Notes under the pieces: model-generated
What the model was told of the DNA's origin: nothing
The model's input: only the letters and a program-made list of their open reading frames with translations
Databases searched by the model: none
Shown: positions 1 through 59,475 of the stretch, piece by piece
Position numbering within the stretch: the first letter of the stretch is position 1
How the letters are laid out: each line of letters starts with the position of its first letter
Made by a program: the position numbers and the translations under genes
Assembly: GCA_947857085.1 (NCBI GenBank)
Contig: CANUDF010000004.1
Location: 1 to 59,475, forward strand
Direction: 5' to 3'
Origin: Candidatus Gastranaerophilales bacterium
GTDB lineage: Bacteria; Cyanobacteriota; Vampirovibrionia; Gastranaerophilales; Gastranaerophilaceae
Length of the DNA stretch: 59,475 nt

Positions 1-131
1 CATACGGATACGGTAAAAGTGATTTAACCACAGGGAAATATGGTTGTTCTGCCGAGGGCAACGGTATGTACTGCGGTGCAATGATTATGAAAAACAACTG
101 GGAATACCCTGATAATTATCCGAAACTTTAA
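1..131 (+). CDS. Prepilin-like protein, 3' end only
   Basis: This is the C-terminal end of a gene that begins before the window. The readable frame ends in GNGMYCGAMIMKNNWEYP...YPKL and stops at 129-131. It is closely similar to the end of the prepilin-like protein at 16969-17733 (GNGMYCGAVIMQNNWDYP...YPKL), so it is very probably a paralogue with the same type IV pilin-like N-terminus, although that part is not visible here. The stop is followed directly by a hairpin terminator. The function is inferred only from the paralogue. Confidence 0.75.
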   Translation, partial: YGYGKSDLTTGKYGCSAEGNGMYCGAMIMKNNWEYPDNYPKL

Positions 132-158
132 AAAAGAGGCTTTAAAGCCTCTTTTTTA
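132..158. terminator. Bidirectional terminator between prepilin tail and clpC
   Basis: A perfect hairpin (AAAGAGGC-TTTAAA-GCCTCTTT) is flanked by an A run on the left and a T run on the right, so it can end transcription of both the prepilin (plus) and clpC (minus), which converge here. Confidence 0.8.
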
Positions 159-161
159 TAT

Positions 162-2669
162 CTATTCAGCGGTAACTTCTTCTTTTGGTTTTGATTTTCT
201 GGTTTTTGAGCCGCCTTTTTCAAAAGCGATTTTACCATCATTCAATACCATTTTTACGGTGTCACCGTTTGCATATTTACCTGACAATATTTCTTCGGCA
301 AGTTCATCTTCAATCTTGCGTTGAATTAATCTTCTCAATGGTCTTGCACCATAAGCTTCGGAATAACCGTTTTCAGCAAGATGATCTTTAACCTCATCGG
401 TTACTTCAACAGACAATTCACGTTCCTGTAAGCGTTTGAACAGATCTTTCAGCATAAGGTCAACGATTTGTCTAATTTCTTCCTTGCTCAAGTGAGCAAA
501 TACGATTGTTTCGTCAATACGGTTCAAGAATTCAGGTCTGAAAGCTTTTTTCATCTCTTCGGTAACAGTCTCTTTAAGTTTTTCGTATTTGTCTTTAGAC
601 TCGTCATCAGCCGTAGAGAAACCTAATCTTGAAGTAGTCGTAATCATACTTGCTCCGACGTTAGATGTCATAATAATAATTGTATTTTTAAAGTTAATAT
701 GACGTCCTTTGGAATCGGTCAATCTACCGTCGTCAAGAATTTGAAGCATAATATTAAACACATCCGGATGTGCTTTTTCAATTTCATCGAAAAGTACAAC
801 CGAATAAGGTTTCTTTCTGATAAGCTCAGTCAAATGACCGCCATCATCATAACCAACGTATCCCGGAGGCGAACCAATAAGTTTTGCAGTTGAATGCTTT
901 TCCATAAACTCAGACATATCAACTCTTATCATGTTATCTTCTGAGCCAAATACTGCTTCTGCAAGAGCTTTTGCAAGTTCTGTTTTACCAACACCGGTAG
1001 GACCGCAGAATATGAAACTTCCTATCGGTCTGTTAGGAGATTTTAAACCGACACGGGCACGTCTGATAGCCTTGGAAATCGCAACAACAGCATCATGCTG
1101 ACCAATAACTCTTGCATGTAATGTATCTTCAAGTTTAAGAAGTCTGTCGCTTTCGCCCTCCGTAAGCTTGGTAACAGGAACACCCGTCATTGTTGCTATA
1201 ACCTCCGCGACATTTTCAGCGGTAACAGTAGGTTTATTAGCTTCGTGTTCTTCTTTCCATTTTGCAGACATTTCACGAATTCTATCTTTCATGTCAGCTT
1301 CTTCATCACGTAATTGTGAAGCGCGTTCAAATTCCTGATTTCTTATTGCGTCTTCTTTTTCTTTAATCAAAGCGCGGAGTTCTTTTTCCATTTCTTTACC
1401 TTCCGGAGAAAGAGTAGAAACTTTCAAACGGACTTTTGAACTTGCTTCATCAAGAACATCAATAGCTTTATCCGGTAAAAATCTGTCTGTAATATATTTA
1501 TTAGAAAGTTTTACCGCTGCAACTACAGCATCATCAGAAATTATAAGATTATGGTGTTCTTCATATTTATTTTTAATACCTTTGATAATTTCAATAGATT
1601 CATCTTCCGTAGGCTCATCAATCATTACAGGCTGGAAACGTCTTTCAAGAGCTGAATCTTTTTCGACGTACTTTCTGTATTCATCAAGAGTGGTTGCACC
1701 GATAACCTGAATTTCACCGCGTGACAATGCCGGTTTCAGAATATTTGCCGCATCAATAGCACCCTCTGCTGCGCCAGCACCGATAAGCGTATGCATTTCG
1801 TCAATTACAAGAATAATATTTCCGGCCTGTCTGATTTCGTCCATAATCTTTTTAAGACGTTCTTCAAACTCTCCGCGGTATTTAGTACCGGCAACCAGAA
1901 GCCCCATATCAAGCTGGATAACTTTTTTGCCGTCCAGAATATCGGGAACTTCCGCATTAACAATTCTTGTCGCAAGACCTTCTGCAACAGCAGTCTTACC
2001 AACACCTGGTTCACCAATAAGAACAGGGTTGTTTTTAGTTCTTCTTGCAAGAATTTGAATAACACGTTCAATTTCTTTTTCTCTGCCCACAACAGGGTCA
2101 AGTCTTAACTCCTGAGCTGCAAGCGTCAAATCGCGTCCGAATTCATCAAGACTAGGCGTCTTAGTTTTTCCGCCGGATGAAGACGAACTGCTTGATGATG
2201 AACTTGAAGAACTTCCCCCGGAAACCTGAGGTTTAGTTTCACCAAGCATTTTTATAACATTGCTTCTAATTTTATTCAAATCAACGCCAAGATTTTCTAA
2301 TACTCGTGCCGCAACACCTTCGCCCTCTCTGATTAAACCCAGTAAAAGATGTTCAGTACCTATATAATTATGTCCAAGCTGTCTGGCCTCATCCCAGGAC
2401 AATTCCAAAACGCGTTTTGCACGCGGAGTGAACGGAATTTCTACAGCAACAAATCCTGAACCGCGGCCTATTATTTTTTCAACTTCTGCTCTTGCATCTT
2501 TAAGGTTAACCCCCATAGATTTAAGAGTTTTAGCTGCAACGCCTGTACCTTCGCCGATAAGACCAAGTAAAACCTGTTCTGTACCTACAAAGTTATGTCC
2601 AAGTCTCCTTGCTTCTTCCTGTGCAAGCATTATGACCTTGATAGCTTTTTCAGTAAAACGTTCAAACAT
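162..2669 (-). CDS. clpC: ATP-dependent Clp protease ATP-binding subunit ClpC
   Basis: This is an 835-residue AAA+ unfoldase that feeds substrates to ClpP in the cytoplasm. Two Clp N-terminal repeats occupy about residues 1-145. The first ATPase module has Walker A GEPGVGKT at about 219-226 and Walker B ILVIDE at about 286. A UVR-like coiled segment lies near 430-465, and the second ATPase module carries GPTGVGKT. This order is ClpC rather than ClpA or ClpB. A run of 13 serines (about 153-165) forms the linker between the N-domain and AAA1, which is unusually simple sequence. The ATG has an AGGAG site just upstream. A TTGAAA-17-TATAAT promoter lies at 2698-2726. I see no CtsR-type operator. 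Confidence 0.97.
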
Positions 2670-2697
2670 TATTTCTCCTATCTCTTCCTATATAGAG

Positions 2698-2726
2698 ATT
2701 ATATACTAAAAATAAAAAACTTTCAA
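2698..2726 (-). promoter_or_regulatory. clpC promoter
   Basis: On the minus strand the -35 TTGAAA (2721-2726) and the -10 TATAAT (2698-2703) are separated by 17 bases, about 30 bases upstream of the clpC start. Confidence 0.65.
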
Positions 2727-2857
2727 CTGCCAAAGGCAGGATAAGATACTTTTTGAATTTTTGTCCGGACCTTTTGAGATTTATTGTTTAAGGCTGTACC
2801 AGAGGCACGACAACATATTGACTAAATCCTGGTCTCGGCGCACTCCGCCCTGTTAAT

Positions 2858-2884
2858 AAAAAAAGGCAGGAACCTATCCTGCCT
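2858..2884 (-). terminator. Terminator of the 2891-3687 prepilin gene
   Basis: The stem GGCAGGA (2865-2871) pairs with TCCTGCC (2877-2883). On the minus strand it is followed by a run of seven T. Confidence 0.75.
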
Positions 2885-2890
2885 ACCCTC

Positions 2891-3687
2891 TTACTTTTTA
2901 CCAAAAAGCCAGCTGTAATAATAACATTTTCCTGACGGGCACCAGCGTTCTTTTGTACTAATATCATATTCATATGTAGGTCTAATGTTAACCGGAGCAT
3001 CCGGCAAATTTATTGTCCCCTTGTTATGAGGTTTCATTGAAAACGGAAACCTGTCTTTTCCCAGTTCATTAGGAGCTTTATGTCCGTTTATATCAACAAT
3101 AAACACATTTTCATTAGAATTTCCCATACTAAAGGCATAAGTCGACCAAGCTCTGCCTGAAGAATCGACAAAAGAGTCTACATAGCGCGGACAATTACTT
3201 GAATTACCTTTAAAATCCGCATTGCCGCCTTGACCTTGTTCTGCATCAATACATTGCCAGCAGGGTGTGTCATCAGCCCCATCAAAACATGTTTTTGTGA
3301 CTTTCATATAATTTGTAAGAAGCCTGAAATTTTTTCTGTAAGATGTGGATACACCGGATACTATATTACCGTCATCATCTATATTATCCCATGTAATCTG
3401 ATTTAAGACTCCATCATTTAAAAGCATTTGAAAAGCATTATTTACATCGCTAAAAGCCTTTTTATAAGCCGCTTTATACAAGACTTCCTGATATTTTGAA
3501 ACCAATGCAGGTATTGTAATGGCAGCTACAACACCTATAATAGCCAGTGTAATCAAAACTTCTGCTAACGTAAACCCGGACTTATAATTCTTCATACCAG
3601 AATTATAGTTAATATCAGTAAATTTGTCAATTAGCAAGGAGAAAGCTAATTTTTTGCCCCCCCCCCGACATGTAATGATCTTTTCAT
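2891..3687 (-). CDS. Prepilin-like protein with poly-G leader, out of frame in this sequence
   Basis: The body encodes a prepilin: cleavage motif G|FTLAEV, a hydrophobic helix (LITLAIIGVVAAITIPALV), then a cysteine-containing ectodomain with the family motif DINGHKAPNELGKDRF. Upstream lies a second, stronger start: ATG at 3685-3687 with an AAGGAG site and an extended -10 promoter. That start reads MKRSLHV, then 10 G (3657-3666), then stops (TAG) after three more codons. Inserting one G (11) puts it in frame with the prepilin without an intervening stop. The downstream reading frame is open back to the G run. An inner ATG (3593-3595) gives MKNYKSG|FTLAEV and has no ribosome site but sits 6 bases after a perfect promoter. 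Function inferred: pilus or secretion-system pseudopilin, substrate unknown. Confidence 0.8.
3602..3630 (-). promoter_or_regulatory. Perfect sigma70-type promoter inside the prepilin leader region
   Basis: On the minus strand TTGACA (3625-3630) and TATAAT (3602-3607) are separated by 17 bases. Six bases later comes the inner ATG (3595-3593), so the expected transcript would start at the A of the ATG (leaderless). The same arrangement with related sequence occurs at 6221-6258. Confidence 0.6.
3657..3666 (-). repeat. G10 tract in prepilin leader
   Basis: Ten C on the plus strand, that is ten G on the coding strand, 21 bases after the upstream ATG. Eleven G would restore the prepilin reading frame. 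This is the kind of homopolymer that slips during replication. Confidence 0.9.
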
Positions 3688-3720
3688 ACGAATCTCCTTT
3701 CAGTCATAACTTTCTTAACT

Positions 3721-3748
3721 ATTATAACATTACAAAAGTTTTTTGCAA
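3721..3748 (-). promoter_or_regulatory. Upstream promoter of the 2891-3687 prepilin gene
   Basis: On the minus strand TTGCAA (3743-3748), 16 bases, then TATAAT (3721-3726) preceded by TGT, an extended -10. It precedes the AAGGAG site and ATG at 3687. Confidence 0.6.
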
Positions 3749-3750
3749 GA

Positions 3751-3772
3751 AAAAAGGGACATAAGTCCCTGA
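3751..3772 (-). terminator. Terminator of the flagellar operon
   Basis: The hairpin GGGAC-N4-GTCCC (3756-3769) is followed on the minus strand by a T run. It lies after the hook-basal-body gene and before the prepilin promoter. Confidence 0.7.
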
Positions 3773-3794
3773 AATGGAGTTTATATTCTTATGT

Positions 3795-4631
3795 TTAGTT
3801 ACCTACAAGCCTTAAGGCTTCTTGAAGCAATTCTTTTTGCGATGAAATTAATTTATTAGATACTTCCATTTGCAGTTTAGCCATTTGGTAATAAGAGATA
3901 TTACCTTTAAAGTCAGCATTTGAAAGTTCCAGCAAGCCTGAACGGATTTCACCGCTGCCTATAACAGGTTTTCCTGAAGCTTCGGTTTCGACAAATTGGC
4001 CGCTTTTAAACTCATACAAACCAGCAGCGTTATGGAAATTACGTGTTGTAATTCTGTACAAAGGAACAGTACGTTTGCCGCCGTCTGCTTTACCGTAGAT
4101 TGTACCGTCACCCTTTATTTCATAATCATCGTACTTGCCCAGATATTTACCGTTATTAGGGTCAATCCACATTTTTATGTTTGTTGTAGGAATATCCAGA
4201 GACCCGCCTTTTAATGCGGTTTGCTGATATAAATCAGCGCTTATGGATTTTGTTCCCTGCATAATTTCGCCTTTATCATTCAGGATGTAACCTTGAACTG
4301 TATTGCCGCTCTTGTCACGATAAACGCCTTCGCCGTCAAACTTAAATTCACCTAAACGGGTATAAATACTTTTACCTTCCGAGTTTTTTACAAGGAAAAA
4401 TCCTTTACCTTCAAGAAACAAGTTTTCTGTTGAAGTACCCGGAGTTGATTTCCCCTGACTGATTTTTTTATCGTAGTCATTTGCAATTGCACCGCCGAGA
4501 AAAGTTTTAAAGTTAACTTGTTTTTCTCTGAAGCCTGGAGTATAGACATTTGTCATGTTATCTGCGATTACGTCCATCCAGTTAACTGTCGCAAACTGAG
4601 TGTTAAGTGCAGTGATAAATGAATCATTCAT
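3795..4631 (-). CDS. Flagellar hook-basal-body protein (FlgE/FlgF/FlgG family)
   Basis: The protein has about 278 residues. The N-terminus (FITALNTQFATVNWMDVIADN-type heptads, then NVYTPGFRE) is the rod/hook ANN-T-PGF signature, the centre has LFLEGKGFFLV and YTRLGEFKFD as in FlgE/F/G, and the C-terminus (LLELSNADF...YQMAKLQ) is the matching C-terminal helix. I cannot decide between hook and rod paralogues. I chose the ATG at 4629-4631 because an AAGGAG site sits 7 bases upstream. It overlaps the 3' end of the FliK-like gene by 8 bases, so the two are probably translationally coupled. Confidence 0.85.
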   Translation of the reverse strand: MNDSFITALNTQFATVNWMDVIADNMTNVYTPGFREKQVNFKTFLGGAIANDYDKKISQGKSTPGTSTENLFLEGKGFFLVKNSEGKSIYTRLGEFKFDGEGVYRDKSGNTVQGYILNDKGEIMQGTKSISADLYQQTALKGGSLDIPTTNIKMWIDPNNGKYLGKYDDYEIKGDGTIYGKADGGKRTVPLYRITTRNFHNAAGLYEFKSGQFVETEASGKPVIGSGEIRSGLLELSNADFKGNISYYQMAKLQMEVSNKLISSQKELLQEALRLVGN

Positions 4632-5493
4632 GATCATTCTCCTTATTATTTTTTCTGTTTTGTTCCTGATTTTGTTTTTGTCTTGAGTAAGACAAATCTT
4701 TGTATGCAAGCTCCTGTTCGTCAAATCTTTGACGCAGGAATGAGATATTTTGCTTTAAATATTCTTCTACAGCTTTATCGCCGGGGATAAATGTAGCAGA
4801 AAGAGCACCGTCTTTATCAACTCTTATAACGACAGAAACATCTTTGTCAAAATTAATACGGAACGGCTGATTTGTTTTAACAGCTTCATGCAAAGCATTC
4901 ATCAAAGTTGCTGATACCTTGACATTTTTACTTGCCTGCTGAACATTTTGTTCTATTCCACCCTGTAAATCAGCAGCAACATTTTGTAAAGTCTTATCTG
5001 TATTTTGAACTAAATCGGCAAAAAACACAGCATCGTCAGATGACATCTCAATATTTGAGTAATCCAACTTAACAGCCGCCTGTGAATTATTTAACATTGT
5101 TAAATTTGCAAGCTGACGGTTTGCATCCATTAAAGTCTGAATATTATCAACCTGCAAAAGATTTTTATCGGAATTTTGAGATTTATGTAATGCTGACATA
5201 TTAATTTCGCCTGACAGCATAAGCGTTTGCTCTGCATCAAGAGCGGTATCTTTAGCATTTTTGTCTTTATTATTTATTTTATCATCAGTTTTAGATGAAT
5301 TTTCAGGCTTTTTATCCTCGGCTTTAGAAGTTTTATCAGTTTCTTTAACGTCATCATTTTTTTCTGTGGAAACTTTTTCCATTTCTTCTTTAAAAGATGA
5401 GTCACTTTTGGAGGATTTTTGAGCCTGAGACGATACGTTTGTATCTGCGGTACTCATAGTTGCTGCTGATGAAGTTGTTGAACTAATATCCAT
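4624..5493 (-). CDS. fliK: Flagellar hook-length control protein, FliK-like
   Basis: The 289-residue protein has a long low-complexity N-terminal half rich in Ser, Lys, Asp and Asn and a C-terminal domain with strands such as PFRINFDKDVSVVIRVD and GALSATFIPGD, followed by a helix (YLKQNISFLRQRFDEQ). This matches the FliK layout: a disordered ruler and a globular C-terminus that switches export specificity. Position between a FliJ-like gene and a hook-family gene supports it. The sequence match itself is weak, as is usual for FliK. Confidence 0.7.
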   Translation of the reverse strand: MDISSTTSSAATMSTADTNVSSQAQKSSKSDSSFKEEMEKVSTEKNDDVKETDKTSKAEDKKPENSSKTDDKINNKDKNAKDTALDAEQTLMLSGEINMSALHKSQNSDKNLLQVDNIQTLMDANRQLANLTMLNNSQAAVKLDYSNIEMSSDDAVFFADLVQNTDKTLQNVAADLQGGIEQNVQQASKNVKVSATLMNALHEAVKTNQPFRINFDKDVSVVIRVDKDGALSATFIPGDKAVEEYLKQNISFLRQRFDEQELAYKDLSYSRQKQNQEQNRKNNKENDHE

Positions 5494-5998
5494 TTTCGCC
5501 CTCGATTTTTTTTAATTCTTCAAGTAATTGTTTTTCTTCTTCTTCGAGCTTTTCCTGACTTTGTCTAAAATACCTTACTACACCAAGCTCGGAATATTGT
5601 TTAAGCTCTGCGGCTTTTTCTTCTTCTATGTATATTTCTCTATGCCGCTCTTTGTGTTTTTCAAGAACCTTAACCGCCTGTTCCAGCTTAACCAGTTTTG
5701 CAACTTCTATGTCTAATTGCTCCTGTGCCTGCTGTCTTATTTGTTCTAGTTCTTCTGCTTTTTCCCATAAGTGGTTGAGATATTTGTCATAAGTCTCATA
5801 CATCATGGGATCTGCCGTTCTCAAACCGTTTTTTGTTGCCTGAATTTCAGCCTCGTTTTTTCTTATGTTTTCTTCTGCTATATAAACTGCCTGCTGTGCT
5901 TTTTGTACAACCAGTAACTGTTCTTCTTTTTTACGAATTCTGAAATCAAGTACTTTTTGTAAACGGTATCTGAATGGCATTGTTACACTTTCTTGCAT
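5483..5998 (-). CDS. fliJ: Flagellar export chaperone FliJ-like coiled-coil protein
   Basis: This is a 171-residue (165 from the inner Met), almost entirely helical, charged protein beginning MPFRYRLQKVLDFRIRKKEE, which is the conserved FliJ opening (F-x-F-x-L-x-x-V-L-x-x-R). FliJ is a cytosolic component that links export substrates to the FliI ATPase. The first gene of a three-gene flagellar operon, it overlaps fliK by 11 bases. Two starts are possible (MQESVTM or the inner MPF); neither has a strong ribosome site, and the inner one fits the family better. Confidence 0.75.
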   Translation of the reverse strand: MQESVTMPFRYRLQKVLDFRIRKKEEQLLVVQKAQQAVYIAEENIRKNEAEIQATKNGLRTADPMMYETYDKYLNHLWEKAEELEQIRQQAQEQLDIEVAKLVKLEQAVKVLEKHKERHREIYIEEEKAAELKQYSELGVVRYFRQSQEKLEEEEKQLLEELKKIEGENGY

Positions 5999-6081
5999 TC
6001 ATTATGAATGATTAAGTCCGTGTTAGAAACATCTGTTTGTATGAGATTGTTTTAATAATTTTTTCACAGAAGTCAATAAAC

Positions 6082-6110
6082 TTGACTAACCGCGCAGAAA
6101 TTCATATAAT
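6082..6110 (+). promoter_or_regulatory. Promoter of the 6144-7317 prepilin/DGR-target gene
   Basis: TTGACT (6082-6087) and TATAAT (6105-6110) are separated by 17 bases. A GGAGGA ribosome site (6131-6136) and ATG (6144) follow. Confidence 0.7.
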
Positions 6111-6143
6111 GATAAGGTACACAATTATACGGAGGATTTAAGA

Positions 6144-7317
6144 ATGAGCTTAAAAGCACACTATGACTACATTTCCACTAAGGGGGGGGGGCACTAGCAG
6201 CTTAACCTCCGGTTCGTCATTTGACAAATTTTATCACTGTAACTATAATTTGAATATGGAGACTTATAGTTATGGAGGTAAGATGAATCACAAAAAATCA
6301 CGTGCCGCATTCACACTTGCTGAAGTACTTATTACTTTAGCAATAATTGGTGTTGTTGCTGCATTAACTATTCCTACACTGGTACAAAATTATCAAACAC
6401 GTGCTTGGAAAACAGCTTCTGATGTATTTAAAATTAAGCTGGAAGAAGCTTTAAGAGTTATGAACACACAGCAAACATTAGCAGGTTATCGTAACACTGA
6501 AGATTTCGTTAATGAGCTTAGTAATCATTTTAAAATTACTAAAATCTGTAAAAATGATGATTTAACTTCTTGTTTTCCTGATAAAGTTTACTGGGATGAT
6601 GAAGAAATTGATGTTGCAAATCTAAAAACTGCAGATAAATTTGGCCAAGACGACTGGGACACTGATGTAGTTGGCGTTCAGTTTGCCAACGGTACTACAG
6701 GATTGATTGCATACAATCCTACAGAATGTAGTCAAGACCCATACAGTAACCAGGTTAATGTAACTAAGTGTCTTGCTATATTATACGATACATCTGGTTA
6801 TAAAAATCCTAACACTAACGGTAAGGATTTAAATTCAATCAACGTTGACAGTCTTGGCAATAGCAAATGTGCTATTGAAACAGGTGGAGTATGTTTTTCA
6901 AAAGTATTTGAGCCGACTCCGTTAACAAAGGCAGAATGTGAAGCCCAAAAAACTGACTTAGGAATTAAAGAATGTTACTACGAAAGTGACTATTGGGCAG
7001 GAGCAATGGCAGAATGTAAAAGCAAAGGTCAAAGCTTACCTTCATTAGAGCAGTTAGCAACGCTTGCAAACTATCTTTACAATACAGACAAAGTAACAGC
7101 TACAGATGACGTATTAGGCTTAACAATGGATGAGAGCAGAATGGCTGAACTCGGTGCTTCTTACAATGGCAGTTACTTTCGTGTCTGGTCCTCTGTCGAG
7201 TACTCCAAGAGCGGCGCGTACTATCGCACGTTCGCCCAGTCTGATACGTACTACCGCAGCTACAGCGGCAACACCCGGGACAGCAGCTCCCACGTGGGAG
7301 TTTGTGTAGGTGGCTAA
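6144..7317 (+). CDS. Prepilin-like protein with poly-G leader and DGR-like variable C-terminus, out of frame in this sequence
   Basis: The upstream start (ATG 6144, GGAGGA site, good promoter) reads MSLKAHYDYISTK, then into 10 G (6182-6191), and stops at TAG immediately after. Nine or twelve G would put it in frame with the prepilin. An inner ATG at 6256 lies 6 bases after a perfect promoter, and a further ATG at 6283 has its own GGAGG site and gives MNHKKSRAA|FTLAEV, so expression may not depend wholly on the tract. The prepilin helix is followed by an ectodomain that ends in a C-type-lectin/FGE-like segment (QSLPSLEQLATLANYLY, later FRVWSSVEYS...VCVGG). The last 45 or so codons are GC-rich with mostly NNC/NNT codons, as in variable regions written by DGRs. 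Likely a surface-displayed, hypervariable binding protein (inferred). Confidence 0.8.
6182..6191 (+). repeat. G10 tract in prepilin leader
   Basis: Ten G, 38 bases after the upstream ATG. Nine or twelve G would join the upstream start to the prepilin frame. Confidence 0.9.
6221..6258 (+). promoter_or_regulatory. Perfect sigma70-type promoter inside the prepilin leader region
   Basis: TTGACA (6221-6226), 17 bases, TATAAT (6244-6249), 6 bases, ATG (6256-6258) in frame with the prepilin. The -35 to -10 region is related in sequence to that at 3602-3630 (both have TTGACAAATTT...TAACTATAATT). Confidence 0.6.
7171..7317 (+). other. Candidate DGR variable region (VR)
   Basis: The last part of the prepilin gene switches from AT-rich to visibly GC-rich sequence. 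It encodes aromatic- and Ser-rich residues spaced as in C-type-lectin variable regions (FRVWSSVEYS, AYYRTF, TYYRSYSG) and a conserved end VGVCVGG. Codons are dominated by NNC/NNT, which is what adenine mutagenesis of AAC/AAT template codons leaves. A hairpin lies 34 bases after the stop. No reverse transcriptase or template repeat was found in the window, so the retroelement would act in trans. Confidence 0.6.
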
Positions 7318-7346
7318 GTTAACCTATTTACCTATTTCGCGAAATG

Positions 7347-7375
7347 AAAAGAGGTGCATTAAACACCTCTTTTTA
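7347..7375. terminator. Terminator after the DGR-like prepilin gene
   Basis: GAGGTG (7351-7356) pairs with CACCTC (7364-7369), with a flanking A run and T run. It also serves the convergent gene at 7376-8170. Confidence 0.75.
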
Positions 7376-8170
7376 TTATGGTAAAATGTGTACTCCGGTT
7401 CCTGAACCACGGTATGAGTTATGGTAGTTCCAGCCGGTATTGCCGTATGATCCGCGCTGAAAATCAGGTCCGTAATTTGGTATATACGGTGAATAAATTT
7501 GCGGAGACATGCCTGTCGGAACCCCGACAAATCTGTTATTAAAGAAATTACCCAGTGAACCTGCAAGTCCTCTCCAGCCGCTTCCAACCCTTGTCGGCGG
7601 CATTCCGCAATATGGATAAGGGTTCAACGGAGTGACTGTAGTGAAAGTGTTTTTATTATATTGGGGTACGGCTCTTGAAAGCATTTCATATCTGCTGTTT
7701 AAATCACCGCTTTGGATTGTGCCCATTACCTGTTCTTCCAGACGAGAAATTCTGTTTTCCGGCAGGTCATTGTCATATGTTCTTTTAAATATTTTTTTCT
7801 CCAGTTTGCTTAAATTTTTAAGCGGAAGGTTATTGGAAACATTATTATTCCTATAATTAACAATTATATTATTCATTCTCTGTTCGTATGACATCTGCGG
7901 GTATGTTCTGTTAAAAACAGTTCTTTCCAGACGATTTAAACGCACGCCAATATGCTGGTTTTCATAAGTCTGCCCTAATATCCGCTGTTCGGCCTGAGTC
8001 ACTTTATTATAATTCAGATTATTATAGTTATTTCCTGCAAGTTTGTTCACAGTATGTCTTTTAGGCTGAAGCGGAGGAAATCCGTCTTTTGCATAGTTAT
8101 AGTTTATCTGTGCATTAACAATACCCGCTGAAATAAAAAATAAGCATAAAATTAAAAAAATTTGTTTCAT
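7376..8170 (-). CDS. Secreted protein with repeated LE-rich motifs, unknown function
   Basis: I do not recognise a named family. The N-terminus is a clear signal peptide (MKQIFLILCLFFISAGIVNA). The central part holds three imperfect repeats of the form QRI-x-G-QTY / RLNRLERTVFNRTY / KLEKKIFKRTY / RISRLEEQVMG, about 40 residues apart; repeats of this type are common in exported proteins of this lineage (from memory, no search). The C-terminal third is rich in Gly, Asn, Pro and Tyr and probably unfolded. Likely periplasmic or surface exposed. Confidence 0.75.
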   Translation of the reverse strand: MKQIFLILCLFFISAGIVNAQINYNYAKDGFPPLQPKRHTVNKLAGNNYNNLNYNKVTQAEQRILGQTYENQHIGVRLNRLERTVFNRTYPQMSYEQRMNNIIVNYRNNNVSNNLPLKNLSKLEKKIFKRTYDNDLPENRISRLEEQVMGTIQSGDLNSRYEMLSRAVPQYNKNTFTTVTPLNPYPYCGMPPTRVGSGWRGLAGSLGNFFNNRFVGVPTGMSPQIYSPYIPNYGPDFQRGSYGNTGWNYHNSYRGSGTGVHILP

Positions 8171-8286
8171 ATTTTGTAACCCTCAATCAACAAAGAAAGC
8201 TTAATATAAGTTTTTGAAATATTCATTCTCCACAAGATTAAATTAACAGCTAGCCAGTCAGAAAAAAATATGCTAAAATAATTTCT

Positions 8287-10194
8287 ATGAAGAAGAAAGT
8301 TATTGCATATCTGCATACACACTGGGACAGAGAATGGTACAGAGAGTTTGAAGTTTTTAGGCTCCGACTTTTAAGGGTTTTTGACAATGTACTTGATATG
8401 CTTGAAAATGGCAAAATTCCATCATTCTACTTTGACGGACAGGTTGCGGCACTGCTTGATTATTTGGAACTACGTCCGGAAAAAGAAGCGCTTGTAAGAA
8501 AATTTATCAAAGAAAAGAAACTTTTTATAGGCCCGTTTTATTGTCTTGTTGATGAATTTTTAACAGACAGAAAATGTTTTGAAAAGAATCTTGAAATAGG
8601 TTTGAAGATTTCTAAAGATTTCGGATGTGAAGATTTTCTCGGATATTTTGCGGATACTTTCGGTCACAGCAAAAATATACCGCTTCTATTAAAAGAATTC
8701 GGTATTGATAAAGCAATGGTATGGCGTGGTGCAGGAGATTTGCCCGCAGATTTTATTTTTAACGGCGTAAACACTGTTAACCTTATACGCGGGTATTTTA
8801 TGGATATATTTTCCGCTGATATATCAATCGAGGCAAAAGCAGGCTGGCTGGAAAAAGACCTTGACAAAATTGCCGAAAAAGCTTCAAAATATATTCTAAT
8901 GCCTATAGGCGCCGATCACCTCGGGGTTGAAAAAGATATTGCAGAACAAATAAAAGAGGTTAATAAGTATCTTACAAATTACAAAATTGAACTGGGCTCT
9001 CCGTTTGATTATTTTAATAAAGTAAAATTTAAAGAAGAATGGAATGATGAATTAAGAGACAATTCAAAAACATTTATTCTTCCCGGTTCGTATTCAGCAA
9101 GAATGAAGCTTAAGCAATACAATACAAAATGCTGCTATCTTCTTGAACAGGCAGATAATCTTCAAAAGCATTACGGAAATAAATACGAAAGCGTAATTGA
9201 GTATGCATATAAACTTCTGTTGCAAAATCAGGCACACGACAGCATTTGCGGATGTTCAACCGATTTGGTGCACATGGAAAATATTACCCGATACGAAAAG
9301 GTGATACAAATTACAAATACAATAATTGAAGAACTCAGACTTGAGCATCATTTTGAAACTCCTGTAATACATAGCATCAAACCCTTAACCGGGTTTGAAG
9401 TTCTCGAAACCAAACAGGGATTTGATAATAATATTTTGTATGACACACAAAAAATTCCAGTTACTGAAGACCACAGAACAATTTATACTCTGAAAAGACC
9501 GATTAAAAAACATTGCGATATAAATATTGAAGCAAAGCACGGAAAACTTCTCATAAATGACATTGAGGTTGAATTTGTAAGACGAAACGATGAGGGTGAC
9601 ACTTATAATTTTGGGGCTGTTGCAGGTGATTACGGGCAAAAGGCCGAAATCTTCGGGGTTACAAATAATATTGTAAAAACAAGCTTTTTTGATGTTAAAT
9701 TTGAACGTGGTGAAAGCCTTATTAATTTCAAAATAGATTGGGACAATAAGTTTAAAAACAAACTATGGCAGGTCAGATTTGTAATGCCCGAACCGGTTAC
9801 TACAACGTTTTCGGAAGATATGAATACAATTATTGAACGGGAATTTGATCCTGATTATGACATGCTTGAACATCTCCCCAAAAAACGCGGAATTGAAGTT
9901 AAAACAAATTTTGCACCTATGCAGCGGCTCGTTTGGGCACAGGGTTTCGGTGTCATAACAAAAGGATTAACTGAATATGAAGTTTTTAAAAACTGGCTAT
10001 CTGTAACACTTTTGAGAAGCGTAGGCGTAATTTCCAACCCGCATAACCCGTCACGCACAACACCGGCGGGCCCGCCGCTTGAAGTTCCCGAAGCACAGCA
10101 ATTGGGAGATAATACCGCTGAATTTTCTATCGGATTTTTTGATATTAAAGATTATCAAAAATATATTGATGAGGTTTATCCGCCGTTTACATAA
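8287..10194 (+). CDS. Alpha-mannosidase-like glycoside hydrolase, GH38 family
   Basis: The 635-residue protein starts with the GH38 zinc-binding signature AYLHTHWDREWYREFE (residues about 7-22). The nucleophile region YFADTFGHSKNIP (Asp in ADTFGH) is near 120, and the second metal ligand is in NQAHDSICGCS near 315. It lacks a signal peptide, so it should act in the cytoplasm on imported mannosides, probably host or microbial glycan fragments. At 635 residues it is shorter than the usual 850-1000, with a reduced C-terminal beta domain. A TGC-TAAAAT -10 lies 7 bases before the ATG and there is no ribosome site, so the mRNA may be leaderless. Confidence 0.9.
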   Translation: MKKKVIAYLHTHWDREWYREFEVFRLRLLRVFDNVLDMLENGKIPSFYFDGQVAALLDYLELRPEKEALVRKFIKEKKLFIGPFYCLVDEFLTDRKCFEKNLEIGLKISKDFGCEDFLGYFADTFGHSKNIPLLLKEFGIDKAMVWRGAGDLPADFIFNGVNTVNLIRGYFMDIFSADISIEAKAGWLEKDLDKIAEKASKYILMPIGADHLGVEKDIAEQIKEVNKYLTNYKIELGSPFDYFNKVKFKEEWNDELRDNSKTFILPGSYSARMKLKQYNTKCCYLLEQADNLQKHYGNKYESVIEYAYKLLLQNQAHDSICGCSTDLVHMENITRYEKVIQITNTIIEELRLEHHFETPVIHSIKPLTGFEVLETKQGFDNNILYDTQKIPVTEDHRTIYTLKRPIKKHCDINIEAKHGKLLINDIEVEFVRRNDEGDTYNFGAVAGDYGQKAEIFGVTNNIVKTSFFDVKFERGESLINFKIDWDNKFKNKLWQVRFVMPEPVTTTFSEDMNTIIEREFDPDYDMLEHLPKKRGIEVKTNFAPMQRLVWAQGFGVITKGLTEYEVFKNWLSVTLLRSVGVISNPHNPSRTTPAGPPLEVPEAQQLGDNTAEFSIGFFDIKDYQKYIDEVYPPFT

Positions 10195-10199
10195 TAAAA

Positions 10200-10236
10200 A
10201 ACCCTATCTTTCGATAGAGTTTGGAATTCTTTTTCG
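10200..10236 (+). terminator. Possible terminator after GH38 gene
   Basis: CTATC-TTTC-GATAG hairpin (10204-10217) with a T-rich stretch after a short gap. It is weaker than the others in the window. Confidence 0.4.
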
Positions 10237-10378
10237 TAATTCCTCGTGTGTAGAAGGTTAGTGTGTAGTAGGTAGTGTAAATAGTAGTGTGTATTATGTA
10301 TCTCGTGTTTATTTAATCAATCCTTACATATTAATAAAGTATTTCTTGAGTATATAATTGCTATATACATTAATTATA

Positions 10379-10396
10379 TTTACAAAACTTTACAAA
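10379..10396 (+). promoter_or_regulatory. HLR1-like site (RpaB-type) upstream of glnA
   Basis: TTTACAAAACTTTACAAA matches the cyanobacterial HLR1 consensus (G/T)TTACA(A/T)(A/T)NN(G/T)TTACA(A/T)(A/T) at every position. It lies about 55 bases upstream of the probable -35. That an RpaB orthologue binds it is inference. Confidence 0.5.
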
Positions 10397-10507
10397 AAGA
10401 TTAAAAGCATAAGAATTGTCACATTATTGAAACAAATATATATTTTTTCTTGACCTTTTCGAGAAAAATCTATATTCTTAATATGTGGGAAAAGAAAAGA
10501 GGCTGAA

Positions 10508-11872
10508 ATGAAAGAATTTAAGCATACACGTTTGGATAACAGACAATTTACACCGGAAGAAGTAAAAGGATTCATAAAAGAATACAATATAAAATTTATT
10601 AAACTTCAATTTGTTGACATAAACGGTCAGGTAAAAAATCTTACTATTCCGTCAGAACACATTGATAAAGCATTAGCAAATGAAATGATGCTTGACGGCT
10701 CTTCAATCAAAGGTTTCAGAAGCATTGAAACATCAGATATGTTCTTTTATCCAGATATAAACTCTTTTCAAATTCTGCCATGGAGAGAAAAAGACGGCAT
10801 AACATCAGCAAGATTGATTTGCGATATTTATAACCATGACGGAACACCGTTTGAGGGCTGCCCCAGATGTAACCTTAAACGTATTATGAAAGAAGCCGAA
10901 AAAATGGGATTTTCAATGAATGTTGGTCCGGAAGCCGAATTCTTTTTATTCTCAAAAGACAAAGACGGCAGAGTTACAACAACTACTCAGGACAGAGCCG
11001 GTTATTACGATGTGGGGCCTGAAGATTTGGGTGAAGATGTAAGGAGCGAAATTGTTTTAACCCTAAAAGAAATGGGATTCGATATTGAAGCTTCACACCA
11101 CGAAGGGGCAGACGGACAGCACGAAATTGACTTCCGCTATACAGATATTTTGACTGCGGCTGACAATGTTGCAACCTTTAGAATTGCAGTTAAGGCTATT
11201 GCGGCAAAACATAATCTTCATGCCACATTTATGCCGAAACCTATATATGGAATTAACGGTTCCGGTATGCACTGCAATGTGTCATTGTTCAAAGACGGTA
11301 AAAATGCATTTTATGATGCAAATGAAGAATACCAGCTTTCTGATACAGCAAAATTTGCTATTGGCGGTATGCTGAAACATGTTAAAAGTATTACGGCTAT
11401 AACAAACCCGACAGTAAACAGTTATAAACGACTGGTTCCGGGCTATGAAGCTCCTGTTTACCTTGCATGGTCGTTAGCAAACAGAAGCGCGCTTTTAAGA
11501 GTTCCGGCAAAACGCGGCAACGCAACAAGGGTTGAACTCCGTTCTCCGGATCCTTCCTGCAACCCGTATTTAGCTTTTGCAGCAATTTTAGAGGCCTGTT
11601 TAGATGGCGTAAGAAATAAAATTGACCCGCCGGCACCGGTTGAAAGCAATATTTATAACCTTTCTTCAAAAGAACGTAAAAAGCAAAGAATTGATGCTTT
11701 GCCCGGAAGTCTTGCCGAAGCACTGGAACAATTAGACAAGTCACTTGTTGCGCGTGCTGCTTTAGGTGATCATATCTTTAATGAATTTATGTCATCAAAA
11801 CGTAAGGAATGGGATTCTTTCAGAACTTATGTTTCCAAATGGGAATTGGATAAATATCTTGAAAGATACTAA
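10508..11872 (+). CDS. glnA: Glutamine synthetase, type I
   Basis: The 454-residue enzyme makes glutamine from glutamate, ammonia and ATP. Visible landmarks are LDGSSIKGF near the N-terminus, the metal-binding GPEAEFFLF, HHEGADGQHEIDF, NGSGMHCNVSLF and PTVNSYKRLVPGYEAPVYL motifs, and ELRSPDPSCNPYLAFAAIL in the catalytic domain. The length and the insertions fit the short GSI-alpha-like form. I saw no adenylylation-type tyrosine motif, which suggests another form of control. It stands alone with its own promoter, a good AGAGG site and an upstream HLR1-like element. Confidence 0.97.
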   Translation: MKEFKHTRLDNRQFTPEEVKGFIKEYNIKFIKLQFVDINGQVKNLTIPSEHIDKALANEMMLDGSSIKGFRSIETSDMFFYPDINSFQILPWREKDGITSARLICDIYNHDGTPFEGCPRCNLKRIMKEAEKMGFSMNVGPEAEFFLFSKDKDGRVTTTTQDRAGYYDVGPEDLGEDVRSEIVLTLKEMGFDIEASHHEGADGQHEIDFRYTDILTAADNVATFRIAVKAIAAKHNLHATFMPKPIYGINGSGMHCNVSLFKDGKNAFYDANEEYQLSDTAKFAIGGMLKHVKSITAITNPTVNSYKRLVPGYEAPVYLAWSLANRSALLRVPAKRGNATRVELRSPDPSCNPYLAFAAILEACLDGVRNKIDPPAPVESNIYNLSSKERKKQRIDALPGSLAEALEQLDKSLVARAALGDHIFNEFMSSKRKEWDSFRTYVSKWELDKYLERY

Positions 11873-13138
11873 TTACAAAGAGTTTATATAATTAATGAGC
11901 TCTGACATAGAATAAATATTTTGGACAACGAAGAAATCTTTTTTCGTTGTCTTTTTTACATAACTCAACGTCTTACCGTCTAAAAAGTCTTCGCTGTATG
12001 GTCTCAGCATAATTGACGGGATAACAACAAAATCAGCTTCAACATCTTTTACGGTTCTTATTAAATCATCTGTTGTAATTAGTCCTGCAACCGTAATATC
12101 TTCACCCCAGTAGTTTGATTTTACCGGTATTACAGAACATTCCAAATTTTCAATTTTATTAAGTCTATCAGAAATATATTTAAGAGCATCCTTTGCGGCA
12201 TAAGAAGTTGCAAAAACAAATTTTAGTGGCGTTTTGAGCTTTTTAGGAAGTTTATACTTTTTGAAATCTTCCAGTAACAATCTTATTGAACCGACACCAT
12301 CCTCAAGCTGTGAAAAGTTACCGTAGTATTTTGCAGGCGGGATTTCACGTTCTGCAAGCAGAAAGAATTCATCAGAACAGCAGACGCGCTTGTATTTTGA
12401 AGCAATATCAATCGTTTCTTGAGCACATTTTTTATCTACCTGCTTTAATCCGTCCTGTCTGAATTGAGTTATGCCGACAGGAACAATTGCCGTTGATAAT
12501 ACAGTATTTTTTAGTTTTGCAAGATCTGACAGTGTTCTGTCCAGCTCTTTTCCGTCATTCAACCCGGGGCACAAAACGATTTGTGCATGGAACGGAATTT
12601 TATTTTTTCTAAACCATTCAAGGTTTTCCAGTGCTTTTCCCGCATTCGGATTTCTGAGCATTTTATTCCGCAGCTCAGGGTTTGTAGTATGAACAGAAAC
12701 ATAAAAAGGCCCAAGCTGCATTCTTTTAATACGCTCTCTGTCTTTATCCGTAAAATTTGTCAGCGTAATATATGTTCCCTGAAGATATGAAAGCCTGTAA
12801 TCATCATCTTTTACATACAAAGTATCACGCAAACCCTCTGGCTGCTGGTCTACGAAGCAAAAAATACAATGGTTTAGACATGGTTTCACTCTGTCAAAAA
12901 CAGCACTTTCAAACACAATACCCAAATCTTCATCGTAATCTTTTTCTATTTCAATAAGTTCGATTTCCCCGTTTTTCTTTTTAACCTCAAGAGTTAAAAG
13001 TTCAGACTTGCAATAGAAATTATAATCAATCATATCAGCCATTTTATTATCATCAATTGATAAAATTTCATCTCCCTGCTCAATTTCAAGCTCTTGAGCT
13101 ATTGAATTTTCAACAACACTGTTAACGACTGCCGGCAT
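11873..13138 (-). CDS. DUF512 radical-SAM-like FeS protein with PDZ domain
   Basis: The 421-residue protein has an N-terminal PDZ-like segment (VVENSIAQELEIEQGDEILSI), then a radical-SAM-type cysteine cluster CLNHCIFCFVDQ (about residues 97-108) and a C-terminal DUF512 domain. Orthologues are widespread in Cyanobacteria and Firmicutes, and the reaction is unknown. It overlaps the PadR-family gene upstream by 17 bases, so the two are co-transcribed. It ends one base after glnA, convergently, with no room for a terminator. Confidence 0.85.
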   Translation of the reverse strand: MPAVVNSVVENSIAQELEIEQGDEILSIDDNKMADMIDYNFYCKSELLTLEVKKKNGEIELIEIEKDYDEDLGIVFESAVFDRVKPCLNHCIFCFVDQQPEGLRDTLYVKDDDYRLSYLQGTYITLTNFTDKDRERIKRMQLGPFYVSVHTTNPELRNKMLRNPNAGKALENLEWFRKNKIPFHAQIVLCPGLNDGKELDRTLSDLAKLKNTVLSTAIVPVGITQFRQDGLKQVDKKCAQETIDIASKYKRVCCSDEFFLLAEREIPPAKYYGNFSQLEDGVGSIRLLLEDFKKYKLPKKLKTPLKFVFATSYAAKDALKYISDRLNKIENLECSVIPVKSNYWGEDITVAGLITTDDLIRTVKDVEADFVVIPSIMLRPYSEDFLDGKTLSYVKKTTKKDFFVVQNIYSMSELINYINSL

Positions 13139-13646
13139 TTTCCTTTTCCAATCCTTCCAGTATTGTTATAAAATTTGAGTATTCACAAATCGTATTATCT
13201 AAAATAATCCTCTGGTAAAAACTTAATTGGTTATAATCATTGTTAATAATATTTTCTGCGTTAAATTTATGCTGCATTGCAAGTGATTTAATATGAAAAA
13301 ACAAATCCGCGCATTCATCTTTTGACAAATATGAAGCACAGGAAAGTTTTACACGTGCATTAGAGAAAAATTGAAGCGGGTTTTCACTTAAGTTTTCCAG
13401 AATAAGTTTTCTTAACTCCTCCATACCATTTCTTGTAATTGTATAAAAAACAGAAAGTCTTCCGCCGTCAGACATCATTTTGCGTGACGAGATACTGCCG
13501 TTTTTTTCAAGACGGGTCAGCGCAGGTTTAATTGCCCCGAAACTCGGTTTGCTGTATGCTCCAAAATTTTCATCAATGTATTTTTGAACAGAATACATAG
13601 TGTGTTCACGTTTCGATAAAACATATAATATCATTAATTCAAGCAT
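13122..13646 (-). CDS. PadR-family transcriptional regulator
   Basis: The 174-residue protein starts with the PadR winged helix (ELMILYVLSKREHTMYSV, IKPALTRLEKNGSI, the wing in GRLSVFYTITRNG) and has a C-terminal helical dimerisation domain. Its ATG is exactly 6 bases after a TATAAT (-35 TTGCGG at 17 bases) with no ribosome site, so its mRNA may be leaderless. Its promoter overlaps that of the divergent mlaE, which makes mlaE a candidate target along with autoregulation (inference). Confidence 0.85.
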   Translation of the reverse strand: MLELMILYVLSKREHTMYSVQKYIDENFGAYSKPSFGAIKPALTRLEKNGSISSRKMMSDGGRLSVFYTITRNGMEELRKLILENLSENPLQFFSNARVKLSCASYLSKDECADLFFHIKSLAMQHKFNAENIINNDYNQLSFYQRIILDNTICEYSNFITILEGLEKENAGSR

Positions 13647-13652
13647 AGCTTG

Positions 13653-13695
13653 ATTATAGCATAAATTGACAATAGCCGCAATTTTTTTGTATAAT
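13653..13695. promoter_or_regulatory. Overlapping divergent promoters of padR-like gene and mlaE
   Basis: Plus strand: TTGACA (13666-13671), 18 bases, TATAAT (13690-13695), 6 bases, mlaE ATG (13702). Minus strand: TTGCGG (13676-13681), 17 bases, TATAAT (13653-13658), 6 bases, PadR ATG (13646). Both genes would have leaderless mRNAs, and the -35 elements interleave. Confidence 0.7.
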
Positions 13696-13701
13696 CATTA
13701 T

Positions 13702-14511
13702 ATGGGGACATTACAAAAATATTATAAACAATCTGCTACATACAAGGTATTCAAAGGAATGTCCGAAACTCTTGTTGATTTTTTGGATACACTTGGGAAA
13801 ATTACGGAAAACGGAATACATGTATTAAAGTGTATTTTAAAAGGTCAGATTAACAGAAAAGAACTTATTTATCAATGCTCAAGATTTGGAGTAAGTTCTC
13901 TTCCTATAACACTTACCATTGTCGGAATGACTTCAATAATTGTAACGTCTCAGGTAGCTCTGGAAATGGTCAAACAGGGCGGAGGAAACTTCATAGGAAT
14001 GATGATGTCAATATTAATTGTAAGAGAAGTTGCCGTTATAATGTCAGGCTTTGCGATTATTTCAATGATTGGCTCATCTTTGGCTTCTGAAATCGCAACA
14101 ATGCGGGTTACAGAACAAATTGATGCAATAGAAGTATTAAAAGTGGACCCTGTATGTCATTTATTTATACCAAGAGTTTTGTCCGGAATAATTATGATGC
14201 CTTTTGTAACAATACTTGCAGCAGCAGTAGGAATTATAGCAGGTGCAGTGACTTCTGATTTATTTGCGGGATTAAGCTATATGGCATATTTTGATTCTGC
14301 ATGGCTCGGTATTTATATGAAAGACTTATGGGTAAGTTTATTAAAAGCAGTGTTTTTCGGAGGAACAATAGCGCTTATAAGCTGCTCGTGCGGTTACTTT
14401 GCTTCCGGCGGAGCAAAAGGCGTAGGACTTGCTACAACGAAGGCGGTTGTCTGGTCATTTGTTGCAATTGTAATATGGGATATGATATTTGCAATAGCAT
14501 TTTTCTTTTAA
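13702..14511 (+). CDS. mlaE: MlaE-type ABC transporter permease
   Basis: The 269-residue inner-membrane protein belongs to the MlaE/TGD1 permease family: SLPITLTIVGMTSIIVTSQVALEM, then the conserved EIATMRVTEQIDAIEVL loop, then four further hydrophobic segments. With the ATPase downstream it should move phospholipids or related lipids between membranes of a diderm envelope. No MlaD-type substrate-binding gene is adjacent. I start it at ATG 13702 because the -10 TATAAT occupies the longer upstream frame; the transcript would be leaderless. Confidence 0.9.
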   Translation: MGTLQKYYKQSATYKVFKGMSETLVDFLDTLGKITENGIHVLKCILKGQINRKELIYQCSRFGVSSLPITLTIVGMTSIIVTSQVALEMVKQGGGNFIGMMMSILIVREVAVIMSGFAIISMIGSSLASEIATMRVTEQIDAIEVLKVDPVCHLFIPRVLSGIIMMPFVTILAAAVGIIAGAVTSDLFAGLSYMAYFDSAWLGIYMKDLWVSLLKAVFFGGTIALISCSCGYFASGGAKGVGLATTKAVVWSFVAIVIWDMIFAIAFFF

Positions 14512-14535
14512 TGTTGTAAAATAGAAAGTACAATC

Positions 14536-15270
14536 ATGAGTATTGAAGTAAAAAATTTAGTTAAAAAATTCGGTGATAAAACAGTTATTGATAATGTTTC
14601 CTTTAAAGTAAACGATAAAGAAACACTTGCTGTCGTAGGGTTTAGCGGTTCCGGCAAAAGTACAATTCTAAAACTTATTTGCGGACTTATTCCTAAAGAC
14701 AGCGGTGAAATTATTACATCTGAAGGTGACATAGCAATGGTTTTCCAATACTCCGCTTTATTTGATTCTCTTAATGTTTCAGATAATATTTCTTTTGCCT
14801 TAAGAGAACGGCAAGATTTAAGAAAAAAATATACACCGGAACAAATAAAAGACATAGTTGTTCAAAAGCTTGAGCTTGTTGGTTTAAAAGGAATTGAAAA
14901 CCTTTTCCCGTCAGAACTTTCAGGCGGCATGCAGAAACGTGTCAGTTTTGCACGTGCAATAGTAACAGAGCCGAAATCAATACTCTATGATGAACCTACT
15001 TCAGGTCTTGATCCAATATCTTCAACTCTTATTGAGGATTATATTGTAAGGCTTAAAGAAGAAACAAATGCGGCATCAATTGTTGTTACACACCAGATGT
15101 CAACAATTACAAGAACTGCCGATCGTGTTATAATGTTATATAATGGAAAAATTGTTTTTGAGGGCACTCCGGAAGAAATGTTAAGACAGGATAATGAATA
15201 TACAAAACAGTTTGTAACAGCCTCTTTAGAAGGCCCGATGAAAATGATGGAAGGGAAAAAAGATGAGTAA
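14536..15270 (+). CDS. mlaF: MlaF-type ABC transporter ATPase
   Basis: The 244-residue ATPase has Walker A GFSGSGKST (about residues 36-44), signature LSGGMQKRVSFARA, Walker B SILYDEPTSGLD and the H-loop VTHQ. It is 24 bases downstream of the MlaE-type permease and is its energy-coupling partner. It overlaps the aminotransferase gene by 8 bases. Confidence 0.93.
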   Translation: MSIEVKNLVKKFGDKTVIDNVSFKVNDKETLAVVGFSGSGKSTILKLICGLIPKDSGEIITSEGDIAMVFQYSALFDSLNVSDNISFALRERQDLRKKYTPEQIKDIVVQKLELVGLKGIENLFPSELSGGMQKRVSFARAIVTEPKSILYDEPTSGLDPISSTLIEDYIVRLKEETNAASIVVTHQMSTITRTADRVIMLYNGKIVFEGTPEEMLRQDNEYTKQFVTASLEGPMKMMEGKKDE

Positions 15271-16510
15271 TTTCAAGGAGAATTTATTTAATAATGACGT
15301 AATGTCTTTAGATACCTATATAATGTTTAAACTAAAAGAGGAGACTGCCAGATTAAAACCTGAGCTTACGGCAAAAAACAGAGCCCCGATTTCTCTTTCT
15401 ATGGGGGCTCCGACAGCTAACCCGCCTAAAGTTTTAATAGACAGACTAAAAGAAATTCTTGACGAAGACGGCATACATATGTATTCAACTCCAAAAGGCG
15501 AAGAATATTTCAGAAAAGCAATAGCTCAAAGAATGAAAAGCCGTTTCGGTGTGGATATGAACCCTGACAAAGAAATATTTTCTCTTGTTGGTTCAAAAGA
15601 AGGTATTTCAAACTTAATGAGATTTCTAATAACACAAAAAAATGAAGACAAAGACATAATAATGGTTCCGGATCCTTGTTATGCCTCTTACCTGCAATTT
15701 ATACAGTGTGCAGGAGGCTTGGCGTATCATATACCTTTAACTCAGGAAAACAATTATATGCCTGACCTGAATAAAGTTTACGACAATTTTATCAAAGAGG
15801 GCTATAAACCTGAAAACTTAAAAGCTCTGGTTATAAATTACCCGAATAACCCGCTCGGGGTAAGTGCTACCCGCGAATACGTACAATCAGCAGTTGATTT
15901 TTGTAAAAAACACAAAATCCTTTTGATATCAGATTTAGCCTATGCTGATTTGTATTTCAGTGAAGATGAAAAACCTTTTAGCGTATTTGAATTAGACGGG
16001 GCAAAAGATATTGCGGTAGAATTCCATAGTTTCTCAAAACCTTATGCTGTTACAGGCTGGAGACTGGGCTGGGTTTGCGGTAATGAATTTGTTGTTCAGC
16101 GTCTAGGTAAAGGTAAATCAACAATTGACAACGGTATATTTAAAGCCTTACAAAAGGCTTGTGCTGAAATTTTAAATTCAAAAGCCGGCGATGATTACAT
16201 TGCCGAAGGAAACTTGGGCTACAAACGTAAACAGGCAATTATGGTAAAAGGATTTAAAGAACTCGGCTGGGACATTGATGACAGCAAAGTTCCGCATACA
16301 ACATTCTATTTGTGGCTTCCTATACCAAGAAAATACAAAACTTCATTTGAGTTTTGCGAAGACCTTTTAAGCAAATCCGGAACTGTAGTAGTTCCCGGAA
16401 CAGCGTTTGGTGACTGCGGTGAAGGCTTCTTCAGATTGTCTTATGTATGCTCTGACGAGCAACTTCAGGAAGTTATAGACAGAATGAAAGCCGATGGATT
16501 TTATTACTAA
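15263..16510 (+). CDS. PLP-dependent class I/II aminotransferase, DapL-like
   Basis: The 415-residue fold-type I aminotransferase has a PLP lysine in HSFSKPYAVTGWRLG, the N-terminal SMGAPTANPP loop, the conserved YPNNPLG and ISDLAYADLYF. The GSKEGI motif and TGWRLGW context resemble LL-diaminopimelate aminotransferases, and lysA in the same window needs a diaminopimelate source, but aspartate or other substrates cannot be excluded. It overlaps mlaF by 8 bases and so is in that operon, though no functional link to lipid transport is evident. Confidence 0.8.
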   Translation: MSNFKENLFNNDVMSLDTYIMFKLKEETARLKPELTAKNRAPISLSMGAPTANPPKVLIDRLKEILDEDGIHMYSTPKGEEYFRKAIAQRMKSRFGVDMNPDKEIFSLVGSKEGISNLMRFLITQKNEDKDIIMVPDPCYASYLQFIQCAGGLAYHIPLTQENNYMPDLNKVYDNFIKEGYKPENLKALVINYPNNPLGVSATREYVQSAVDFCKKHKILLISDLAYADLYFSEDEKPFSVFELDGAKDIAVEFHSFSKPYAVTGWRLGWVCGNEFVVQRLGKGKSTIDNGIFKALQKACAEILNSKAGDDYIAEGNLGYKRKQAIMVKGFKELGWDIDDSKVPHTTFYLWLPIPRKYKTSFEFCEDLLSKSGTVVVPGTAFGDCGEGFFRLSYVCSDEQLQEVIDRMKADGFYY

Positions 16511-16818
16511 GAAATAAATATCTTTAGATAGTCATATAATTGTTCGATTTGACTATCGGAAAGTTTATCAATCTTTTCAACAATTGACGATTTCTTTTCG
16601 TCAATTGTTTTTTCTTCAGCAAATTCAAAAAATCTTACAGGCTCAACCCCCAAAGCTTTTGCAATACGCTCCAGTGTAACAAGAGACGGAAATGCACGAC
16701 CATTTTCAATTGCACATAAAGATGCAGGCTCAATTAAAATCCGTTCGGAAAGCTGTTCTTGTGTAAGATTATGCAGCCTGCGTATTTGTTTAATTTTACC
16801 GCCTAATTTTTTCTTCAT
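16507..16818 (-). CDS. XRE-family helix-turn-helix regulator, 103 aa
   Basis: A Cro/CI-type HTH (IRRLHNLTQEQLSERILIEPASLCAIENGRAFPSL, split around residues 10-45) is followed by a short acidic helical tail. It is divergent from the prepilin gene at 16969 and shares with it a region holding a 15-bp inverted repeat. It may repress itself and the prepilin (inference). It overlaps the aminotransferase stop by 4 bases, convergently. Confidence 0.85.
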   Translation of the reverse strand: MKKKLGGKIKQIRRLHNLTQEQLSERILIEPASLCAIENGRAFPSLVTLERIAKALGVEPVRFFEFAEEKTIDEKKSSIVEKIDKLSDSQIEQLYDYLKIFIS

Positions 16819-16873
16819 ACATTAATATTAATGTTTTAAAAATAAAAAAGTAATAATAATATTTATGCAGTAT

Positions 16874-16891
16874 TTTGTAAAACTATGTAAA
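16874..16891 (-). promoter_or_regulatory. HLR1-like site between XRE gene and prepilin
   Basis: On the minus strand TTTACATAGTTTTACAAA matches the HLR1 consensus at all positions. It overlaps the left arm of the inverted repeat at 16881-16924. Confidence 0.45.
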
Positions 16892-16924
16892 TATTATTAT
16901 ACACCATGCAATATTTACATAGTT
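16881..16924. promoter_or_regulatory. 15-bp perfect inverted repeat, probable operator
   Basis: AACTATGTAAATATT (16881-16895) and its exact reverse complement (16910-16924) are separated by 14 bases. The repeat lies between the divergent XRE and prepilin genes, directly before the prepilin -10 (TATAAT, 16931-16936). Placement suggests regulation of both genes by the adjacent XRE protein. Confidence 0.65.
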
Positions 16925-16968
16925 AAGTTGTATAATTAGCATGTATTACGTAGTATAAGGAGAAAAAA

Positions 16969-17733
16969 ATGAAGAAGGGATTTACTTTAGCGGAAGTGTT
17001 GATAACACTTGCAATTATAGGAGTTGTGGCAGCCATGACAATTCCGACACTGGTAAGTAATATTTCAAGGAAACAACATTTAACGGCATTTAAGAAAAAA
17101 TATGCGGAAATAATAGAGGCAGTAAAATTATCAACAATAGAAAATCAGGAACCGTCAAAATGGAATTACGACTTAGAAGATGGTGAATTTTTTGCAACCT
17201 ACCTTGCTCCATATTTAAAAGTCACACGCTGCGATGACTGCTGGTTGAGTTATGAACTTAAAGGCTTCTGGTTTGAAGCTCCGGCATTTGCAGCTGGTGA
17301 AAAATGTCCGGATGACGAAAGCGAACATGATTGCTACAACAATCCCAACTCTTGTGAATGCAATGCCTGCAAAAACGGGTATAGACCAAACTTAGACTGG
17401 TGTATAGAATGGTTGAATTCATTAGATAATACTCCCCCAGACGAACCTGAAATAACATATTCTTTAGTAGACGGTACGAGTTTGGGTCTGATAAAGAAAG
17501 CTGATTTCTTTTATCTATATTTAGATATAAATGGCGCTAAATCACCAAACACATATGGTGCTGACAGATTTGTATTGACAGTTTCTGGCAGCAGTGTACT
17601 ACCTTATGGTTATGGTATTGAAGATCTAACCTCTGGAGAATACGGCTGTTCAACAGAGGGCAACGGCATGTACTGCGGAGCAGTAATAATGCAGAATAAT
17701 TGGGATTATCCAAACGATTATCCGAAACTTTAA
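16969..17733 (+). CDS. Prepilin-like protein without poly-G tract
   Basis: The 254-residue protein has the shortest possible leader, MKKG|FTLAEVLITL, then the pilin helix and a cysteine-rich ectodomain (CDDC, CECNACKNG, several more Cys) ending in the family motifs DINGAKSPNTYGADRF and GNGMYCGAVIM...YPKL. The start has an AAGGAG site. It lacks a G tract, so it would be always translatable, in contrast to four relatives in the window, and it instead has a candidate operator. It is most similar to the gene truncated at the left edge. Function in a type IV pilus or type II-like system is inferred. Confidence 0.85.
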   Translation: MKKGFTLAEVLITLAIIGVVAAMTIPTLVSNISRKQHLTAFKKKYAEIIEAVKLSTIENQEPSKWNYDLEDGEFFATYLAPYLKVTRCDDCWLSYELKGFWFEAPAFAAGEKCPDDESEHDCYNNPNSCECNACKNGYRPNLDWCIEWLNSLDNTPPDEPEITYSLVDGTSLGLIKKADFFYLYLDINGAKSPNTYGADRFVLTVSGSSVLPYGYGIEDLTSGEYGCSTEGNGMYCGAVIMQNNWDYPNDYPKL

Positions 17734-17736
17734 AAC

Positions 17737-17766
17737 AAAAAAGACCTCCCGAAAGAGGTCTTTTTT
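17737..17766. terminator. Terminator after the 16969 prepilin
   Basis: GACCTC/GAGGTC stem (17743-17760) extended by A6/T6; active in both directions between convergent genes. Confidence 0.8.
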
Positions 17767-17785
17767 ATTATATATATTATCTCTG

Positions 17786-18151
17786 TTAGCTTAATGCCAT
17801 AAGAGCTTTAACTGAACGTGCATTTTCTCTTACTTCTTCGTCAGAGTGCATTTCAACTGTATCTGTTAAGATTTTAATTGCTTCTTCTTTATTATCAAGA
17901 GCAAGAAGTTCATTGATTGTGCTCATTGCAACGACAGTTGACATATCGTTAATACCTTTACCTTTGTTAGTAATAGTTACTGCAAGAGAATCATGCATGT
18001 TTTTTCTTACTAAAGCACGGGCTGTTAATTCTCTAACTTCATCATCTGAAGAGTTAGTACCCATTTCTTCTAAAACTCTTATTGAATCAGGATCTTCATG
18101 TAAGCACAAAGCTTCAATTATATTTCTTACTTTTCTATTATTATCTTTCAT
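17786..18151 (-). CDS. Small helical HEAT-repeat-like protein
   Basis: The 121-residue protein is made of helical pairs such as NIIEALCLHEDPDSIRVLEEM, EVRELTARALVRK and EEAIKILTDTVEMHSDEEVREN, which have HEAT-like spacing. No catalytic motif is seen. It follows the 18162-18626 gene by 10 bases, so the two are likely co-transcribed. Role unknown; a protein-interaction role is a guess from the fold. Confidence 0.7.
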   Translation of the reverse strand: MKDNNRKVRNIIEALCLHEDPDSIRVLEEMGTNSSDDEVRELTARALVRKNMHDSLAVTITNKGKGINDMSTVVAMSTINELLALDNKEEAIKILTDTVEMHSDEEVRENARSVKALMALS

Positions 18152-18161
18152 AATTACCTCC

Positions 18162-18626
18162 CTATGCTGCTATATTCAATCCTGACAAATCTTTCCACAT
18201 TGCTTCTAAAGAAGTTACATCCTGTTTTTTCAGTTTTTGTACACTGTAATTATCAATCATTGAGGTAAATCCTTCTTTTATAGCACGTCCCGGGGCTGCA
18301 AAATCAATAGAAACTTCCATATTGCCTATTTCATTAATTTTATTTACAGCTGAAGAAAATCCTTCTTTCATTCTGCTGCCAAAAGCAACTACAGATTCAA
18401 TACCCTTACGGAAAGTCGGGAATGCATCACCTATAGAACCTACAAAAGCACTTAATTTTAACTTGTCTTTCATTGAAGCTTTAGCTTTTGTTTCAAATAC
18501 ATCAGCTGTTAATACATTACCTTTAAAACTTGTTGATGCAAAAGGATTTGAAGAATTTTTTTCTACCTTTTTTGCTGAAATTTTGATAGGAGTATTTAGG
18601 ATTTGACTGACTCTTTCAATTATCAT
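18162..18626 (-). CDS. Lineage-type protein with SFKG tag, unknown function
   Basis: The 154-residue protein is not recognised. Its N-terminal part contains NPFASTSFKGN (SFKG at about residues 33-36), a short tag comparable to QFTGMSS in the 23217 protein. The rest is amphipathic helix. No signal peptide. The start has a GAGGT site. It is co-directional with the 121-residue gene downstream. Confidence 0.65.
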   Translation of the reverse strand: MIIERVSQILNTPIKISAKKVEKNSSNPFASTSFKGNVLTADVFETKAKASMKDKLKLSAFVGSIGDAFPTFRKGIESVVAFGSRMKEGFSSAVNKINEIGNMEVSIDFAAPGRAIKEGFTSMIDNYSVQKLKKQDVTSLEAMWKDLSGLNIAA

Positions 18627-18756
18627 TAATATATACCTCTCTCTAACTATTCACATACTAAGAATAACATAGTTCTTAAATATGAAATCCACCTTTTGGT
18701 GTATTATTTATTTTAATAATTTATACTTTAGTTGGGATTTGTGTTAAAATTTGAAT

Positions 18757-19524
18757 ATGGAGTATAAAAATTTAGAAGAATTAATCGGAGTAATACGAAC
18801 ATTACGTTCGCCGGGCGGGTGTCAGTGGGATAGAGAACAGACTCACAATAGTTTAAGACCCAATATGCTGGAAGAAGCATACGAGGCTGTTGATGCAATA
18901 GATGATAACGACATGTCCCACCTTAAAGAAGAATTGGGAGATGTATTATTGCAGGTTATTCTGCACTCGCAAATTGCTTCGGAGGAGGGTGAATTTAATC
19001 TGGAAGATGTGGCAAAAGGAATAAAAGATAAATTAATCCACCGCCATCCGCATGTTTTTGGCAATGTAAAAGTAAACTCTACAGATGATATACTTGCTAA
19101 TTGGGATAAATTAAAAGCTGAAGAAAAGAAGCATAGAAAATCAGCAATGGACGGGATTTCAAAAGCGCAATCCGCATTGATGAGCGCGCAAAAAATTAGT
19201 AAAAAAGCTGTAAAAACAGGTTTTGAATGGCCTGATGAAGCTTCATTATACGAGTGTATCTATTCGGAATTTAAAGAATTCAAAGAAGCAAAAGCTGAAA
19301 ATGATAAAGAACATATGGAAGAAGAACTCGGAGATATTTTGTTTGCCGTTGTTAATCTTGCCAGATGGAATAAGATTGACGCAGAACAGGCACTTTTAAA
19401 AGCAAACAAAAAATTTGAGAAACGTTTTAGAAAAATGGAAGAATTAGCCGAAAAACCACTTCAAGAACTTTCATTTGAAGAATTTGACGAGCTTTGGAAA
19501 AAAGCTAAGGCGCAGACTTCATAA
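18757..19524 (+). CDS. mazG: Nucleoside triphosphate pyrophosphohydrolase MazG
   Basis: The 255-residue protein has two MazG domains. The first has CQWDREQTHNSLRPNMLEEAYE and the metal-binding EELGDVLLQV (about residues 10-70), the second has EFKEFKEAKAEND and EELGDILFAV. It hydrolyses NTPs to NMP and pyrophosphate, a house-cleaning activity. I start at ATG 18757, which is 6 bases after a TG-T-TAAAAT extended -10 (18745-18750), with no ribosome site: a probable leaderless mRNA. Confidence 0.93.
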   Translation: MEYKNLEELIGVIRTLRSPGGCQWDREQTHNSLRPNMLEEAYEAVDAIDDNDMSHLKEELGDVLLQVILHSQIASEEGEFNLEDVAKGIKDKLIHRHPHVFGNVKVNSTDDILANWDKLKAEEKKHRKSAMDGISKAQSALMSAQKISKKAVKTGFEWPDEASLYECIYSEFKEFKEAKAENDKEHMEEELGDILFAVVNLARWNKIDAEQALLKANKKFEKRFRKMEELAEKPLQELSFEEFDELWKKAKAQTS

Positions 19525-19622
19525 AATTGTAAACAAATGTTAATTTAATAAATTACAAAAAAGCAATTTTTCATTGAAAAAACTCTTTATATAAATATAC
19601 AGGTTGGAAAGAGGATAATTCA

Positions 19623-19826
19623 ATGAAAGAACAAGAACTTAATACAATGATGTCTGTAGTTTCAGATCCAATTAATAATGTTTACAGAATTAATTCAAGA
19701 AAAGATTTGGAAGAAATTCAGCGCATTATTCGTATATTCAATATAGCAGAAGAACAGCATAACAAACATACAATGCTTTCTATCAAAAATTTAGCAACTT
19801 TCAGATTAGTGTTAAGCAATAATTAA
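19623..19826 (+). CDS. Small 67-aa protein, unknown
   Basis: It begins MKEQELNTMMSVVSDPINNV and has helical, charged sequence without recognisable domains. A strong GAGGA site and a TATATAAATA -10-like element support expression. The upstream region shares AGCAATTTT-N19-TATAAATA with the 23217 gene. A terminator follows. Confidence 0.65.
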   Translation: MKEQELNTMMSVVSDPINNVYRINSRKDLEEIQRIIRIFNIAEEQHNKHTMLSIKNLATFRLVLSNN

Positions 19827-19855
19827 AAATAAAGAAAAGTAAATGTGATTTATAG

Positions 19856-19885
19856 AGTCTTGATTAATATCAGGACTTTTTTATT
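19856..19885 (+). terminator. Terminator after the 67-aa gene
   Basis: AGTCTTGAT (19856-19864) pairs with ATCAGGACT (19869-19877) with one T-G wobble, followed by a T run. Confidence 0.7.
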
Positions 19886-20263
19886 TTAAAAAATCAAATC
19901 AATAACCGGCGGCAAAAAAAGTAAAAGTCCTATAGCAATAGCAACAAATGTAGTAAACATAACCGCGCCTGCCGCAATATCTTTTGCCATGCCCACGAGT
20001 TTAGAATATTTATTATGAAATACTGCATCCAAAGAAAATTCAATAGCAGAATTTACCATTTCAGCACAAATTACGGCTGATATTGTCAAAAGAAGAACAC
20101 AAATTTTCGTAACTGAAAAACCTAGCAGTACTGCCGCAATAAGAATTAACGCGGCAACACAAAAATGAACACGTATATTAATCTCACTCTTTAGGACAAG
20201 CCTTAAGCCTTTGCGTGCATTTTTAAATGTATTTGAAAAGCCCTGTGATTTAAATTTACTCAT
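19886..20263 (-). CDS. dgkA: Diacylglycerol/undecaprenol kinase family protein
   Basis: The 125-residue membrane protein has three hydrophobic helices and the family signature EMVNSAIEFSLD (about residues 67-78), with NARKGLRLVLKSEINIRVHF before it. Family members phosphorylate diacylglycerol or undecaprenol; which is not decidable here. It overlaps ybeY by 4 bases (ATGA), the common dgkA-ybeY-pgpH order of many bacteria. Confidence 0.9.
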   Translation of the reverse strand: MSKFKSQGFSNTFKNARKGLRLVLKSEINIRVHFCVAALILIAAVLLGFSVTKICVLLLTISAVICAEMVNSAIEFSLDAVFHNKYSKLVGMAKDIAAGAVMFTTFVAIAIGLLLFLPPVIDLIF

Positions 20264-20757
20264 ACCCCTATACCTTTTAAAGCTCGATTCTGCATATCCA
20301 CAACAAAATTATAATCTTCTTCTGTTTGATGGTCAAATCCCAACAGATGCATTATCCCGTGGCTTATTAAAAATGCCAGCTCGTAATCAAATGTTGAACC
20401 TTTTTTAACAGCTTCCTCTTCAACCTTATCAAGTGCAATTATAACTTCACCGAGATTAATCTCGCCGTCAAAAATGAATTTTTCTTCGCTGTCTGCAAAA
20501 ATTGCAAATGTAATAATATCGGCAGGGTAATCTTTATTCCTGTATTCACGATTTATTTCATGAGTTTTTTTACTGTCACAGTATAAAAAATCAAAAGAAA
20601 TTGTGTTGAAATCCTGCCCGAAAAGACAGGATTGTTCAAAGATTTCCGCCATATAAAACTGCAAAACTTTTTTCGCGGTATCAATGAATTTTTTCTCGTT
20701 AATTTTACGTTCAGCAAAAATATTCTCGCTAAACACATTAATCTTTGTCTTCGTCAC
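20260..20757 (-). CDS. ybeY: Endoribonuclease YbeY
   Basis: The zinc-binding motif HGIMHLLGFDH is in the C-terminal part, as in YbeY, a metal-dependent RNase needed for 16S rRNA 3' maturation and ribosome quality control. The start is uncertain: no ATG is available, and GTG codons at 20760, 20757 and 20736 are possible inside the 3' end of pgpH. I chose 20757, which keeps the first strand (TKINVFSENIF). Translational coupling to pgpH is likely. Confidence 0.85.
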   Translation of the reverse strand: MTKTKINVFSENIFAERKINEKKFIDTAKKVLQFYMAEIFEQSCLFGQDFNTISFDFLYCDSKKTHEINREYRNKDYPADIITFAIFADSEEKFIFDGEINLGEVIIALDKVEEEAVKKGSTFDYELAFLISHGIMHLLGFDHQTEEDYNFVVDMQNRALKGIGV

Positions 20758-22927
20758 CACGCTGTTCCAACTGTTTAATCTTATTTTCCAAATCTTCATC
20801 AAGAAGTTTATTCGGCATAACTATTTTATTTTTGCCAAATTCTTCCGCAATATTTTCCTGATATTTAATTCTGTTATGCTGCATACCTCTCAGAATTCTG
20901 CTGAATGTAGCTGCAATAACCTTTATATCATGCAGAGTAAGCGGACTATCTGCCAATTGTGTATCATTCAAACGTTCAACAATAATTTTATCAATAATTT
21001 TTTCTATTTCTTCAGGAGTAGGATTTTTCAAAGAACGTACCGCTGACTCTACAGCGTCGGCAATCATTAAAATTGCTGTTTCTTTCGTATTAGGCTTAGG
21101 ACCGGTATACCTGAATTGTTCTTCTTTAACATTTTCTATACCTTCTTCCTGAACCGCCTGATTATAAAAATAACTTGCCAAGCCTTCTCCATGATGCTGT
21201 AAGATAAAGTTATGTATTATAGGCGGCAAACCGTATTCTTTTGCAATTTCTACCCCGTCTTTCGGGTGTGCTGTGATAACCATTTTACTTAATCTCGGAT
21301 TAAGTTTTGTATGGGGATTTTCGATTCCAAAATATGACTGGTTTTCGACAAAAAATAACGGACGTTTTAATTTACCGATATCATGATAGAATGCCCCGAC
21401 TCTTGCAAGTATAGGATTCGCCCCTATAGCTTCTGCCGCTGCCTCACAGAGATTAGACACCATTAGACTGTGGTGATATGTTCCCGGAGCTTCAAATTGC
21501 AGCCTTTTTAACAACGGTTGGTTATGGTCTGCAAGTTCTGCCAAACCGTAAGGTGTAATTATTTTAAACCAGCTTTCAAATACAGGAAATAATCCTAACG
21601 CTATAATTGAACTCAATATACCGTTTAGGAATATAAGCACACTATTTTTAACAATCAAGATATTGCTTACATCAATTAAGCATTTTTCAAGGAGATAAAT
21701 ACTCAAAGTTATTACTAAACCTGCAATAGAAATATGAAATCCCGTTCTTATCAAATCAAAACGTCTTGAAAATCTAATCCTTGATATAGTAATCATAGAA
21801 ACCAGACTCAATAAAACAAATGTTATAAGCCATTGTATATCATACTGTGCCCCTATTGCCAGCACAACAGACAATATTACTGTTGCAATAAAGGCAACCC
21901 GCGGATTTAAAAATATTGACATTATTATCATGTAAGCCGGTATAGGAAGAATATATGGAGAAAAGCCGGTCGGCATAACTGCGGCAATAAGCCCCATTAT
22001 AATCGAAAGAACTGAGGATATTGCAAGATATCTTGGTTCCAGAAACTTTTTCTCAAAAAACTTCATATAACCTAAGAACATTAAAGTTGCGAGAAAAACC
22101 AGAACATAAATAGCAAGTAACCCCTGCCAGTTAAGTTCATAGACATTATAACCGGCCTGTCTTAAGGCATCACGCTTTAATCTGGTTACAGGTTCGCCCT
22201 CAAACAATATTTTATCGCCTTTTTGGAAAGTTATTTCATATGGTTTTACTGAATTCATAGCATTTTTTCTTGCTATCTCAGTAGCAAATTCATCTACAAC
22301 AAGATTAGGCACAATTATCTGTTCTAACAGTGCACTTATAATAGAAATTTGGCGTCTGGAAACATTAGAGACAATATTATTTGAAACAAGCTGCTGAATA
22401 TTATTCTTTTCATAATCACTCTCTGTTATCCCGCTACGCAATATTTTATCCAGGGTCATGTTGGTCTTATCAAAAACTTCATTAACACTGGTATCATCAG
22501 ATTTCAACAAAAATGTTGTTATAAAATCCTTACGCGGATTTCCGGATAAATCCAGAAGAATGCCAAGTTCTTCAAGTTTTACGGAATTCATTGTCGCTTT
22601 TTTTCTTATTTGTATAATAGAATTTTCAAGAGTAGTTAAGTTTGTTTTTATAAACTCATCTTCTGCAGCAGTCAAGACCGGCTCTACCTTTGAAGCAACT
22701 TCTTTTCTATGCTGCTCTGTACGCTTCACATCGACAACCGTTAAAGTTTTTTGCGCAATAATATCCCTCTTGCTTATTCCGTTTTCTATAATATTTTGGA
22801 AAAAATAATTTTGTGAAGCTATAACAGCTGTCATCAAAAAAGTAAATGCGACTAATGCAGAAATTTTAATTGTGTTTGAAGAAGTTAAAATTCTCTTTGC
22901 ATTATTTATAAATTCATTATTTATCAT
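20738..22927 (-). CDS. pgpH: 7TM-HD domain protein, PgpH-type c-di-AMP phosphodiesterase
   Basis: The protein has about 729 residues. An N-terminal membrane anchor is followed by a large extracytoplasmic 7TMR-HDED region, then seven or so transmembrane helices (AIYVLVFLATLMFLGY onward) and a cytosolic HD domain with HHSLMVSNLCEAAAEA and FYHDIGKLKRP. This is the YqfF/PgpH architecture, whose members hydrolyse c-di-AMP. CdaA at 27655-28542 supplies the matching synthetase. I start at ATG 22925-22927 because AAGGA precedes it; the longer frame lacks a ribosome site. Confidence 0.9.
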   Translation of the reverse strand: MINNEFINNAKRILTSSNTIKISALVAFTFLMTAVIASQNYFFQNIIENGISKRDIIAQKTLTVVDVKRTEQHRKEVASKVEPVLTAAEDEFIKTNLTTLENSIIQIRKKATMNSVKLEELGILLDLSGNPRKDFITTFLLKSDDTSVNEVFDKTNMTLDKILRSGITESDYEKNNIQQLVSNNIVSNVSRRQISIISALLEQIIVPNLVVDEFATEIARKNAMNSVKPYEITFQKGDKILFEGEPVTRLKRDALRQAGYNVYELNWQGLLAIYVLVFLATLMFLGYMKFFEKKFLEPRYLAISSVLSIIMGLIAAVMPTGFSPYILPIPAYMIIMSIFLNPRVAFIATVILSVVLAIGAQYDIQWLITFVLLSLVSMITISRIRFSRRFDLIRTGFHISIAGLVITLSIYLLEKCLIDVSNILIVKNSVLIFLNGILSSIIALGLFPVFESWFKIITPYGLAELADHNQPLLKRLQFEAPGTYHHSLMVSNLCEAAAEAIGANPILARVGAFYHDIGKLKRPLFFVENQSYFGIENPHTKLNPRLSKMVITAHPKDGVEIAKEYGLPPIIHNFILQHHGEGLASYFYNQAVQEEGIENVKEEQFRYTGPKPNTKETAILMIADAVESAVRSLKNPTPEEIEKIIDKIIVERLNDTQLADSPLTLHDIKVIAATFSRILRGMQHNRIKYQENIAEEFGKNKIVMPNKLLDEDLENKIKQLEQRGDEDKD

Positions 22928-22987
22928 AGTATTTTCCTTTTGTATATATTTTATTACTTGATGTTTTTTTTTCAAGTCCCCGAAGAC

Positions 22988-23127
22988 TTGACACCACTCT
23001 TGAAGTTGTATAATAAACATGTATCCTTTATTTGGATTAGTTAGGGATGGATGTTAATAGTACGTATTCTGCTCTACAGTTTGTAACTGTTTAAAGAAAC
23101 ATGTGAAGCTTTGCTTCTTTTATTATT
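22988..23127 (+). ncRNA. Candidate small RNA upstream of the 23217 gene
   Basis: A promoter-like TTGACA (22988-22993) and TATAAT (23009-23014; spacing 15, short) are followed by about 105 bases without a convincing ORF. These contain the hairpins ATCC-N7-GGAT (about 23023-23037) and ACAGTTtgtAACTGT (about 23076-23090), then GAAGCtttGCTTC followed by TTTTA (about 23105-23121), a terminator-like end. It may be a small RNA or an attenuated leader. No known RNA family was recognised. Confidence 0.35.
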
Positions 23128-23216
23128 AACAAAACTTCACAAAAAAATTAAAATTTAGCAATTTTATTTTTTTTAGAAACTCTATATAAATAGAAGATGT
23201 TTGTAGGAAAAAGGTC

Positions 23217-24692
23217 ATGAAGGTAGAAAATATTAATCAAAATTTTAGAACGCCTTATGCGGGACAACAAAGAAAATCACCGCAATTTACAGGTATGAGT
23301 TCACTGGAACAGAAAATAACCGAACTGCTTCCGGCAAATAAAACTCTAAGTAAAATGAAAAAACTTGAGTGGTTAAAGGGTGAAATAGGTGGGATTTTAA
23401 TTACAGCACTTGGAACTGGATTAGTTGCTCCTATTTTTATCGGGTTTAACCCGTTTGTAAAAGCACCTGAAAATGCAACACCTGAAAAGAAAAAAGAGGT
23501 TAATAATACTAAATGGTACACTGCACTTAGACAGCCAATATCCGCAATTCTTGCTATCTTATTCCAGGTAAGTGCGTTAACTCCAATAAATAAATGGCTG
23601 GATTACATAATAAATACACCGGAATATTCTAAGAATTTCGGTATACATGTCGATCAATCAGAAATTAATGGCAAATCATTTGTTGAAACAACCGTAAAAC
23701 AAGAACTAAAAAAAGAAGGAATTAAAAAGCCCGGATGGCTTAAGGCTATAACAAAAGGCTACTCAAAAATAAAAGAAGAAAGAAAAGCCTATGATGATTT
23801 ATTCGATTCAAGAGTCGATGAAAAAATTGATACACAAATTGAAAAAGTTGCAAATAAATTTGCAGAAAACGGTAAAATTACTATAGGCAAACGTAAATTA
23901 GATAACAAAACTTTATCAGAACTTATAAATAAGCAAATTGATGAATATATTAAAGATGCTCAAAAACTTAAAATTGACAATGAAGGCTTAGCTTATTATA
24001 CAGAAAAAGCAAAAATGCTTGTTGGTAACGAAGAGCATTTGAGAAATATATTTACAGATATCCCTCACGATTATAAACAACTGGAAACTTATTTGAAAAA
24101 TCTGCTTGTAAAAGAAACAAATCCTGATGTAAGAAGAATTATACAGGATGTGTTGGATCATGATGAAGATTTACGAGAAAGTAGAATTTCACGAACATTA
24201 GAACGTATAGATAAGATTAAAGATATGTGCAAAGGCGAATATACCTCTAATAAATATTTAAATGCAATGTCAACACGTAATGCAGAACTTGATAGAATTA
24301 TTACCAAATTGAAATTAAATAAGATTAAAGAGCCTGAAAAGGCTACCGATACCATAATTACAGACTCAATACGCAAAATGGCAAGAAATTGTCAATTCAA
24401 CGAAAAAGACAATTTATTAAAATCAATACTTCATGATACTGATACTTTTGATTTTGACAGTTCTAAATTATGGAAGAAAATACATAAAGATATAACTAAA
24501 GGCTATAAAAAACTAATTGAAAACAAATATAAAAGCTTTAAACAAATTACTCAGGTAATAATAGGTGTATGTATTACATTACCGATAACATGTAATGCCC
24601 TAAACTGGGTATACCCGAGATTTATGGAGATTGTATTCCCCGGTCTTTCAGGAGTGAAAAAATCTCAAAATAAAACAGGAGGTGATAAATAA
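23217..24692 (+). CDS. Lineage-type membrane-associated protein with QFTG tag
   Basis: This 491-residue protein is not recognised. The N-terminus carries the short tag SPQFTGMSSLEQK (QFTG at about residues 23-26). Two hydrophobic segments lie near 55-80 (GGILITALGTGLVAPIFIGF) and 100-120 (ISAILAILFQVSALTPI), a long charged helical middle follows, and a C-terminal hydrophobic segment (ITQVIIGVCITLPITCNALNW) closes it. Its stop overlaps the next start by one base, so it forms a pair with 24692-25459. The promoter region shares a motif with the 19623 gene. Confidence 0.7.
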   Translation: MKVENINQNFRTPYAGQQRKSPQFTGMSSLEQKITELLPANKTLSKMKKLEWLKGEIGGILITALGTGLVAPIFIGFNPFVKAPENATPEKKKEVNNTKWYTALRQPISAILAILFQVSALTPINKWLDYIINTPEYSKNFGIHVDQSEINGKSFVETTVKQELKKEGIKKPGWLKAITKGYSKIKEERKAYDDLFDSRVDEKIDTQIEKVANKFAENGKITIGKRKLDNKTLSELINKQIDEYIKDAQKLKIDNEGLAYYTEKAKMLVGNEEHLRNIFTDIPHDYKQLETYLKNLLVKETNPDVRRIIQDVLDHDEDLRESRISRTLERIDKIKDMCKGEYTSNKYLNAMSTRNAELDRIITKLKLNKIKEPEKATDTIITDSIRKMARNCQFNEKDNLLKSILHDTDTFDFDSSKLWKKIHKDITKGYKKLIENKYKSFKQITQVIIGVCITLPITCNALNWVYPRFMEIVFPGLSGVKKSQNKTGGDK

Positions 24693-25459
24693 TGCCTAAA
24701 ATTAAACCAGTAGCAGCATCTTTATCATCACATGTTCTAGGAGCATTTCAACAATCAAAACCAATGGAATCTTTGGCAAATTTCTATAACAAGGATCTTG
24801 AAAAAGCAATAGCATACGTTGCTGTTGGTTCTATAATAGCTAAAGACGGTATTGGATGTTATAAATATGTTACACAGAGTTTGAAAAATGATAAAATTCC
24901 TGAAGATAAACGAAAATTTGTTGCGGCATTAGACTTAACAAATGGTGTTTTAATGATAACAGCACAAATTTTAATGTTTTTTGCAATGAGGAAATACAGT
25001 GAACCTCTATTTAATAGATTATTTAAAAAATCATTTAATAACAAAATGGCTAATAATATTGCAACAAGACTACGTATAGCAGCCCGAAAAGCTGATGAAA
25101 CAATTGAAAGAAAACTTAATATTGGAAAAGGAAATGAACAAGTCAGAAAAAATGCTTTAGATTTATTCAAATTCATTGCAGAACTTTCAGCTGCAACAAT
25201 TATAGGTAAACGTGTTTTAGTTCCGTTCATAGCAACACCGCTTGCTGATAAAGTTAAACAAAAAATGGATAAACACAGTTCACCAGACAAAGAAAACAAT
25301 AATGTTAAACCTCAAGAGCCTGCAGTGAAAACAGCACAAGAAACTCCGGACAAAGCAGCCGGCAAACAACTTGACATAACAAGCAGCAGCACAAACCTTT
25401 TGAGTAAATACAAAAATACAAACTCTAATCTTTTGAACAAATATCAACAGGCGTCCTAG
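24692..25459 (+). CDS. Lineage-type membrane protein, partner of the 23217 gene
   Basis: The 255-residue protein is not recognised. It has hydrophobic segments near 35-50 (AIAYVAVGSIIAKDG), 85-105 (NGVLMITAQILMFFAM) and 165-190 (AELSAATIIGKRVLVPFIATP), then a disordered tail rich in Lys, Pro and Ser with a duplicated LLSKYKNTNSNLLNKYQ element. A GGAGGT site spans the previous stop (TAATG overlap), so translation is coupled. The 3' end overlaps serA by 35 bases on the other strand. Confidence 0.7.
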   Translation: MPKIKPVAASLSSHVLGAFQQSKPMESLANFYNKDLEKAIAYVAVGSIIAKDGIGCYKYVTQSLKNDKIPEDKRKFVAALDLTNGVLMITAQILMFFAMRKYSEPLFNRLFKKSFNNKMANNIATRLRIAARKADETIERKLNIGKGNEQVRKNALDLFKFIAELSAATIIGKRVLVPFIATPLADKVKQKMDKHSSPDKENNNVKPQEPAVKTAQETPDKAAGKQLDITSSSTNLLSKYKNTNSNLLNKYQQAS

Positions 25460-26366
25460 GACGTTTTCCTAACAAAACATCAACAACTTGGGTCGCAATA
25501 TCCATTGCGACTTTTGTTTGTGTTTCTATAGTATTAGCCCCCAGATGAGGAACTGCAACAACATAGTCAGGATATTTTAAAAGCGGTGAATTTTTTATCT
25601 GAGGTTCATTTTCAAAAACATCAGTTGCTACACCTGAAATAATTCCTCTTTTAATACCTTCAACAATATCTTTTTCCACAACAAGACCACCCCTGGCACA
25701 ATTTATTATTTTGACGCCGGGTTTCATATGTGAAATTGCTGTTAAATTTATCATGCCTGTTGTTTCGGGAGTTTTAGGAACATGAAGTGTGATGTAATCA
25801 CATAATGGCAGAAAATCTTCCAATCGTTCAAAATATTTATATTCCGTTACTTTTTTTCTGGAATATACAATTATATTCATGCCGAAAGCTCCTGCTAATT
25901 TCGCAACTCTGGAACCAATTCTGCCAAATCCAATTATGCCAAGAGTTTTGCCAAATAAATCATTTCCGGTAAACCGGCATCTTTCCCATTTACCTTTAAA
26001 GGCTGAAGCACAGGCTGCTGGAATATGGCGTGACAATGCTAACATTAAGGCAATAGTGTGTTCAGCTGTAGCAATTGTATTTCCATCAGGGGAATTAATA
26101 ACACAGATACCTGCTTTATCTGCCGAATTTATATCAACATTATCAAGCCCTGCGCCCACCCGTCCTATTATTTTTAAGTTTACAGCATTAGAAATAACTT
26201 TCGAGGTCACATGAGTTAGGTTGCGCAGAAGAATTGCATCAAAATCAGAAATTATTGAACATAATTGTTCTTCAGATTGTTCAGGCAGGACAACAGTTTC
26301 AATTCCTGCATTATTCAGGATATCAACTGCAATATTATGTACATTATCAACTAATAAAGCTTTCAT
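25425..26366 (-). CDS. serA: D-isomer 2-hydroxyacid dehydrogenase, probable 3-phosphoglycerate dehydrogenase
   Basis: The 313-residue NAD-dependent enzyme has the Rossmann motif LGIIGFGRIGSRVA (about 145-158) and the catalytic triad Arg in NCARGGLV, Glu in DVFENEP and His in AVPHLGANT. The substrate region VGRVGAGLDNVD matches phosphoglycerate dehydrogenases, so serine synthesis is the likely role. It lacks the C-terminal ACT domain of long SerA. It overlaps the upstream gene by one base. Confidence 0.85.
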   Translation of the reverse strand: MKALLVDNVHNIAVDILNNAGIETVVLPEQSEEQLCSIISDFDAILLRNLTHVTSKVISNAVNLKIIGRVGAGLDNVDINSADKAGICVINSPDGNTIATAEHTIALMLALSRHIPAACASAFKGKWERCRFTGNDLFGKTLGIIGFGRIGSRVAKLAGAFGMNIIVYSRKKVTEYKYFERLEDFLPLCDYITLHVPKTPETTGMINLTAISHMKPGVKIINCARGGLVVEKDIVEGIKRGIISGVATDVFENEPQIKNSPLLKYPDYVVAVPHLGANTIETQTKVAMDIATQVVDVLLGKRPRTPVDICSKD

Positions 26367-26713
26367 TAGAACGGTTTCGTTTGATTAAGTTTAAGGCGCA
26401 AATCTCTAAAGCGTGCAATATCTTCCTGAGTTTTGCCGGAATCCTTAAACACCGCCTGAGTAGACGGATGAACCATTAAAACATAATCCATATGAATTTC
26501 AAGGAAATTGTACCTTCTTGGAGATTGATTAGCATTTCTTGGATAAATTTCAGCATTAGTTACAGCCAGAAATCTTCTTTCTCTATCATTCAACAAATCA
26601 GTTAATTCCCTGTTTGTATTTGTATATTTAGAAACATGCACAATACCCTTAATATCATGGTCAACAGTTAAAATGCTGACTTCTATAGGAACAGTATCAA
26701 TATTTTTAGCCAT
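26366..26713 (-). CDS. Conserved 115-aa protein, unknown function
   Basis: The protein begins MAKNIDTVPIEVSILTVDHD and looks like a small all-beta domain (EVSILTVDHDIKGIVHVS, YNFLEIHMDYVLMVHPS) with a helical C-terminus. No catalytic motif is recognised. It has a GAGGA site and a one-base overlap with serA, so it leads a two-gene operon. Confidence 0.7.
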   Translation of the reverse strand: MAKNIDTVPIEVSILTVDHDIKGIVHVSKYTNTNRELTDLLNDRERRFLAVTNAEIYPRNANQSPRRYNFLEIHMDYVLMVHPSTQAVFKDSGKTQEDIARFRDLRLKLNQTKPF

Positions 26714-26780
26714 TTAATTATCCTCTTAATGATATAAGTATATTATATTTTCAAACAATTGTCCAGATGTAAAGATATAT

Positions 26781-27653
26781 TTAAATCTTATCAATTCTCT
26801 TTTTTAGTCTGGCACCGTAAGCCTCATGCACATCAACAATTGATATAAAAGCATTAGAATCAATTTCTCTGATGATTTCTTTCATTTTAGACATTTCAAG
26901 CCTTGAAATAATGCAGTAAATCATAGTTTTATCAACTCTTGAATACCCACCCTGTCCGTAAATATATGTGATGCCTATATCTAATTTATCAATTAATGCC
27001 TGACCAATTTCATAAGATTTATCACTGATGATACGAACAGATTTTGAACTATTTAAACCTTCTATGACTATATCAATTACTTTATAAGCAATAAAATAAG
27101 TAAGCATGGAGTACATTGCTTTTCCCCAGCCAAAAACCAGCCCCGCACCGCAATAAATAAATATATTCATTCCCATAATAAATTCACCGACCGAGAATCC
27201 CCACTTTTTAGAAAGAACAAGCGATAATATTTCTGTTCCGTCAAGTGAACCTTCATTTTTAAGGATTATACCTACACCAATACCAAGGATAATTCCACCA
27301 AAAACTGTTGCAAGTAATAAATCTTCTGTTGCATGGTGTCCATGAAATATATTTAAGGCAAGTGCAAATATAATAACAGCATAAAAAGTTTGTAGGACAA
27401 ACTTTTTACCCATTTTAGTAAATGCAAGGCACAAAAATGGAAAATTAATCAGTAATACTAAGAACCCGAGATTTTTACCGGTTAAATAACTGGTAATCAT
27501 TGAAATACCAATAACTCCGCCATCAATAATGTTATTCGGGGCAAGAAACCCTTCAATTGCCGCAGCAGCAATAAACGCTCCTATCGTTAGGAATAACATT
27601 TTACGTAAAATAAGAGCTATTTTTATTTTTAAAGGAATTCTTTTTTTCTGCAT
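26781..27653 (-). CDS. YitT-family membrane protein
   Basis: The 290-residue protein has five to six transmembrane segments and conserved YitT features (NNIIDGGVIGISMITSY, LLATVFGGIILGIGVGIILKNEGSLDGTEILS) followed by a cytosolic DUF2179 domain (ARIISDKSYEIGQALIDKL-like, MSKMKEIIREIDSNAFISI). The transported substrate is unknown. It is last in the lysA-cdaA-yitT series, one base after cdaA. Confidence 0.85.
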   Translation of the reverse strand: MQKKRIPLKIKIALILRKMLFLTIGAFIAAAAIEGFLAPNNIIDGGVIGISMITSYLTGKNLGFLVLLINFPFLCLAFTKMGKKFVLQTFYAVIIFALALNIFHGHHATEDLLLATVFGGIILGIGVGIILKNEGSLDGTEILSLVLSKKWGFSVGEFIMGMNIFIYCGAGLVFGWGKAMYSMLTYFIAYKVIDIVIEGLNSSKSVRIISDKSYEIGQALIDKLDIGITYIYGQGGYSRVDKTMIYCIISRLEMSKMKEIIREIDSNAFISIVDVHEAYGARLKKRIDKI

Positions 27654-27654
27654 A

Positions 27655-28542
27655 TTATTTCTTCTTAATAGTAATAAAATTATTTATGTTGAAAACAGTC
27701 TTCTTTTCATCTTCATCAGATGTTTTTACTCCGAGAATATTTTCCAAATCAGCCTTCAAACTGACTAAATCATCATACTTCTTCAATGCTCCATCTAAAG
27801 ATACTGACACATCACCTGTCTCTTCAGAGACTACAAGACAGGCCGCATCACTAACTTCAGACATCCCTATAGCCGCTCTGTGACGGGTTCCATATTTCCA
27901 GCTTAACTTCGGATCTTCGGTTAAAGGCAGCAAGACACCCGCAGAAATAATTTTTTCACCATTTATAACAACAGCCCCGTCATGCAATGGTGTATTGGGA
28001 TGGAAAATAGTTAGCAAAAGTTCTGTTGAAACGTCTGCATTTAAAGCTGTTCCAACATCATAATAAGTATTACTCAAATCACTTTGAAAAACTATAAGAG
28101 CGCCAGTATGAGATTTTGAGAAATATTTAACTGCTTCAATTATCTCTTTTACAACATCGATACGTTTGCTGCTATTTTTTTTGTTCGGGTTGCTAAACAG
28201 ACGATTAACAAAATCAACCTGTCCTAAAAATCCTAAAAATCTACGCAACTCCGGCTGAAAAATAACAATTAAACTCAAAGATACTAACGTAACAACAGCC
28301 TTTAAAAACACTCCGAGAATTTTTAAGTCAAGTCTTATAAGAATTTCACTAAAAATCCACAGAAAAATAAGAAAGAATGCACCTTTTACAAATTTTTCAG
28401 ACTGCGTATTTTTGATAAATTTTTTGTAGAAGAAATATAAAATAAGAAATATGATAAAAATTTCAGCAATATTTGTCCAGCTAAAAGACAAATCCAGTGT
28501 ACCGATTAAACTTTGAACATATGCTAAAATTTCAGATATCAT
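27655..28542 (-). CDS. cdaA: Diadenylate cyclase CdaA
   Basis: The 295-residue enzyme makes c-di-AMP from two ATP. Three transmembrane helices at the N-terminus (about 20-95) are followed by a DAC domain with the DGAVVING and GTRHRAAIGMSE motifs (the DGA and RHR catalytic signatures). It lies 2 bases after lysA and one base before the YitT-type gene. The matching phosphodiesterase (pgpH) is also in the window. Confidence 0.95.
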   Translation of the reverse strand: MISEILAYVQSLIGTLDLSFSWTNIAEIFIIFLILYFFYKKFIKNTQSEKFVKGAFFLIFLWIFSEILIRLDLKILGVFLKAVVTLVSLSLIVIFQPELRRFLGFLGQVDFVNRLFSNPNKKNSSKRIDVVKEIIEAVKYFSKSHTGALIVFQSDLSNTYYDVGTALNADVSTELLLTIFHPNTPLHDGAVVINGEKIISAGVLLPLTEDPKLSWKYGTRHRAAIGMSEVSDAACLVVSEETGDVSVSLDGALKKYDDLVSLKADLENILGVKTSDEDEKKTVFNINNFITIKKK

Positions 28543-28544
28543 AA

Positions 28545-29870
28545 CTAACTTAACCCATTTGGAATAACATCATGAGAAATCAAATCTTCTAATGTCTCTC
28601 TATTTACTATAATATCAGATTGTGAATTATTTACAAGTACCATAGCCGGTTTTTGTACCCTATTATAATTTGAAGCCATTGAGTAATTATACGCGCCTGT
28701 GTTAAAAACACATAGTATATCGCCTTCTTCAGGATTTGGCAGTTCGATATTTTTTATTAAAATATCTCCGGATTCACAAAATCTTCCGGCAATTGTAACC
28801 TTTTGTAAAGCATCTTTGATATTCGGCTTATTTACAATTTGAGCAGTATATTCTGCCTGATACATGGACGGACGGGCATTATCGGCCATTCCACCGTCTA
28901 CAGCAACATATTTCGTACCATAAGGAACCTGTTTTGAGCTTCCTATCGAGTAAAGGGTGACACCGGAGGTGGAAATTATGCTTCTGCCGGGTTCAATAAA
29001 AACAGTTGGCAGCTCTATATTATATTTTTCAATAGCAGAATTAAGTCTTTGAATTACTATACTTGCAATATCTTTTGGTTCAGGAGGGCAGTCTGTTTCA
29101 ACATATTTTACACCTAAACCTCCGCCAATATTTATTTCATCCAGTTTAATATTATATTTTTGTTCTAATCTTGCAATCTCTTTAACAAGAATTTCAACTT
29201 CATCACCGTAAATAGAAGTCTCAAAAATTTGAGACCCGATATGTGCATGCAAACCATGAATTTTTAAATTTGTATATTCATTTTTTATAAGTTCAACTGC
29301 ATCATCAATTTGTGTTAAATCAAAACCGAATTTTGAATCCAAATGCCCTGTTTGAATATATTCATGCGTATGGCATTCAATACCAGGTGTTATTCTCAAA
29401 AGAATATCGACATTTTTATTTTTGCTTAGTGCAATTTCATTTAATAAAGAAAGTTCAAAAAAGTTATCAACAGATATTCTTCCAACATCTAAATCCAATG
29501 CTAAAGCAAGTTCATCAAAAGACTTGTTGTTTCCGTTAAAAAGCACCTTTGACATATCAACACCGGCTTTATATACGGTATAAATTTCCCCAGCAGACAC
29601 GACATCAAATCCAAACCCCTCACTTGCAATTATTGCAGATGTTGCAAGAGTACACAAAGCTTTTGAAGCGTACATCATCTGCACTTTTCGATAAGAGGCA
29701 AAAGCTTCTTTGTATTCTCTGCAAATACTTCTTAATGTCACATTATCAATAACATAAAGCGGAGTCCCGTATGTTTCAGCAAGTTTAACCAAATCACATC
29801 CGCCTATTTCAAGGTTTCCTCTTTCATTAACTACAGTTGTAATTGGTTTAATAGATTGATTTGTGCTCAT
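28545..29870 (-). CDS. lysA: Diaminopimelate decarboxylase
   Basis: This 441-residue PLP enzyme makes lysine from meso-diaminopimelate. Motifs seen are the PLP lysine in MYASKAL (about residue 70), HAHIGSQI, INIGGGLGV, EPGRSI and GRFCESGDIL, followed by CVFNTGAYNYSMASNYN at the C-terminal active site. An AGAGGA site precedes the ATG. It lies in a minus-strand series from nanE to yitT. Confidence 0.95.
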   Translation of the reverse strand: MSTNQSIKPITTVVNERGNLEIGGCDLVKLAETYGTPLYVIDNVTLRSICREYKEAFASYRKVQMMYASKALCTLATSAIIASEGFGFDVVSAGEIYTVYKAGVDMSKVLFNGNNKSFDELALALDLDVGRISVDNFFELSLLNEIALSKNKNVDILLRITPGIECHTHEYIQTGHLDSKFGFDLTQIDDAVELIKNEYTNLKIHGLHAHIGSQIFETSIYGDEVEILVKEIARLEQKYNIKLDEINIGGGLGVKYVETDCPPEPKDIASIVIQRLNSAIEKYNIELPTVFIEPGRSIISTSGVTLYSIGSSKQVPYGTKYVAVDGGMADNARPSMYQAEYTAQIVNKPNIKDALQKVTIAGRFCESGDILIKNIELPNPEEGDILCVFNTGAYNYSMASNYNRVQKPAMVLVNNSQSDIIVNRETLEDLISHDVIPNGLS

Positions 29871-29891
29871 TTGATGTCCTCTCTTTACATA

Positions 29892-30854
29892 CTAGAGTAA
29901 CATATAAAGAAGAAAAGACAAACAAAGAATGAGTGTAAACCATGTATTAATATTACGTGCCAGATAAAGTCTTAAATAAAAACTCTGCGTTCCTTCCCGT
30001 TCTATATGCTCCCAGTTTCCGAGCGGGTAATTCCACCAGTAAATTTGCGGAATCCATGTTTTATCTTCGATATAAATTTTCATAGTTTTATACAAAAGAA
30101 CAACAAGAGGAATTGTTATGTATGAAACCAACAAAAGATAAATATGAGACATTAGAGCAAATAGTGTTATAGCGAAATACCCCGCTATATAAAACATTAT
30201 CAAAACCTTAAGTGAATTGTTCTTATTCTTAAAAGAACAAGCGAGAGTTTTTTTATGAGAACATAAATCTCCATCATAATCCAGAAGGGTATGAGTATAC
30301 AAAAATGCAATAACAAACATACAAACGGCAGCAGATAAGAACAAAACTTCTTTAGAAAAATGCCCTGTCATAACATAATATACACCCTCAAACAACAACG
30401 GGCCGTAAGTCATACCAACAGCAAATTCTCCAAGACCTATCATTGTAAATTTTGAATAAAAAAGAACAAAAATTCCGGCGAGAAGTGCAATGATAACTAC
30501 GCCGTAACCAGTTAAAAACGTGAGTAATGCCCCTATTAAAAAAGCGATTAAACAACAAACAAGTCCGGCCTTAAGCATACCTTTATGAGTAATAAGCCCA
30601 TCTGTTATAAATTTACATTTGCAAATCTGAGCAGATTTAAGATACTTTTCGTCTTTACACAAAATTTTATAGTCGTTATAATCGTCCAGAATATTAGTTG
30701 CAAGATGCGCAAATATAATCCCGATTAATGCAATAACACCATACAGAACATTACCTTTATCAAATGTATAAATAAAAACAACCAGCCAAGACATAACTGT
30801 CACAGGTAATGCAAAAGCTCTTGAACAGTTCCACCAGAATTTAAACCCTCTCAT
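29892..30854 (-). CDS. UbiA-family prenyltransferase
   Basis: The 320-residue, eight- to nine-helix membrane protein has the two Asp-rich motifs of the family: NILDDYNDYK (about 53-62) and LLDYDGDLCSHKKT (about 192-205). The family attaches polyprenyl chains to aromatic acceptors; the MenA subgroup is closest by motif spacing, which would mean menaquinone synthesis, but no other quinone gene is nearby. One-base overlap with the 72-aa gene. Confidence 0.8.
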   Translation of the reverse strand: MRGFKFWWNCSRAFALPVTVMSWLVVFIYTFDKGNVLYGVIALIGIIFAHLATNILDDYNDYKILCKDEKYLKSAQICKCKFITDGLITHKGMLKAGLVCCLIAFLIGALLTFLTGYGVVIIALLAGIFVLFYSKFTMIGLGEFAVGMTYGPLLFEGVYYVMTGHFSKEVLFLSAAVCMFVIAFLYTHTLLDYDGDLCSHKKTLACSFKNKNNSLKVLIMFYIAGYFAITLFALMSHIYLLLVSYITIPLVVLLYKTMKIYIEDKTWIPQIYWWNYPLGNWEHIEREGTQSFYLRLYLARNINTWFTLILCLSFLLYMLL

Positions 30855-31072
30855 TATTTTAATATACTCCCCAGTCCTACTACATCTTCATAATTTGCAC
30901 CGGCTTCCAGGATTTCTTCAGCTGAAAGACCAAAAAGAGTTATCAGACCATAAACATCATTATCGCCGCTATTCAACATATCAACAACCATTTCTACTGC
31001 CTCATCTCTAGACAAGCGCGAAAATCTGTCATTTATTCCGAGATGTAAGCTTCTTTTCTTTGCTTTACCCAA
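30854..31072 (-). CDS. Small 72-aa protein, unknown
   Basis: It contains helical sequence DEAVEMVVDMLNSGDNDVYGLITLFGLSAEEILEAG, with no known motif. Tight packing (2 bases after the ROK kinase, one-base overlap with UbiA) indicates that it is a real operon gene. Confidence 0.6.
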   Translation of the reverse strand: MGKAKKRSLHLGINDRFSRLSRDEAVEMVVDMLNSGDNDVYGLITLFGLSAEEILEAGANYEDVVGLGSILK

Positions 31073-31073
31073 C

Positions 31074-31949
31074 TCAAAAACCCTTTCTAAATGCTAAAAG
31101 TGCAGCACCAATCATGCCTGAATAATTCCCCGCTGTTGCTTTAACTACCTTAGTAGGAGTTGTAACAAGCTCTTTGTTAACAAATTCCGTTAAATAATCA
31201 GTATCAACAAATTCTGCCATAGATCCTGATAAAACAATAACATCAGGGTCAAAAAGATTTGCAAGTCCTATAAGTCCGTATGCAATATCATTCTGCCAGC
31301 GCTCATGAATTGATGACATAAGTTTATCACCATTCTTCCAACCGTCAATAATATTATAAGTTGTGATGTTTTTGTTTCCTGAAATTTCTTCTCCGGTAAG
31401 TTTTAGCCCTGTTCCTGAACAATATATCTCAAAACAATCCCATGACCCGCAAGTACATTTTCTATATTTATCGGTCCGCATTTTAAAATGCATTTCGCCT
31501 GCCGCACCGTTTTTACCTTTTAGAAGGGTACCGTCAACAATAATTCCACCGCCAACACCTGTACCTAACGTAAGCATAACTGAATGCTGGAAACCTTTTG
31601 AAGCTCCGATTTCATATTCAGCCCATGCTGCACAATTTGCATCATTTTCTACAAAAACAGGCTTATTAGATAATGCCTGAAAATCAGTTGTTGGATATTC
31701 TTTTGCAATATTCCCCGTAGAACCTAAAATTTTATTATTATCATTATTTACAGCACCGCAAGTTGAAAAAGCTATAACATCAACTTCTTTTTCATACTTT
31801 TCTATAATTGTTTTAAAGGTAGAAATTATTTCATCATAATTTTTAGAAGTAGGGTATTTTTCAATTTTAGAAATTATTTCACCATTTTCATTAACAATGG
31901 TATTGTATATTTTTGTTCCACCGACATCTATTGCAAGAGCTTTTCTCAC
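31074..31949 (-). CDS. ROK-family sugar kinase
   Basis: The protein begins with MRKALAIDVGGTKIYNTIV (phosphate loop) from a GTG at 31947-31949; GGGGG lies five bases upstream. ATP-binding LGTGVGGGIIVDG and the ROK zinc-type cluster CTCGSWDCFEIYCSG (about residues 160-175) are seen. The start overlaps the nanE stop by one base (TAGTG). Glucokinase or N-acetylmannosamine kinase are both possible; the coupling to nanE favours ManNAc or GlcNAc-type substrates (inference). Confidence 0.85.
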   Translation of the reverse strand: MRKALAIDVGGTKIYNTIVNENGEIISKIEKYPTSKNYDEIISTFKTIIEKYEKEVDVIAFSTCGAVNNDNNKILGSTGNIAKEYPTTDFQALSNKPVFVENDANCAAWAEYEIGASKGFQHSVMLTLGTGVGGGIIVDGTLLKGKNGAAGEMHFKMRTDKYRKCTCGSWDCFEIYCSGTGLKLTGEEISGNKNITTYNIIDGWKNGDKLMSSIHERWQNDIAYGLIGLANLFDPDVIVLSGSMAEFVDTDYLTEFVNKELVTTPTKVVKATAGNYSGMIGAALLAFRKGF

Positions 31950-32635
31950 TAATGCCCCCTTTGCACAAAACGTTTTGTAATCAGCTGCGGACGGGTAATT
32001 GCTGATCCTATGACAACACAATGCGCCCCTAGTTCAAAAGCCTTATCCACTTCATCAGGCTCCCATATACGCCCTTCCAATACAACAGGGATATCGACAG
32101 CTTTGGCAAGTCTCTCAAGCAGCGGGAAATCAGGTCCAGCAGGCGAATTTTTTGATTCTAATGTATATCCTGCAAGTGTTGTTGATAGAATATCGGCTCC
32201 CGATTTTGCAGCTTCAATACCTTCCTCATAAGTAGAAATATCTGCCATCGCAATTCTTTTATTTATATGAATGTATTTAATCATTTCAACTAATGAAGCT
32301 TTATTAGGTCTCGGTCTTTGAGTTCCGTCAAAAGCAATAACATCAGCTCCTGCATCCACAAGCGCAATAACATCATCAAGCGTTGGAGTTATATAAACAA
32401 TTTCCTTATAATTTGCAGGTATGATATCCGGCTTTGTAATCCCTATAACCGGGACATCAAACAAAACTTTTGCATTTTTCACATCCCTTACACCTGCAAC
32501 ACGAAGTCCGCCTGCCCCGCCTTTTACAACAGATTTCATCATGGCTGCCATACATTTTTCAAGATATAAAGGCTCGCTGGGCATTGCCTGTACTGAAACC
32601 ACTACTTTATTTTTCAAACGTTCAATTATATCCAT
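31949..32635 (-). CDS. nanE: N-acetylmannosamine-6-phosphate 2-epimerase
   Basis: The 228-residue TIM-barrel protein matches NanE: VVSVQAMPSEPLY at the N-terminus, GAGGLRVAG, PVIGITKPD, DVIAFDGTQRPRP, MADISTYEEG and PVVLEGRIWEPDEV, GAHCVVIGSAITRP at the phosphate site. It converts ManNAc-6-P to GlcNAc-6-P in amino sugar use. It is coupled to a ROK kinase, but no sialate lyase or transporter gene is adjacent. Confidence 0.92.
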   Translation of the reverse strand: MDIIERLKNKVVVSVQAMPSEPLYLEKCMAAMMKSVVKGGAGGLRVAGVRDVKNAKVLFDVPVIGITKPDIIPANYKEIVYITPTLDDVIALVDAGADVIAFDGTQRPRPNKASLVEMIKYIHINKRIAMADISTYEEGIEAAKSGADILSTTLAGYTLESKNSPAGPDFPLLERLAKAVDIPVVLEGRIWEPDEVDKAFELGAHCVVIGSAITRPQLITKRFVQRGH

Positions 32636-32696
32636 AGAAGATATTATAGCCCAAAAATGTTTTTTAGGATATAATAATAAAAAGCAGTGAGGTAAT

Positions 32697-34025
32697 ATGA
32701 AACAAAGTTTAATAAAATATCCGTATCTAACAAAAGATGTAGAGGTTTATAAACATGAAAACGGCCATACGATTGTTCTGGCTCACAAAGAAGGTATCCT
32801 TGCAAATATTAGCACCTGGGTAAAAACAGGTTCAATAAATGAAAATGATAAAAACAACGGGATATCACATTTTCTTGAACACCTTATGTTTAAAGGCACA
32901 CACAAACATAAGGCAGGTGAATTTGATAAAATTCTTGAGGCTAAAGGTGCAATTGTTAACGCCGCAACATGGAAAGATTACACTTTCTACTATGTAACTT
33001 TACCGAAAGGTGAAAAATGTGCTGATTTAAATTTGGCAATAGAACTTCATGCTGATATGATGCTTGATCCTGTTCTGCCTGAAGAAGAAATTGGAACACC
33101 TTTCAACTTGCAGGATAAAAACGTAAACGATAAAAGGGAACGACACGTTGTTATTGAGGAAATCAGAATGCGTAAGGATCAATCCTGGACTAAAGTTTAC
33201 AACACCTGTAATTTTAACATGTACACAAAACACCCTTATAAGCGTGATGTAATAGGAACTCCTGAGATAATATCACAGGTTACGCGCAATGATATAATGG
33301 ATTACTACAAAACATTTTATACGCCGGAAAATATGACAACCATTATTGTTGGAGATTTTGACCACGAAGAAATACTTAAAAAAGTAGAAAAAGAATTTGA
33401 TTTTAAAGACAGAAAAAATGCACCGAAACTTGAACATGACATCGACTTACCAACGCAAGAAACAAAATACATAGAAGAAACATCCCATATTAATACATCT
33501 TATGCAATGCTGGGCTGGCTCGGGCCCAAAGCACATGATGTAAAAGCAACAATCTGTCTGGATTTAATAAGTATAATTCTTGGAGACGGAACCAGCTCCA
33601 GATTGTATCAAAACTTAATCGAAAAACTTCCTGAACCTGTATTTAATATGGTAAGTTCAGAACATTACCAGTTTAAAGACGGAAACAACTTTTTTATACA
33701 AGCTAACTTCAAACCGGAAAAGAAAACTGAAGCTCTAAATCTTATAAAAGAAGAATTGTCAGGACTTTTGACAAACAGAATTACAGATGAAGAACTTCAA
33801 AAAGCAAAGAAAAAATCAAAATCAAAATTTGCATATTCTGCTGAAACAGTTTCAGAAATTGGTGAAAATATTGGATATTTCACGACGGTATGCGGAGATT
33901 TAAAAATTATTGAGCATTATTTAAATGACCTTGAAAACATAACCGTTGATGATTTGGAAAATGCTGTAAGAAAATACCTTAATATAAATAATGCGGTTAT
34001 TTCCGTACTCGTACCTGAAGCATAA
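32697..34025 (+). CDS. M16-family (insulinase-type) zinc peptidase
   Basis: The 442-residue protein has the inverted zinc motif HFLEH (about residues 61-65) and the downstream Glu region VVIEEIRM about 75 residues later, as in PqqL/mitochondrial processing peptidase-like M16B proteins. The C-terminal half is the inactive M16 repeat. No signal peptide, so cytosolic. It is divergent from nanE with a GAGGT site and a TATAAT about 20 bases upstream. Confidence 0.9.
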   Translation: MKQSLIKYPYLTKDVEVYKHENGHTIVLAHKEGILANISTWVKTGSINENDKNNGISHFLEHLMFKGTHKHKAGEFDKILEAKGAIVNAATWKDYTFYYVTLPKGEKCADLNLAIELHADMMLDPVLPEEEIGTPFNLQDKNVNDKRERHVVIEEIRMRKDQSWTKVYNTCNFNMYTKHPYKRDVIGTPEIISQVTRNDIMDYYKTFYTPENMTTIIVGDFDHEEILKKVEKEFDFKDRKNAPKLEHDIDLPTQETKYIEETSHINTSYAMLGWLGPKAHDVKATICLDLISIILGDGTSSRLYQNLIEKLPEPVFNMVSSEHYQFKDGNNFFIQANFKPEKKTEALNLIKEELSGLLTNRITDEELQKAKKKSKSKFAYSAETVSEIGENIGYFTTVCGDLKIIEHYLNDLENITVDDLENAVRKYLNINNAVISVLVPEA

Positions 34026-34060
34026 TTTTCTGATATAATTATATTAAAAAGGATATAAGA

Positions 34061-34651
34061 ATGGCAGAAAATTTAGAAGTACAACTTGCAGCTGTGAAAG
34101 AAAAATGTTTGAGCTGTAAAAAATGTAGTTTGTGCAAAAGCAGAACAAATATTGTTTTTTCAGGCGGAATTCCAAATCATAAACTTATGCTTATAGGAGA
34201 AGCTCCGGGCTATTATGAAGACCAAAAAGGCGAACCTTTTGTTGGAAAAGCCGGTCAGCTTTTAGACAAAATATTTGCATCTGTTGGTCTATCAAGAGAA
34301 AAAGATGTTTACATCTGTAATACAATAAAATGCAGACCTCCGGAAAACCGCGACCCGTTACCTGAGGAAAAGGAAGCCTGCAAAGAGTATTTAGAAGCTC
34401 AGATTGAAATTTTGAAACCTAGAATTATTCTTTTATGCGGACGAGTTGCGGTAAATTCAATTCTTGGTACAACACAAGGCATAACAAGAATCCGCGGGCG
34501 CTGGTTTGAAGGTCCGAATTTTTCCAAAATGATGCCTATTTTCCACCCATCATACTTATTGCGTAATGACAGCCGTGAAAAAGGAAGCCCTAAATGGCTT
34601 ATGTGGCAAGACATCCAGGAAATTAAAAAAGCTTACGATATGCTGGATTAA
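34061..34651 (+). CDS. Uracil-DNA glycosylase, family 4
   Basis: The 196-residue protein has the 4Fe-4S cysteines (CLSCKKCSLCKSR), motif A GEAPGYYED, NTIKCRPPENRDP and motif B HPSYLLRN. It removes uracil from DNA at the start of base excision repair. A TATAAT promoter and an AAGGA site lie upstream; it follows the M16 gene by 35 bases. Confidence 0.92.
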   Translation: MAENLEVQLAAVKEKCLSCKKCSLCKSRTNIVFSGGIPNHKLMLIGEAPGYYEDQKGEPFVGKAGQLLDKIFASVGLSREKDVYICNTIKCRPPENRDPLPEEKEACKEYLEAQIEILKPRIILLCGRVAVNSILGTTQGITRIRGRWFEGPNFSKMMPIFHPSYLLRNDSREKGSPKWLMWQDIQEIKKAYDMLD

Positions 34652-34652
34652 T

Positions 34653-35340
34653 TTATTTAATTTTTAGCGGATAATCATCTTTAAATTCCCAGTTATCTAA
34701 AAACAAAAGCTGTGAACAATGATTTCTACGTGTTTCATTACACAATTTTTTAAGATTTTCTCTGTCTTCCATATCCTTAGTAATTTCTTCCTCATCCTCT
34801 ATAATATCTCCGGTCCAGTTATAAGCCGTAAATTTACCGGTGTCCTTGTACATTAAAAAATAAAATGTTCTTATACCCATATCATCTTCTTTATCAGAGT
34901 CTCCAATTGCATATATTATATCGAGAGCAGAGCCTGAATGCATTCTCATATGTGATCCGTCTTGAAAATAAACATAAAACCAATCTCCGCCAATTTCAGT
35001 ACGGGTTACAGTTTTAAAATAAGGGGCAAAATATTTATTCCAAAATTCTTCGGCACTTTTAGGTTTACCACTTGGATAATCCCAATATTCAGCAGGTTCA
35101 TTATCAATTTCAGATAAAGCTATTGCATTCTGCATTGTGGAATAAAATCTCTTTAATCTAACAGAATATTCTTTCAATTTGTAATTTGTAACAAGTGTAG
35201 GCATAGTCATTGCCGCAACAACACCGATAATTCCTAAGGTAATAAGCACCTCTGCCAATGTAAAACCTTCATTACGGCGAAAACCCTTGTTTTTCCTACT
35301 TAGAGGAGACGCCCCCCCCCCCGATTCCGCATTTTTCCAT
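34653..35340 (-). CDS. Prepilin-like protein with poly-G leader, out of frame in this sequence
   Basis: The start at ATG 35338-35340 has a GGAGG site that lies inside the last codons of ilvB, 4 bases after the ilvB stop. It reads MEKCGI, then 11 G (35312-35322), then VSSK and a TAG. With 10 or 13 G the frame runs through without a stop into RRNEG|FTLAEVLITLGIIGVVAAMTMPTLV. In that state the leader would be MEKCGIGGGASPLSRKNKG plus FRRNEG. The ectodomain is short (about 175 residues) and acidic with one C-terminal Cys pair. Unlike two relatives there is no inner promoter or ATG, so with 11 G it should be off. Apparent co-transcription with ilvB. Confidence 0.8.
35312..35322 (-). repeat. G11 tract in prepilin leader
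   Basis: Eleven C on the plus strand, 18 bases after the start codon on the coding strand. Losing one G restores the prepilin frame. Confidence 0.9.
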
Positions 35341-35344
35341 TTTT

Positions 35345-36982
35345 TTATCCTCCATATTCTAGAACCTCCATAGGTTCAACTACAAACTCAATTAATACAG
35401 TTCCCTGCTCTTGAAAAGCATTCTTAAGCGCAGGAATAATATGTTCTTTACTATTAACTCTACATGCCTTAACACCATAACTTTCAGCTAAACGAACAAA
35501 ATCAGGATTAGAAATCTTTGTTTCACTATATCTCTGATTAAATTGACACTCTTGAAGCTGGCGCACCATACCGAGATATCCATTATTTAAAATTAATATT
35601 TTAACAGGCAGGTTATAGTCCATACAAGTTGCCAGCTCCTGCATGTTCATTTGAAAAGAGCCGTCGCCCGTAATGCAGACAACAGGATTAGAACCGTCAG
35701 CAACAGCCGCACCAATAGCAGCAGGAAACCCAAACCCCATTGTTCCAGAACCGCCGGATGTCAAAAATTTCTTTGGCTTATTAAAATGAAGATTTTGAGC
35801 TGCCCAGAGCTGGTGCTGGCCAACTTCTGTTGTTACAACAATATCTTTGTCTTTTATAAAGGTTTGTAATTCCTGCATAACTTCAAATGAGTGAAGCATG
35901 TTTGTTTTACGTTTTCTTATACGATTATTAGCTTTCAATTTATCAATTTTCATGCCCCAATCCACACAAGAAATATATTTACCTGTCTTTAGTTCCGCGA
36001 CCATATCAGCCAATATTACTTTTGAATCACCTACCAAAGACTCAAAGGCAGGTACGATTTTTGAAATTTCTTTATCATTTATATCAAGCTGTATAAATTT
36101 TTTATTGAGCGATCCGTCGGCAAAACAACATGTAATTCTGTCATTAAATCTTGCTCCGATAGAAAAAATTAAATCGCTCTCTCTTAATAGCTGATTAGCA
36201 GAATAATCACCAAAAATTCCAACCATGCCTAAATAGTTTTTATTTTCGTAAGGATAAACACCTAACCCCATCATTGTACAAACAACAGGAATATTTAACA
36301 TATTTGCAAGTTCCGTCAATTCTTTATAGGCATTAACAGAACCGCCTCCGGCAACAATTACCGGATGCACGGCAGAACAAAGCTCTTTCAATGCCGGTTT
36401 AACGTCAACATGGCATACCTCTTGCATGATTTGTCCTATATTTCCCGAAAACTCTGTTTCATCTGATAAAATATTTTTTGCAAGATCCACCACTACAGGG
36501 CCTTTTTTACCAGACATAGCAGTATTAAATGCATCAGACAAAGTTCTTTCCAAATCATTAACGTCTGTAACCTGATAAACTTTTTTGGTACAAGATTTTG
36601 TTATACTGCATATATCTGCTTCCTGAAAAGCATCTTTACCTATCAAATTAGATAAAACTTGTCCGGTTAAAATAACAAGGGGAAACCCGTCGAGATATGC
36701 ATTTACAATCCCTGTAACAGTATTGGTTGCACCGGGCCCTGAGGTAACAAGCACAACTCCAGGCTTACCTGTCACTCTTGCATAGCCTTCTGCGGCATGA
36801 ACAGCAGCTTGTTCGTGACGGACAAGAATATGTTGAATTTCATTTTGTAAATACAATTCATCATATATTTTTAGCACAATACCGCCGGGGTATCCGAAAA
36901 TTTTTTCAACTCCGAATTTTTTAAGGGTCTCAATTACTATTTTAGCTCCCGTCAAGGTCTTTGTGCCGACTAAATTCTTCAT
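35345..36982 (-). CDS. ilvB: Acetolactate synthase large subunit
   Basis: The 545-residue ThDP enzyme makes acetolactate for branched-chain amino acids. Landmarks are GYPGGIVLKIYDEL and the catalytic Glu in RHEQAAVHAAEGYAR at the N-terminus, and the ThDP motif GDGSFQMNMQELATC...NNGYLGM near the C-terminus. No small subunit (ilvN) is adjacent. TAAAAT lies 6 bases before the ATG, so the mRNA may be leaderless. A prepilin gene begins 4 bases after the stop. IlvC lies at 56721-57743. Confidence 0.95.
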   Translation of the reverse strand: MKNLVGTKTLTGAKIVIETLKKFGVEKIFGYPGGIVLKIYDELYLQNEIQHILVRHEQAAVHAAEGYARVTGKPGVVLVTSGPGATNTVTGIVNAYLDGFPLVILTGQVLSNLIGKDAFQEADICSITKSCTKKVYQVTDVNDLERTLSDAFNTAMSGKKGPVVVDLAKNILSDETEFSGNIGQIMQEVCHVDVKPALKELCSAVHPVIVAGGGSVNAYKELTELANMLNIPVVCTMMGLGVYPYENKNYLGMVGIFGDYSANQLLRESDLIFSIGARFNDRITCCFADGSLNKKFIQLDINDKEISKIVPAFESLVGDSKVILADMVAELKTGKYISCVDWGMKIDKLKANNRIRKRKTNMLHSFEVMQELQTFIKDKDIVVTTEVGQHQLWAAQNLHFNKPKKFLTSGGSGTMGFGFPAAIGAAVADGSNPVVCITGDGSFQMNMQELATCMDYNLPVKILILNNGYLGMVRQLQECQFNQRYSETKISNPDFVRLAESYGVKACRVNSKEHIIPALKNAFQEQGTVLIEFVVEPMEVLEYGG

Positions 36983-37000
36983 AAATTTATTTTACCACAA

Positions 37001-37028
37001 AAAAGCCTGCTTTAAGCAGGCTTTTTTG
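37001..37028 (-). terminator. Terminator after the 37035 gene
   Basis: AAGCCTGC/GCAGGCTT hairpin with T runs on both strands, between the stop of the 94-aa gene and the ilvB start. Confidence 0.75.
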
Positions 37029-37034
37029 TATAGA

Positions 37035-37319
37035 TTACTCATTAATTAGCTCGTTAAAAAGTTTCTTTTTATGTTCTATACGTTTTTGTGCAGCTTCTCT
37101 TTTTCTTTGTTGTTCTGCTTGCTGTCTTTCTCTCTGCAATCTCGCTTCTTCCTGCTGTTTTTTGTAAGCTTCTTGTTTTTGTTTCAATGGCTGAGTAACA
37201 GCAGCTTCTTTTTTATTAATTTTGTCAGTTGTTTGCTGAGCCCAGTCGCCTAAAGGGCCTGCAAAACCAGCAGTTGCCGCAAACATAAATACCATTGATG
37301 CGATTAATGTTTTTTTCAT
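37035..37319 (-). CDS. Small exported coiled-coil protein (94 aa)
   Basis: A signal peptide (MKKTLIASMVFMFAATAGFA) is followed by a short linker and a highly charged helix with repeated QxQR/KREA elements. It is a paralogue of the gene 11 bases upstream. Probably a periplasmic coiled-coil protein; role unknown. Confidence 0.7.
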   Translation of the reverse strand: MKKTLIASMVFMFAATAGFAGPLGDWAQQTTDKINKKEAAVTQPLKQKQEAYKKQQEEARLQRERQQAEQQRKREAAQKRIEHKKKLFNELINE

Positions 37320-37330
37320 GATTTTTCTCC

Positions 37331-37639
37331 TTATTCTTCTAACAGTTTATTTAACTGTTCTCTCTTTTCCTGCAAACGCTTTTGATTAGCTTCGTAGACT
37401 TCCTGTCTTTTCTTTTGCTGTTCTAAAATCTTTTGCTCGCGTGCTGTTTTTTTTGCTTCATATTTTCTTTGCTGTTCTGCATTTTTCTTTTGCAAAAGTG
37501 CAATTTTAGTATCTACATCATTATTAAATGTACACCATTTATTTATAAATGAAGTAACGGGATTAATGATGTCAGCCGCCGGAGCAGACAATGTCGTGAA
37601 CACGAATAAAGCTATAAAAAGCATTAATTTTTTTTTCAT
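37331..37639 (-). CDS. Small exported coiled-coil protein (102 aa)
   Basis: A signal peptide (MKKKLMLFIALFVFTTLSAPA) precedes about 40 residues and a Lys/Gln/Glu-rich coiled coil (KKNAEQQRKYEAKKTAREQK...). Same organisation as the 94-aa gene downstream, so they are likely a tandem duplication. Function unknown. Confidence 0.7.
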   Translation of the reverse strand: MKKKLMLFIALFVFTTLSAPAADIINPVTSFINKWCTFNNDVDTKIALLQKKNAEQQRKYEAKKTAREQKILEQQKKRQEVYEANQKRLQEKREQLNKLLEE

Positions 37640-37675
37640 ATAATTCCCTTTCGTGTTCTGATTATAACAAATTTT

Positions 37676-38368
37676 TTAATACTTTGCAATTATCTCTTTG
37701 ATACCTTTTTTTGCAACATTGAAAATTTCAAGCATTTGTTCATATTCATAAGCTTCACCTTCAGCAGTTGTTTGAAATTCAACAATTTTACCGCTTTCAG
37801 TAAGAACGATATTTGAATCGACCTGAGCATGGGAATCTTCTTCATAATCTAAATCAAGACGTACTTCACCGTCAATTATACCGGCAGAAACTGCACCGAT
37901 AGGCTCTATTATAGGATTTTCGGCTAAAATACCATCTTTAAGCAATTTTTGAACTGCATCAGATAATGCGACAAACCCGCCGCATATAGATGCTGTTCTT
38001 GTTCCGCCGTCAGCCTGAATTACATCAGCATCAATTGTAATTGTTAAGTCCGGCATTTTTGTTAAATCAACACAAGCTCTCAGACTTCTGCCGATAAGCC
38101 TTTGTATTTCCTGAGTCCGTCCAGATATCTTTGTTCTTTCTCTCTGGCATCTTGTATTTGTCGCAGACGGCAGTAAAGAATATTCTGCTGTCAGCCATCC
38201 TCTATTTTCATCTTTTGCCATCCATTTTGGTTTGCCGGTTTCTACTGATGCAGTAACTATAACTTTTGTATCGCCAAATTCGACCAGAACCGAACCCATA
38301 GCATGTTTTGTATAATTTTTCGTGAATTTAACAAATCTTGTTTCATCGTTTTTTCTTGTTTCTCTCAT
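37676..38368 (-). CDS. rph: Ribonuclease PH
   Basis: The phosphorolytic 3'-exoribonuclease (tRNA 3' trimming) is recognised by TKNYTKHAMGSVLVEFGDTKV, NTRCQRERTKISGRTQEIQRLIGRSLRA and ADVIQADGGTRTASI. I place the start at ATG 38366-38368 (AGAGGA upstream, MRETRKNDE), which gives 230 residues, slightly short for the family. Five bases downstream of the zinc-ribbon gene. Confidence 0.93.
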   Translation of the reverse strand: MRETRKNDETRFVKFTKNYTKHAMGSVLVEFGDTKVIVTASVETGKPKWMAKDENRGWLTAEYSLLPSATNTRCQRERTKISGRTQEIQRLIGRSLRACVDLTKMPDLTITIDADVIQADGGTRTASICGGFVALSDAVQKLLKDGILAENPIIEPIGAVSAGIIDGEVRLDLDYEEDSHAQVDSNIVLTESGKIVEFQTTAEGEAYEYEQMLEIFNVAKKGIKEIIAKY

Positions 38369-38372
38369 AAGT

Positions 38373-38597
38373 TTATCCTCTATAATCGTAATCCCACATA
38401 TAAATTTGACCGCAATATCTGCACACTGCATGTTCATTCATAAAACGCAAATCGGGAATAAATGTATAACCATCGACTGTTATCTCTATTTCTTTTTTAG
38501 AATTATAATGCTGTTCAAAATGTTTAGCACCTTTATAGTCAGGTGCGAACATTAATTCAAATTTATCAACCGACTTACAATTTTTACAAATAAACAT
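38373..38597 (-). CDS. Small zinc-ribbon-like protein
   Basis: The 74-residue protein has two CxxC pairs (CKNC near the N-terminus, CRYC near the C-terminus) that could bind one zinc. No further family recognised. It sits 2 bases after the membrane protein gene and 5 before rph. Confidence 0.65.
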   Translation of the reverse strand: MFICKNCKSVDKFELMFAPDYKGAKHFEQHYNSKKEIEITVDGYTFIPDLRFMNEHAVCRYCGQIYMWDYDYRG

Positions 38598-38599
38598 AA

Positions 38600-39523
38600 T
38601 TATTTACCCGTTTTCTTTTTAGAAAATTTGTCAGATTTCACATCTACTAAGTTTTTATACCACAAACTCCAGCAGATACTGCGCATAGGAAGCGTCAATC
38701 CTGCTACTGTGAACAAAACAGCGGACGATAAAATTTCATTTGCTACTTTTAAAGGAGTGATTTCCTGAAGTTTAAAATAGGTTAATGTAGTGTTTATATT
38801 CCCAAGAGGCAATGTAGACGCCCAGTTTTCAAAAATCCCTTTCAAAAATTCACTTAATTTAATAACATCTAATAAAGCACTTAAACCCATATTTATCAAG
38901 TAATGAGAAATTAAACCTAGCATAAACATTATTAAAAAAGTTCTGCCAAAGTTTCCTTTAATTAAATTAAAACTACGCTTAAAACATCCGGCTATTGACG
39001 TCTCTTCCTCAAAAGTAAAAACTTGAAATACAAGGATAAAATAAATAAAAAATATAAGCCCTAATACCCAGAATAAAGGATTTATTGCTATTAGAGAAAG
39101 AACACTGATAACAAAAAGCAAGGCAATATATTTAAAAGAACGTTTTGTTATAACTTCATTGTGCGCCTTAAAATCATATAATTTTCCTGTAGTTATAACC
39201 GCCTCTGTCATAGAGTTTAATGCCCCATATGCTACAAGCAAATCCCAGAAAGCTTTTAAAAAGACAGCTAACCCGGGAAGGGTAATTAAAGTGAGAATAA
39301 TAATTATGGTACTAAAATTATTTAATACAGCATAATCATCAATAAGATACGGAAGTGAATTTACAAACCAGCCTGTAAGTCCAAATATTAAAGCGACTCC
39401 TAATATTTGTCCGAATACAGGAAAAAGCATATATTGTGTAAACTTCCAAAAATTCGAAAAATAAATTTTCAACCCCTCGCGTAAAACAAACCAAACACTG
39501 TCTTGTATTTTAAATCTAGTCAT
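38600..39523 (-). CDS. Multi-pass membrane protein, unknown function
   Basis: The 307-residue protein has six or so transmembrane segments (for example FPVFGQILGVALIFGLTGW, NPLFWVLGLIFFIYFILVF, FLIMFMLGLISHYLINMG). No enzymatic motif is seen. It resembles the general class of DUF-type membrane proteins with glycerophosphodiester-phosphodiesterase-like membrane domains, but I cannot assign it. Divergent from the PHP gene. Confidence 0.7.
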   Translation of the reverse strand: MTRFKIQDSVWFVLREGLKIYFSNFWKFTQYMLFPVFGQILGVALIFGLTGWFVNSLPYLIDDYAVLNNFSTIIIILTLITLPGLAVFLKAFWDLLVAYGALNSMTEAVITTGKLYDFKAHNEVITKRSFKYIALLFVISVLSLIAINPLFWVLGLIFFIYFILVFQVFTFEEETSIAGCFKRSFNLIKGNFGRTFLIMFMLGLISHYLINMGLSALLDVIKLSEFLKGIFENWASTLPLGNINTTLTYFKLQEITPLKVANEILSSAVLFTVAGLTLPMRSICWSLWYKNLVDVKSDKFSKKKTGK

Positions 39524-39575
39524 AAATTCTCCTTTGATGTATAATAATTTTATTACAAATAAATTTAAAAAAACA

Positions 39576-40199
39576 ATGAAAAATTACAAAGAATTAATAA
39601 GAAGTTTTACAGAAGAAGATTATATAAATAACCGTATAAATTTGCACATACATACGACATATTCAGACGGCAAAGGCAGTTTTAACGATATTGTCAGACA
39701 GGGAGCGGATTATAAATATATAGCCATATCAGACCATAATACAGTTCAAGGGTATTTGGAAAATGAAATTCCGGAATATGTAATTCCTGCGGTTGAATTT
39801 GACGTCTGGTGCGGTTATGTTTTTATGCATCTTCTGGCATATGGTATTGATGTTAACTCAGGAGTTTTAAAGCCATTTCTTGCAAAGTCAAAAAAAGAAA
39901 CCGAAATGGATATAATACGTATATTTGCAAAAAGAGACATCCGAAAACTTATAAATGCAATACACGAGGCCGGCGGCATAGCAGTAATTGCACACCCTGC
40001 CTGCTGCTGGGCATTAAGCCTCGACCGATTTATCAAAAAACTTAAAAATTATGGACTTGACGGTGTCGAGGTATATTACCCGTATAAACGCCACAGAGGT
40101 ATAATTAAATTTAACACCGCGGCAAAAGTAAAACAAATAGCCGAAAAATATGACTTGATTATGACTGGTGGAACAGATTTACATGACACCAGCCTCTAA
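39576..40199 (+). CDS. PHP-domain metal-dependent phosphoesterase
   Basis: The protein of about 207 residues has the PHP motifs [40 protein letters not shown] and a final GGTDLHD. Substrate unknown; members act on nucleotides or small phosphates. Start chosen at ATG 39576 because the longer frame overlaps a TATAAT (39540-39545). It converges with prfB and overlaps its stop by 4 bases. Confidence 0.85.
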
Positions 40200-41288
40200 T
40201 TTTTACTATTCTGCCTCAAATAAGCCTCAATAAAGCCATTTATTTCTCCATCCATCACAGCGTCAACATTTCCGACTTCAAAATTCGTTCTGTGATCCTT
40301 AACCATTTTATACGGATGAAAAACATATGAACGAATTTGTGAACCAAAATTTATATCAACATTTTCGCCTTTAAGTTCTGCCAATTTTTTTTCGTGCTCT
40401 GCCTGCCTTATTGCAAGAAGTTTTGATGCAAGCATTTGCATAGCATTTTCTTTATTTTGCAGCTGTGAGCGTTCCTGCTGGCACTTAACAACAATACCGG
40501 TAGGTTTATGTAAGATTCTGACAGCAGTTTCAACTTTATTAACATTCTGGCCGCCTGCCCCGCCGGAACGCATTGTATCTATTTCCAAATCTTCGGGAGG
40601 AATAGTAATCGTTTTTTCATAATCCTCAATAATAGGAGAAACTTCTAAAGAAGCAAAACTTGTCTGGCGTTTTCCGTTTGCATTGAAAGGAGAAATTCTT
40701 ACTAGCCTATGAACACCTTTTTCAGCTTTTGAATAGCCGAATGCATATTTACCGGTTATTTTGATAACAGCTGATTTAATTCCTGCTTCTTCGCCGTCAA
40801 GTTTATCGAGCAATTCAACTTTCCAGCCTCTGCTTTCAGCCCAGCGCATATACATCCTTAAAAGCATACTTGCCCAGTCCTGAGCATCAGTGCCTCCTGC
40901 CCCGGCATTTACTGTTAAAATCGCATCCGCATCATCATATTCCCCGCTCAGCATCTGTCTTAACTCAAAACTGTCAATTTCTTTTTGTATTGAAGCCAGT
41001 TTTTCAAAGCTCTCATCAAGCAAATCACCGTCTTGCATTTCAATTGCAATTTCTGCGTCTTCTAAATCAGACTGCCAGCGTTTAAGCATCTCAAGATTCT
41101 CTTTTATTTCCTTAATATCGGCACCTGTTTTAGACACCAGACTTTTATCCGTCCAGATATCCGGAGACTGCATTTTTAATTCCAGCTCAGATAATTTATT
41201 TTCAAGTCCGGCAGGGTCAAAGACACTCCTTAATTTTTTGGATACGAGGTTTTAATATATTTATCTGTTGTTTTAACTCTATTTCCAT
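40196..41288 (-). CDS. prfB: Peptide chain release factor 2 with programmed +1 frameshift
   Basis: RF2 reads UGA and UAA; the peptidyl-hydrolase motif [10 protein letters not shown] (GGQ) is visible. The 325-residue main frame lacks the usual N-terminus. Upstream in the other frame, from ATG 41286-41288, 23 codons ([14 protein letters not shown]...) run to CTT TGA C at 41222-41216, with an AAGGAG three bases before the CTT. This is the standard prfB autoregulatory site: a low RF2 level lets ribosomes pause at UGA and shift +1 into GACCCTGCC. The full protein should be about 365 residues. Confidence 0.95.
41216..41231 (-). promoter_or_regulatory. prfB +1 frameshift element
   Basis: On the coding strand AAGGAG-TGT-CTTTGAC: a Shine-Dalgarno-like stimulator, the slippery CTT, and the in-frame TGA (41219-41217). 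Confidence 0.92.
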
Positions 41289-41378
41289 AACCGAATATTA
41301 CAATAAACTTTCTTCTATTGCAATTACCATAAAAAAGTGTTATTCTTATTAAGTCGTATATTAAAAAAGGAGCTTTTT

Positions 41379-42128
41379 ATGTTAGGAATTAAAGATGCAA
41401 TTAAAAAGATTTATTCTGGTGAAGATGCATTGACCAAACACATTATATTATTTGTTTTAACAGGTGTTCCTGTTATGCTCTCAACACCGTTAAATGATAT
41501 AAGCAAAAGGCAAGATTTAAGCGGTTCAACAATTTTGCTTTCTCTGGCAGCTTTATTTATTTCTCTTGTTATAGCTATTTATCTAGGTGGATATCTCTAT
41601 GGTTTAATCCATAATTCTTTTGACACAAACAGAGATGAAATCTTGCCTGATTTTGATAAGAGCTGGTTTAATATCTTTTTTAAAGGATTGCCGTTACAGA
41701 TTATCTGGATATTATACATAATGCTTATTATAGGTATAGGAGCACTTGTATCAGCGATACTTACACCTTTCTTAGGAGTACAGGCATCTTCAATTATCGG
41801 AACTCTTTTGAGCGGAGTTGTAATTGTTTTTCTCTGTATTATGCTGCCCTTTATATTTACAATATTTGCCAAAGATTATAATCGTCAGGGGCTTTATAAT
41901 ATAAAATTGCCATTCAGCTTTATCCCTAAAACATTAAAGAGTGTTGCCTGGCTTTTAATAAAACTTGTACCTATTTTTATAGTGGTTAGTTTTGTAAATA
42001 TTTTGGGCAACGGCAATAATGTTGTTTCTTATATATTTACAGCACTCGGTGCATATCTTGCTGCAATAATGCAATACATTACTTGTTTCTGTTATGTTCA
42101 GATTTATAAAGAAGAACTTGAACAATAA
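41379..42128 (+). CDS. DUF4013-like multi-pass membrane protein
   Basis: The 249-residue protein has several hydrophobic helices (ILLSLAALFISLVIAIYLGGYLYGL, IIWILYIMLIIGIGALVSAIL, GVVIVFLCIMLPFIFTIFA) and the DFDKSWFNIFFKGLPL loop typical of DUF4013 proteins. Function unknown. Start at ATG 41379 with AAGGAG upstream. A terminator follows. Confidence 0.75.
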   Translation: MLGIKDAIKKIYSGEDALTKHIILFVLTGVPVMLSTPLNDISKRQDLSGSTILLSLAALFISLVIAIYLGGYLYGLIHNSFDTNRDEILPDFDKSWFNIFFKGLPLQIIWILYIMLIIGIGALVSAILTPFLGVQASSIIGTLLSGVVIVFLCIMLPFIFTIFAKDYNRQGLYNIKLPFSFIPKTLKSVAWLLIKLVPIFIVVSFVNILGNGNNVVSYIFTALGAYLAAIMQYITCFCYVQIYKEELEQ

Positions 42129-42130
42129 TT

Positions 42131-42159
42131 AAAAAAGCGGGTTATATACCCGCTTTTTT
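42131..42159. terminator. Bidirectional terminator
   Basis: AAAAAAGCGGGT/ACCCGCTTTTTT hairpin between convergent genes. Confidence 0.85.
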
Positions 42160-42409
42160 AAAATTCCATTTTTTTACATTCCCATTTTTTAGATAATTCT
42201 AAAAACAAGGTATCAGCACTGTCATCTATGACTTCCAATAATACAATTCCTGTATTAGCACAGTGGTTTTCATAAGTGTCATGAAGCCCGATTCTTGTTT
42301 TTATCCCGCAACCATAAGCTGTAATAATTGATTGAAACTCGGCCGCATCCTCTTTACGGTTCTCTAATTTTACTCCGATAATTGTTTTCATCATATAACC
42401 TCCTTTCAA
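42158..42409 (-). CDS. TM1266-like small protein, putative Fe-hydrogenase system regulator
   Basis: The protein of about 78-83 residues (best start MMKTIIGV behind GGAGG) has a ferredoxin-like fold pattern: IIGVKLENRKEDAAEFQSIITAYG, TRIGLHDTYENHC, GIVLLEVIDDSADTLFLELSKKW. This matches the TM1266 family often found with [FeFe]-hydrogenase maturation genes, but no hydrogenase gene is in the window. It could be an ACT-like small-molecule sensor. Confidence 0.65.
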   Translation of the reverse strand: MKGGYMMKTIIGVKLENRKEDAAEFQSIITAYGCGIKTRIGLHDTYENHCANTGIVLLEVIDDSADTLFLELSKKWECKKMEF

Positions 42410-42432
42410 ATACTAATCTTTTTTATGAAAAA

Positions 42433-42460
42433 AAATACCCCTTGGTCGGGGTATTTTTAT
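42433..42460. terminator. Terminator after the 103-aa gene
   Basis: ATACCCC (42435-42441) pairs with GGGGTAT (42448-42454), with A and T runs at the sides. Confidence 0.8.
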
Positions 42461-42476
42461 TTTTTTTGATAATCAT

Positions 42477-42788
42477 TTATTCTTTATCAAGATTATCCTC
42501 TGCTTGAAGCTGTTTTTTCTTGATATTATGCATTACTGCATCTACAAGTAATTCATAAGACTTCATCTCCTCTATATTTGGAAATTCAGCCTTAAGCTGC
42601 TCTCTGACCATTGCTTCCAGCTTACGTTCGTCAGACATGGATTGCAGTTCAACCCCGCTAACCATTTGAATATAATCTGTTGAGGTTTTATCTGCATTGT
42701 TATTTGCAAACATCAGCCACCTTAGCTTCGGGCTGACTTCATTTTTTAACTTTTGAACAATCTTTAAATTTTTAAATCGGTTAAACAT
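42477..42788 (-). CDS. Conserved 103-aa protein, unknown
   Basis: The helical, charged protein begins MFNRFKNLKIVQKLKNEVSP and contains ELQSMSDERKLEAMVREQL. No motif recognised. GAGG precedes the start, and a near-match (one mismatch) to the HLR1 pattern lies at 42868-42885 upstream. Confidence 0.6.
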   Translation of the reverse strand: MFNRFKNLKIVQKLKNEVSPKLRWLMFANNNADKTSTDYIQMVSGVELQSMSDERKLEAMVREQLKAEFPNIEEMKSYELLVDAVMHNIKKKQLQAEDNLDKE

Positions 42789-42901
42789 TACTACCTCTAC
42801 CAGTTTTACCTTATTGTACTATTTTAAAGTACCCTCAAAAAAAATATTTACTATTTTTAAAGCATTGTTTACAAATCTTTATATTTTTTAGTAACATCCA
42901 A

Positions 42902-44893
42902 TTATAGCTTGCTAAAATCTGCTAATCTTTCATATTTTTTCTTTAGCATTGTTAATAAAGATTGTCTATTTTTCTTAACATTTTCGTCTTTATCCATAAC
43001 AAGTACATCAGCGAAAAACTTCTCTACTGCAGGATTTATAGACTGTAAAGCATCTAAATACGCGCCGTATTTGAAGTTTTCATTTACAGAATTTATAGCA
43101 TCGTATAACATGCCCTCTGCCGGTTCTTTAAATAAATTTGTATCAACAGGAGCTGTACTGTCTTGTTTTAAAATTCTTATTACACGATTTGCACTTTCAA
43201 GCATTTGAGGACAATTCAGAGCAGATATTATTTTTACTCTTTCAACATAGTCTATTATGTCATATAAAGGATTTTTTACTGCTGCACAAGCTTCCAGAAC
43301 ACTTTTCTTGTATGTATCGGAAAGCATAATTATTAAACGCTGGATGAAAAATTCATTAACCTCTTCAACGCAATCTTTTTGTACAGGAAGCTGTTTAACA
43401 GCATGTTCGATATATTTTGCAAGGTCTAATTTTAAACCCGCATCAAATATTGTTCTCATAATACCAAGTGCAGCACGTCTGACACCTAAAGGATCAGATG
43501 AGCCGGTCGGTTTTTTACCGTCAGCAAAGACAGCAGATATTGTATCAAGCTTATCAGCTATACCGACGATTTGTCCCTCAATACCTTTCGCTGTTTCACT
43601 TTCGGCATTTAAAGGGAAATAGTGTTCTTTTATACCCTCTGCAACTTTTTCATCTTCATTAGAAACTCTTGCATAGTCCGCACCAATAAATCCTTGGAGC
43701 TCTGTAAATTCAAATACAAGACTTGTAGTTAAATCAGCTTTACACAAAAGTGCTGTGCGTTCTATCGTTGAGGCAGTATGTCCCAAATCAGATGCAATAG
43801 CTTTAGAAAGAGCTATAACGCGCTGAGTTTTGTCATAAACCGATCCCATACCTTTTTGGAAAGTAACGCCTTTTAAATCTTCAACATAATCAGCAAGCGG
43901 CTTTTTAGTATCTTCATTAAAGAAGAAAACTGCATCATCAAGACGTGCTTTAATTACCCTTACATTTCCGGCTTTGATATTTGCAAACTCATCACCAATA
44001 TAGTTTGTCATTGTAATAAATTTGTTAATAAGCTTGCCGTCTTTGTATAACGCAAAATATCTTTGATGAACAGCCATAACCGTAACAGTAACTTCTTCAG
44101 GAATTTCAAGATACTTAGGATCAAATTCACATACAGCAGCAACCGGATATTCCGTAATAAAAGTAACCTCGTCTAATAAATCATCTGTATATCTTACGGT
44201 TGCACCGAGCTTATCAGCTTCTGCTTTTGCTTTATCAATAATAATCTGTTTTCTTTCGTTTTGGTCTACGATAACACATGCGTTTCTCATTGTTTCAACA
44301 TAATCATCGGGGTGGCCAATCATTACCTTTTGCTGTGCAAATCTGTGACCGCGTGAGTACAACGAAGATTCTTTATCTATAATTTTAATTTTAACTTCTT
44401 CTTTATCTAAGACTGAAACAATCCATCTTATAGGACGGGAAAATTTTTCATCATTATATCCCCAGCGCATAAAGTGAGAACCTTGAAGTTTCATAACAAT
44501 TGCCGGAACATTCTGTTGTAAAAGTTCGACAATTGATTTACCTTTAATTACAATTTTTGCGTGGATATAATCATTTTCAATATAGATATCTTCCGGCTTT
44601 AAACCATTTTTATTTAAAAAGCCTTCACCAGCTTTTGTAAGATTTCCGTTTTCATCATAAGCAACCTTTTTAATAGGTCCTTTAACAATCTTTTCTTCAT
44701 CAGGACTTTTTTGTGACAAACCGCCTGCAATAACAGCCAAACGACGCGGAGTTGCATAAACATCAACTTTATCATAATCTATTTTGTTTGCTTGCAAAAA
44801 GTTTTCAAATCCTGCTCTTAACTGTTCTATTGCTGATGGTATAAATCTATAAGGTAATTCTTCCGTTCCAATTTCCAATAAATATTTGCTCAT
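42902..44893 (-). CDS. glyS: Glycyl-tRNA synthetase beta subunit
   Basis: The 663-residue protein begins MSKYLLEIGTEELPYRFIP, the hallmark of GlyS, then has TPRRLAV, KGPIKKVAYDENGNLTKA, and HFMRWGYNDEKFSRPIRW. It is the tRNA-binding half of the alpha2beta2 enzyme; glyQ is not in the window. Start at ATG 44891-44893 with AAAGGA upstream; a TTTACA-17-TATAAT promoter is visible before it. Confidence 0.95.
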   Translation of the reverse strand: MSKYLLEIGTEELPYRFIPSAIEQLRAGFENFLQANKIDYDKVDVYATPRRLAVIAGGLSQKSPDEEKIVKGPIKKVAYDENGNLTKAGEGFLNKNGLKPEDIYIENDYIHAKIVIKGKSIVELLQQNVPAIVMKLQGSHFMRWGYNDEKFSRPIRWIVSVLDKEEVKIKIIDKESSLYSRGHRFAQQKVMIGHPDDYVETMRNACVIVDQNERKQIIIDKAKAEADKLGATVRYTDDLLDEVTFITEYPVAAVCEFDPKYLEIPEEVTVTVMAVHQRYFALYKDGKLINKFITMTNYIGDEFANIKAGNVRVIKARLDDAVFFFNEDTKKPLADYVEDLKGVTFQKGMGSVYDKTQRVIALSKAIASDLGHTASTIERTALLCKADLTTSLVFEFTELQGFIGADYARVSNEDEKVAEGIKEHYFPLNAESETAKGIEGQIVGIADKLDTISAVFADGKKPTGSSDPLGVRRAALGIMRTIFDAGLKLDLAKYIEHAVKQLPVQKDCVEEVNEFFIQRLIIMLSDTYKKSVLEACAAVKNPLYDIIDYVERVKIISALNCPQMLESANRVIRILKQDSTAPVDTNLFKEPAEGMLYDAINSVNENFKYGAYLDALQSINPAVEKFFADVLVMDKDENVKKNRQSLLTMLKKKYERLADFSKL

Positions 44894-44954
44894 ATCTCGT
44901 CCTTTTCTAGTTTTAAGAAAATTATAAACAAAACAAAAATTAATGTAAATAAAA

Positions 44955-44999
44955 AGAAACACCGCAGAAATATCTGCGGTGGAACATCCTGGGGGGATG
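44955..44999 (-). terminator. Terminator after the prepilin/S74 gene
   Basis: CACCGCAG (44960-44967) pairs with CTGCGGTG (44974-44981), followed on the minus strand by T-rich sequence. A second small hairpin ACATCC/GGATGT adjoins the stop codon. Confidence 0.75.
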
Positions 45000-46439
45000 T
45001 TAATTAATTAATTTTTCTAACTTTTCTATTCTTTCTTTTAATTCTTTGTTTTCGTTTTCAAGTTTTTTAATTTTATTATCATGTTCTGTAACTTTAAACA
45101 AAACCTTTTTAACTTCCGAAACAAGATTTTGGACTATTATATCAAGCTGCTTTATAGCATTTATCATTGAATAAAACATTTCATCTTTTCTTATTAAAAG
45201 ATATCCGGCATCATCTTTTTCGACAGAATTAGGAAATATTTTCTGTAAATCCTGTGCAATAACACCGACTTGAGGCTTTTTATTTTTATCATTTTTGAAC
45301 GTAAAATCAAAAACTTCAAGCTTTTTTACCTGCTCAAGACCTGCTTTATTTTTACCTTCTATATTCTTTAGACGTTTATCTGAATAATCATAAAATGCTT
45401 TAGCCTCAGCCCAGGAAGTGGACGGTATACATTGAGGATACCAGTTAGGGCAAGTCATCTTATTACTTATTGATGCTATATTATGTCCGTCTTTATCGTT
45501 TTGTCCTCCATTAAAAGCAAGCCTTGCTATTTCAAATCTGTCTTCTGAGTTAGTGGGTCGTGCATGAAACCATAAGTTTCCCATAACCAATAAATCACCT
45601 GGAATAATAACTTTACCATCCAAACCTCCAAGCATAATCATTGGTTTACTTGTATCAGTATAAAATGAATCTGTGGTAAAAGCCGTGTTAGAATAACCAA
45701 CACAGGTTTTATAACTGCCTGTTGTAATGTTTTTACAAATCTGACTTGTTCCAATTTGAGTATTATAGTCACCGGTGTTAGACGAAAGAGCATAGTCACC
45801 AATACCTATGTTATAATTACCAGCTGCACTATACATTGCTTGATTGCCAATAGCAATATTATTTGTACCTGTAGAAAGTGACTTCAAAGCACCTGAACCA
45901 ACGGCTGTATTATAACCACCACTTGTAAGAGACTGCAATGCCTGAAATCCCAAAGCGGTATTATTTGTACCGCTCAATGTTGTAAGATTTAAGGCAGATA
46001 ACCCTATACCCGTATTAGCATAAGATTTTGAGGGATTATGCACACCAGATGTAGAACTTCCTAAAAAAAGATTATTTTTATCCAAATGCAGCTGGCCAAC
46101 CCTGTCATTAGAAGATAACAAACTAATTTGTGCTTGAGTTTTATTCGCATTAATTAACAATTTAGAATTTATATCATTGCTTGACTTACTATTCTTGCCA
46201 ATCATGGCTGTTTGTCCAGATGCTAATCCATAATAAATATCGCTGTTATTTGACGCATAACGCCATGGACTGTTTAAATCAACTGTTTTACGCTTGGTCA
46301 TCAGTGGTGCAAATGCTGCTAATATTATTGTTAATATCAGCATTACTACCATCATTTCAGCTAGCGTAAACCCTAGCCTGGAGCAGTTTAGTTTTGCCCC
46401 CCCCCCGTCTGCTACTTGTTTTTTTAAATAGAAATTCAT
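45000..46439 (-). CDS. Prepilin-like fibre protein with S74 chaperone domain; poly-G leader in frame
   Basis: The 479-residue protein starts at ATG 46437-46439 (AAGGAG upstream) as MNFYLKKQVAD, then GGG from 10 G (46397-46406), AKLNCSRLG and the prepilin cleavage site and helix FTLAEMMVVMLILTIILAAF. The ectodomain has head-type repeats found in trimeric fibres (NTALGFQALQSL, NTAVGSGALKSL, NIAIGNQAMYS, NIGIGDYALSS) and a C-terminal intramolecular chaperone of peptidase S74 type with the Ser-Lys site SDKRLKNI, ending in a coiled coil. S74 domains are known from phage tail spikes; a pilin N-terminus on such a fibre is unusual. It is the only poly-G prepilin here in the on frame. Confidence 0.85.
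   Translation of the reverse strand: MNFYLKKQVADGGGAKLNCSRLGFTLAEMMVVMLILTIILAAFAPLMTKRKTVDLNSPWRYASNNSDIYYGLASGQTAMIGKNSKSSNDINSKLLINANKTQAQISLLSSNDRVGQLHLDKNNLFLGSSTSGVHNPSKSYANTGIGLSALNLTTLSGTNNTALGFQALQSLTSGGYNTAVGSGALKSLSTGTNNIAIGNQAMYSAAGNYNIGIGDYALSSNTGDYNTQIGTSQICKNITTGSYKTCVGYSNTAFTTDSFYTDTSKPMIMLGGLDGKVIIPGDLLVMGNLWFHARPTNSEDRFEIARLAFNGGQNDKDGHNIASISNKMTCPNWYPQCIPSTSWAEAKAFYDYSDKRLKNIEGKNKAGLEQVKKLEVFDFTFKNDKNKKPQVGVIAQDLQKIFPNSVEKDDAGYLLIRKDEMFYSMINAIKQLDIIVQNLVSEVKKVLFKVTEHDNKIKKLENENKELKERIEKLEKLIN
46397..46406 (-). repeat. G10 tract in prepilin leader, in frame
   Basis: Ten C on the plus strand, 33 bases after the start codon on the coding strand; codes for Gly-Gly-Gly plus the first base of an Ala codon. 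Any change not a multiple of three would turn the gene off. Confidence 0.9.
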
Positions 46440-46464
46440 TTTCTTGTAACTCCTTATAATTTTA

Positions 46465-46493
46465 ATATTAGTAAATGATTTAAAACATGTCAA
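46465..46493 (-). promoter_or_regulatory. Promoter of the prepilin/S74 gene
   Basis: On the minus strand TTGACA (46488-46493), 17 bases, TAATAT (46465-46470), just behind the murG stop. The gene thus has its own promoter despite lying behind the mur cluster. Confidence 0.65.
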
Positions 46494-46497
46494 TTTA

Positions 46498-47619
46498 TTA
46501 ATTAATATCCCTTAATTGTTTAACAATTCTGTTCACCCCGTCATATTTTGCTAATTTTAAAGAATTTGTCTGTAGTTTTTCAAGCATATCCTTATTTTTT
46601 ATTAGTTCATTAATTAAATCAAGAAGTTTTTGTGATGTAACTTCTGCATCTTCAAGATAAATTCCGGCAGAGTTTTCTTCTATATACCGAGCATTTTTAC
46701 GTTGATGGTCAGCTGCGGCATGAGGATAAGGAATATAAATCGAAGCAATACCTGAAGCACAAAGCTCAGATATACTTAAAGAACCCGCCCTTGACACAGC
46801 AATATCCGAAGCTTTTAAAACAGAAACCATATCTTCAAAATAAGGTTTAACAATAATATTTTTATCAGCCTCATATTCCGGATAAAGCATTTTCAGGTGT
46901 TCTACGACCTTATCAAAATTTTTCTTCCCTGTTTGAAATATTACTTGAATATCATAATCTTTTGATAAAGTTTTTAAAATTCCGACGACCGCAGTATTAA
47001 TCGATTTAGCCCCCTGTGAGCCGCCCATAATACACAATGTCAATTTATCAGTCAATCCTAAATCTTTTCTTGCAATCTCCTTTGACAAAGTTTTAAATGT
47101 TGTACGTATCGGGTTGCCGTTTATAAAACAATTTTCATTATCTATATAATTCTGTGCACATTCAAAAGCAAGTGAAACACTGGAAGCATAAGGCGCTAGT
47201 TTTCGCGTTACAAGACCGGGCTTAGCATCACAGTCGTGCAAAACAAAAGGAACTTTTAAAATTTTGGCAGCGATTAATACAGGAGCTGATACATACCCCC
47301 CTGTACCAAAAATAACGTCCGGTTTGTATTTTATAATATAAAAAGCACTTTTTATAACTGCAAAAGAAAGTCTTATTCCCCACCCGATAAGTTCAACACC
47401 TAATTTTCGAGGCATTCCTGAGATATTTACCGGTAAAAAATCATAACCCTTTTTTATTACAATATCAAATTCCAAATTATCCGGATTCCCAATATAATAA
47501 ATAGTATTTCCGCCCTCGCCATTCAAATAATCAGCAACAGCTACAGCTGGATATATATGCCCTCCGGTACCGCCTCCGGTTACAAAATATTTGGTATTCT
47601 CAGATTTCACTTTCTGCAT
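46498..47619 (-). CDS. murG: UDP-N-acetylglucosamine transferase MurG
   Basis: The 373-residue inner-face membrane-bound GT28 glycosyltransferase forms lipid II. It has GGGTGGHIYPAVAVADYL (about 15-32), VFGTGGYVSAPVLIAAK, GGSQGAKSIN and SRAGSLSISELCASG near the UDP site. It overlaps ftsW by 20 bases at the end of the murF-mraY-murD-ftsW-murG cluster. Confidence 0.95.
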   Translation of the reverse strand: MQKVKSENTKYFVTGGGTGGHIYPAVAVADYLNGEGGNTIYYIGNPDNLEFDIVIKKGYDFLPVNISGMPRKLGVELIGWGIRLSFAVIKSAFYIIKYKPDVIFGTGGYVSAPVLIAAKILKVPFVLHDCDAKPGLVTRKLAPYASSVSLAFECAQNYIDNENCFINGNPIRTTFKTLSKEIARKDLGLTDKLTLCIMGGSQGAKSINTAVVGILKTLSKDYDIQVIFQTGKKNFDKVVEHLKMLYPEYEADKNIIVKPYFEDMVSVLKASDIAVSRAGSLSISELCASGIASIYIPYPHAAADHQRKNARYIEENSAGIYLEDAEVTSQKLLDLINELIKNKDMLEKLQTNSLKLAKYDGVNRIVKQLRDIN

Positions 47620-48778
47620 TCCTTATTTTCTTAATTCTTTTCTTTGAAATATTCAAAAGAATTCCAACCATCCACAATGACACTATAAGTGACGAACCGC
47701 CGTAACTTATAAACGGAAGCGGAACACCTGTTGTAGGCAGGAATGAACTTGCGACACTCATATTCAAAAATGCCTGAAATCCTATTGAAAAAGTCAATCC
47801 GACAGCCAGCAGTTTTCCGTACATATCAGGACACCTGCCTGCAATCAAAAATCCGCGCTGAACAAATGTAAAAAATAAACCTATTACAAGAAGACAGCCA
47901 ATAAAGCCCATTTCTTCCGCTATAACCGCAAAAATAAAATCCGTATGACATTCAGGCAGATAGTATAGTTTTTGAATAGACCCACCGTAACCTACTCCGC
48001 TAAAGCCGCCTGAGGCAAATGCAATTAATGATTGGATAATATTATATCCTGCACCTTGAGGATCCGTTTCAGGATGTCTCCAAATTCTTAAACGCTGAAG
48101 CTGATAAGGTTTTATTATAGTAGTCGCCGCAATAACAATTGCAGTAACACCGGCTGTAACCGCACTTAAAAATAACTTCATTGAACCGCCTGCACACAAA
48201 AACATAACAACGGAAGTTGATAAAAGCAAAATAACCATACTAAGGTTTGGCTGTGCAAAAATAAAGGCAATCATTGCCAATATAGGCAAAAATGCAAATA
48301 CCCATTTACTCTGGTCAAAAAGATTTGCATCATTTTTAAATGCTGACGCGAGAAGCATAACTACCGCTGGTTTGGCAAATTCAGAAGGCTGCAATTGAAA
48401 CCCTGCAATATTTATCCATCTTTTGGCTCCGTTTACAGTTACCCCTAAAGGCGTAAAATCCACTAATATCAAAGCTAAAATTATTATAATCATAAAAACT
48501 GTATTCCACTGGGATAATTTTTTATAATCATAGTTGGAAAAAAACTTTAAACCGATAAAACCCACAATAAAAGCCAGAACTTGCTTTATTAAAAATTGTG
48601 CAGGATTTCCGCCTTCATCAAGACATTTTGGCGCTGTAGCGGAAAATATTGCCAGAAATCCAATTATAACAAGAAAAGCAACCACTACTAACAGTGTTTT
48701 ATCAGGTGATGAAACAATAATACTTTGAAAAGGGCGTTTTCTTCCGGGAGTTCTATTTTCAGATCTTTGATAAGACAT
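47600..48778 (-). CDS. ftsW: Lipid II glycosyltransferase FtsW
   Basis: The SEDS-family protein (about 392 residues) has ten hydrophobic segments and signature parts AGFQLQPSEFAKPAVVMLLAS, QPNLSMVILL, YQLQRLRIWRHPETDPQGAGYN, AEEMGFIGCL and PLPFISYGGSSL. It polymerises septal glycan strands. Start chosen at ATG 48776-48778 (MSYQRSENR), 20 bases inside the murD end. Confidence 0.95.
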   Translation of the reverse strand: MSYQRSENRTPGRKRPFQSIIVSSPDKTLLVVVAFLVIIGFLAIFSATAPKCLDEGGNPAQFLIKQVLAFIVGFIGLKFFSNYDYKKLSQWNTVFMIIIILALILVDFTPLGVTVNGAKRWINIAGFQLQPSEFAKPAVVMLLASAFKNDANLFDQSKWVFAFLPILAMIAFIFAQPNLSMVILLLSTSVVMFLCAGGSMKLFLSAVTAGVTAIVIAATTIIKPYQLQRLRIWRHPETDPQGAGYNIIQSLIAFASGGFSGVGYGGSIQKLYYLPECHTDFIFAVIAEEMGFIGCLLVIGLFFTFVQRGFLIAGRCPDMYGKLLAVGLTFSIGFQAFLNMSVASSFLPTTGVPLPFISYGGSSLIVSLWMVGILLNISKKRIKKIRNAESEI

Positions 48779-50069
48779 AATCTTTAAATACTTCCCCCCT
48801 TTCTTCGTAACTTTTAAACATATCAAAACTTGCACATGCCGGTGATAATAAAACTACATCAGGTTCAAGTTCACAGGCTTTATCAATTGCACTCTGCAAG
48901 GTAACTTCTTTAATTATATTATTAAATCCTGCATTTTCCAGATTTTTTTCAAATCTTTCAGATGCTTCACCTATTAGAATTACAGCTTTAATATATTTTT
49001 TTACTTCATCACAAAATTCTTTTAAACTTGTATTTTTATCACGTCCGCCTGCAATAAGGACAACATCTTTGTTATTGAATGATTTAATTGCAACAATAGC
49101 AGCCTCAGGATTTGTAGCTTTAGAATCATTGTAAAAAGCCATACTGTCTTTTTCTGCAATTAACTCCAGTCTATGAGCCGGAGACTTGAACTCTTTAATT
49201 GCATTAATTATTAAATCATCTTCTATACCTGCAAGTTTTGCACATATTATTGCACACTCAACATTCTGATAGTTATGCTCACCTACAAGAGGACAGTCAG
49301 AAACAGGCATTACAAACTCAACTACACCGTCATTCTCGTAGATGAATTCATCATTTTTGATATAGCAGGCATTGCCGCTTTTCCTTTCCCCGAAATAAAA
49401 AACTTTTCCATCTGCCTCAAAATCTTTTAATCTTTCATCGCAAGCATTTAAAACTGAATATTCAGGAGCCTGGGGTGACTTAAAAATTTTTGCCTTTGCT
49501 GCAAAATAATTTTCAATTCCCTGATGCCAATCTATATGATCAGGTGTAAAATTAGTCCATACAGATATGAAAGGTGTTAATGTAGGACTCATTGCAATCT
49601 GATAAGAACTCATTTCGCAAACATAATAATCAAGCTTATCATCTGCAAAATCACATGGAGGCTGGCCAATGTTTCCACACGCCTTTGCCTTGAATTTCTT
49701 TTCAAATATATGAGCAGTCAAAGCTGTGGTTGTAGTTTTTCCGTTTGTACCTGTTACTGCTATGAAAGGAGTATCACTCATCCTATAAGCAAGTTCTAAT
49801 TCTGATATAACAGGGATATTTTTAAGCCTTAAAAGTTCTATTATAACGCTATGCGGAGGTATCCCGGGACTTGTAACTGCAAATTCGGAATTTTGAACAA
49901 ATTCAAAAGAATGACCGCCTGTCTCTATATGTATACCTGAATTTTCAAGTTCAGCAGGTATTTCTATATTTTTACTTTCCGTAAGATAAACATCATAACC
50001 GTGTTTTTTTAGAAATTTTGCTGCTGCAATACCGCTTTTTGATAACCCGAGAACCAGAACCTTACCCAT
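48759..50069 (-). CDS. murD: UDP-N-acetylmuramoylalanine--D-glutamate ligase
   Basis: The 436-residue cytosolic ligase has a Rossmann-like N-terminus (VLGLSKSGIAAAKFL), ATP-binding GTNGKTTTTALTAH, HIDWHQGIENYF-type central residues and NDSKATNPEA. It adds D-Glu to UDP-MurNAc-Ala. It is 1 base after mraY. Confidence 0.96.
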   Translation of the reverse strand: MGKVLVLGLSKSGIAAAKFLKKHGYDVYLTESKNIEIPAELENSGIHIETGGHSFEFVQNSEFAVTSPGIPPHSVIIELLRLKNIPVISELELAYRMSDTPFIAVTGTNGKTTTTALTAHIFEKKFKAKACGNIGQPPCDFADDKLDYYVCEMSSYQIAMSPTLTPFISVWTNFTPDHIDWHQGIENYFAAKAKIFKSPQAPEYSVLNACDERLKDFEADGKVFYFGERKSGNACYIKNDEFIYENDGVVEFVMPVSDCPLVGEHNYQNVECAIICAKLAGIEDDLIINAIKEFKSPAHRLELIAEKDSMAFYNDSKATNPEAAIVAIKSFNNKDVVLIAGGRDKNTSLKEFCDEVKKYIKAVILIGEASERFEKNLENAGFNNIIKEVTLQSAIDKACELEPDVVLLSPACASFDMFKSYEERGEVFKDYVLSKI

Positions 50070-50070
50070 A

Positions 50071-51051
50071 CTATATAATTCCTTTTACAAATAATTCAAA
50101 TAACCCAACCGCAAATATCGAACATATTAGTGATACCGTTGCAAATACAATAACAACTCTCTTCTCACTCCAGTTACAAAGTTCAAAATGATGATGAATC
50201 GGAGCCATTTTAAAAACTCGTTTTCCTGTTGTTTTGAAACTTGTTACCTGAATAATTACAGACAATGTTTCAACAACAAACACAGCAGCAAGGAAAATTA
50301 ACAGAAATTCAAATTTTCCCATGACTGCTAGAGTTCCAAGAAGTCCCCCTATAGCAAGCGAACCTGTATCGCCCATAAAAACCTGTGCTTTCGGTTTATT
50401 ATATTTCAAAAATCCAGCCAGTGCACCTGCTGCAGCGGCAGATATAATTGCAACTTCGCTATATCCGCTGAATATTGCAATTAAAGAACATGCAATAAAA
50501 GCAGGAATACCGGTAGAAGCAGCCAGACCATCTAACCCATCTGTCAGGTTATACGCATTGGACGAGCCTGTTATAATAAATACAGATAACAGCGGATAAA
50601 CCCATCCTAAATTAATAACCCAATGACCTATTGAAAAATATGAGCCGTATGGATTAGTCATCATAACATACAATGTAGGAAGCAAAGCTATGGCAATCTG
50701 TCTCAAAAGTTTTCCTCTGGGAGTTAAACCGTCATTACCTTTACCTTTAAGCTTTATATAATCATCCTGAAAACCGGCAAAAGTATAAAAAACCAGCGTT
50801 ATAAGTATAATAAATGCATCTGTTGTGAGCCTTTGAGCAAGCATAAGCGCAGTAATTGAAGCAGTAATAACTGCCAGAATTATGAAAACACCCCCTGTTG
50901 TTGGAGTTCCCTGCTTTTTAGCATGTGTTTCCGGAGCTAAATCTTTTACATACTGACCTATTAATTTCTTTTTTAAAAAATCAATATACGGAACCCCGAA
51001 TAAAAGGCATAAAATCATTCCTAAAAGAAATGATACTGTAATCATTATCAT
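50071..51051 (-). CDS. mraY: Phospho-MurNAc-pentapeptide transferase MraY
   Basis: The 326-residue polytopic membrane enzyme makes lipid I. Motifs seen are HAKKQGTPTTGGVFI, FQDDYIKLKGKGNDGL (catalytic Asp pair), NAYNLTDGLDGLA, FMGDTGSLAIGG and PIHHHFEL. It overlaps murF by 4 bases. Confidence 0.97.
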   Translation of the reverse strand: MIMITVSFLLGMILCLLFGVPYIDFLKKKLIGQYVKDLAPETHAKKQGTPTTGGVFIILAVITASITALMLAQRLTTDAFIILITLVFYTFAGFQDDYIKLKGKGNDGLTPRGKLLRQIAIALLPTLYVMMTNPYGSYFSIGHWVINLGWVYPLLSVFIITGSSNAYNLTDGLDGLAASTGIPAFIACSLIAIFSGYSEVAIISAAAAGALAGFLKYNKPKAQVFMGDTGSLAIGGLLGTLAVMGKFEFLLIFLAAVFVVETLSVIIQVTSFKTTGKRVFKMAPIHHHFELCNWSEKRVVIVFATVSLICSIFAVGLFELFVKGII

Positions 51052-52376
51052 AGCTTACCTCGTTTCAAACCTTCAATAATTTCTTCAAATTTCATTGACC
51101 GGGAGGCCTTTAAAAATATTGTATTACCGACATCCAAATTATCAAGAATGTAACAGGAAGCTTCACTATTCTCTCGAAAAGACTTCACTTGATATCCGGC
51201 TCTGCCAAGCACAGTACCAATTTCGGCGGCAAGATTTCCAATCGTAATGAATTTTACATTCTTATAATTTTGGTTTACAAGATACTCACCTACTTCTCGG
51301 TGGAATTCTAATTCTTTTTCGCCAAGCTCGCCCATATCACCCAGTACTACAACAGGATTTTTATAAAGCTCAATAAATGTCTTTACAGCTGCTTTCATAG
51401 ATTCAGGATTTGCATTATAACTGTCATTAATAACTTTATATCCTGAGATTTCCTGAACTTCCCATCTTTTTTCAATCGGACGATATGAAGCAAGTCCCCG
51501 CTTAATTTCTTCATAAGACATATTTAGTTTATAACCTAATTCAATTGCTGAAAGCGAGTTTTCAATATTATAATCACCTTCTGTATTCAATACATATTCC
51601 TTATCTTTATAAATAAATCTCGAATATGCAGGCTTTCTTTCTAAAACCTCCACACTATCTAAAGAATAATATATCTTTTCACCATCAAAATTAACAGCAT
51701 TTTTAATTCTTTCCTGATTTAAGGCTATAAATGTACCGTTTTTATTTAAATATTGTGCAACTTCACATTTAGCTCTGGCTATATTTTCAAGGCTTCCGAG
51801 TCTTCCGATATGTGCGGAACCTGCATTCGTAATTACAGCATAATCGGGCTCTGCATATTTTGAAATCAGTTCAATTTCTCCTAATCCGCGCATACCCATT
51901 TCAACAATCAACACATCTGTTTCATGGGTCATTTCAAATACAGTCTGACAAAACCCTATTTCATTATTATGATTTGAGAATGTTTTAATTGTGTTATATT
52001 TTTCCTTAACAACGGAATAAACCATTTCTTTGGTAGTTGTTTTACCGGAACTGCCTGTTATTGCAATAACTACAGGGTTGATTTTATTGCGGTAAAAATT
52101 TGCAAGTTTCAAATAAGTTTTTAATGTATTATCAACTTTTAAAACAATTGAAGCATTATTGAAGATTTTATCACCGGTTGTAAAATACCCTGATGCACCT
52201 TTATTCAATGCATCAGCAATAAAATTTTCACCATCAAAATTTGCACCTTTTAAAGGCAAATATATATCTTGTTTTTTAATAGTTCTGGTATCGGTAGAAA
52301 TAGTATAATCATTACTCTCACCGCATGATTTTAATACTTCCGCCCCTGAAGCTTTAACTATCTCATCTTCTCTCAT
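51048..52376 (-). CDS. murF: UDP-MurNAc-tripeptide--D-Ala-D-Ala ligase MurF
   Basis: The 442-residue ligase has ITGSSGKTTTKEM (ATP site, about 106-118), FSNHNNEIGFCQT, VEMGMRGLGEI, and NDSYNANPESMKAA. First gene of the cell-wall cluster. The ATG is 6 bases after a TATTAT, again compatible with a leaderless mRNA, although no good -35 is seen. Confidence 0.95.
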   Translation of the reverse strand: MREDEIVKASGAEVLKSCGESNDYTISTDTRTIKKQDIYLPLKGANFDGENFIADALNKGASGYFTTGDKIFNNASIVLKVDNTLKTYLKLANFYRNKINPVVIAITGSSGKTTTKEMVYSVVKEKYNTIKTFSNHNNEIGFCQTVFEMTHETDVLIVEMGMRGLGEIELISKYAEPDYAVITNAGSAHIGRLGSLENIARAKCEVAQYLNKNGTFIALNQERIKNAVNFDGEKIYYSLDSVEVLERKPAYSRFIYKDKEYVLNTEGDYNIENSLSAIELGYKLNMSYEEIKRGLASYRPIEKRWEVQEISGYKVINDSYNANPESMKAAVKTFIELYKNPVVVLGDMGELGEKELEFHREVGEYLVNQNYKNVKFITIGNLAAEIGTVLGRAGYQVKSFRENSEASCYILDNLDVGNTIFLKASRSMKFEEIIEGLKRGKL

Positions 52377-52436
52377 ATTCTAATAATACAGCAAACACAA
52401 TCCAAAAATCACAAAGTTAACAAATATTAAAACTAC

Positions 52437-52465
52437 TTGACAAGCGCCATTCAGTATCGGATAAT
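52437..52465 (+). promoter_or_regulatory. rplU-rpmA promoter
   Basis: TTGACA (52437-52442), 17 bases, GATAAT (52460-52465), about 130 bases before the rplU start. Confidence 0.7.
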
Positions 52466-52471
52466 TAATAT

Positions 52472-52595
52472 ACGTATTAGTATGTGGTAACTCGTTAAGT
52501 AAATCCCCCGGGGACAGGAAATATCGCATTAATCAGCCGAATAGTTACTTGTTATGCCCCTTGGGATACGAAACCCGAAATGAAAGGAAAAAGAA
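52472..52595 (+). promoter_or_regulatory. Structured 5' leader of rplU-rpmA
   Basis: The roughly 120-base untranslated leader can form GGTAACT...AGTTACT (52486/52542 region) and pairings between the TCCCCCGGGGA stretch (52504-52514) and GCCCCTTGGGA (52556-52566). This fits an autoregulatory ribosomal-protein leader, as known for L21 in other phyla, but I did not match a named family. Confidence 0.5.
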
Positions 52596-52955
52596 ATGTA
52601 CGCAATTGTAGAAACAGGCGGAAAGCAATATCAGGTTGAAGAAGGCCGCTACGTAGAAGTAGAATTGCTTGATGCAGAAAAAGACAGCAAAGTTGTTTTC
52701 GATAAAGTTGTTATGATCGTAAACGGTAAAAAATCAAAAGTAGGTCAGCCTTACGTAACAGGCGCATCTGCTGAAGGTGTAGTACTTGCAAACGACAAAG
52801 CAAAAAAAGTTATTGTTTTCAAACAAAGACCTAAAAAAGGATACAGAAGAAAACAAGGACACAGACAAGGCTTTACAAGAGTAATGATAAACAAAATCAG
52901 AACTTCAGCACAAAAGAAAGCATCAGCAGAAACAACCGAAACAGCAGCTGAATAA
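52596..52955 (+). CDS. rplU: Ribosomal protein bL21
   Basis: The 119-residue protein begins MYAIVETGGKQYQVEEGRYV and contains KRRPKKGYRRKQGHRQ-type basic motif (FKQRPKKGYRRKQGHRQGFT), the L21 signature. It has a short Ala/Glu-rich C-terminal extension. AAAGGA upstream. Confidence 0.97.
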   Translation: MYAIVETGGKQYQVEEGRYVEVELLDAEKDSKVVFDKVVMIVNGKKSKVGQPYVTGASAEGVVLANDKAKKVIVFKQRPKKGYRRKQGHRQGFTRVMINKIRTSAQKKASAETTETAAE

Positions 52956-52989
52956 AATTTAAGGTAATAAAACAACAAGGAGAATAAAA

Positions 52990-53244
52990 ATGGCACATAA
53001 GAAAGGTATGGGATCTACCCGTAACGGACGTGACTCCGAAGCGAAGCGCTTAGGTGTTAAGAAATTCGGCGGCGAAACTGTTAAAGCCGGTAATATTCTT
53101 GTTCGTCAAAGAGGTACAAAAATCCATCCGGGAAATAACGTAGGTATCGGTTCTGATGATACATTATTCGCGTTAATCGACGGTCAGGTTAAATTTGAAT
53201 CTCACAGACGTGACAGAAAACAAGTCAGTGTTTACGCAGTGTAG
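52990..53244 (+). CDS. rpmA: Ribosomal protein bL27
   Basis: The 84-residue protein begins [20 protein letters not shown], with no N-terminal pre-sequence of the Firmicutes type, and has [17 protein letters not shown] and [22 protein letters not shown] upstream; 34 bases after rplU as usual. Confidence 0.97.
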
Positions 53245-53264
53245 TAAAATTTAAAAACATTACA

Positions 53265-53302
53265 AAAAAAAGAGAACTGAAATTCAGTTCTCTTTTTTTT
53301 GT
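53265..53302 (+). terminator. Terminator after rpmA
   Basis: A 10-bp stem AGAGAACTGA/TCAGTTCTCT (53271-53293) followed by a run of T. Confidence 0.85.
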
Positions 53303-53393
53303 AAAAATTTATTTACAAATGACAAAAAATATTAAAGTATATCCGCCAAGTTTCCGATAACAAAAATGTAATTAGTTATCTAAGGAGTATCTC

Positions 53394-53549
53394 ATGATAA
53401 AAAAGATTGAACAACCTTCGTGTAATATAAGCGATAGTGTTGAATTTATATTAAGAGGAGCGAGAAAACGCCGTTCTATGGCGTTAATGAATGCGCGTGC
53501 AATAAATGCCGACGCAGGTATTCAGGCCAAACTGGCAGTTGTAAAATAA
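53394..53549 (+). CDS. Small basic 51-aa protein, unknown
   Basis: The ORF begins MIKKIEQPSCNISDSVEF and ends in AGIQAKLAVVK, with a basic centre RGARKRRSMALMNARA. It has a good TAAGGAG site 7 bases before the ATG and is enclosed by two terminators, so it appears to be a single expressed gene. No family recognised. Confidence 0.6.
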   Translation: MIKKIEQPSCNISDSVEFILRGARKRRSMALMNARAINADAGIQAKLAVVK

Positions 53550-53576
53550 AACTGCATGTAAGAAGAGAGTTTAATT

Positions 53577-53605
53577 AAAGGCTGACAAATATGTCAGCCT
53601 TATTT
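53577..53605. terminator. Bidirectional terminator
   Basis: AAGGCTGACA/TGTCAGCCTT hairpin (53578-53601) between the 51-aa gene and the convergent dehydrogenase. Confidence 0.8.
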
Positions 53606-53606
53606 A

Positions 53607-54638
53607 TTACGGTTTTATCAAAAACTTAATAGCTTTACCCTCAATATGCTGCTGAATTGCATATTCAACCTTATCAAGCGGAAGAGTGTCCGTAATAAGT
53701 TTTTCAACCTCAACTTCGCCAGAGGCAATATAATCAAGAGCCATTCTGAAATACTTTGGTGTATGGTGAAATACACTAATCATTTTAATATCGCCATAAT
53801 GCATTTTAGTTGTATCAAAAGAAACTTTTGAACCGGACTTGCAGCCCCCAAAGAAATGAACAGTTCCTCCGGGTCTTACACATGAGAAAATTCTCTCCCA
53901 TATTTCAGGCAAACCAACGCATTCGACCGCAACATCAAGCCCCTTTTCTTCTTCTGTGAAAGCCCTAAAAATTTTTTCGGGATTCGGATATTTTGTTAAA
54001 TCCACAATTTCATCAGCATGGGCAAATTCGTCAGCCATTTTTAATTTTAAAGGATTTCTGCCTGCAACAATAACCCTTGCTCCTTTAAGTTTTGCCAGCC
54101 TTGCAAACATCAAGCCTATAGGACCTATTCCTATAATTCCGACAGTATCACCTTCTTTAATATCAGTTCTTTCAACACCGTGAACAACATTTGCAAGCGG
54201 TTCGCAGAATGCCGCTTTTTCAAAACTCAAATCATCCGGCAAAATAAGCATATTTTTCTTTACTATTCTTGCAGGAACCGTAATATACTCTGCATAAGCT
54301 CCGTTTAACAAATCAAGATTTTCACAAAGGTTATATTCTCCTCTCCTGCAATAGAAACAATCACCACAGGGCGCTGAGTTAGCAGCAACAACTCTGTCGC
54401 CAACCTTGAAATTTTCAACATTACGTCCAACCTTTTCAATTATTCCCGAGAACTCATGCCCGAATCCTGACGGAATATTTTTAATTAATACAGGATGACC
54501 TCGTCTGTATGTTTTAACATCCGTGCCGCAGGTCAAAGCCGCCATAACCTTTACAACAACTTCACCCTCTTCTGGAGGCTTTACCATAACTTCTTCATAT
54601 TTAATATTTTGCGGACCGTAATATTGAATGGCTTTCAT
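53607..54638 (-). CDS. Zinc-dependent medium-chain dehydrogenase (alcohol/polyol type)
   Basis: The 343-residue enzyme has catalytic zinc ligands in LTCGTDVKTY and GHEFSG, four structural cysteines in CGDCFYCRRGEYNLC and the nucleotide fold GDTVGIIGIGPIGL. Related to threonine, sorbitol and other polyol dehydrogenases; the substrate cannot be fixed. It follows its paralogue by 2 bases. Confidence 0.85.
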   Translation of the reverse strand: MKAIQYYGPQNIKYEEVMVKPPEEGEVVVKVMAALTCGTDVKTYRRGHPVLIKNIPSGFGHEFSGIIEKVGRNVENFKVGDRVVAANSAPCGDCFYCRRGEYNLCENLDLLNGAYAEYITVPARIVKKNMLILPDDLSFEKAAFCEPLANVVHGVERTDIKEGDTVGIIGIGPIGLMFARLAKLKGARVIVAGRNPLKLKMADEFAHADEIVDLTKYPNPEKIFRAFTEEEKGLDVAVECVGLPEIWERIFSCVRPGGTVHFFGGCKSGSKVSFDTTKMHYGDIKMISVFHHTPKYFRMALDYIASGEVEVEKLITDTLPLDKVEYAIQQHIEGKAIKFLIKP

Positions 54639-54640
54639 AT

Positions 54641-55624
54641 TTATTCCTTAATTTTAATATAAGCTTTCATTATTCTGTTATTCATTGTATCATCAAAAGC
54701 TTTTTGAATATCTTCAAGCTTATAAATCGTTGATAAACCGCCAACTTTAACCTGACCGGAACGTAACAGGTTCAATGAATCCTGCAAATCAACCGGTGCA
54801 GGAGAATAGCTTCCAAGAACAGTAAGCTCTCTGTAATAAATTTCATTATTTGCATACCCCCAGTTATTAGGAGTACTTGAAAATACAAGGATTTTCCCGC
54901 CATTTCTCACAAATTTCAAAGCTGTATTAATAGCTTTATCGGCACCTGATGTCATAAACACACCATCAGCTTTAAAATTAGGATCCAATTCTTTTACATT
55001 ACAAGCAGCAACGCCTAAATCTCTTAGTTTGTTCACTCTGTCCGGTATTAAATCACAGCCCAAAACATCCATACCAAAAGCTTTAAGCGCCTGTGCCATT
55101 AATATACCTATAGATCCCAAACCAACAACAAGAGCGGTGGAATTCCCGCGGAGCTGCGCACGTTTAATTGCTCTTACACAGCAGCCGAGAGGTTCATAAA
55201 AAGAAGCGTCTATATCAGATAAGTTTTCAGGCTTTACATGGGCAACATTTTGCAAATGTTCCTCTGTTAAATATACATATTCACTAAACCCTCCGGGGAC
55301 TATATTTGTAGCTTTAAAATGCTCGCACATTGAAACATTACCGTTTTTGCAATATACACATTCCCCGCAAGGGATATGATGAGAGGTAATAATTTCATCA
55401 CCGGCTTTGAAATTTGTTTTTGAATTAACTTCAACAATTTCTACAACAATTTCGTGCCCTAAAACAGTTCCGTCTTTTGAAATTTTATGAACGAATTTAA
55501 CAATATCTGAACCGCACAAACCGCAGCCGAGCACTTTTACGACTGCACCTTCCCGTCCGTTCAAAGTAATATCAGGAACTTCTTTAAGTGAAATTTTTCC
55601 CTTATTTATAACAGCTATTTTCAT
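54641..55624 (-). CDS. Zinc-dependent medium-chain dehydrogenase (paralogue)
   Basis: The 327-residue protein has catalytic ligands in GCGLCGSDIVKF and GHEIVVEI, structural zinc site CGECVYCKNGNVSMC, and cofactor fold ALVVGLGSIGILMAQAL. Paralogous to the gene downstream, with which it forms an operon; a two-step or heteromeric role is possible. Substrate unknown. Confidence 0.85.
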   Translation of the reverse strand: MKIAVINKGKISLKEVPDITLNGREGAVVKVLGCGLCGSDIVKFVHKISKDGTVLGHEIVVEIVEVNSKTNFKAGDEIITSHHIPCGECVYCKNGNVSMCEHFKATNIVPGGFSEYVYLTEEHLQNVAHVKPENLSDIDASFYEPLGCCVRAIKRAQLRGNSTALVVGLGSIGILMAQALKAFGMDVLGCDLIPDRVNKLRDLGVAACNVKELDPNFKADGVFMTSGADKAINTALKFVRNGGKILVFSSTPNNWGYANNEIYYRELTVLGSYSPAPVDLQDSLNLLRSGQVKVGGLSTIYKLEDIQKAFDDTMNNRIMKAYIKIKE

Positions 55625-55691
55625 ATCTCGCCTCGCAAAAATATTTTATCACAAACTTGCGTAAAAGAAAAAGATATATTAAAATATTCAT

Positions 55692-56672
55692 ATGACAAGA
55701 ATTAGAAAATTATTCTGCTTTGATTATCCTAAAATTAAAAAAATGATTTCTTATCTTGGCTCACAGGAAAATGACCGATTTGCAAAGGCAATAATGGAAG
55801 AACCTGCCGGCATTTTGAACAATATTTTGCCGCTGCAATATAAATTTAAGCCTGAGTCATATATACTGTTAGAAAGCGATGAAATACTAGGTCTTATAAC
55901 AATAGCGCCGACTTCCGGCAACCCTTATAAAATTAATATTACACGATTAATTTTTAAACAGGATTTTTATACGGTAGGCAAACAGCTGATAGAATTTATC
56001 ATTGCAAAATATGGTGCAAAAGGCGCTCATTCTTTTACGGTTTATGTTGATGAGTGTCACGACGAATTATGTACACTTTTTATAGACGGCTGCGGGTTCA
56101 GACAGTGTTCTTATGAAAATTTATGGAAACTTGATAACTTTAATCCTGAAAATTCTAACCGCGCAAACTTTAGACCGTGCCAGAATGAGGATGCAAAAGC
56201 CGTTGCAAGATTGTATAACAGTGAATTAAATAACCTTTACAAACCCTCTATGGAAAGAATACCTCAAGAATATGCTGAACCGATTTTTGCAGGATTTAGC
56301 AACTGCTACAAAAACAGATATGTACTGGATGATGGGAATCAGGTCATTGCATACCTTTCAATAACAACTGTTGACAACCTTAACTTTATAATAGATTTGT
56401 CAACAAATAACGGCTATGAATTTGATTATGATGAAATAATAAACTTTGCACTAGGAGAAATCAGCAGAAGAAAGTCAAAATTTACGGCATTTTTAAAACA
56501 CCGCCAGTACGCAAAAACAGCAGACAGGCTGGAAGAATACCTGCACCAAAGAGATTTACATTGTATTCAAACGCAGTGCGTACTTGTTAAAGATTTTTAC
56601 AGACCAGTAAAAGAAGCTGAAAGTGCTTTAAAAATCTTTTTGTTCGGTGAAAACAATGTTTTAACAAATTAA
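55692..56672 (+). CDS. GNAT-acetyltransferase-like protein, two-domain
   Basis: The 326-residue protein is weakly like GNAT acetyltransferases: an N-terminal half with FDYPKIKKMISYLGSQEN and ILLESDEILGLITIAPT, and a second half with NEDAKAVARLYN and NQVIAYLSITTVDN. No strong acetyl-CoA loop is visible. Its ATG is exactly 6 bases after TAAAAT (55680-55685; -35 TTGCGT at 17 bases), so the mRNA should be leaderless. Followed by ilvC. Confidence 0.6.
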   Translation: MTRIRKLFCFDYPKIKKMISYLGSQENDRFAKAIMEEPAGILNNILPLQYKFKPESYILLESDEILGLITIAPTSGNPYKINITRLIFKQDFYTVGKQLIEFIIAKYGAKGAHSFTVYVDECHDELCTLFIDGCGFRQCSYENLWKLDNFNPENSNRANFRPCQNEDAKAVARLYNSELNNLYKPSMERIPQEYAEPIFAGFSNCYKNRYVLDDGNQVIAYLSITTVDNLNFIIDLSTNNGYEFDYDEIINFALGEISRRKSKFTAFLKHRQYAKTADRLEEYLHQRDLHCIQTQCVLVKDFYRPVKEAESALKIFLFGENNVLTN

Positions 56673-57743
<1,071 letters not shown>

Positions 57744-57772
57744 AAACTTCATTCTCTGAAACGGAATAATCT

Positions 57773-58018
57773 CTAAATATTTTCCAAAAATTTGTCTATT
57801 TCTTCAAAATCAAAAAATTCTTTCATGGTAATGCCAAGCCCGCCGCATAATTTTGCAATAGTATAGGCTCTTGGTTCTTTCATATTCCTTTCAATCTCGC
57901 TTAATCCGCCCTTTGATATACCACTTTGATAAGCAAGTTGTTCAAGTGTGAGGCCTTTTTCTCTTCTCAATGCCTTAATTCTTTGGCAAAGTATTTTGTT
58001 AAAATCTGAATTTGTCAT
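57773..58018 (-). CDS. Small XRE-family regulator A (81 aa)
   Basis: A single Cro/CI HTH (IKALRREKGLTLEQLAYQSG, ISKGGLSEIERNMKEPRAYT) and a short acidic tail (MKEFFDFEEIDKFLE). It is a close paralogue of the gene at 58110-58355. The palindrome TTCATA-N2-TATGAA occurs in its leader (58031-58044) and beside its -10 (58084-58097), so autorepression is likely. Confidence 0.88.
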   Translation of the reverse strand: MTNSDFNKILCQRIKALRREKGLTLEQLAYQSGISKGGLSEIERNMKEPRAYTIAKLCGGLGITMKEFFDFEEIDKFLENI

Positions 58019-58030
58019 AACACCTCAAGT

Positions 58031-58044
58031 TTCATAGTTATGAA
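58031..58044. promoter_or_regulatory. Palindromic operator copy 1
   Basis: TTCATAGTTATGAA, 12 bases upstream of the start of XRE gene A. Confidence 0.7.
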
Positions 58045-58083
58045 GTTACATTCAGATAGTAACTAAATAGGCTAGAATTATAG

Positions 58084-58097
58084 TTCATATGTATGAA
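58084..58097. promoter_or_regulatory. Palindromic operator copy 2
   Basis: TTCATATGTATGAA, next to the TATAAT of XRE gene A on the minus strand. Confidence 0.7.
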
Positions 58098-58109
58098 GAT
58101 AAATATTAA

Positions 58110-58355
58110 TTATAAAAGATTTACAAAATTATCGATTTCTTCAAACGAAAAGAATTCCTTTATTGTAATATTCAAAGCTGAACATATTTTGGCAATCGTA
58201 TATAGCTTAGGTTCTTTTAAACATCTTTCAATTTCACTTAAACCACCTTTTGAGATACCACTTTCGTATGCCAATTTCTCAATTGATAAATTATGTGCAA
58301 CACGCAACCTAACTATTCTATTACAAATTATTTCGTTGAATTTTTTATTTGACAT
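58110..58355 (-). CDS. Small XRE-family regulator B (81 aa)
   Basis: Single HTH (IVRLRVAHNLSIEKLAYESG, ISKGGLSEIERCLKEPKLYT) and tail IKEFFSFEEIDNFV, very like regulator A. The recognition helix GISKGGLSEIER is identical in both, consistent with the same operator. Operator copies 3 and 4 lie upstream. The start lacks a good ribosome site. Confidence 0.88.
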   Translation of the reverse strand: MSNKKFNEIICNRIVRLRVAHNLSIEKLAYESGISKGGLSEIERCLKEPKLYTIAKICSALNITIKEFFSFEEIDNFVNLL

Positions 58356-58367
58356 ACTTAACAGAAC

Positions 58368-58381
58368 TTCATATATATGAA
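58368..58381. promoter_or_regulatory. Palindromic operator copy 3
   Basis: TTCATATATATGAA, 12 bases upstream of the start of XRE gene B. Confidence 0.7.
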
Positions 58382-58419
58382 CTTTTATTTGATAATATCA
58401 AAATTTACTGATAGAATAG

Positions 58420-58433
58420 TTCATATGAATGAA
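58420..58433. promoter_or_regulatory. Palindromic operator copy 4
   Basis: TTCATATGAATGAA, between XRE gene B and the 79-aa gene; one half-site differs by a base. Confidence 0.65.
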
Positions 58434-58474
58434 CGCGCAATCATTATAGAGAGCACACAAAACTAGGAGAATCA

Positions 58475-58714
58475 ATGGAAAAAGTTATGGAACAAAATAA
58501 TTATTCTGAACAAGAAAATGAATTAAAAGATATCTACGGATATCTGGAAGAAATACGAAGCCACTGCTATATTGCATATTGTGCATTGACAAGTGATGCT
58601 GAAGAACCCGAAAAGGAAGATTTGATAAATACTTTTTACAGCTTAGCTGTAGATATAAATAAAGTTAAAATTCGAGTATATAAATACACTAATAAATATA
58701 TGCCAAATAAATAA
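58475..58714 (+). CDS. Small 79-aa protein, unknown, divergent from XRE gene B
   Basis: The helical acidic protein begins MEKVMEQNNYSEQENELKDI and has no recognised motif. It has an AGGAG site. Operators 3 and 4 lie between it and XRE gene B, so it may be under the same control. Confidence 0.65.
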   Translation: MEKVMEQNNYSEQENELKDIYGYLEEIRSHCYIAYCALTSDAEEPEKEDLINTFYSLAVDINKVKIRVYKYTNKYMPNK

Positions 58715-58792
58715 AACTAAAATTTATTAACTCGCGCAAGAACAACACTTATCACCTGTTTATAACAATAAAAAACAAAATAATCTTATACC

Positions 58793-58821
58793 TTGACACC
58801 CGTAAGATTATGATAGACAAT
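58793..58821 (+). promoter_or_regulatory. Promoter of the YhaM-like gene
   Basis: TTGACA (58793-58798), 17 bases, GACAAT (58816-58821). Confidence 0.6.
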
Positions 58822-58843
58822 AGGGAAAAAGGATAGGTAAAAG

Positions 58844-59475
58844 ATGTTTGATACTGAAACAATATATGAAGTAGTTGTATTTTCAATCGGTGACACCAAA
58901 GCCGGAACTAAAATGGGAAAATTACAGCTTAAAGATACGAAAAATGATGCGATACTAAACTGTGTTCTCTGGGAAGAAACACTTAACAGACTGGACAGCA
59001 AATTGTTTAGAGCAGGAAATCAGGTTAGAATAGTTTCAGCAAGTTTTAACGAAAAGTTCAACAACTGCCTTGTGTCCTCTCTTGAACTTATAAAAGAAGC
59101 AAAAACAGGACTGGATGAAAAAGAACGCGAGGAAACTTATCAAAAACTCGTAAGTTATTTTGATAAAATTAAAGACGAAAAAATCAAAAACTTCCTGAAA
59201 TCCTATTTTGAAGAACACAAGGAAAGAATTAAAATAATGCCTGCTGCAAAAGTTATGCACCATAACTATATCGGCGGATTAATGGTTCATACTATTGAAT
59301 GTGTTGATTTTGCCGAGAAAAATCTTGATATGTTTACACTAAAGATTAACCGGGATATTGCAATTGCAGCTTGTATACTCCATGATATCGGGAAAATTTT
59401 TGAATATACAGTTGATTTGGAAACAGGATTAATTGACTATGATGAAAATTTCCGCAATGAATGGATAAGCCATTC
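58844..59475 (+). CDS. YhaM-like 3'-5' exoribonuclease, 5' part
   Basis: The first 210 residues are present; the gene continues beyond the window. An N-terminal OB-like domain (about 1-85, with TKAGTKMGKLQLKDTKND) precedes an HD domain with HHNYIGGLMVHT and ACILHDIGKIFEY. This is the arrangement of YhaM, a Mn-dependent 3'-5' exonuclease of RNA. GGATAGG precedes the ATG. Confidence 0.85.
   Translation, partial: MFDTETIYEVVVFSIGDTKAGTKMGKLQLKDTKNDAILNCVLWEETLNRLDSKLFRAGNQVRIVSASFNEKFNNCLVSSLELIKEAKTGLDEKEREETYQKLVSYFDKIKDEKIKNFLKSYFEEHKERIKIMPAAKVMHHNYIGGLMVHTIECVDFAEKNLDMFTLKINRDIAIAACILHDIGKIFEYTVDLETGLIDYDENFRNEWISH

Follow-up and report, generated by a model that had tools for sequence, protein, structure and literature searches.

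Frame-setting poly-G tracts in prepilin leaders of a gut Gastranaerophilales bacterium: candidate phase variation of pilins and of a pilin-anchored S74 fibre

Introduction

The switching of genes by intragenic poly-G tracts is well known, and in Neisseria the phase-variable surface genes that carry such tracts include pilC, pgl, opc and others. Gut Gastranaerophilales, by comparison, are poorly known. Poly-G tracts of at least nine bases number about 15-19 per genome in N. meningitidis, N. gonorrhoeae and N. lactamica, where they fall in several gene classes, and are fewer in other species (PMC5953494).

The genes described here resemble those of Neisseria in that a homopolymer of 8-15 G lies in or near the start of the coding sequence, where it would switch the translation of surface proteins, but the genome that carries them has at least 70 tracts, nearly all of them ahead of the cleavage site in the leader of a prepilin. 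Their products share with type IV pilins and pseudopilins (N_methyl, TIGR02532) the motif G/FTLxE (slash, cleavage site), Glu5 and a hydrophobic helix, and the machine is encoded; in contrast to those pilins, the leaders are long, variable and tract-bearing, and the mature parts differ (DUF6613-like, S74 fibre). One of them carries an S74 chaperone which, like those of phage endosialidase, phage fibres and the MYRF ICA domain, has the S-D-x-R-x-K motif and gives significant Pfam and structure-sequence matches, but which is here encoded in a bacterial chromosome and fused to a prepilin anchor. Its short N-T-A-x-G head repeats recall the trimeric autotransporter adhesins YadA and CbpF. However, the fold match to CbpF is weak and non-significant (E 1.9), an N-terminal prepilin anchor and an S74 chaperone take the place of the YadA-type barrel, and we rejected an identity as a trimeric autotransporter because the C-terminus consists of the S74 domain and a long helix, with no YadA-type match.

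In the open-access papers searched we found none linking Gastranaerophilales with phase variation and no relevant paper joining S74 or endosialidase domains with pilins or prepilins. A paper on a termite-gut melainabacterium reports pilA, B, C, D and T, and we found no mention of sequence repeats in it. What appears to be new here is not the poly-G principle, which is known, but the unusual scale of the intragenic poly-G switching that we propose and the S74-prepilin fibre anchor.

Results

The fibre gene lies in a stretch of 59,475 nucleotides (the window) from the 1.75-Mb genome of a Candidatus Gastranaerophilales bacterium, and its features, all on the minus strand, are as follows.

45003..46439, minus: prepilin-S74 fibre gene, 479 aa, from the ATG at 46439 to the stop codon at 45000-45002 (open reading frame, Pfam matches, 25 aligned homologs)
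46450..46455, minus: ribosome-binding site AAGGAG (direct reading)
46397..46406, minus: 10-G tract within the translated prepilin leader, in frame here (sequence)
46314..46379, minus: prepilin cleavage/methylation motif and N-terminal helix (N_methyl match)
45645..46022, minus: head repeats of NTALG/NTAVG/NIAIG type, residues ~140-265 (sequence, alignment, PHROG, model strands)
45222..45383, minus: Peptidase_S74 intramolecular chaperone (Pfam; MYRF ICA and phage fibre matches)
45381-45383, minus: codon of Ser353, before which self-cleavage is predicted, within the Peptidase_S74 part
45006..45188, minus: long C-terminal helix, probably a coiled coil, residues 418-478 (AlphaFold model)

The encoded protein begins with the leader MNFYLKKQVADGGGAKLNCSRLG, continues after the cleavage site with FTLAEMMVVMLILT, and then runs through the NTALGF/NTAVGS/NIAIGN repeats and SDKRLKNI to the long C-terminal helix. 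This architecture, apart from the C-terminal helix, had been proposed in an earlier sequence-only reading, and profile searches and alignment bear out each of its parts. At the N-terminus, N_methyl matches with E 2e-5 (24.4 bits, cut-off 21.2) and TIGR02532 scores 21.3 against 16.3; the leader MNFYLKKQVADGGGAKLNCSRLG is followed by FTLAEMM, with the predicted cut after Gly23, a mature end F24-T-L-A-E28 that supplies Glu5, and then a hydrophobic helix, as in type IV prepilins. The head repeats align among homologs over residues ~140-265. An E of 1.8e-13, with 51 bits where the cut-off is 22, answers the concern that the S74 match might not be significant. S353-D354-x-R356-L357-K358-N359 and the prepilin motif are both invariant across all 25 aligned homologs, and this includes Ser353 and Lys358, the serine and the lysine at S+5 that we take from family knowledge to be the self-cleavage residues of S74 domains.

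The best solved sequence relative is the MYRF ICA domain, followed by a phage tail fibre, and MYRF also came out on top in a fold search (E 2.6e-3, probability 1.00). The AlphaFold monomer is of moderate quality (pLDDT 64), with a helix at 26-47, a head of short strands, the S74 region and a helix at 418-478. PHROG profiles of tail fibres and virion structural proteins match the head and S74 parts (structural-protein matches at 138-261) and, because of these matches, the C-terminal module may be of phage origin. Taken as a whole, the protein is best explained as a surface fibre that is exported as a prepilin. Its trimerisation, self-cleavage and adhesion are what family knowledge would predict, the model being that of a monomer, and it would be associated with a pilus. 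The sequence-only reading was thus right as to the domains, and its surface fibre with prepilin export is the likeliest interpretation, the machine being encoded; but it had overlooked the poly-G tract in the leader, and with it the genome-wide set of tract-bearing prepilins to which the gene belongs.

In the region 42902-50069 of the window (minus strand), the fibre gene is flanked by open reading frames read by eye as murG, with ftsW and murD upstream, and glyS. It starts 58 bp after murG and therefore may share transcription with the cell-wall genes. Scanning the window for Rfam families and tRNAs gave no match.

The tract of the fibre gene sits between the Shine-Dalgarno (SD)-preceded ATG and the cleavage site, and direct reading of the leader from the tract to that site found no in-frame ATG, GTG or TTG. 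Since no start codon follows the tract, the number of Gs sets the prepilin frame, as expected of a contingency locus, in which the length of a long simple repeat sets the reading frame. In this assembly the gene is in frame (ON). An 83-bp block that takes in the tract and the beginning of the helix is identical in a paralog on another contig (C3), with flanks diverged on both sides; this points to movement of leader cassettes. Read by hand, the paralog is out of frame from its likely GTG start.

Similar tracts precede prepilins throughout the genome, and the window holds three further examples together with a prepilin gene that serves as an internal comparison.

3657..3666, minus: leader tract of 10 G; prepilin gene 2891-3687, OFF as assembled
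6182..6191, plus: leader tract of 10 G; prepilin gene 6144-7317, OFF as assembled
35312..35322, minus: leader tract of 11 G; prepilin gene 34653-35355, OFF as assembled
16969..17733, plus: prepilin gene with no tract and a short leader (MKK, then GFTLAE)

A profile search yielded 93 N_methyl matches in the genome, and from the stretches around these matches and around some listed tracts we read about 90 distinct prepilin genes. The leaders of 65 carry a tract of G8-15 or C9-10, located 5 to 14 codons past the assigned start. When frames were scored from SD-preceded starts, 11 of these genes were ON, 53 OFF and 1 unclear, the start codons being assigned by an automatic SD score, such that individual ON/OFF calls may be wrong. 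ON genes make up less than one third (binomial P 0.003, with genes treated as independent). Although 53 are OFF, every one of the 64 scored genes keeps an open frame between its tract and the cleavage site. Among leaders of at least 60 nt, the prepilin frame is open in 46 of 46 and each of the other frames is closed in 46 of 46, the leaders falling into a few related classes and so not being independent; in other genera, however, tracts are placed in the same way in leaders of unrelated sequence.

The association also holds when one begins from the tracts. We examined 76 distinct tracts of at least nine bases, which account for 131 of the 155 nine-mers of the genome, and 64 of them precede an open prepilin. 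Six further tracts were classed as prepilin leader modules truncated or split at a contig end or close to it, and one of the six is the second end of a locus already counted; between 64 and 70 of the 76 long tracts belong to prepilins. OFF states are uniform within leader classes (for instance, twenty G9 and twelve C9 leaders, all OFF), which would be expected of recently copied cassettes but speaks against free switching.

As to the mature parts, those of the window prepilins at 16978-17730 and 34656-35267 match DUF6613 (E 6e-12 and 4e-7). One cluster holds 26 prepilins of the genome with mature parts mostly of 330-358 aa; no known domain was found in the one window member of it that was scanned. 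The fold of one 336-aa pilin was predicted at low confidence, with no meaningful structural match, and a scan of viral contigs with one window pilin found no relative. RNA folding of three leaders gave no consistent structure (fibre leader, z -0.79); one other leader folds at z -2.59, with the G tract paired to CUCC. A repeat-like dispersed sequence, TCATTGCGA...TCGCAATC, is read in frame in four prepilin leaders (L063, L066 and L067 among them).

Beyond this genome, the SD-ATG-tract pattern was found in 15 of 15 genomes of the same genus. Across the order, 383 genomes yielded 100 with the pattern, spread over 15 of 52 genera and confined to one family; the reversed pattern gave scattered matches only. 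Same-genus genomes have 16-114 N_methyl matches each. A genome of another family of the order (G028) has 88 prepilin matches, and the SD-ATG-poly-G pattern was not found in it. Tract length differs between copies with identical upstream flanks of 35-50 nt in three other genomes (G10/G11/G12 in G018, G9/G11 in G188 and G10/G11 in G005), and two overlapping contig ends of the present genome (C36 and C25) have G12 and G11, these being differences between paralog copies and contig ends in assemblies.

As to the prepilin-S74 fusion, four S74 genes are present in the genome, three with a prepilin signal and the fourth ending at a contig end just inside the helix. A search for the same domain combination, suggested in the sequence-only reading, recovered it in 73 genomes of a phylum-wide sample of 292, and the matches listed are all Gastranaerophilales. 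The mis-assembly that the reading had named as a possible flaw is rejected because, in addition to the four paralogs here, the same fusion occurs in many independent assemblies. S74 genes occur in further families of the order, with three close together in families f6 and f7, and an alignment search confirmed the prepilin-S74 type in one f6 genome. Since the tract pattern was not found in those other S74-bearing families, the fusion appears to be older than the tract switch.

Discussion

From the domains, the tract position, the reading frames and their recurrence across the genome and the family, all of which can be read in the sequence, we propose that the repertoire of pilins and fibres probably undergoes frameshift phase variation, with export by one type IV pilus machine. 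Such a machine is encoded: one secretin stands beside PilB and a PilC-like open reading frame in a single cluster, and the genome has further T2SSE-type ATPases and one prepilin peptidase. In the fibre gene, the ribosome would start upstream of the ten Gs, and tract length would set the output; we infer that slipped-strand mispairing in vivo adds or removes a G and thereby takes the prepilin frame out or in. Prepilin peptidase would then cut the fibre precursor after LG, with the helix holding the protein in the inner membrane, and the S74 domain would trimerise the head and cleave itself before Ser353. As a minor or tip pilin, the fibre would be brought to the cell surface by the single machine and act there as an adhesin. 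Because about 65 prepilin genes share the tract design, cells of one clone would display differing sets of pilins and fibres.

A constant mechanism at the RNA level, either transcriptional slippage or programmed ribosomal frameshifting, might instead produce a fixed in-frame fraction without any DNA switching. Most leaders of a class do share one out-of-frame register, one base off, as such a device would require, but we consider this account unlikely, given that tract lengths range from 8 to 15, that classes require different shifts, that tract length varies among copies whose flanks are identical, and that ON genes exist, for which no shift is needed. Sequencing or assembly error at homopolymers would explain the tract lengths and ON/OFF calls differently, with the real genes all in frame. 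Homopolymers do attract errors, and a tract marks the end of many contigs; error cannot, however, have placed tracts at the same spot of the same gene class in 100 genomes, and could affect only single length calls, which leaves this a distinctly improbable explanation of the whole.

The 53 of 64 genes that are out of frame in the assembly, and the genes cut by contig ends, could also be taken for pseudogenes decaying after amplification of pilin genes. We find this very improbable, since lesions are confined to the tract, and the frame beyond it and mature ORFs of 200-360 aa are open. We find it just as improbable that the S74 protein is a tail fibre, domesticated or of a prophage, which carries its signal by chance and stands outside the pilin system: the PHROG matches over its head and S74 parts would suit a tail fibre, but throughout the order the fusion retains its prepilin end, three S74 copies lie close together in f6 and f7, and the neighbours (murD, ftsW, murG and glyS, by eye) are not phage genes. 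On the grounds of the conserved prepilin end and these neighbours, we rejected an identity as a prophage gene.

Frameshift phase variation of a prepilin repertoire thus remains our preferred reading, and the presence of the same candidate switch in about 65 of some 90 pilin genes suggests a very large and so far undescribed surface repertoire. More broadly, we lean toward the view that one gut family of Gastranaerophilales operates a dedicated switchboard in which frameshifts turn dozens of prepilins and pilin-anchored S74 fibres on and off, among the largest known contingency systems based on a single protein class, assembled and spread through mobile leader cassettes and giving ever-changing pilus compositions. 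If the roughly 65 prepilins are frame-switched, then pilus make-up, adhesion and escape from phage and antibody would be subject to chance switching, and a non-photosynthetic cyanobacterial lineage would rank among the most phase-variable bacteria. OFF genes would be mis-started or truncated in automatic annotation, and therefore the switch may have been overlooked so far. The S74-prepilin fusion would be a new way of anchoring a fibre that is predicted to mature itself.

Some of the genes may not need the tract. In 21 of the 65 leaders a promoter-like element, in frame and open, lies between tract and cleavage site; in most it reads TTGAC(A/T)-17-TATAAT, often perfectly, and a palindrome and an ATG usually follow. 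Two examples lie in the window.

6192-6306, plus: promoter-like leader element
3578-3656, minus: promoter-like leader element

With such an element inside the leader and an ATG after it, these 21 genes may have a second, tract-independent start; the leader of the fibre gene has no such element.

Three further 10-G tracts lie on another contig (C7; loci L090 and L091), near open reading frames resembling sugar isomerases and acetyltransferases, and their position suggests that glycan synthesis may also be phase-variable.
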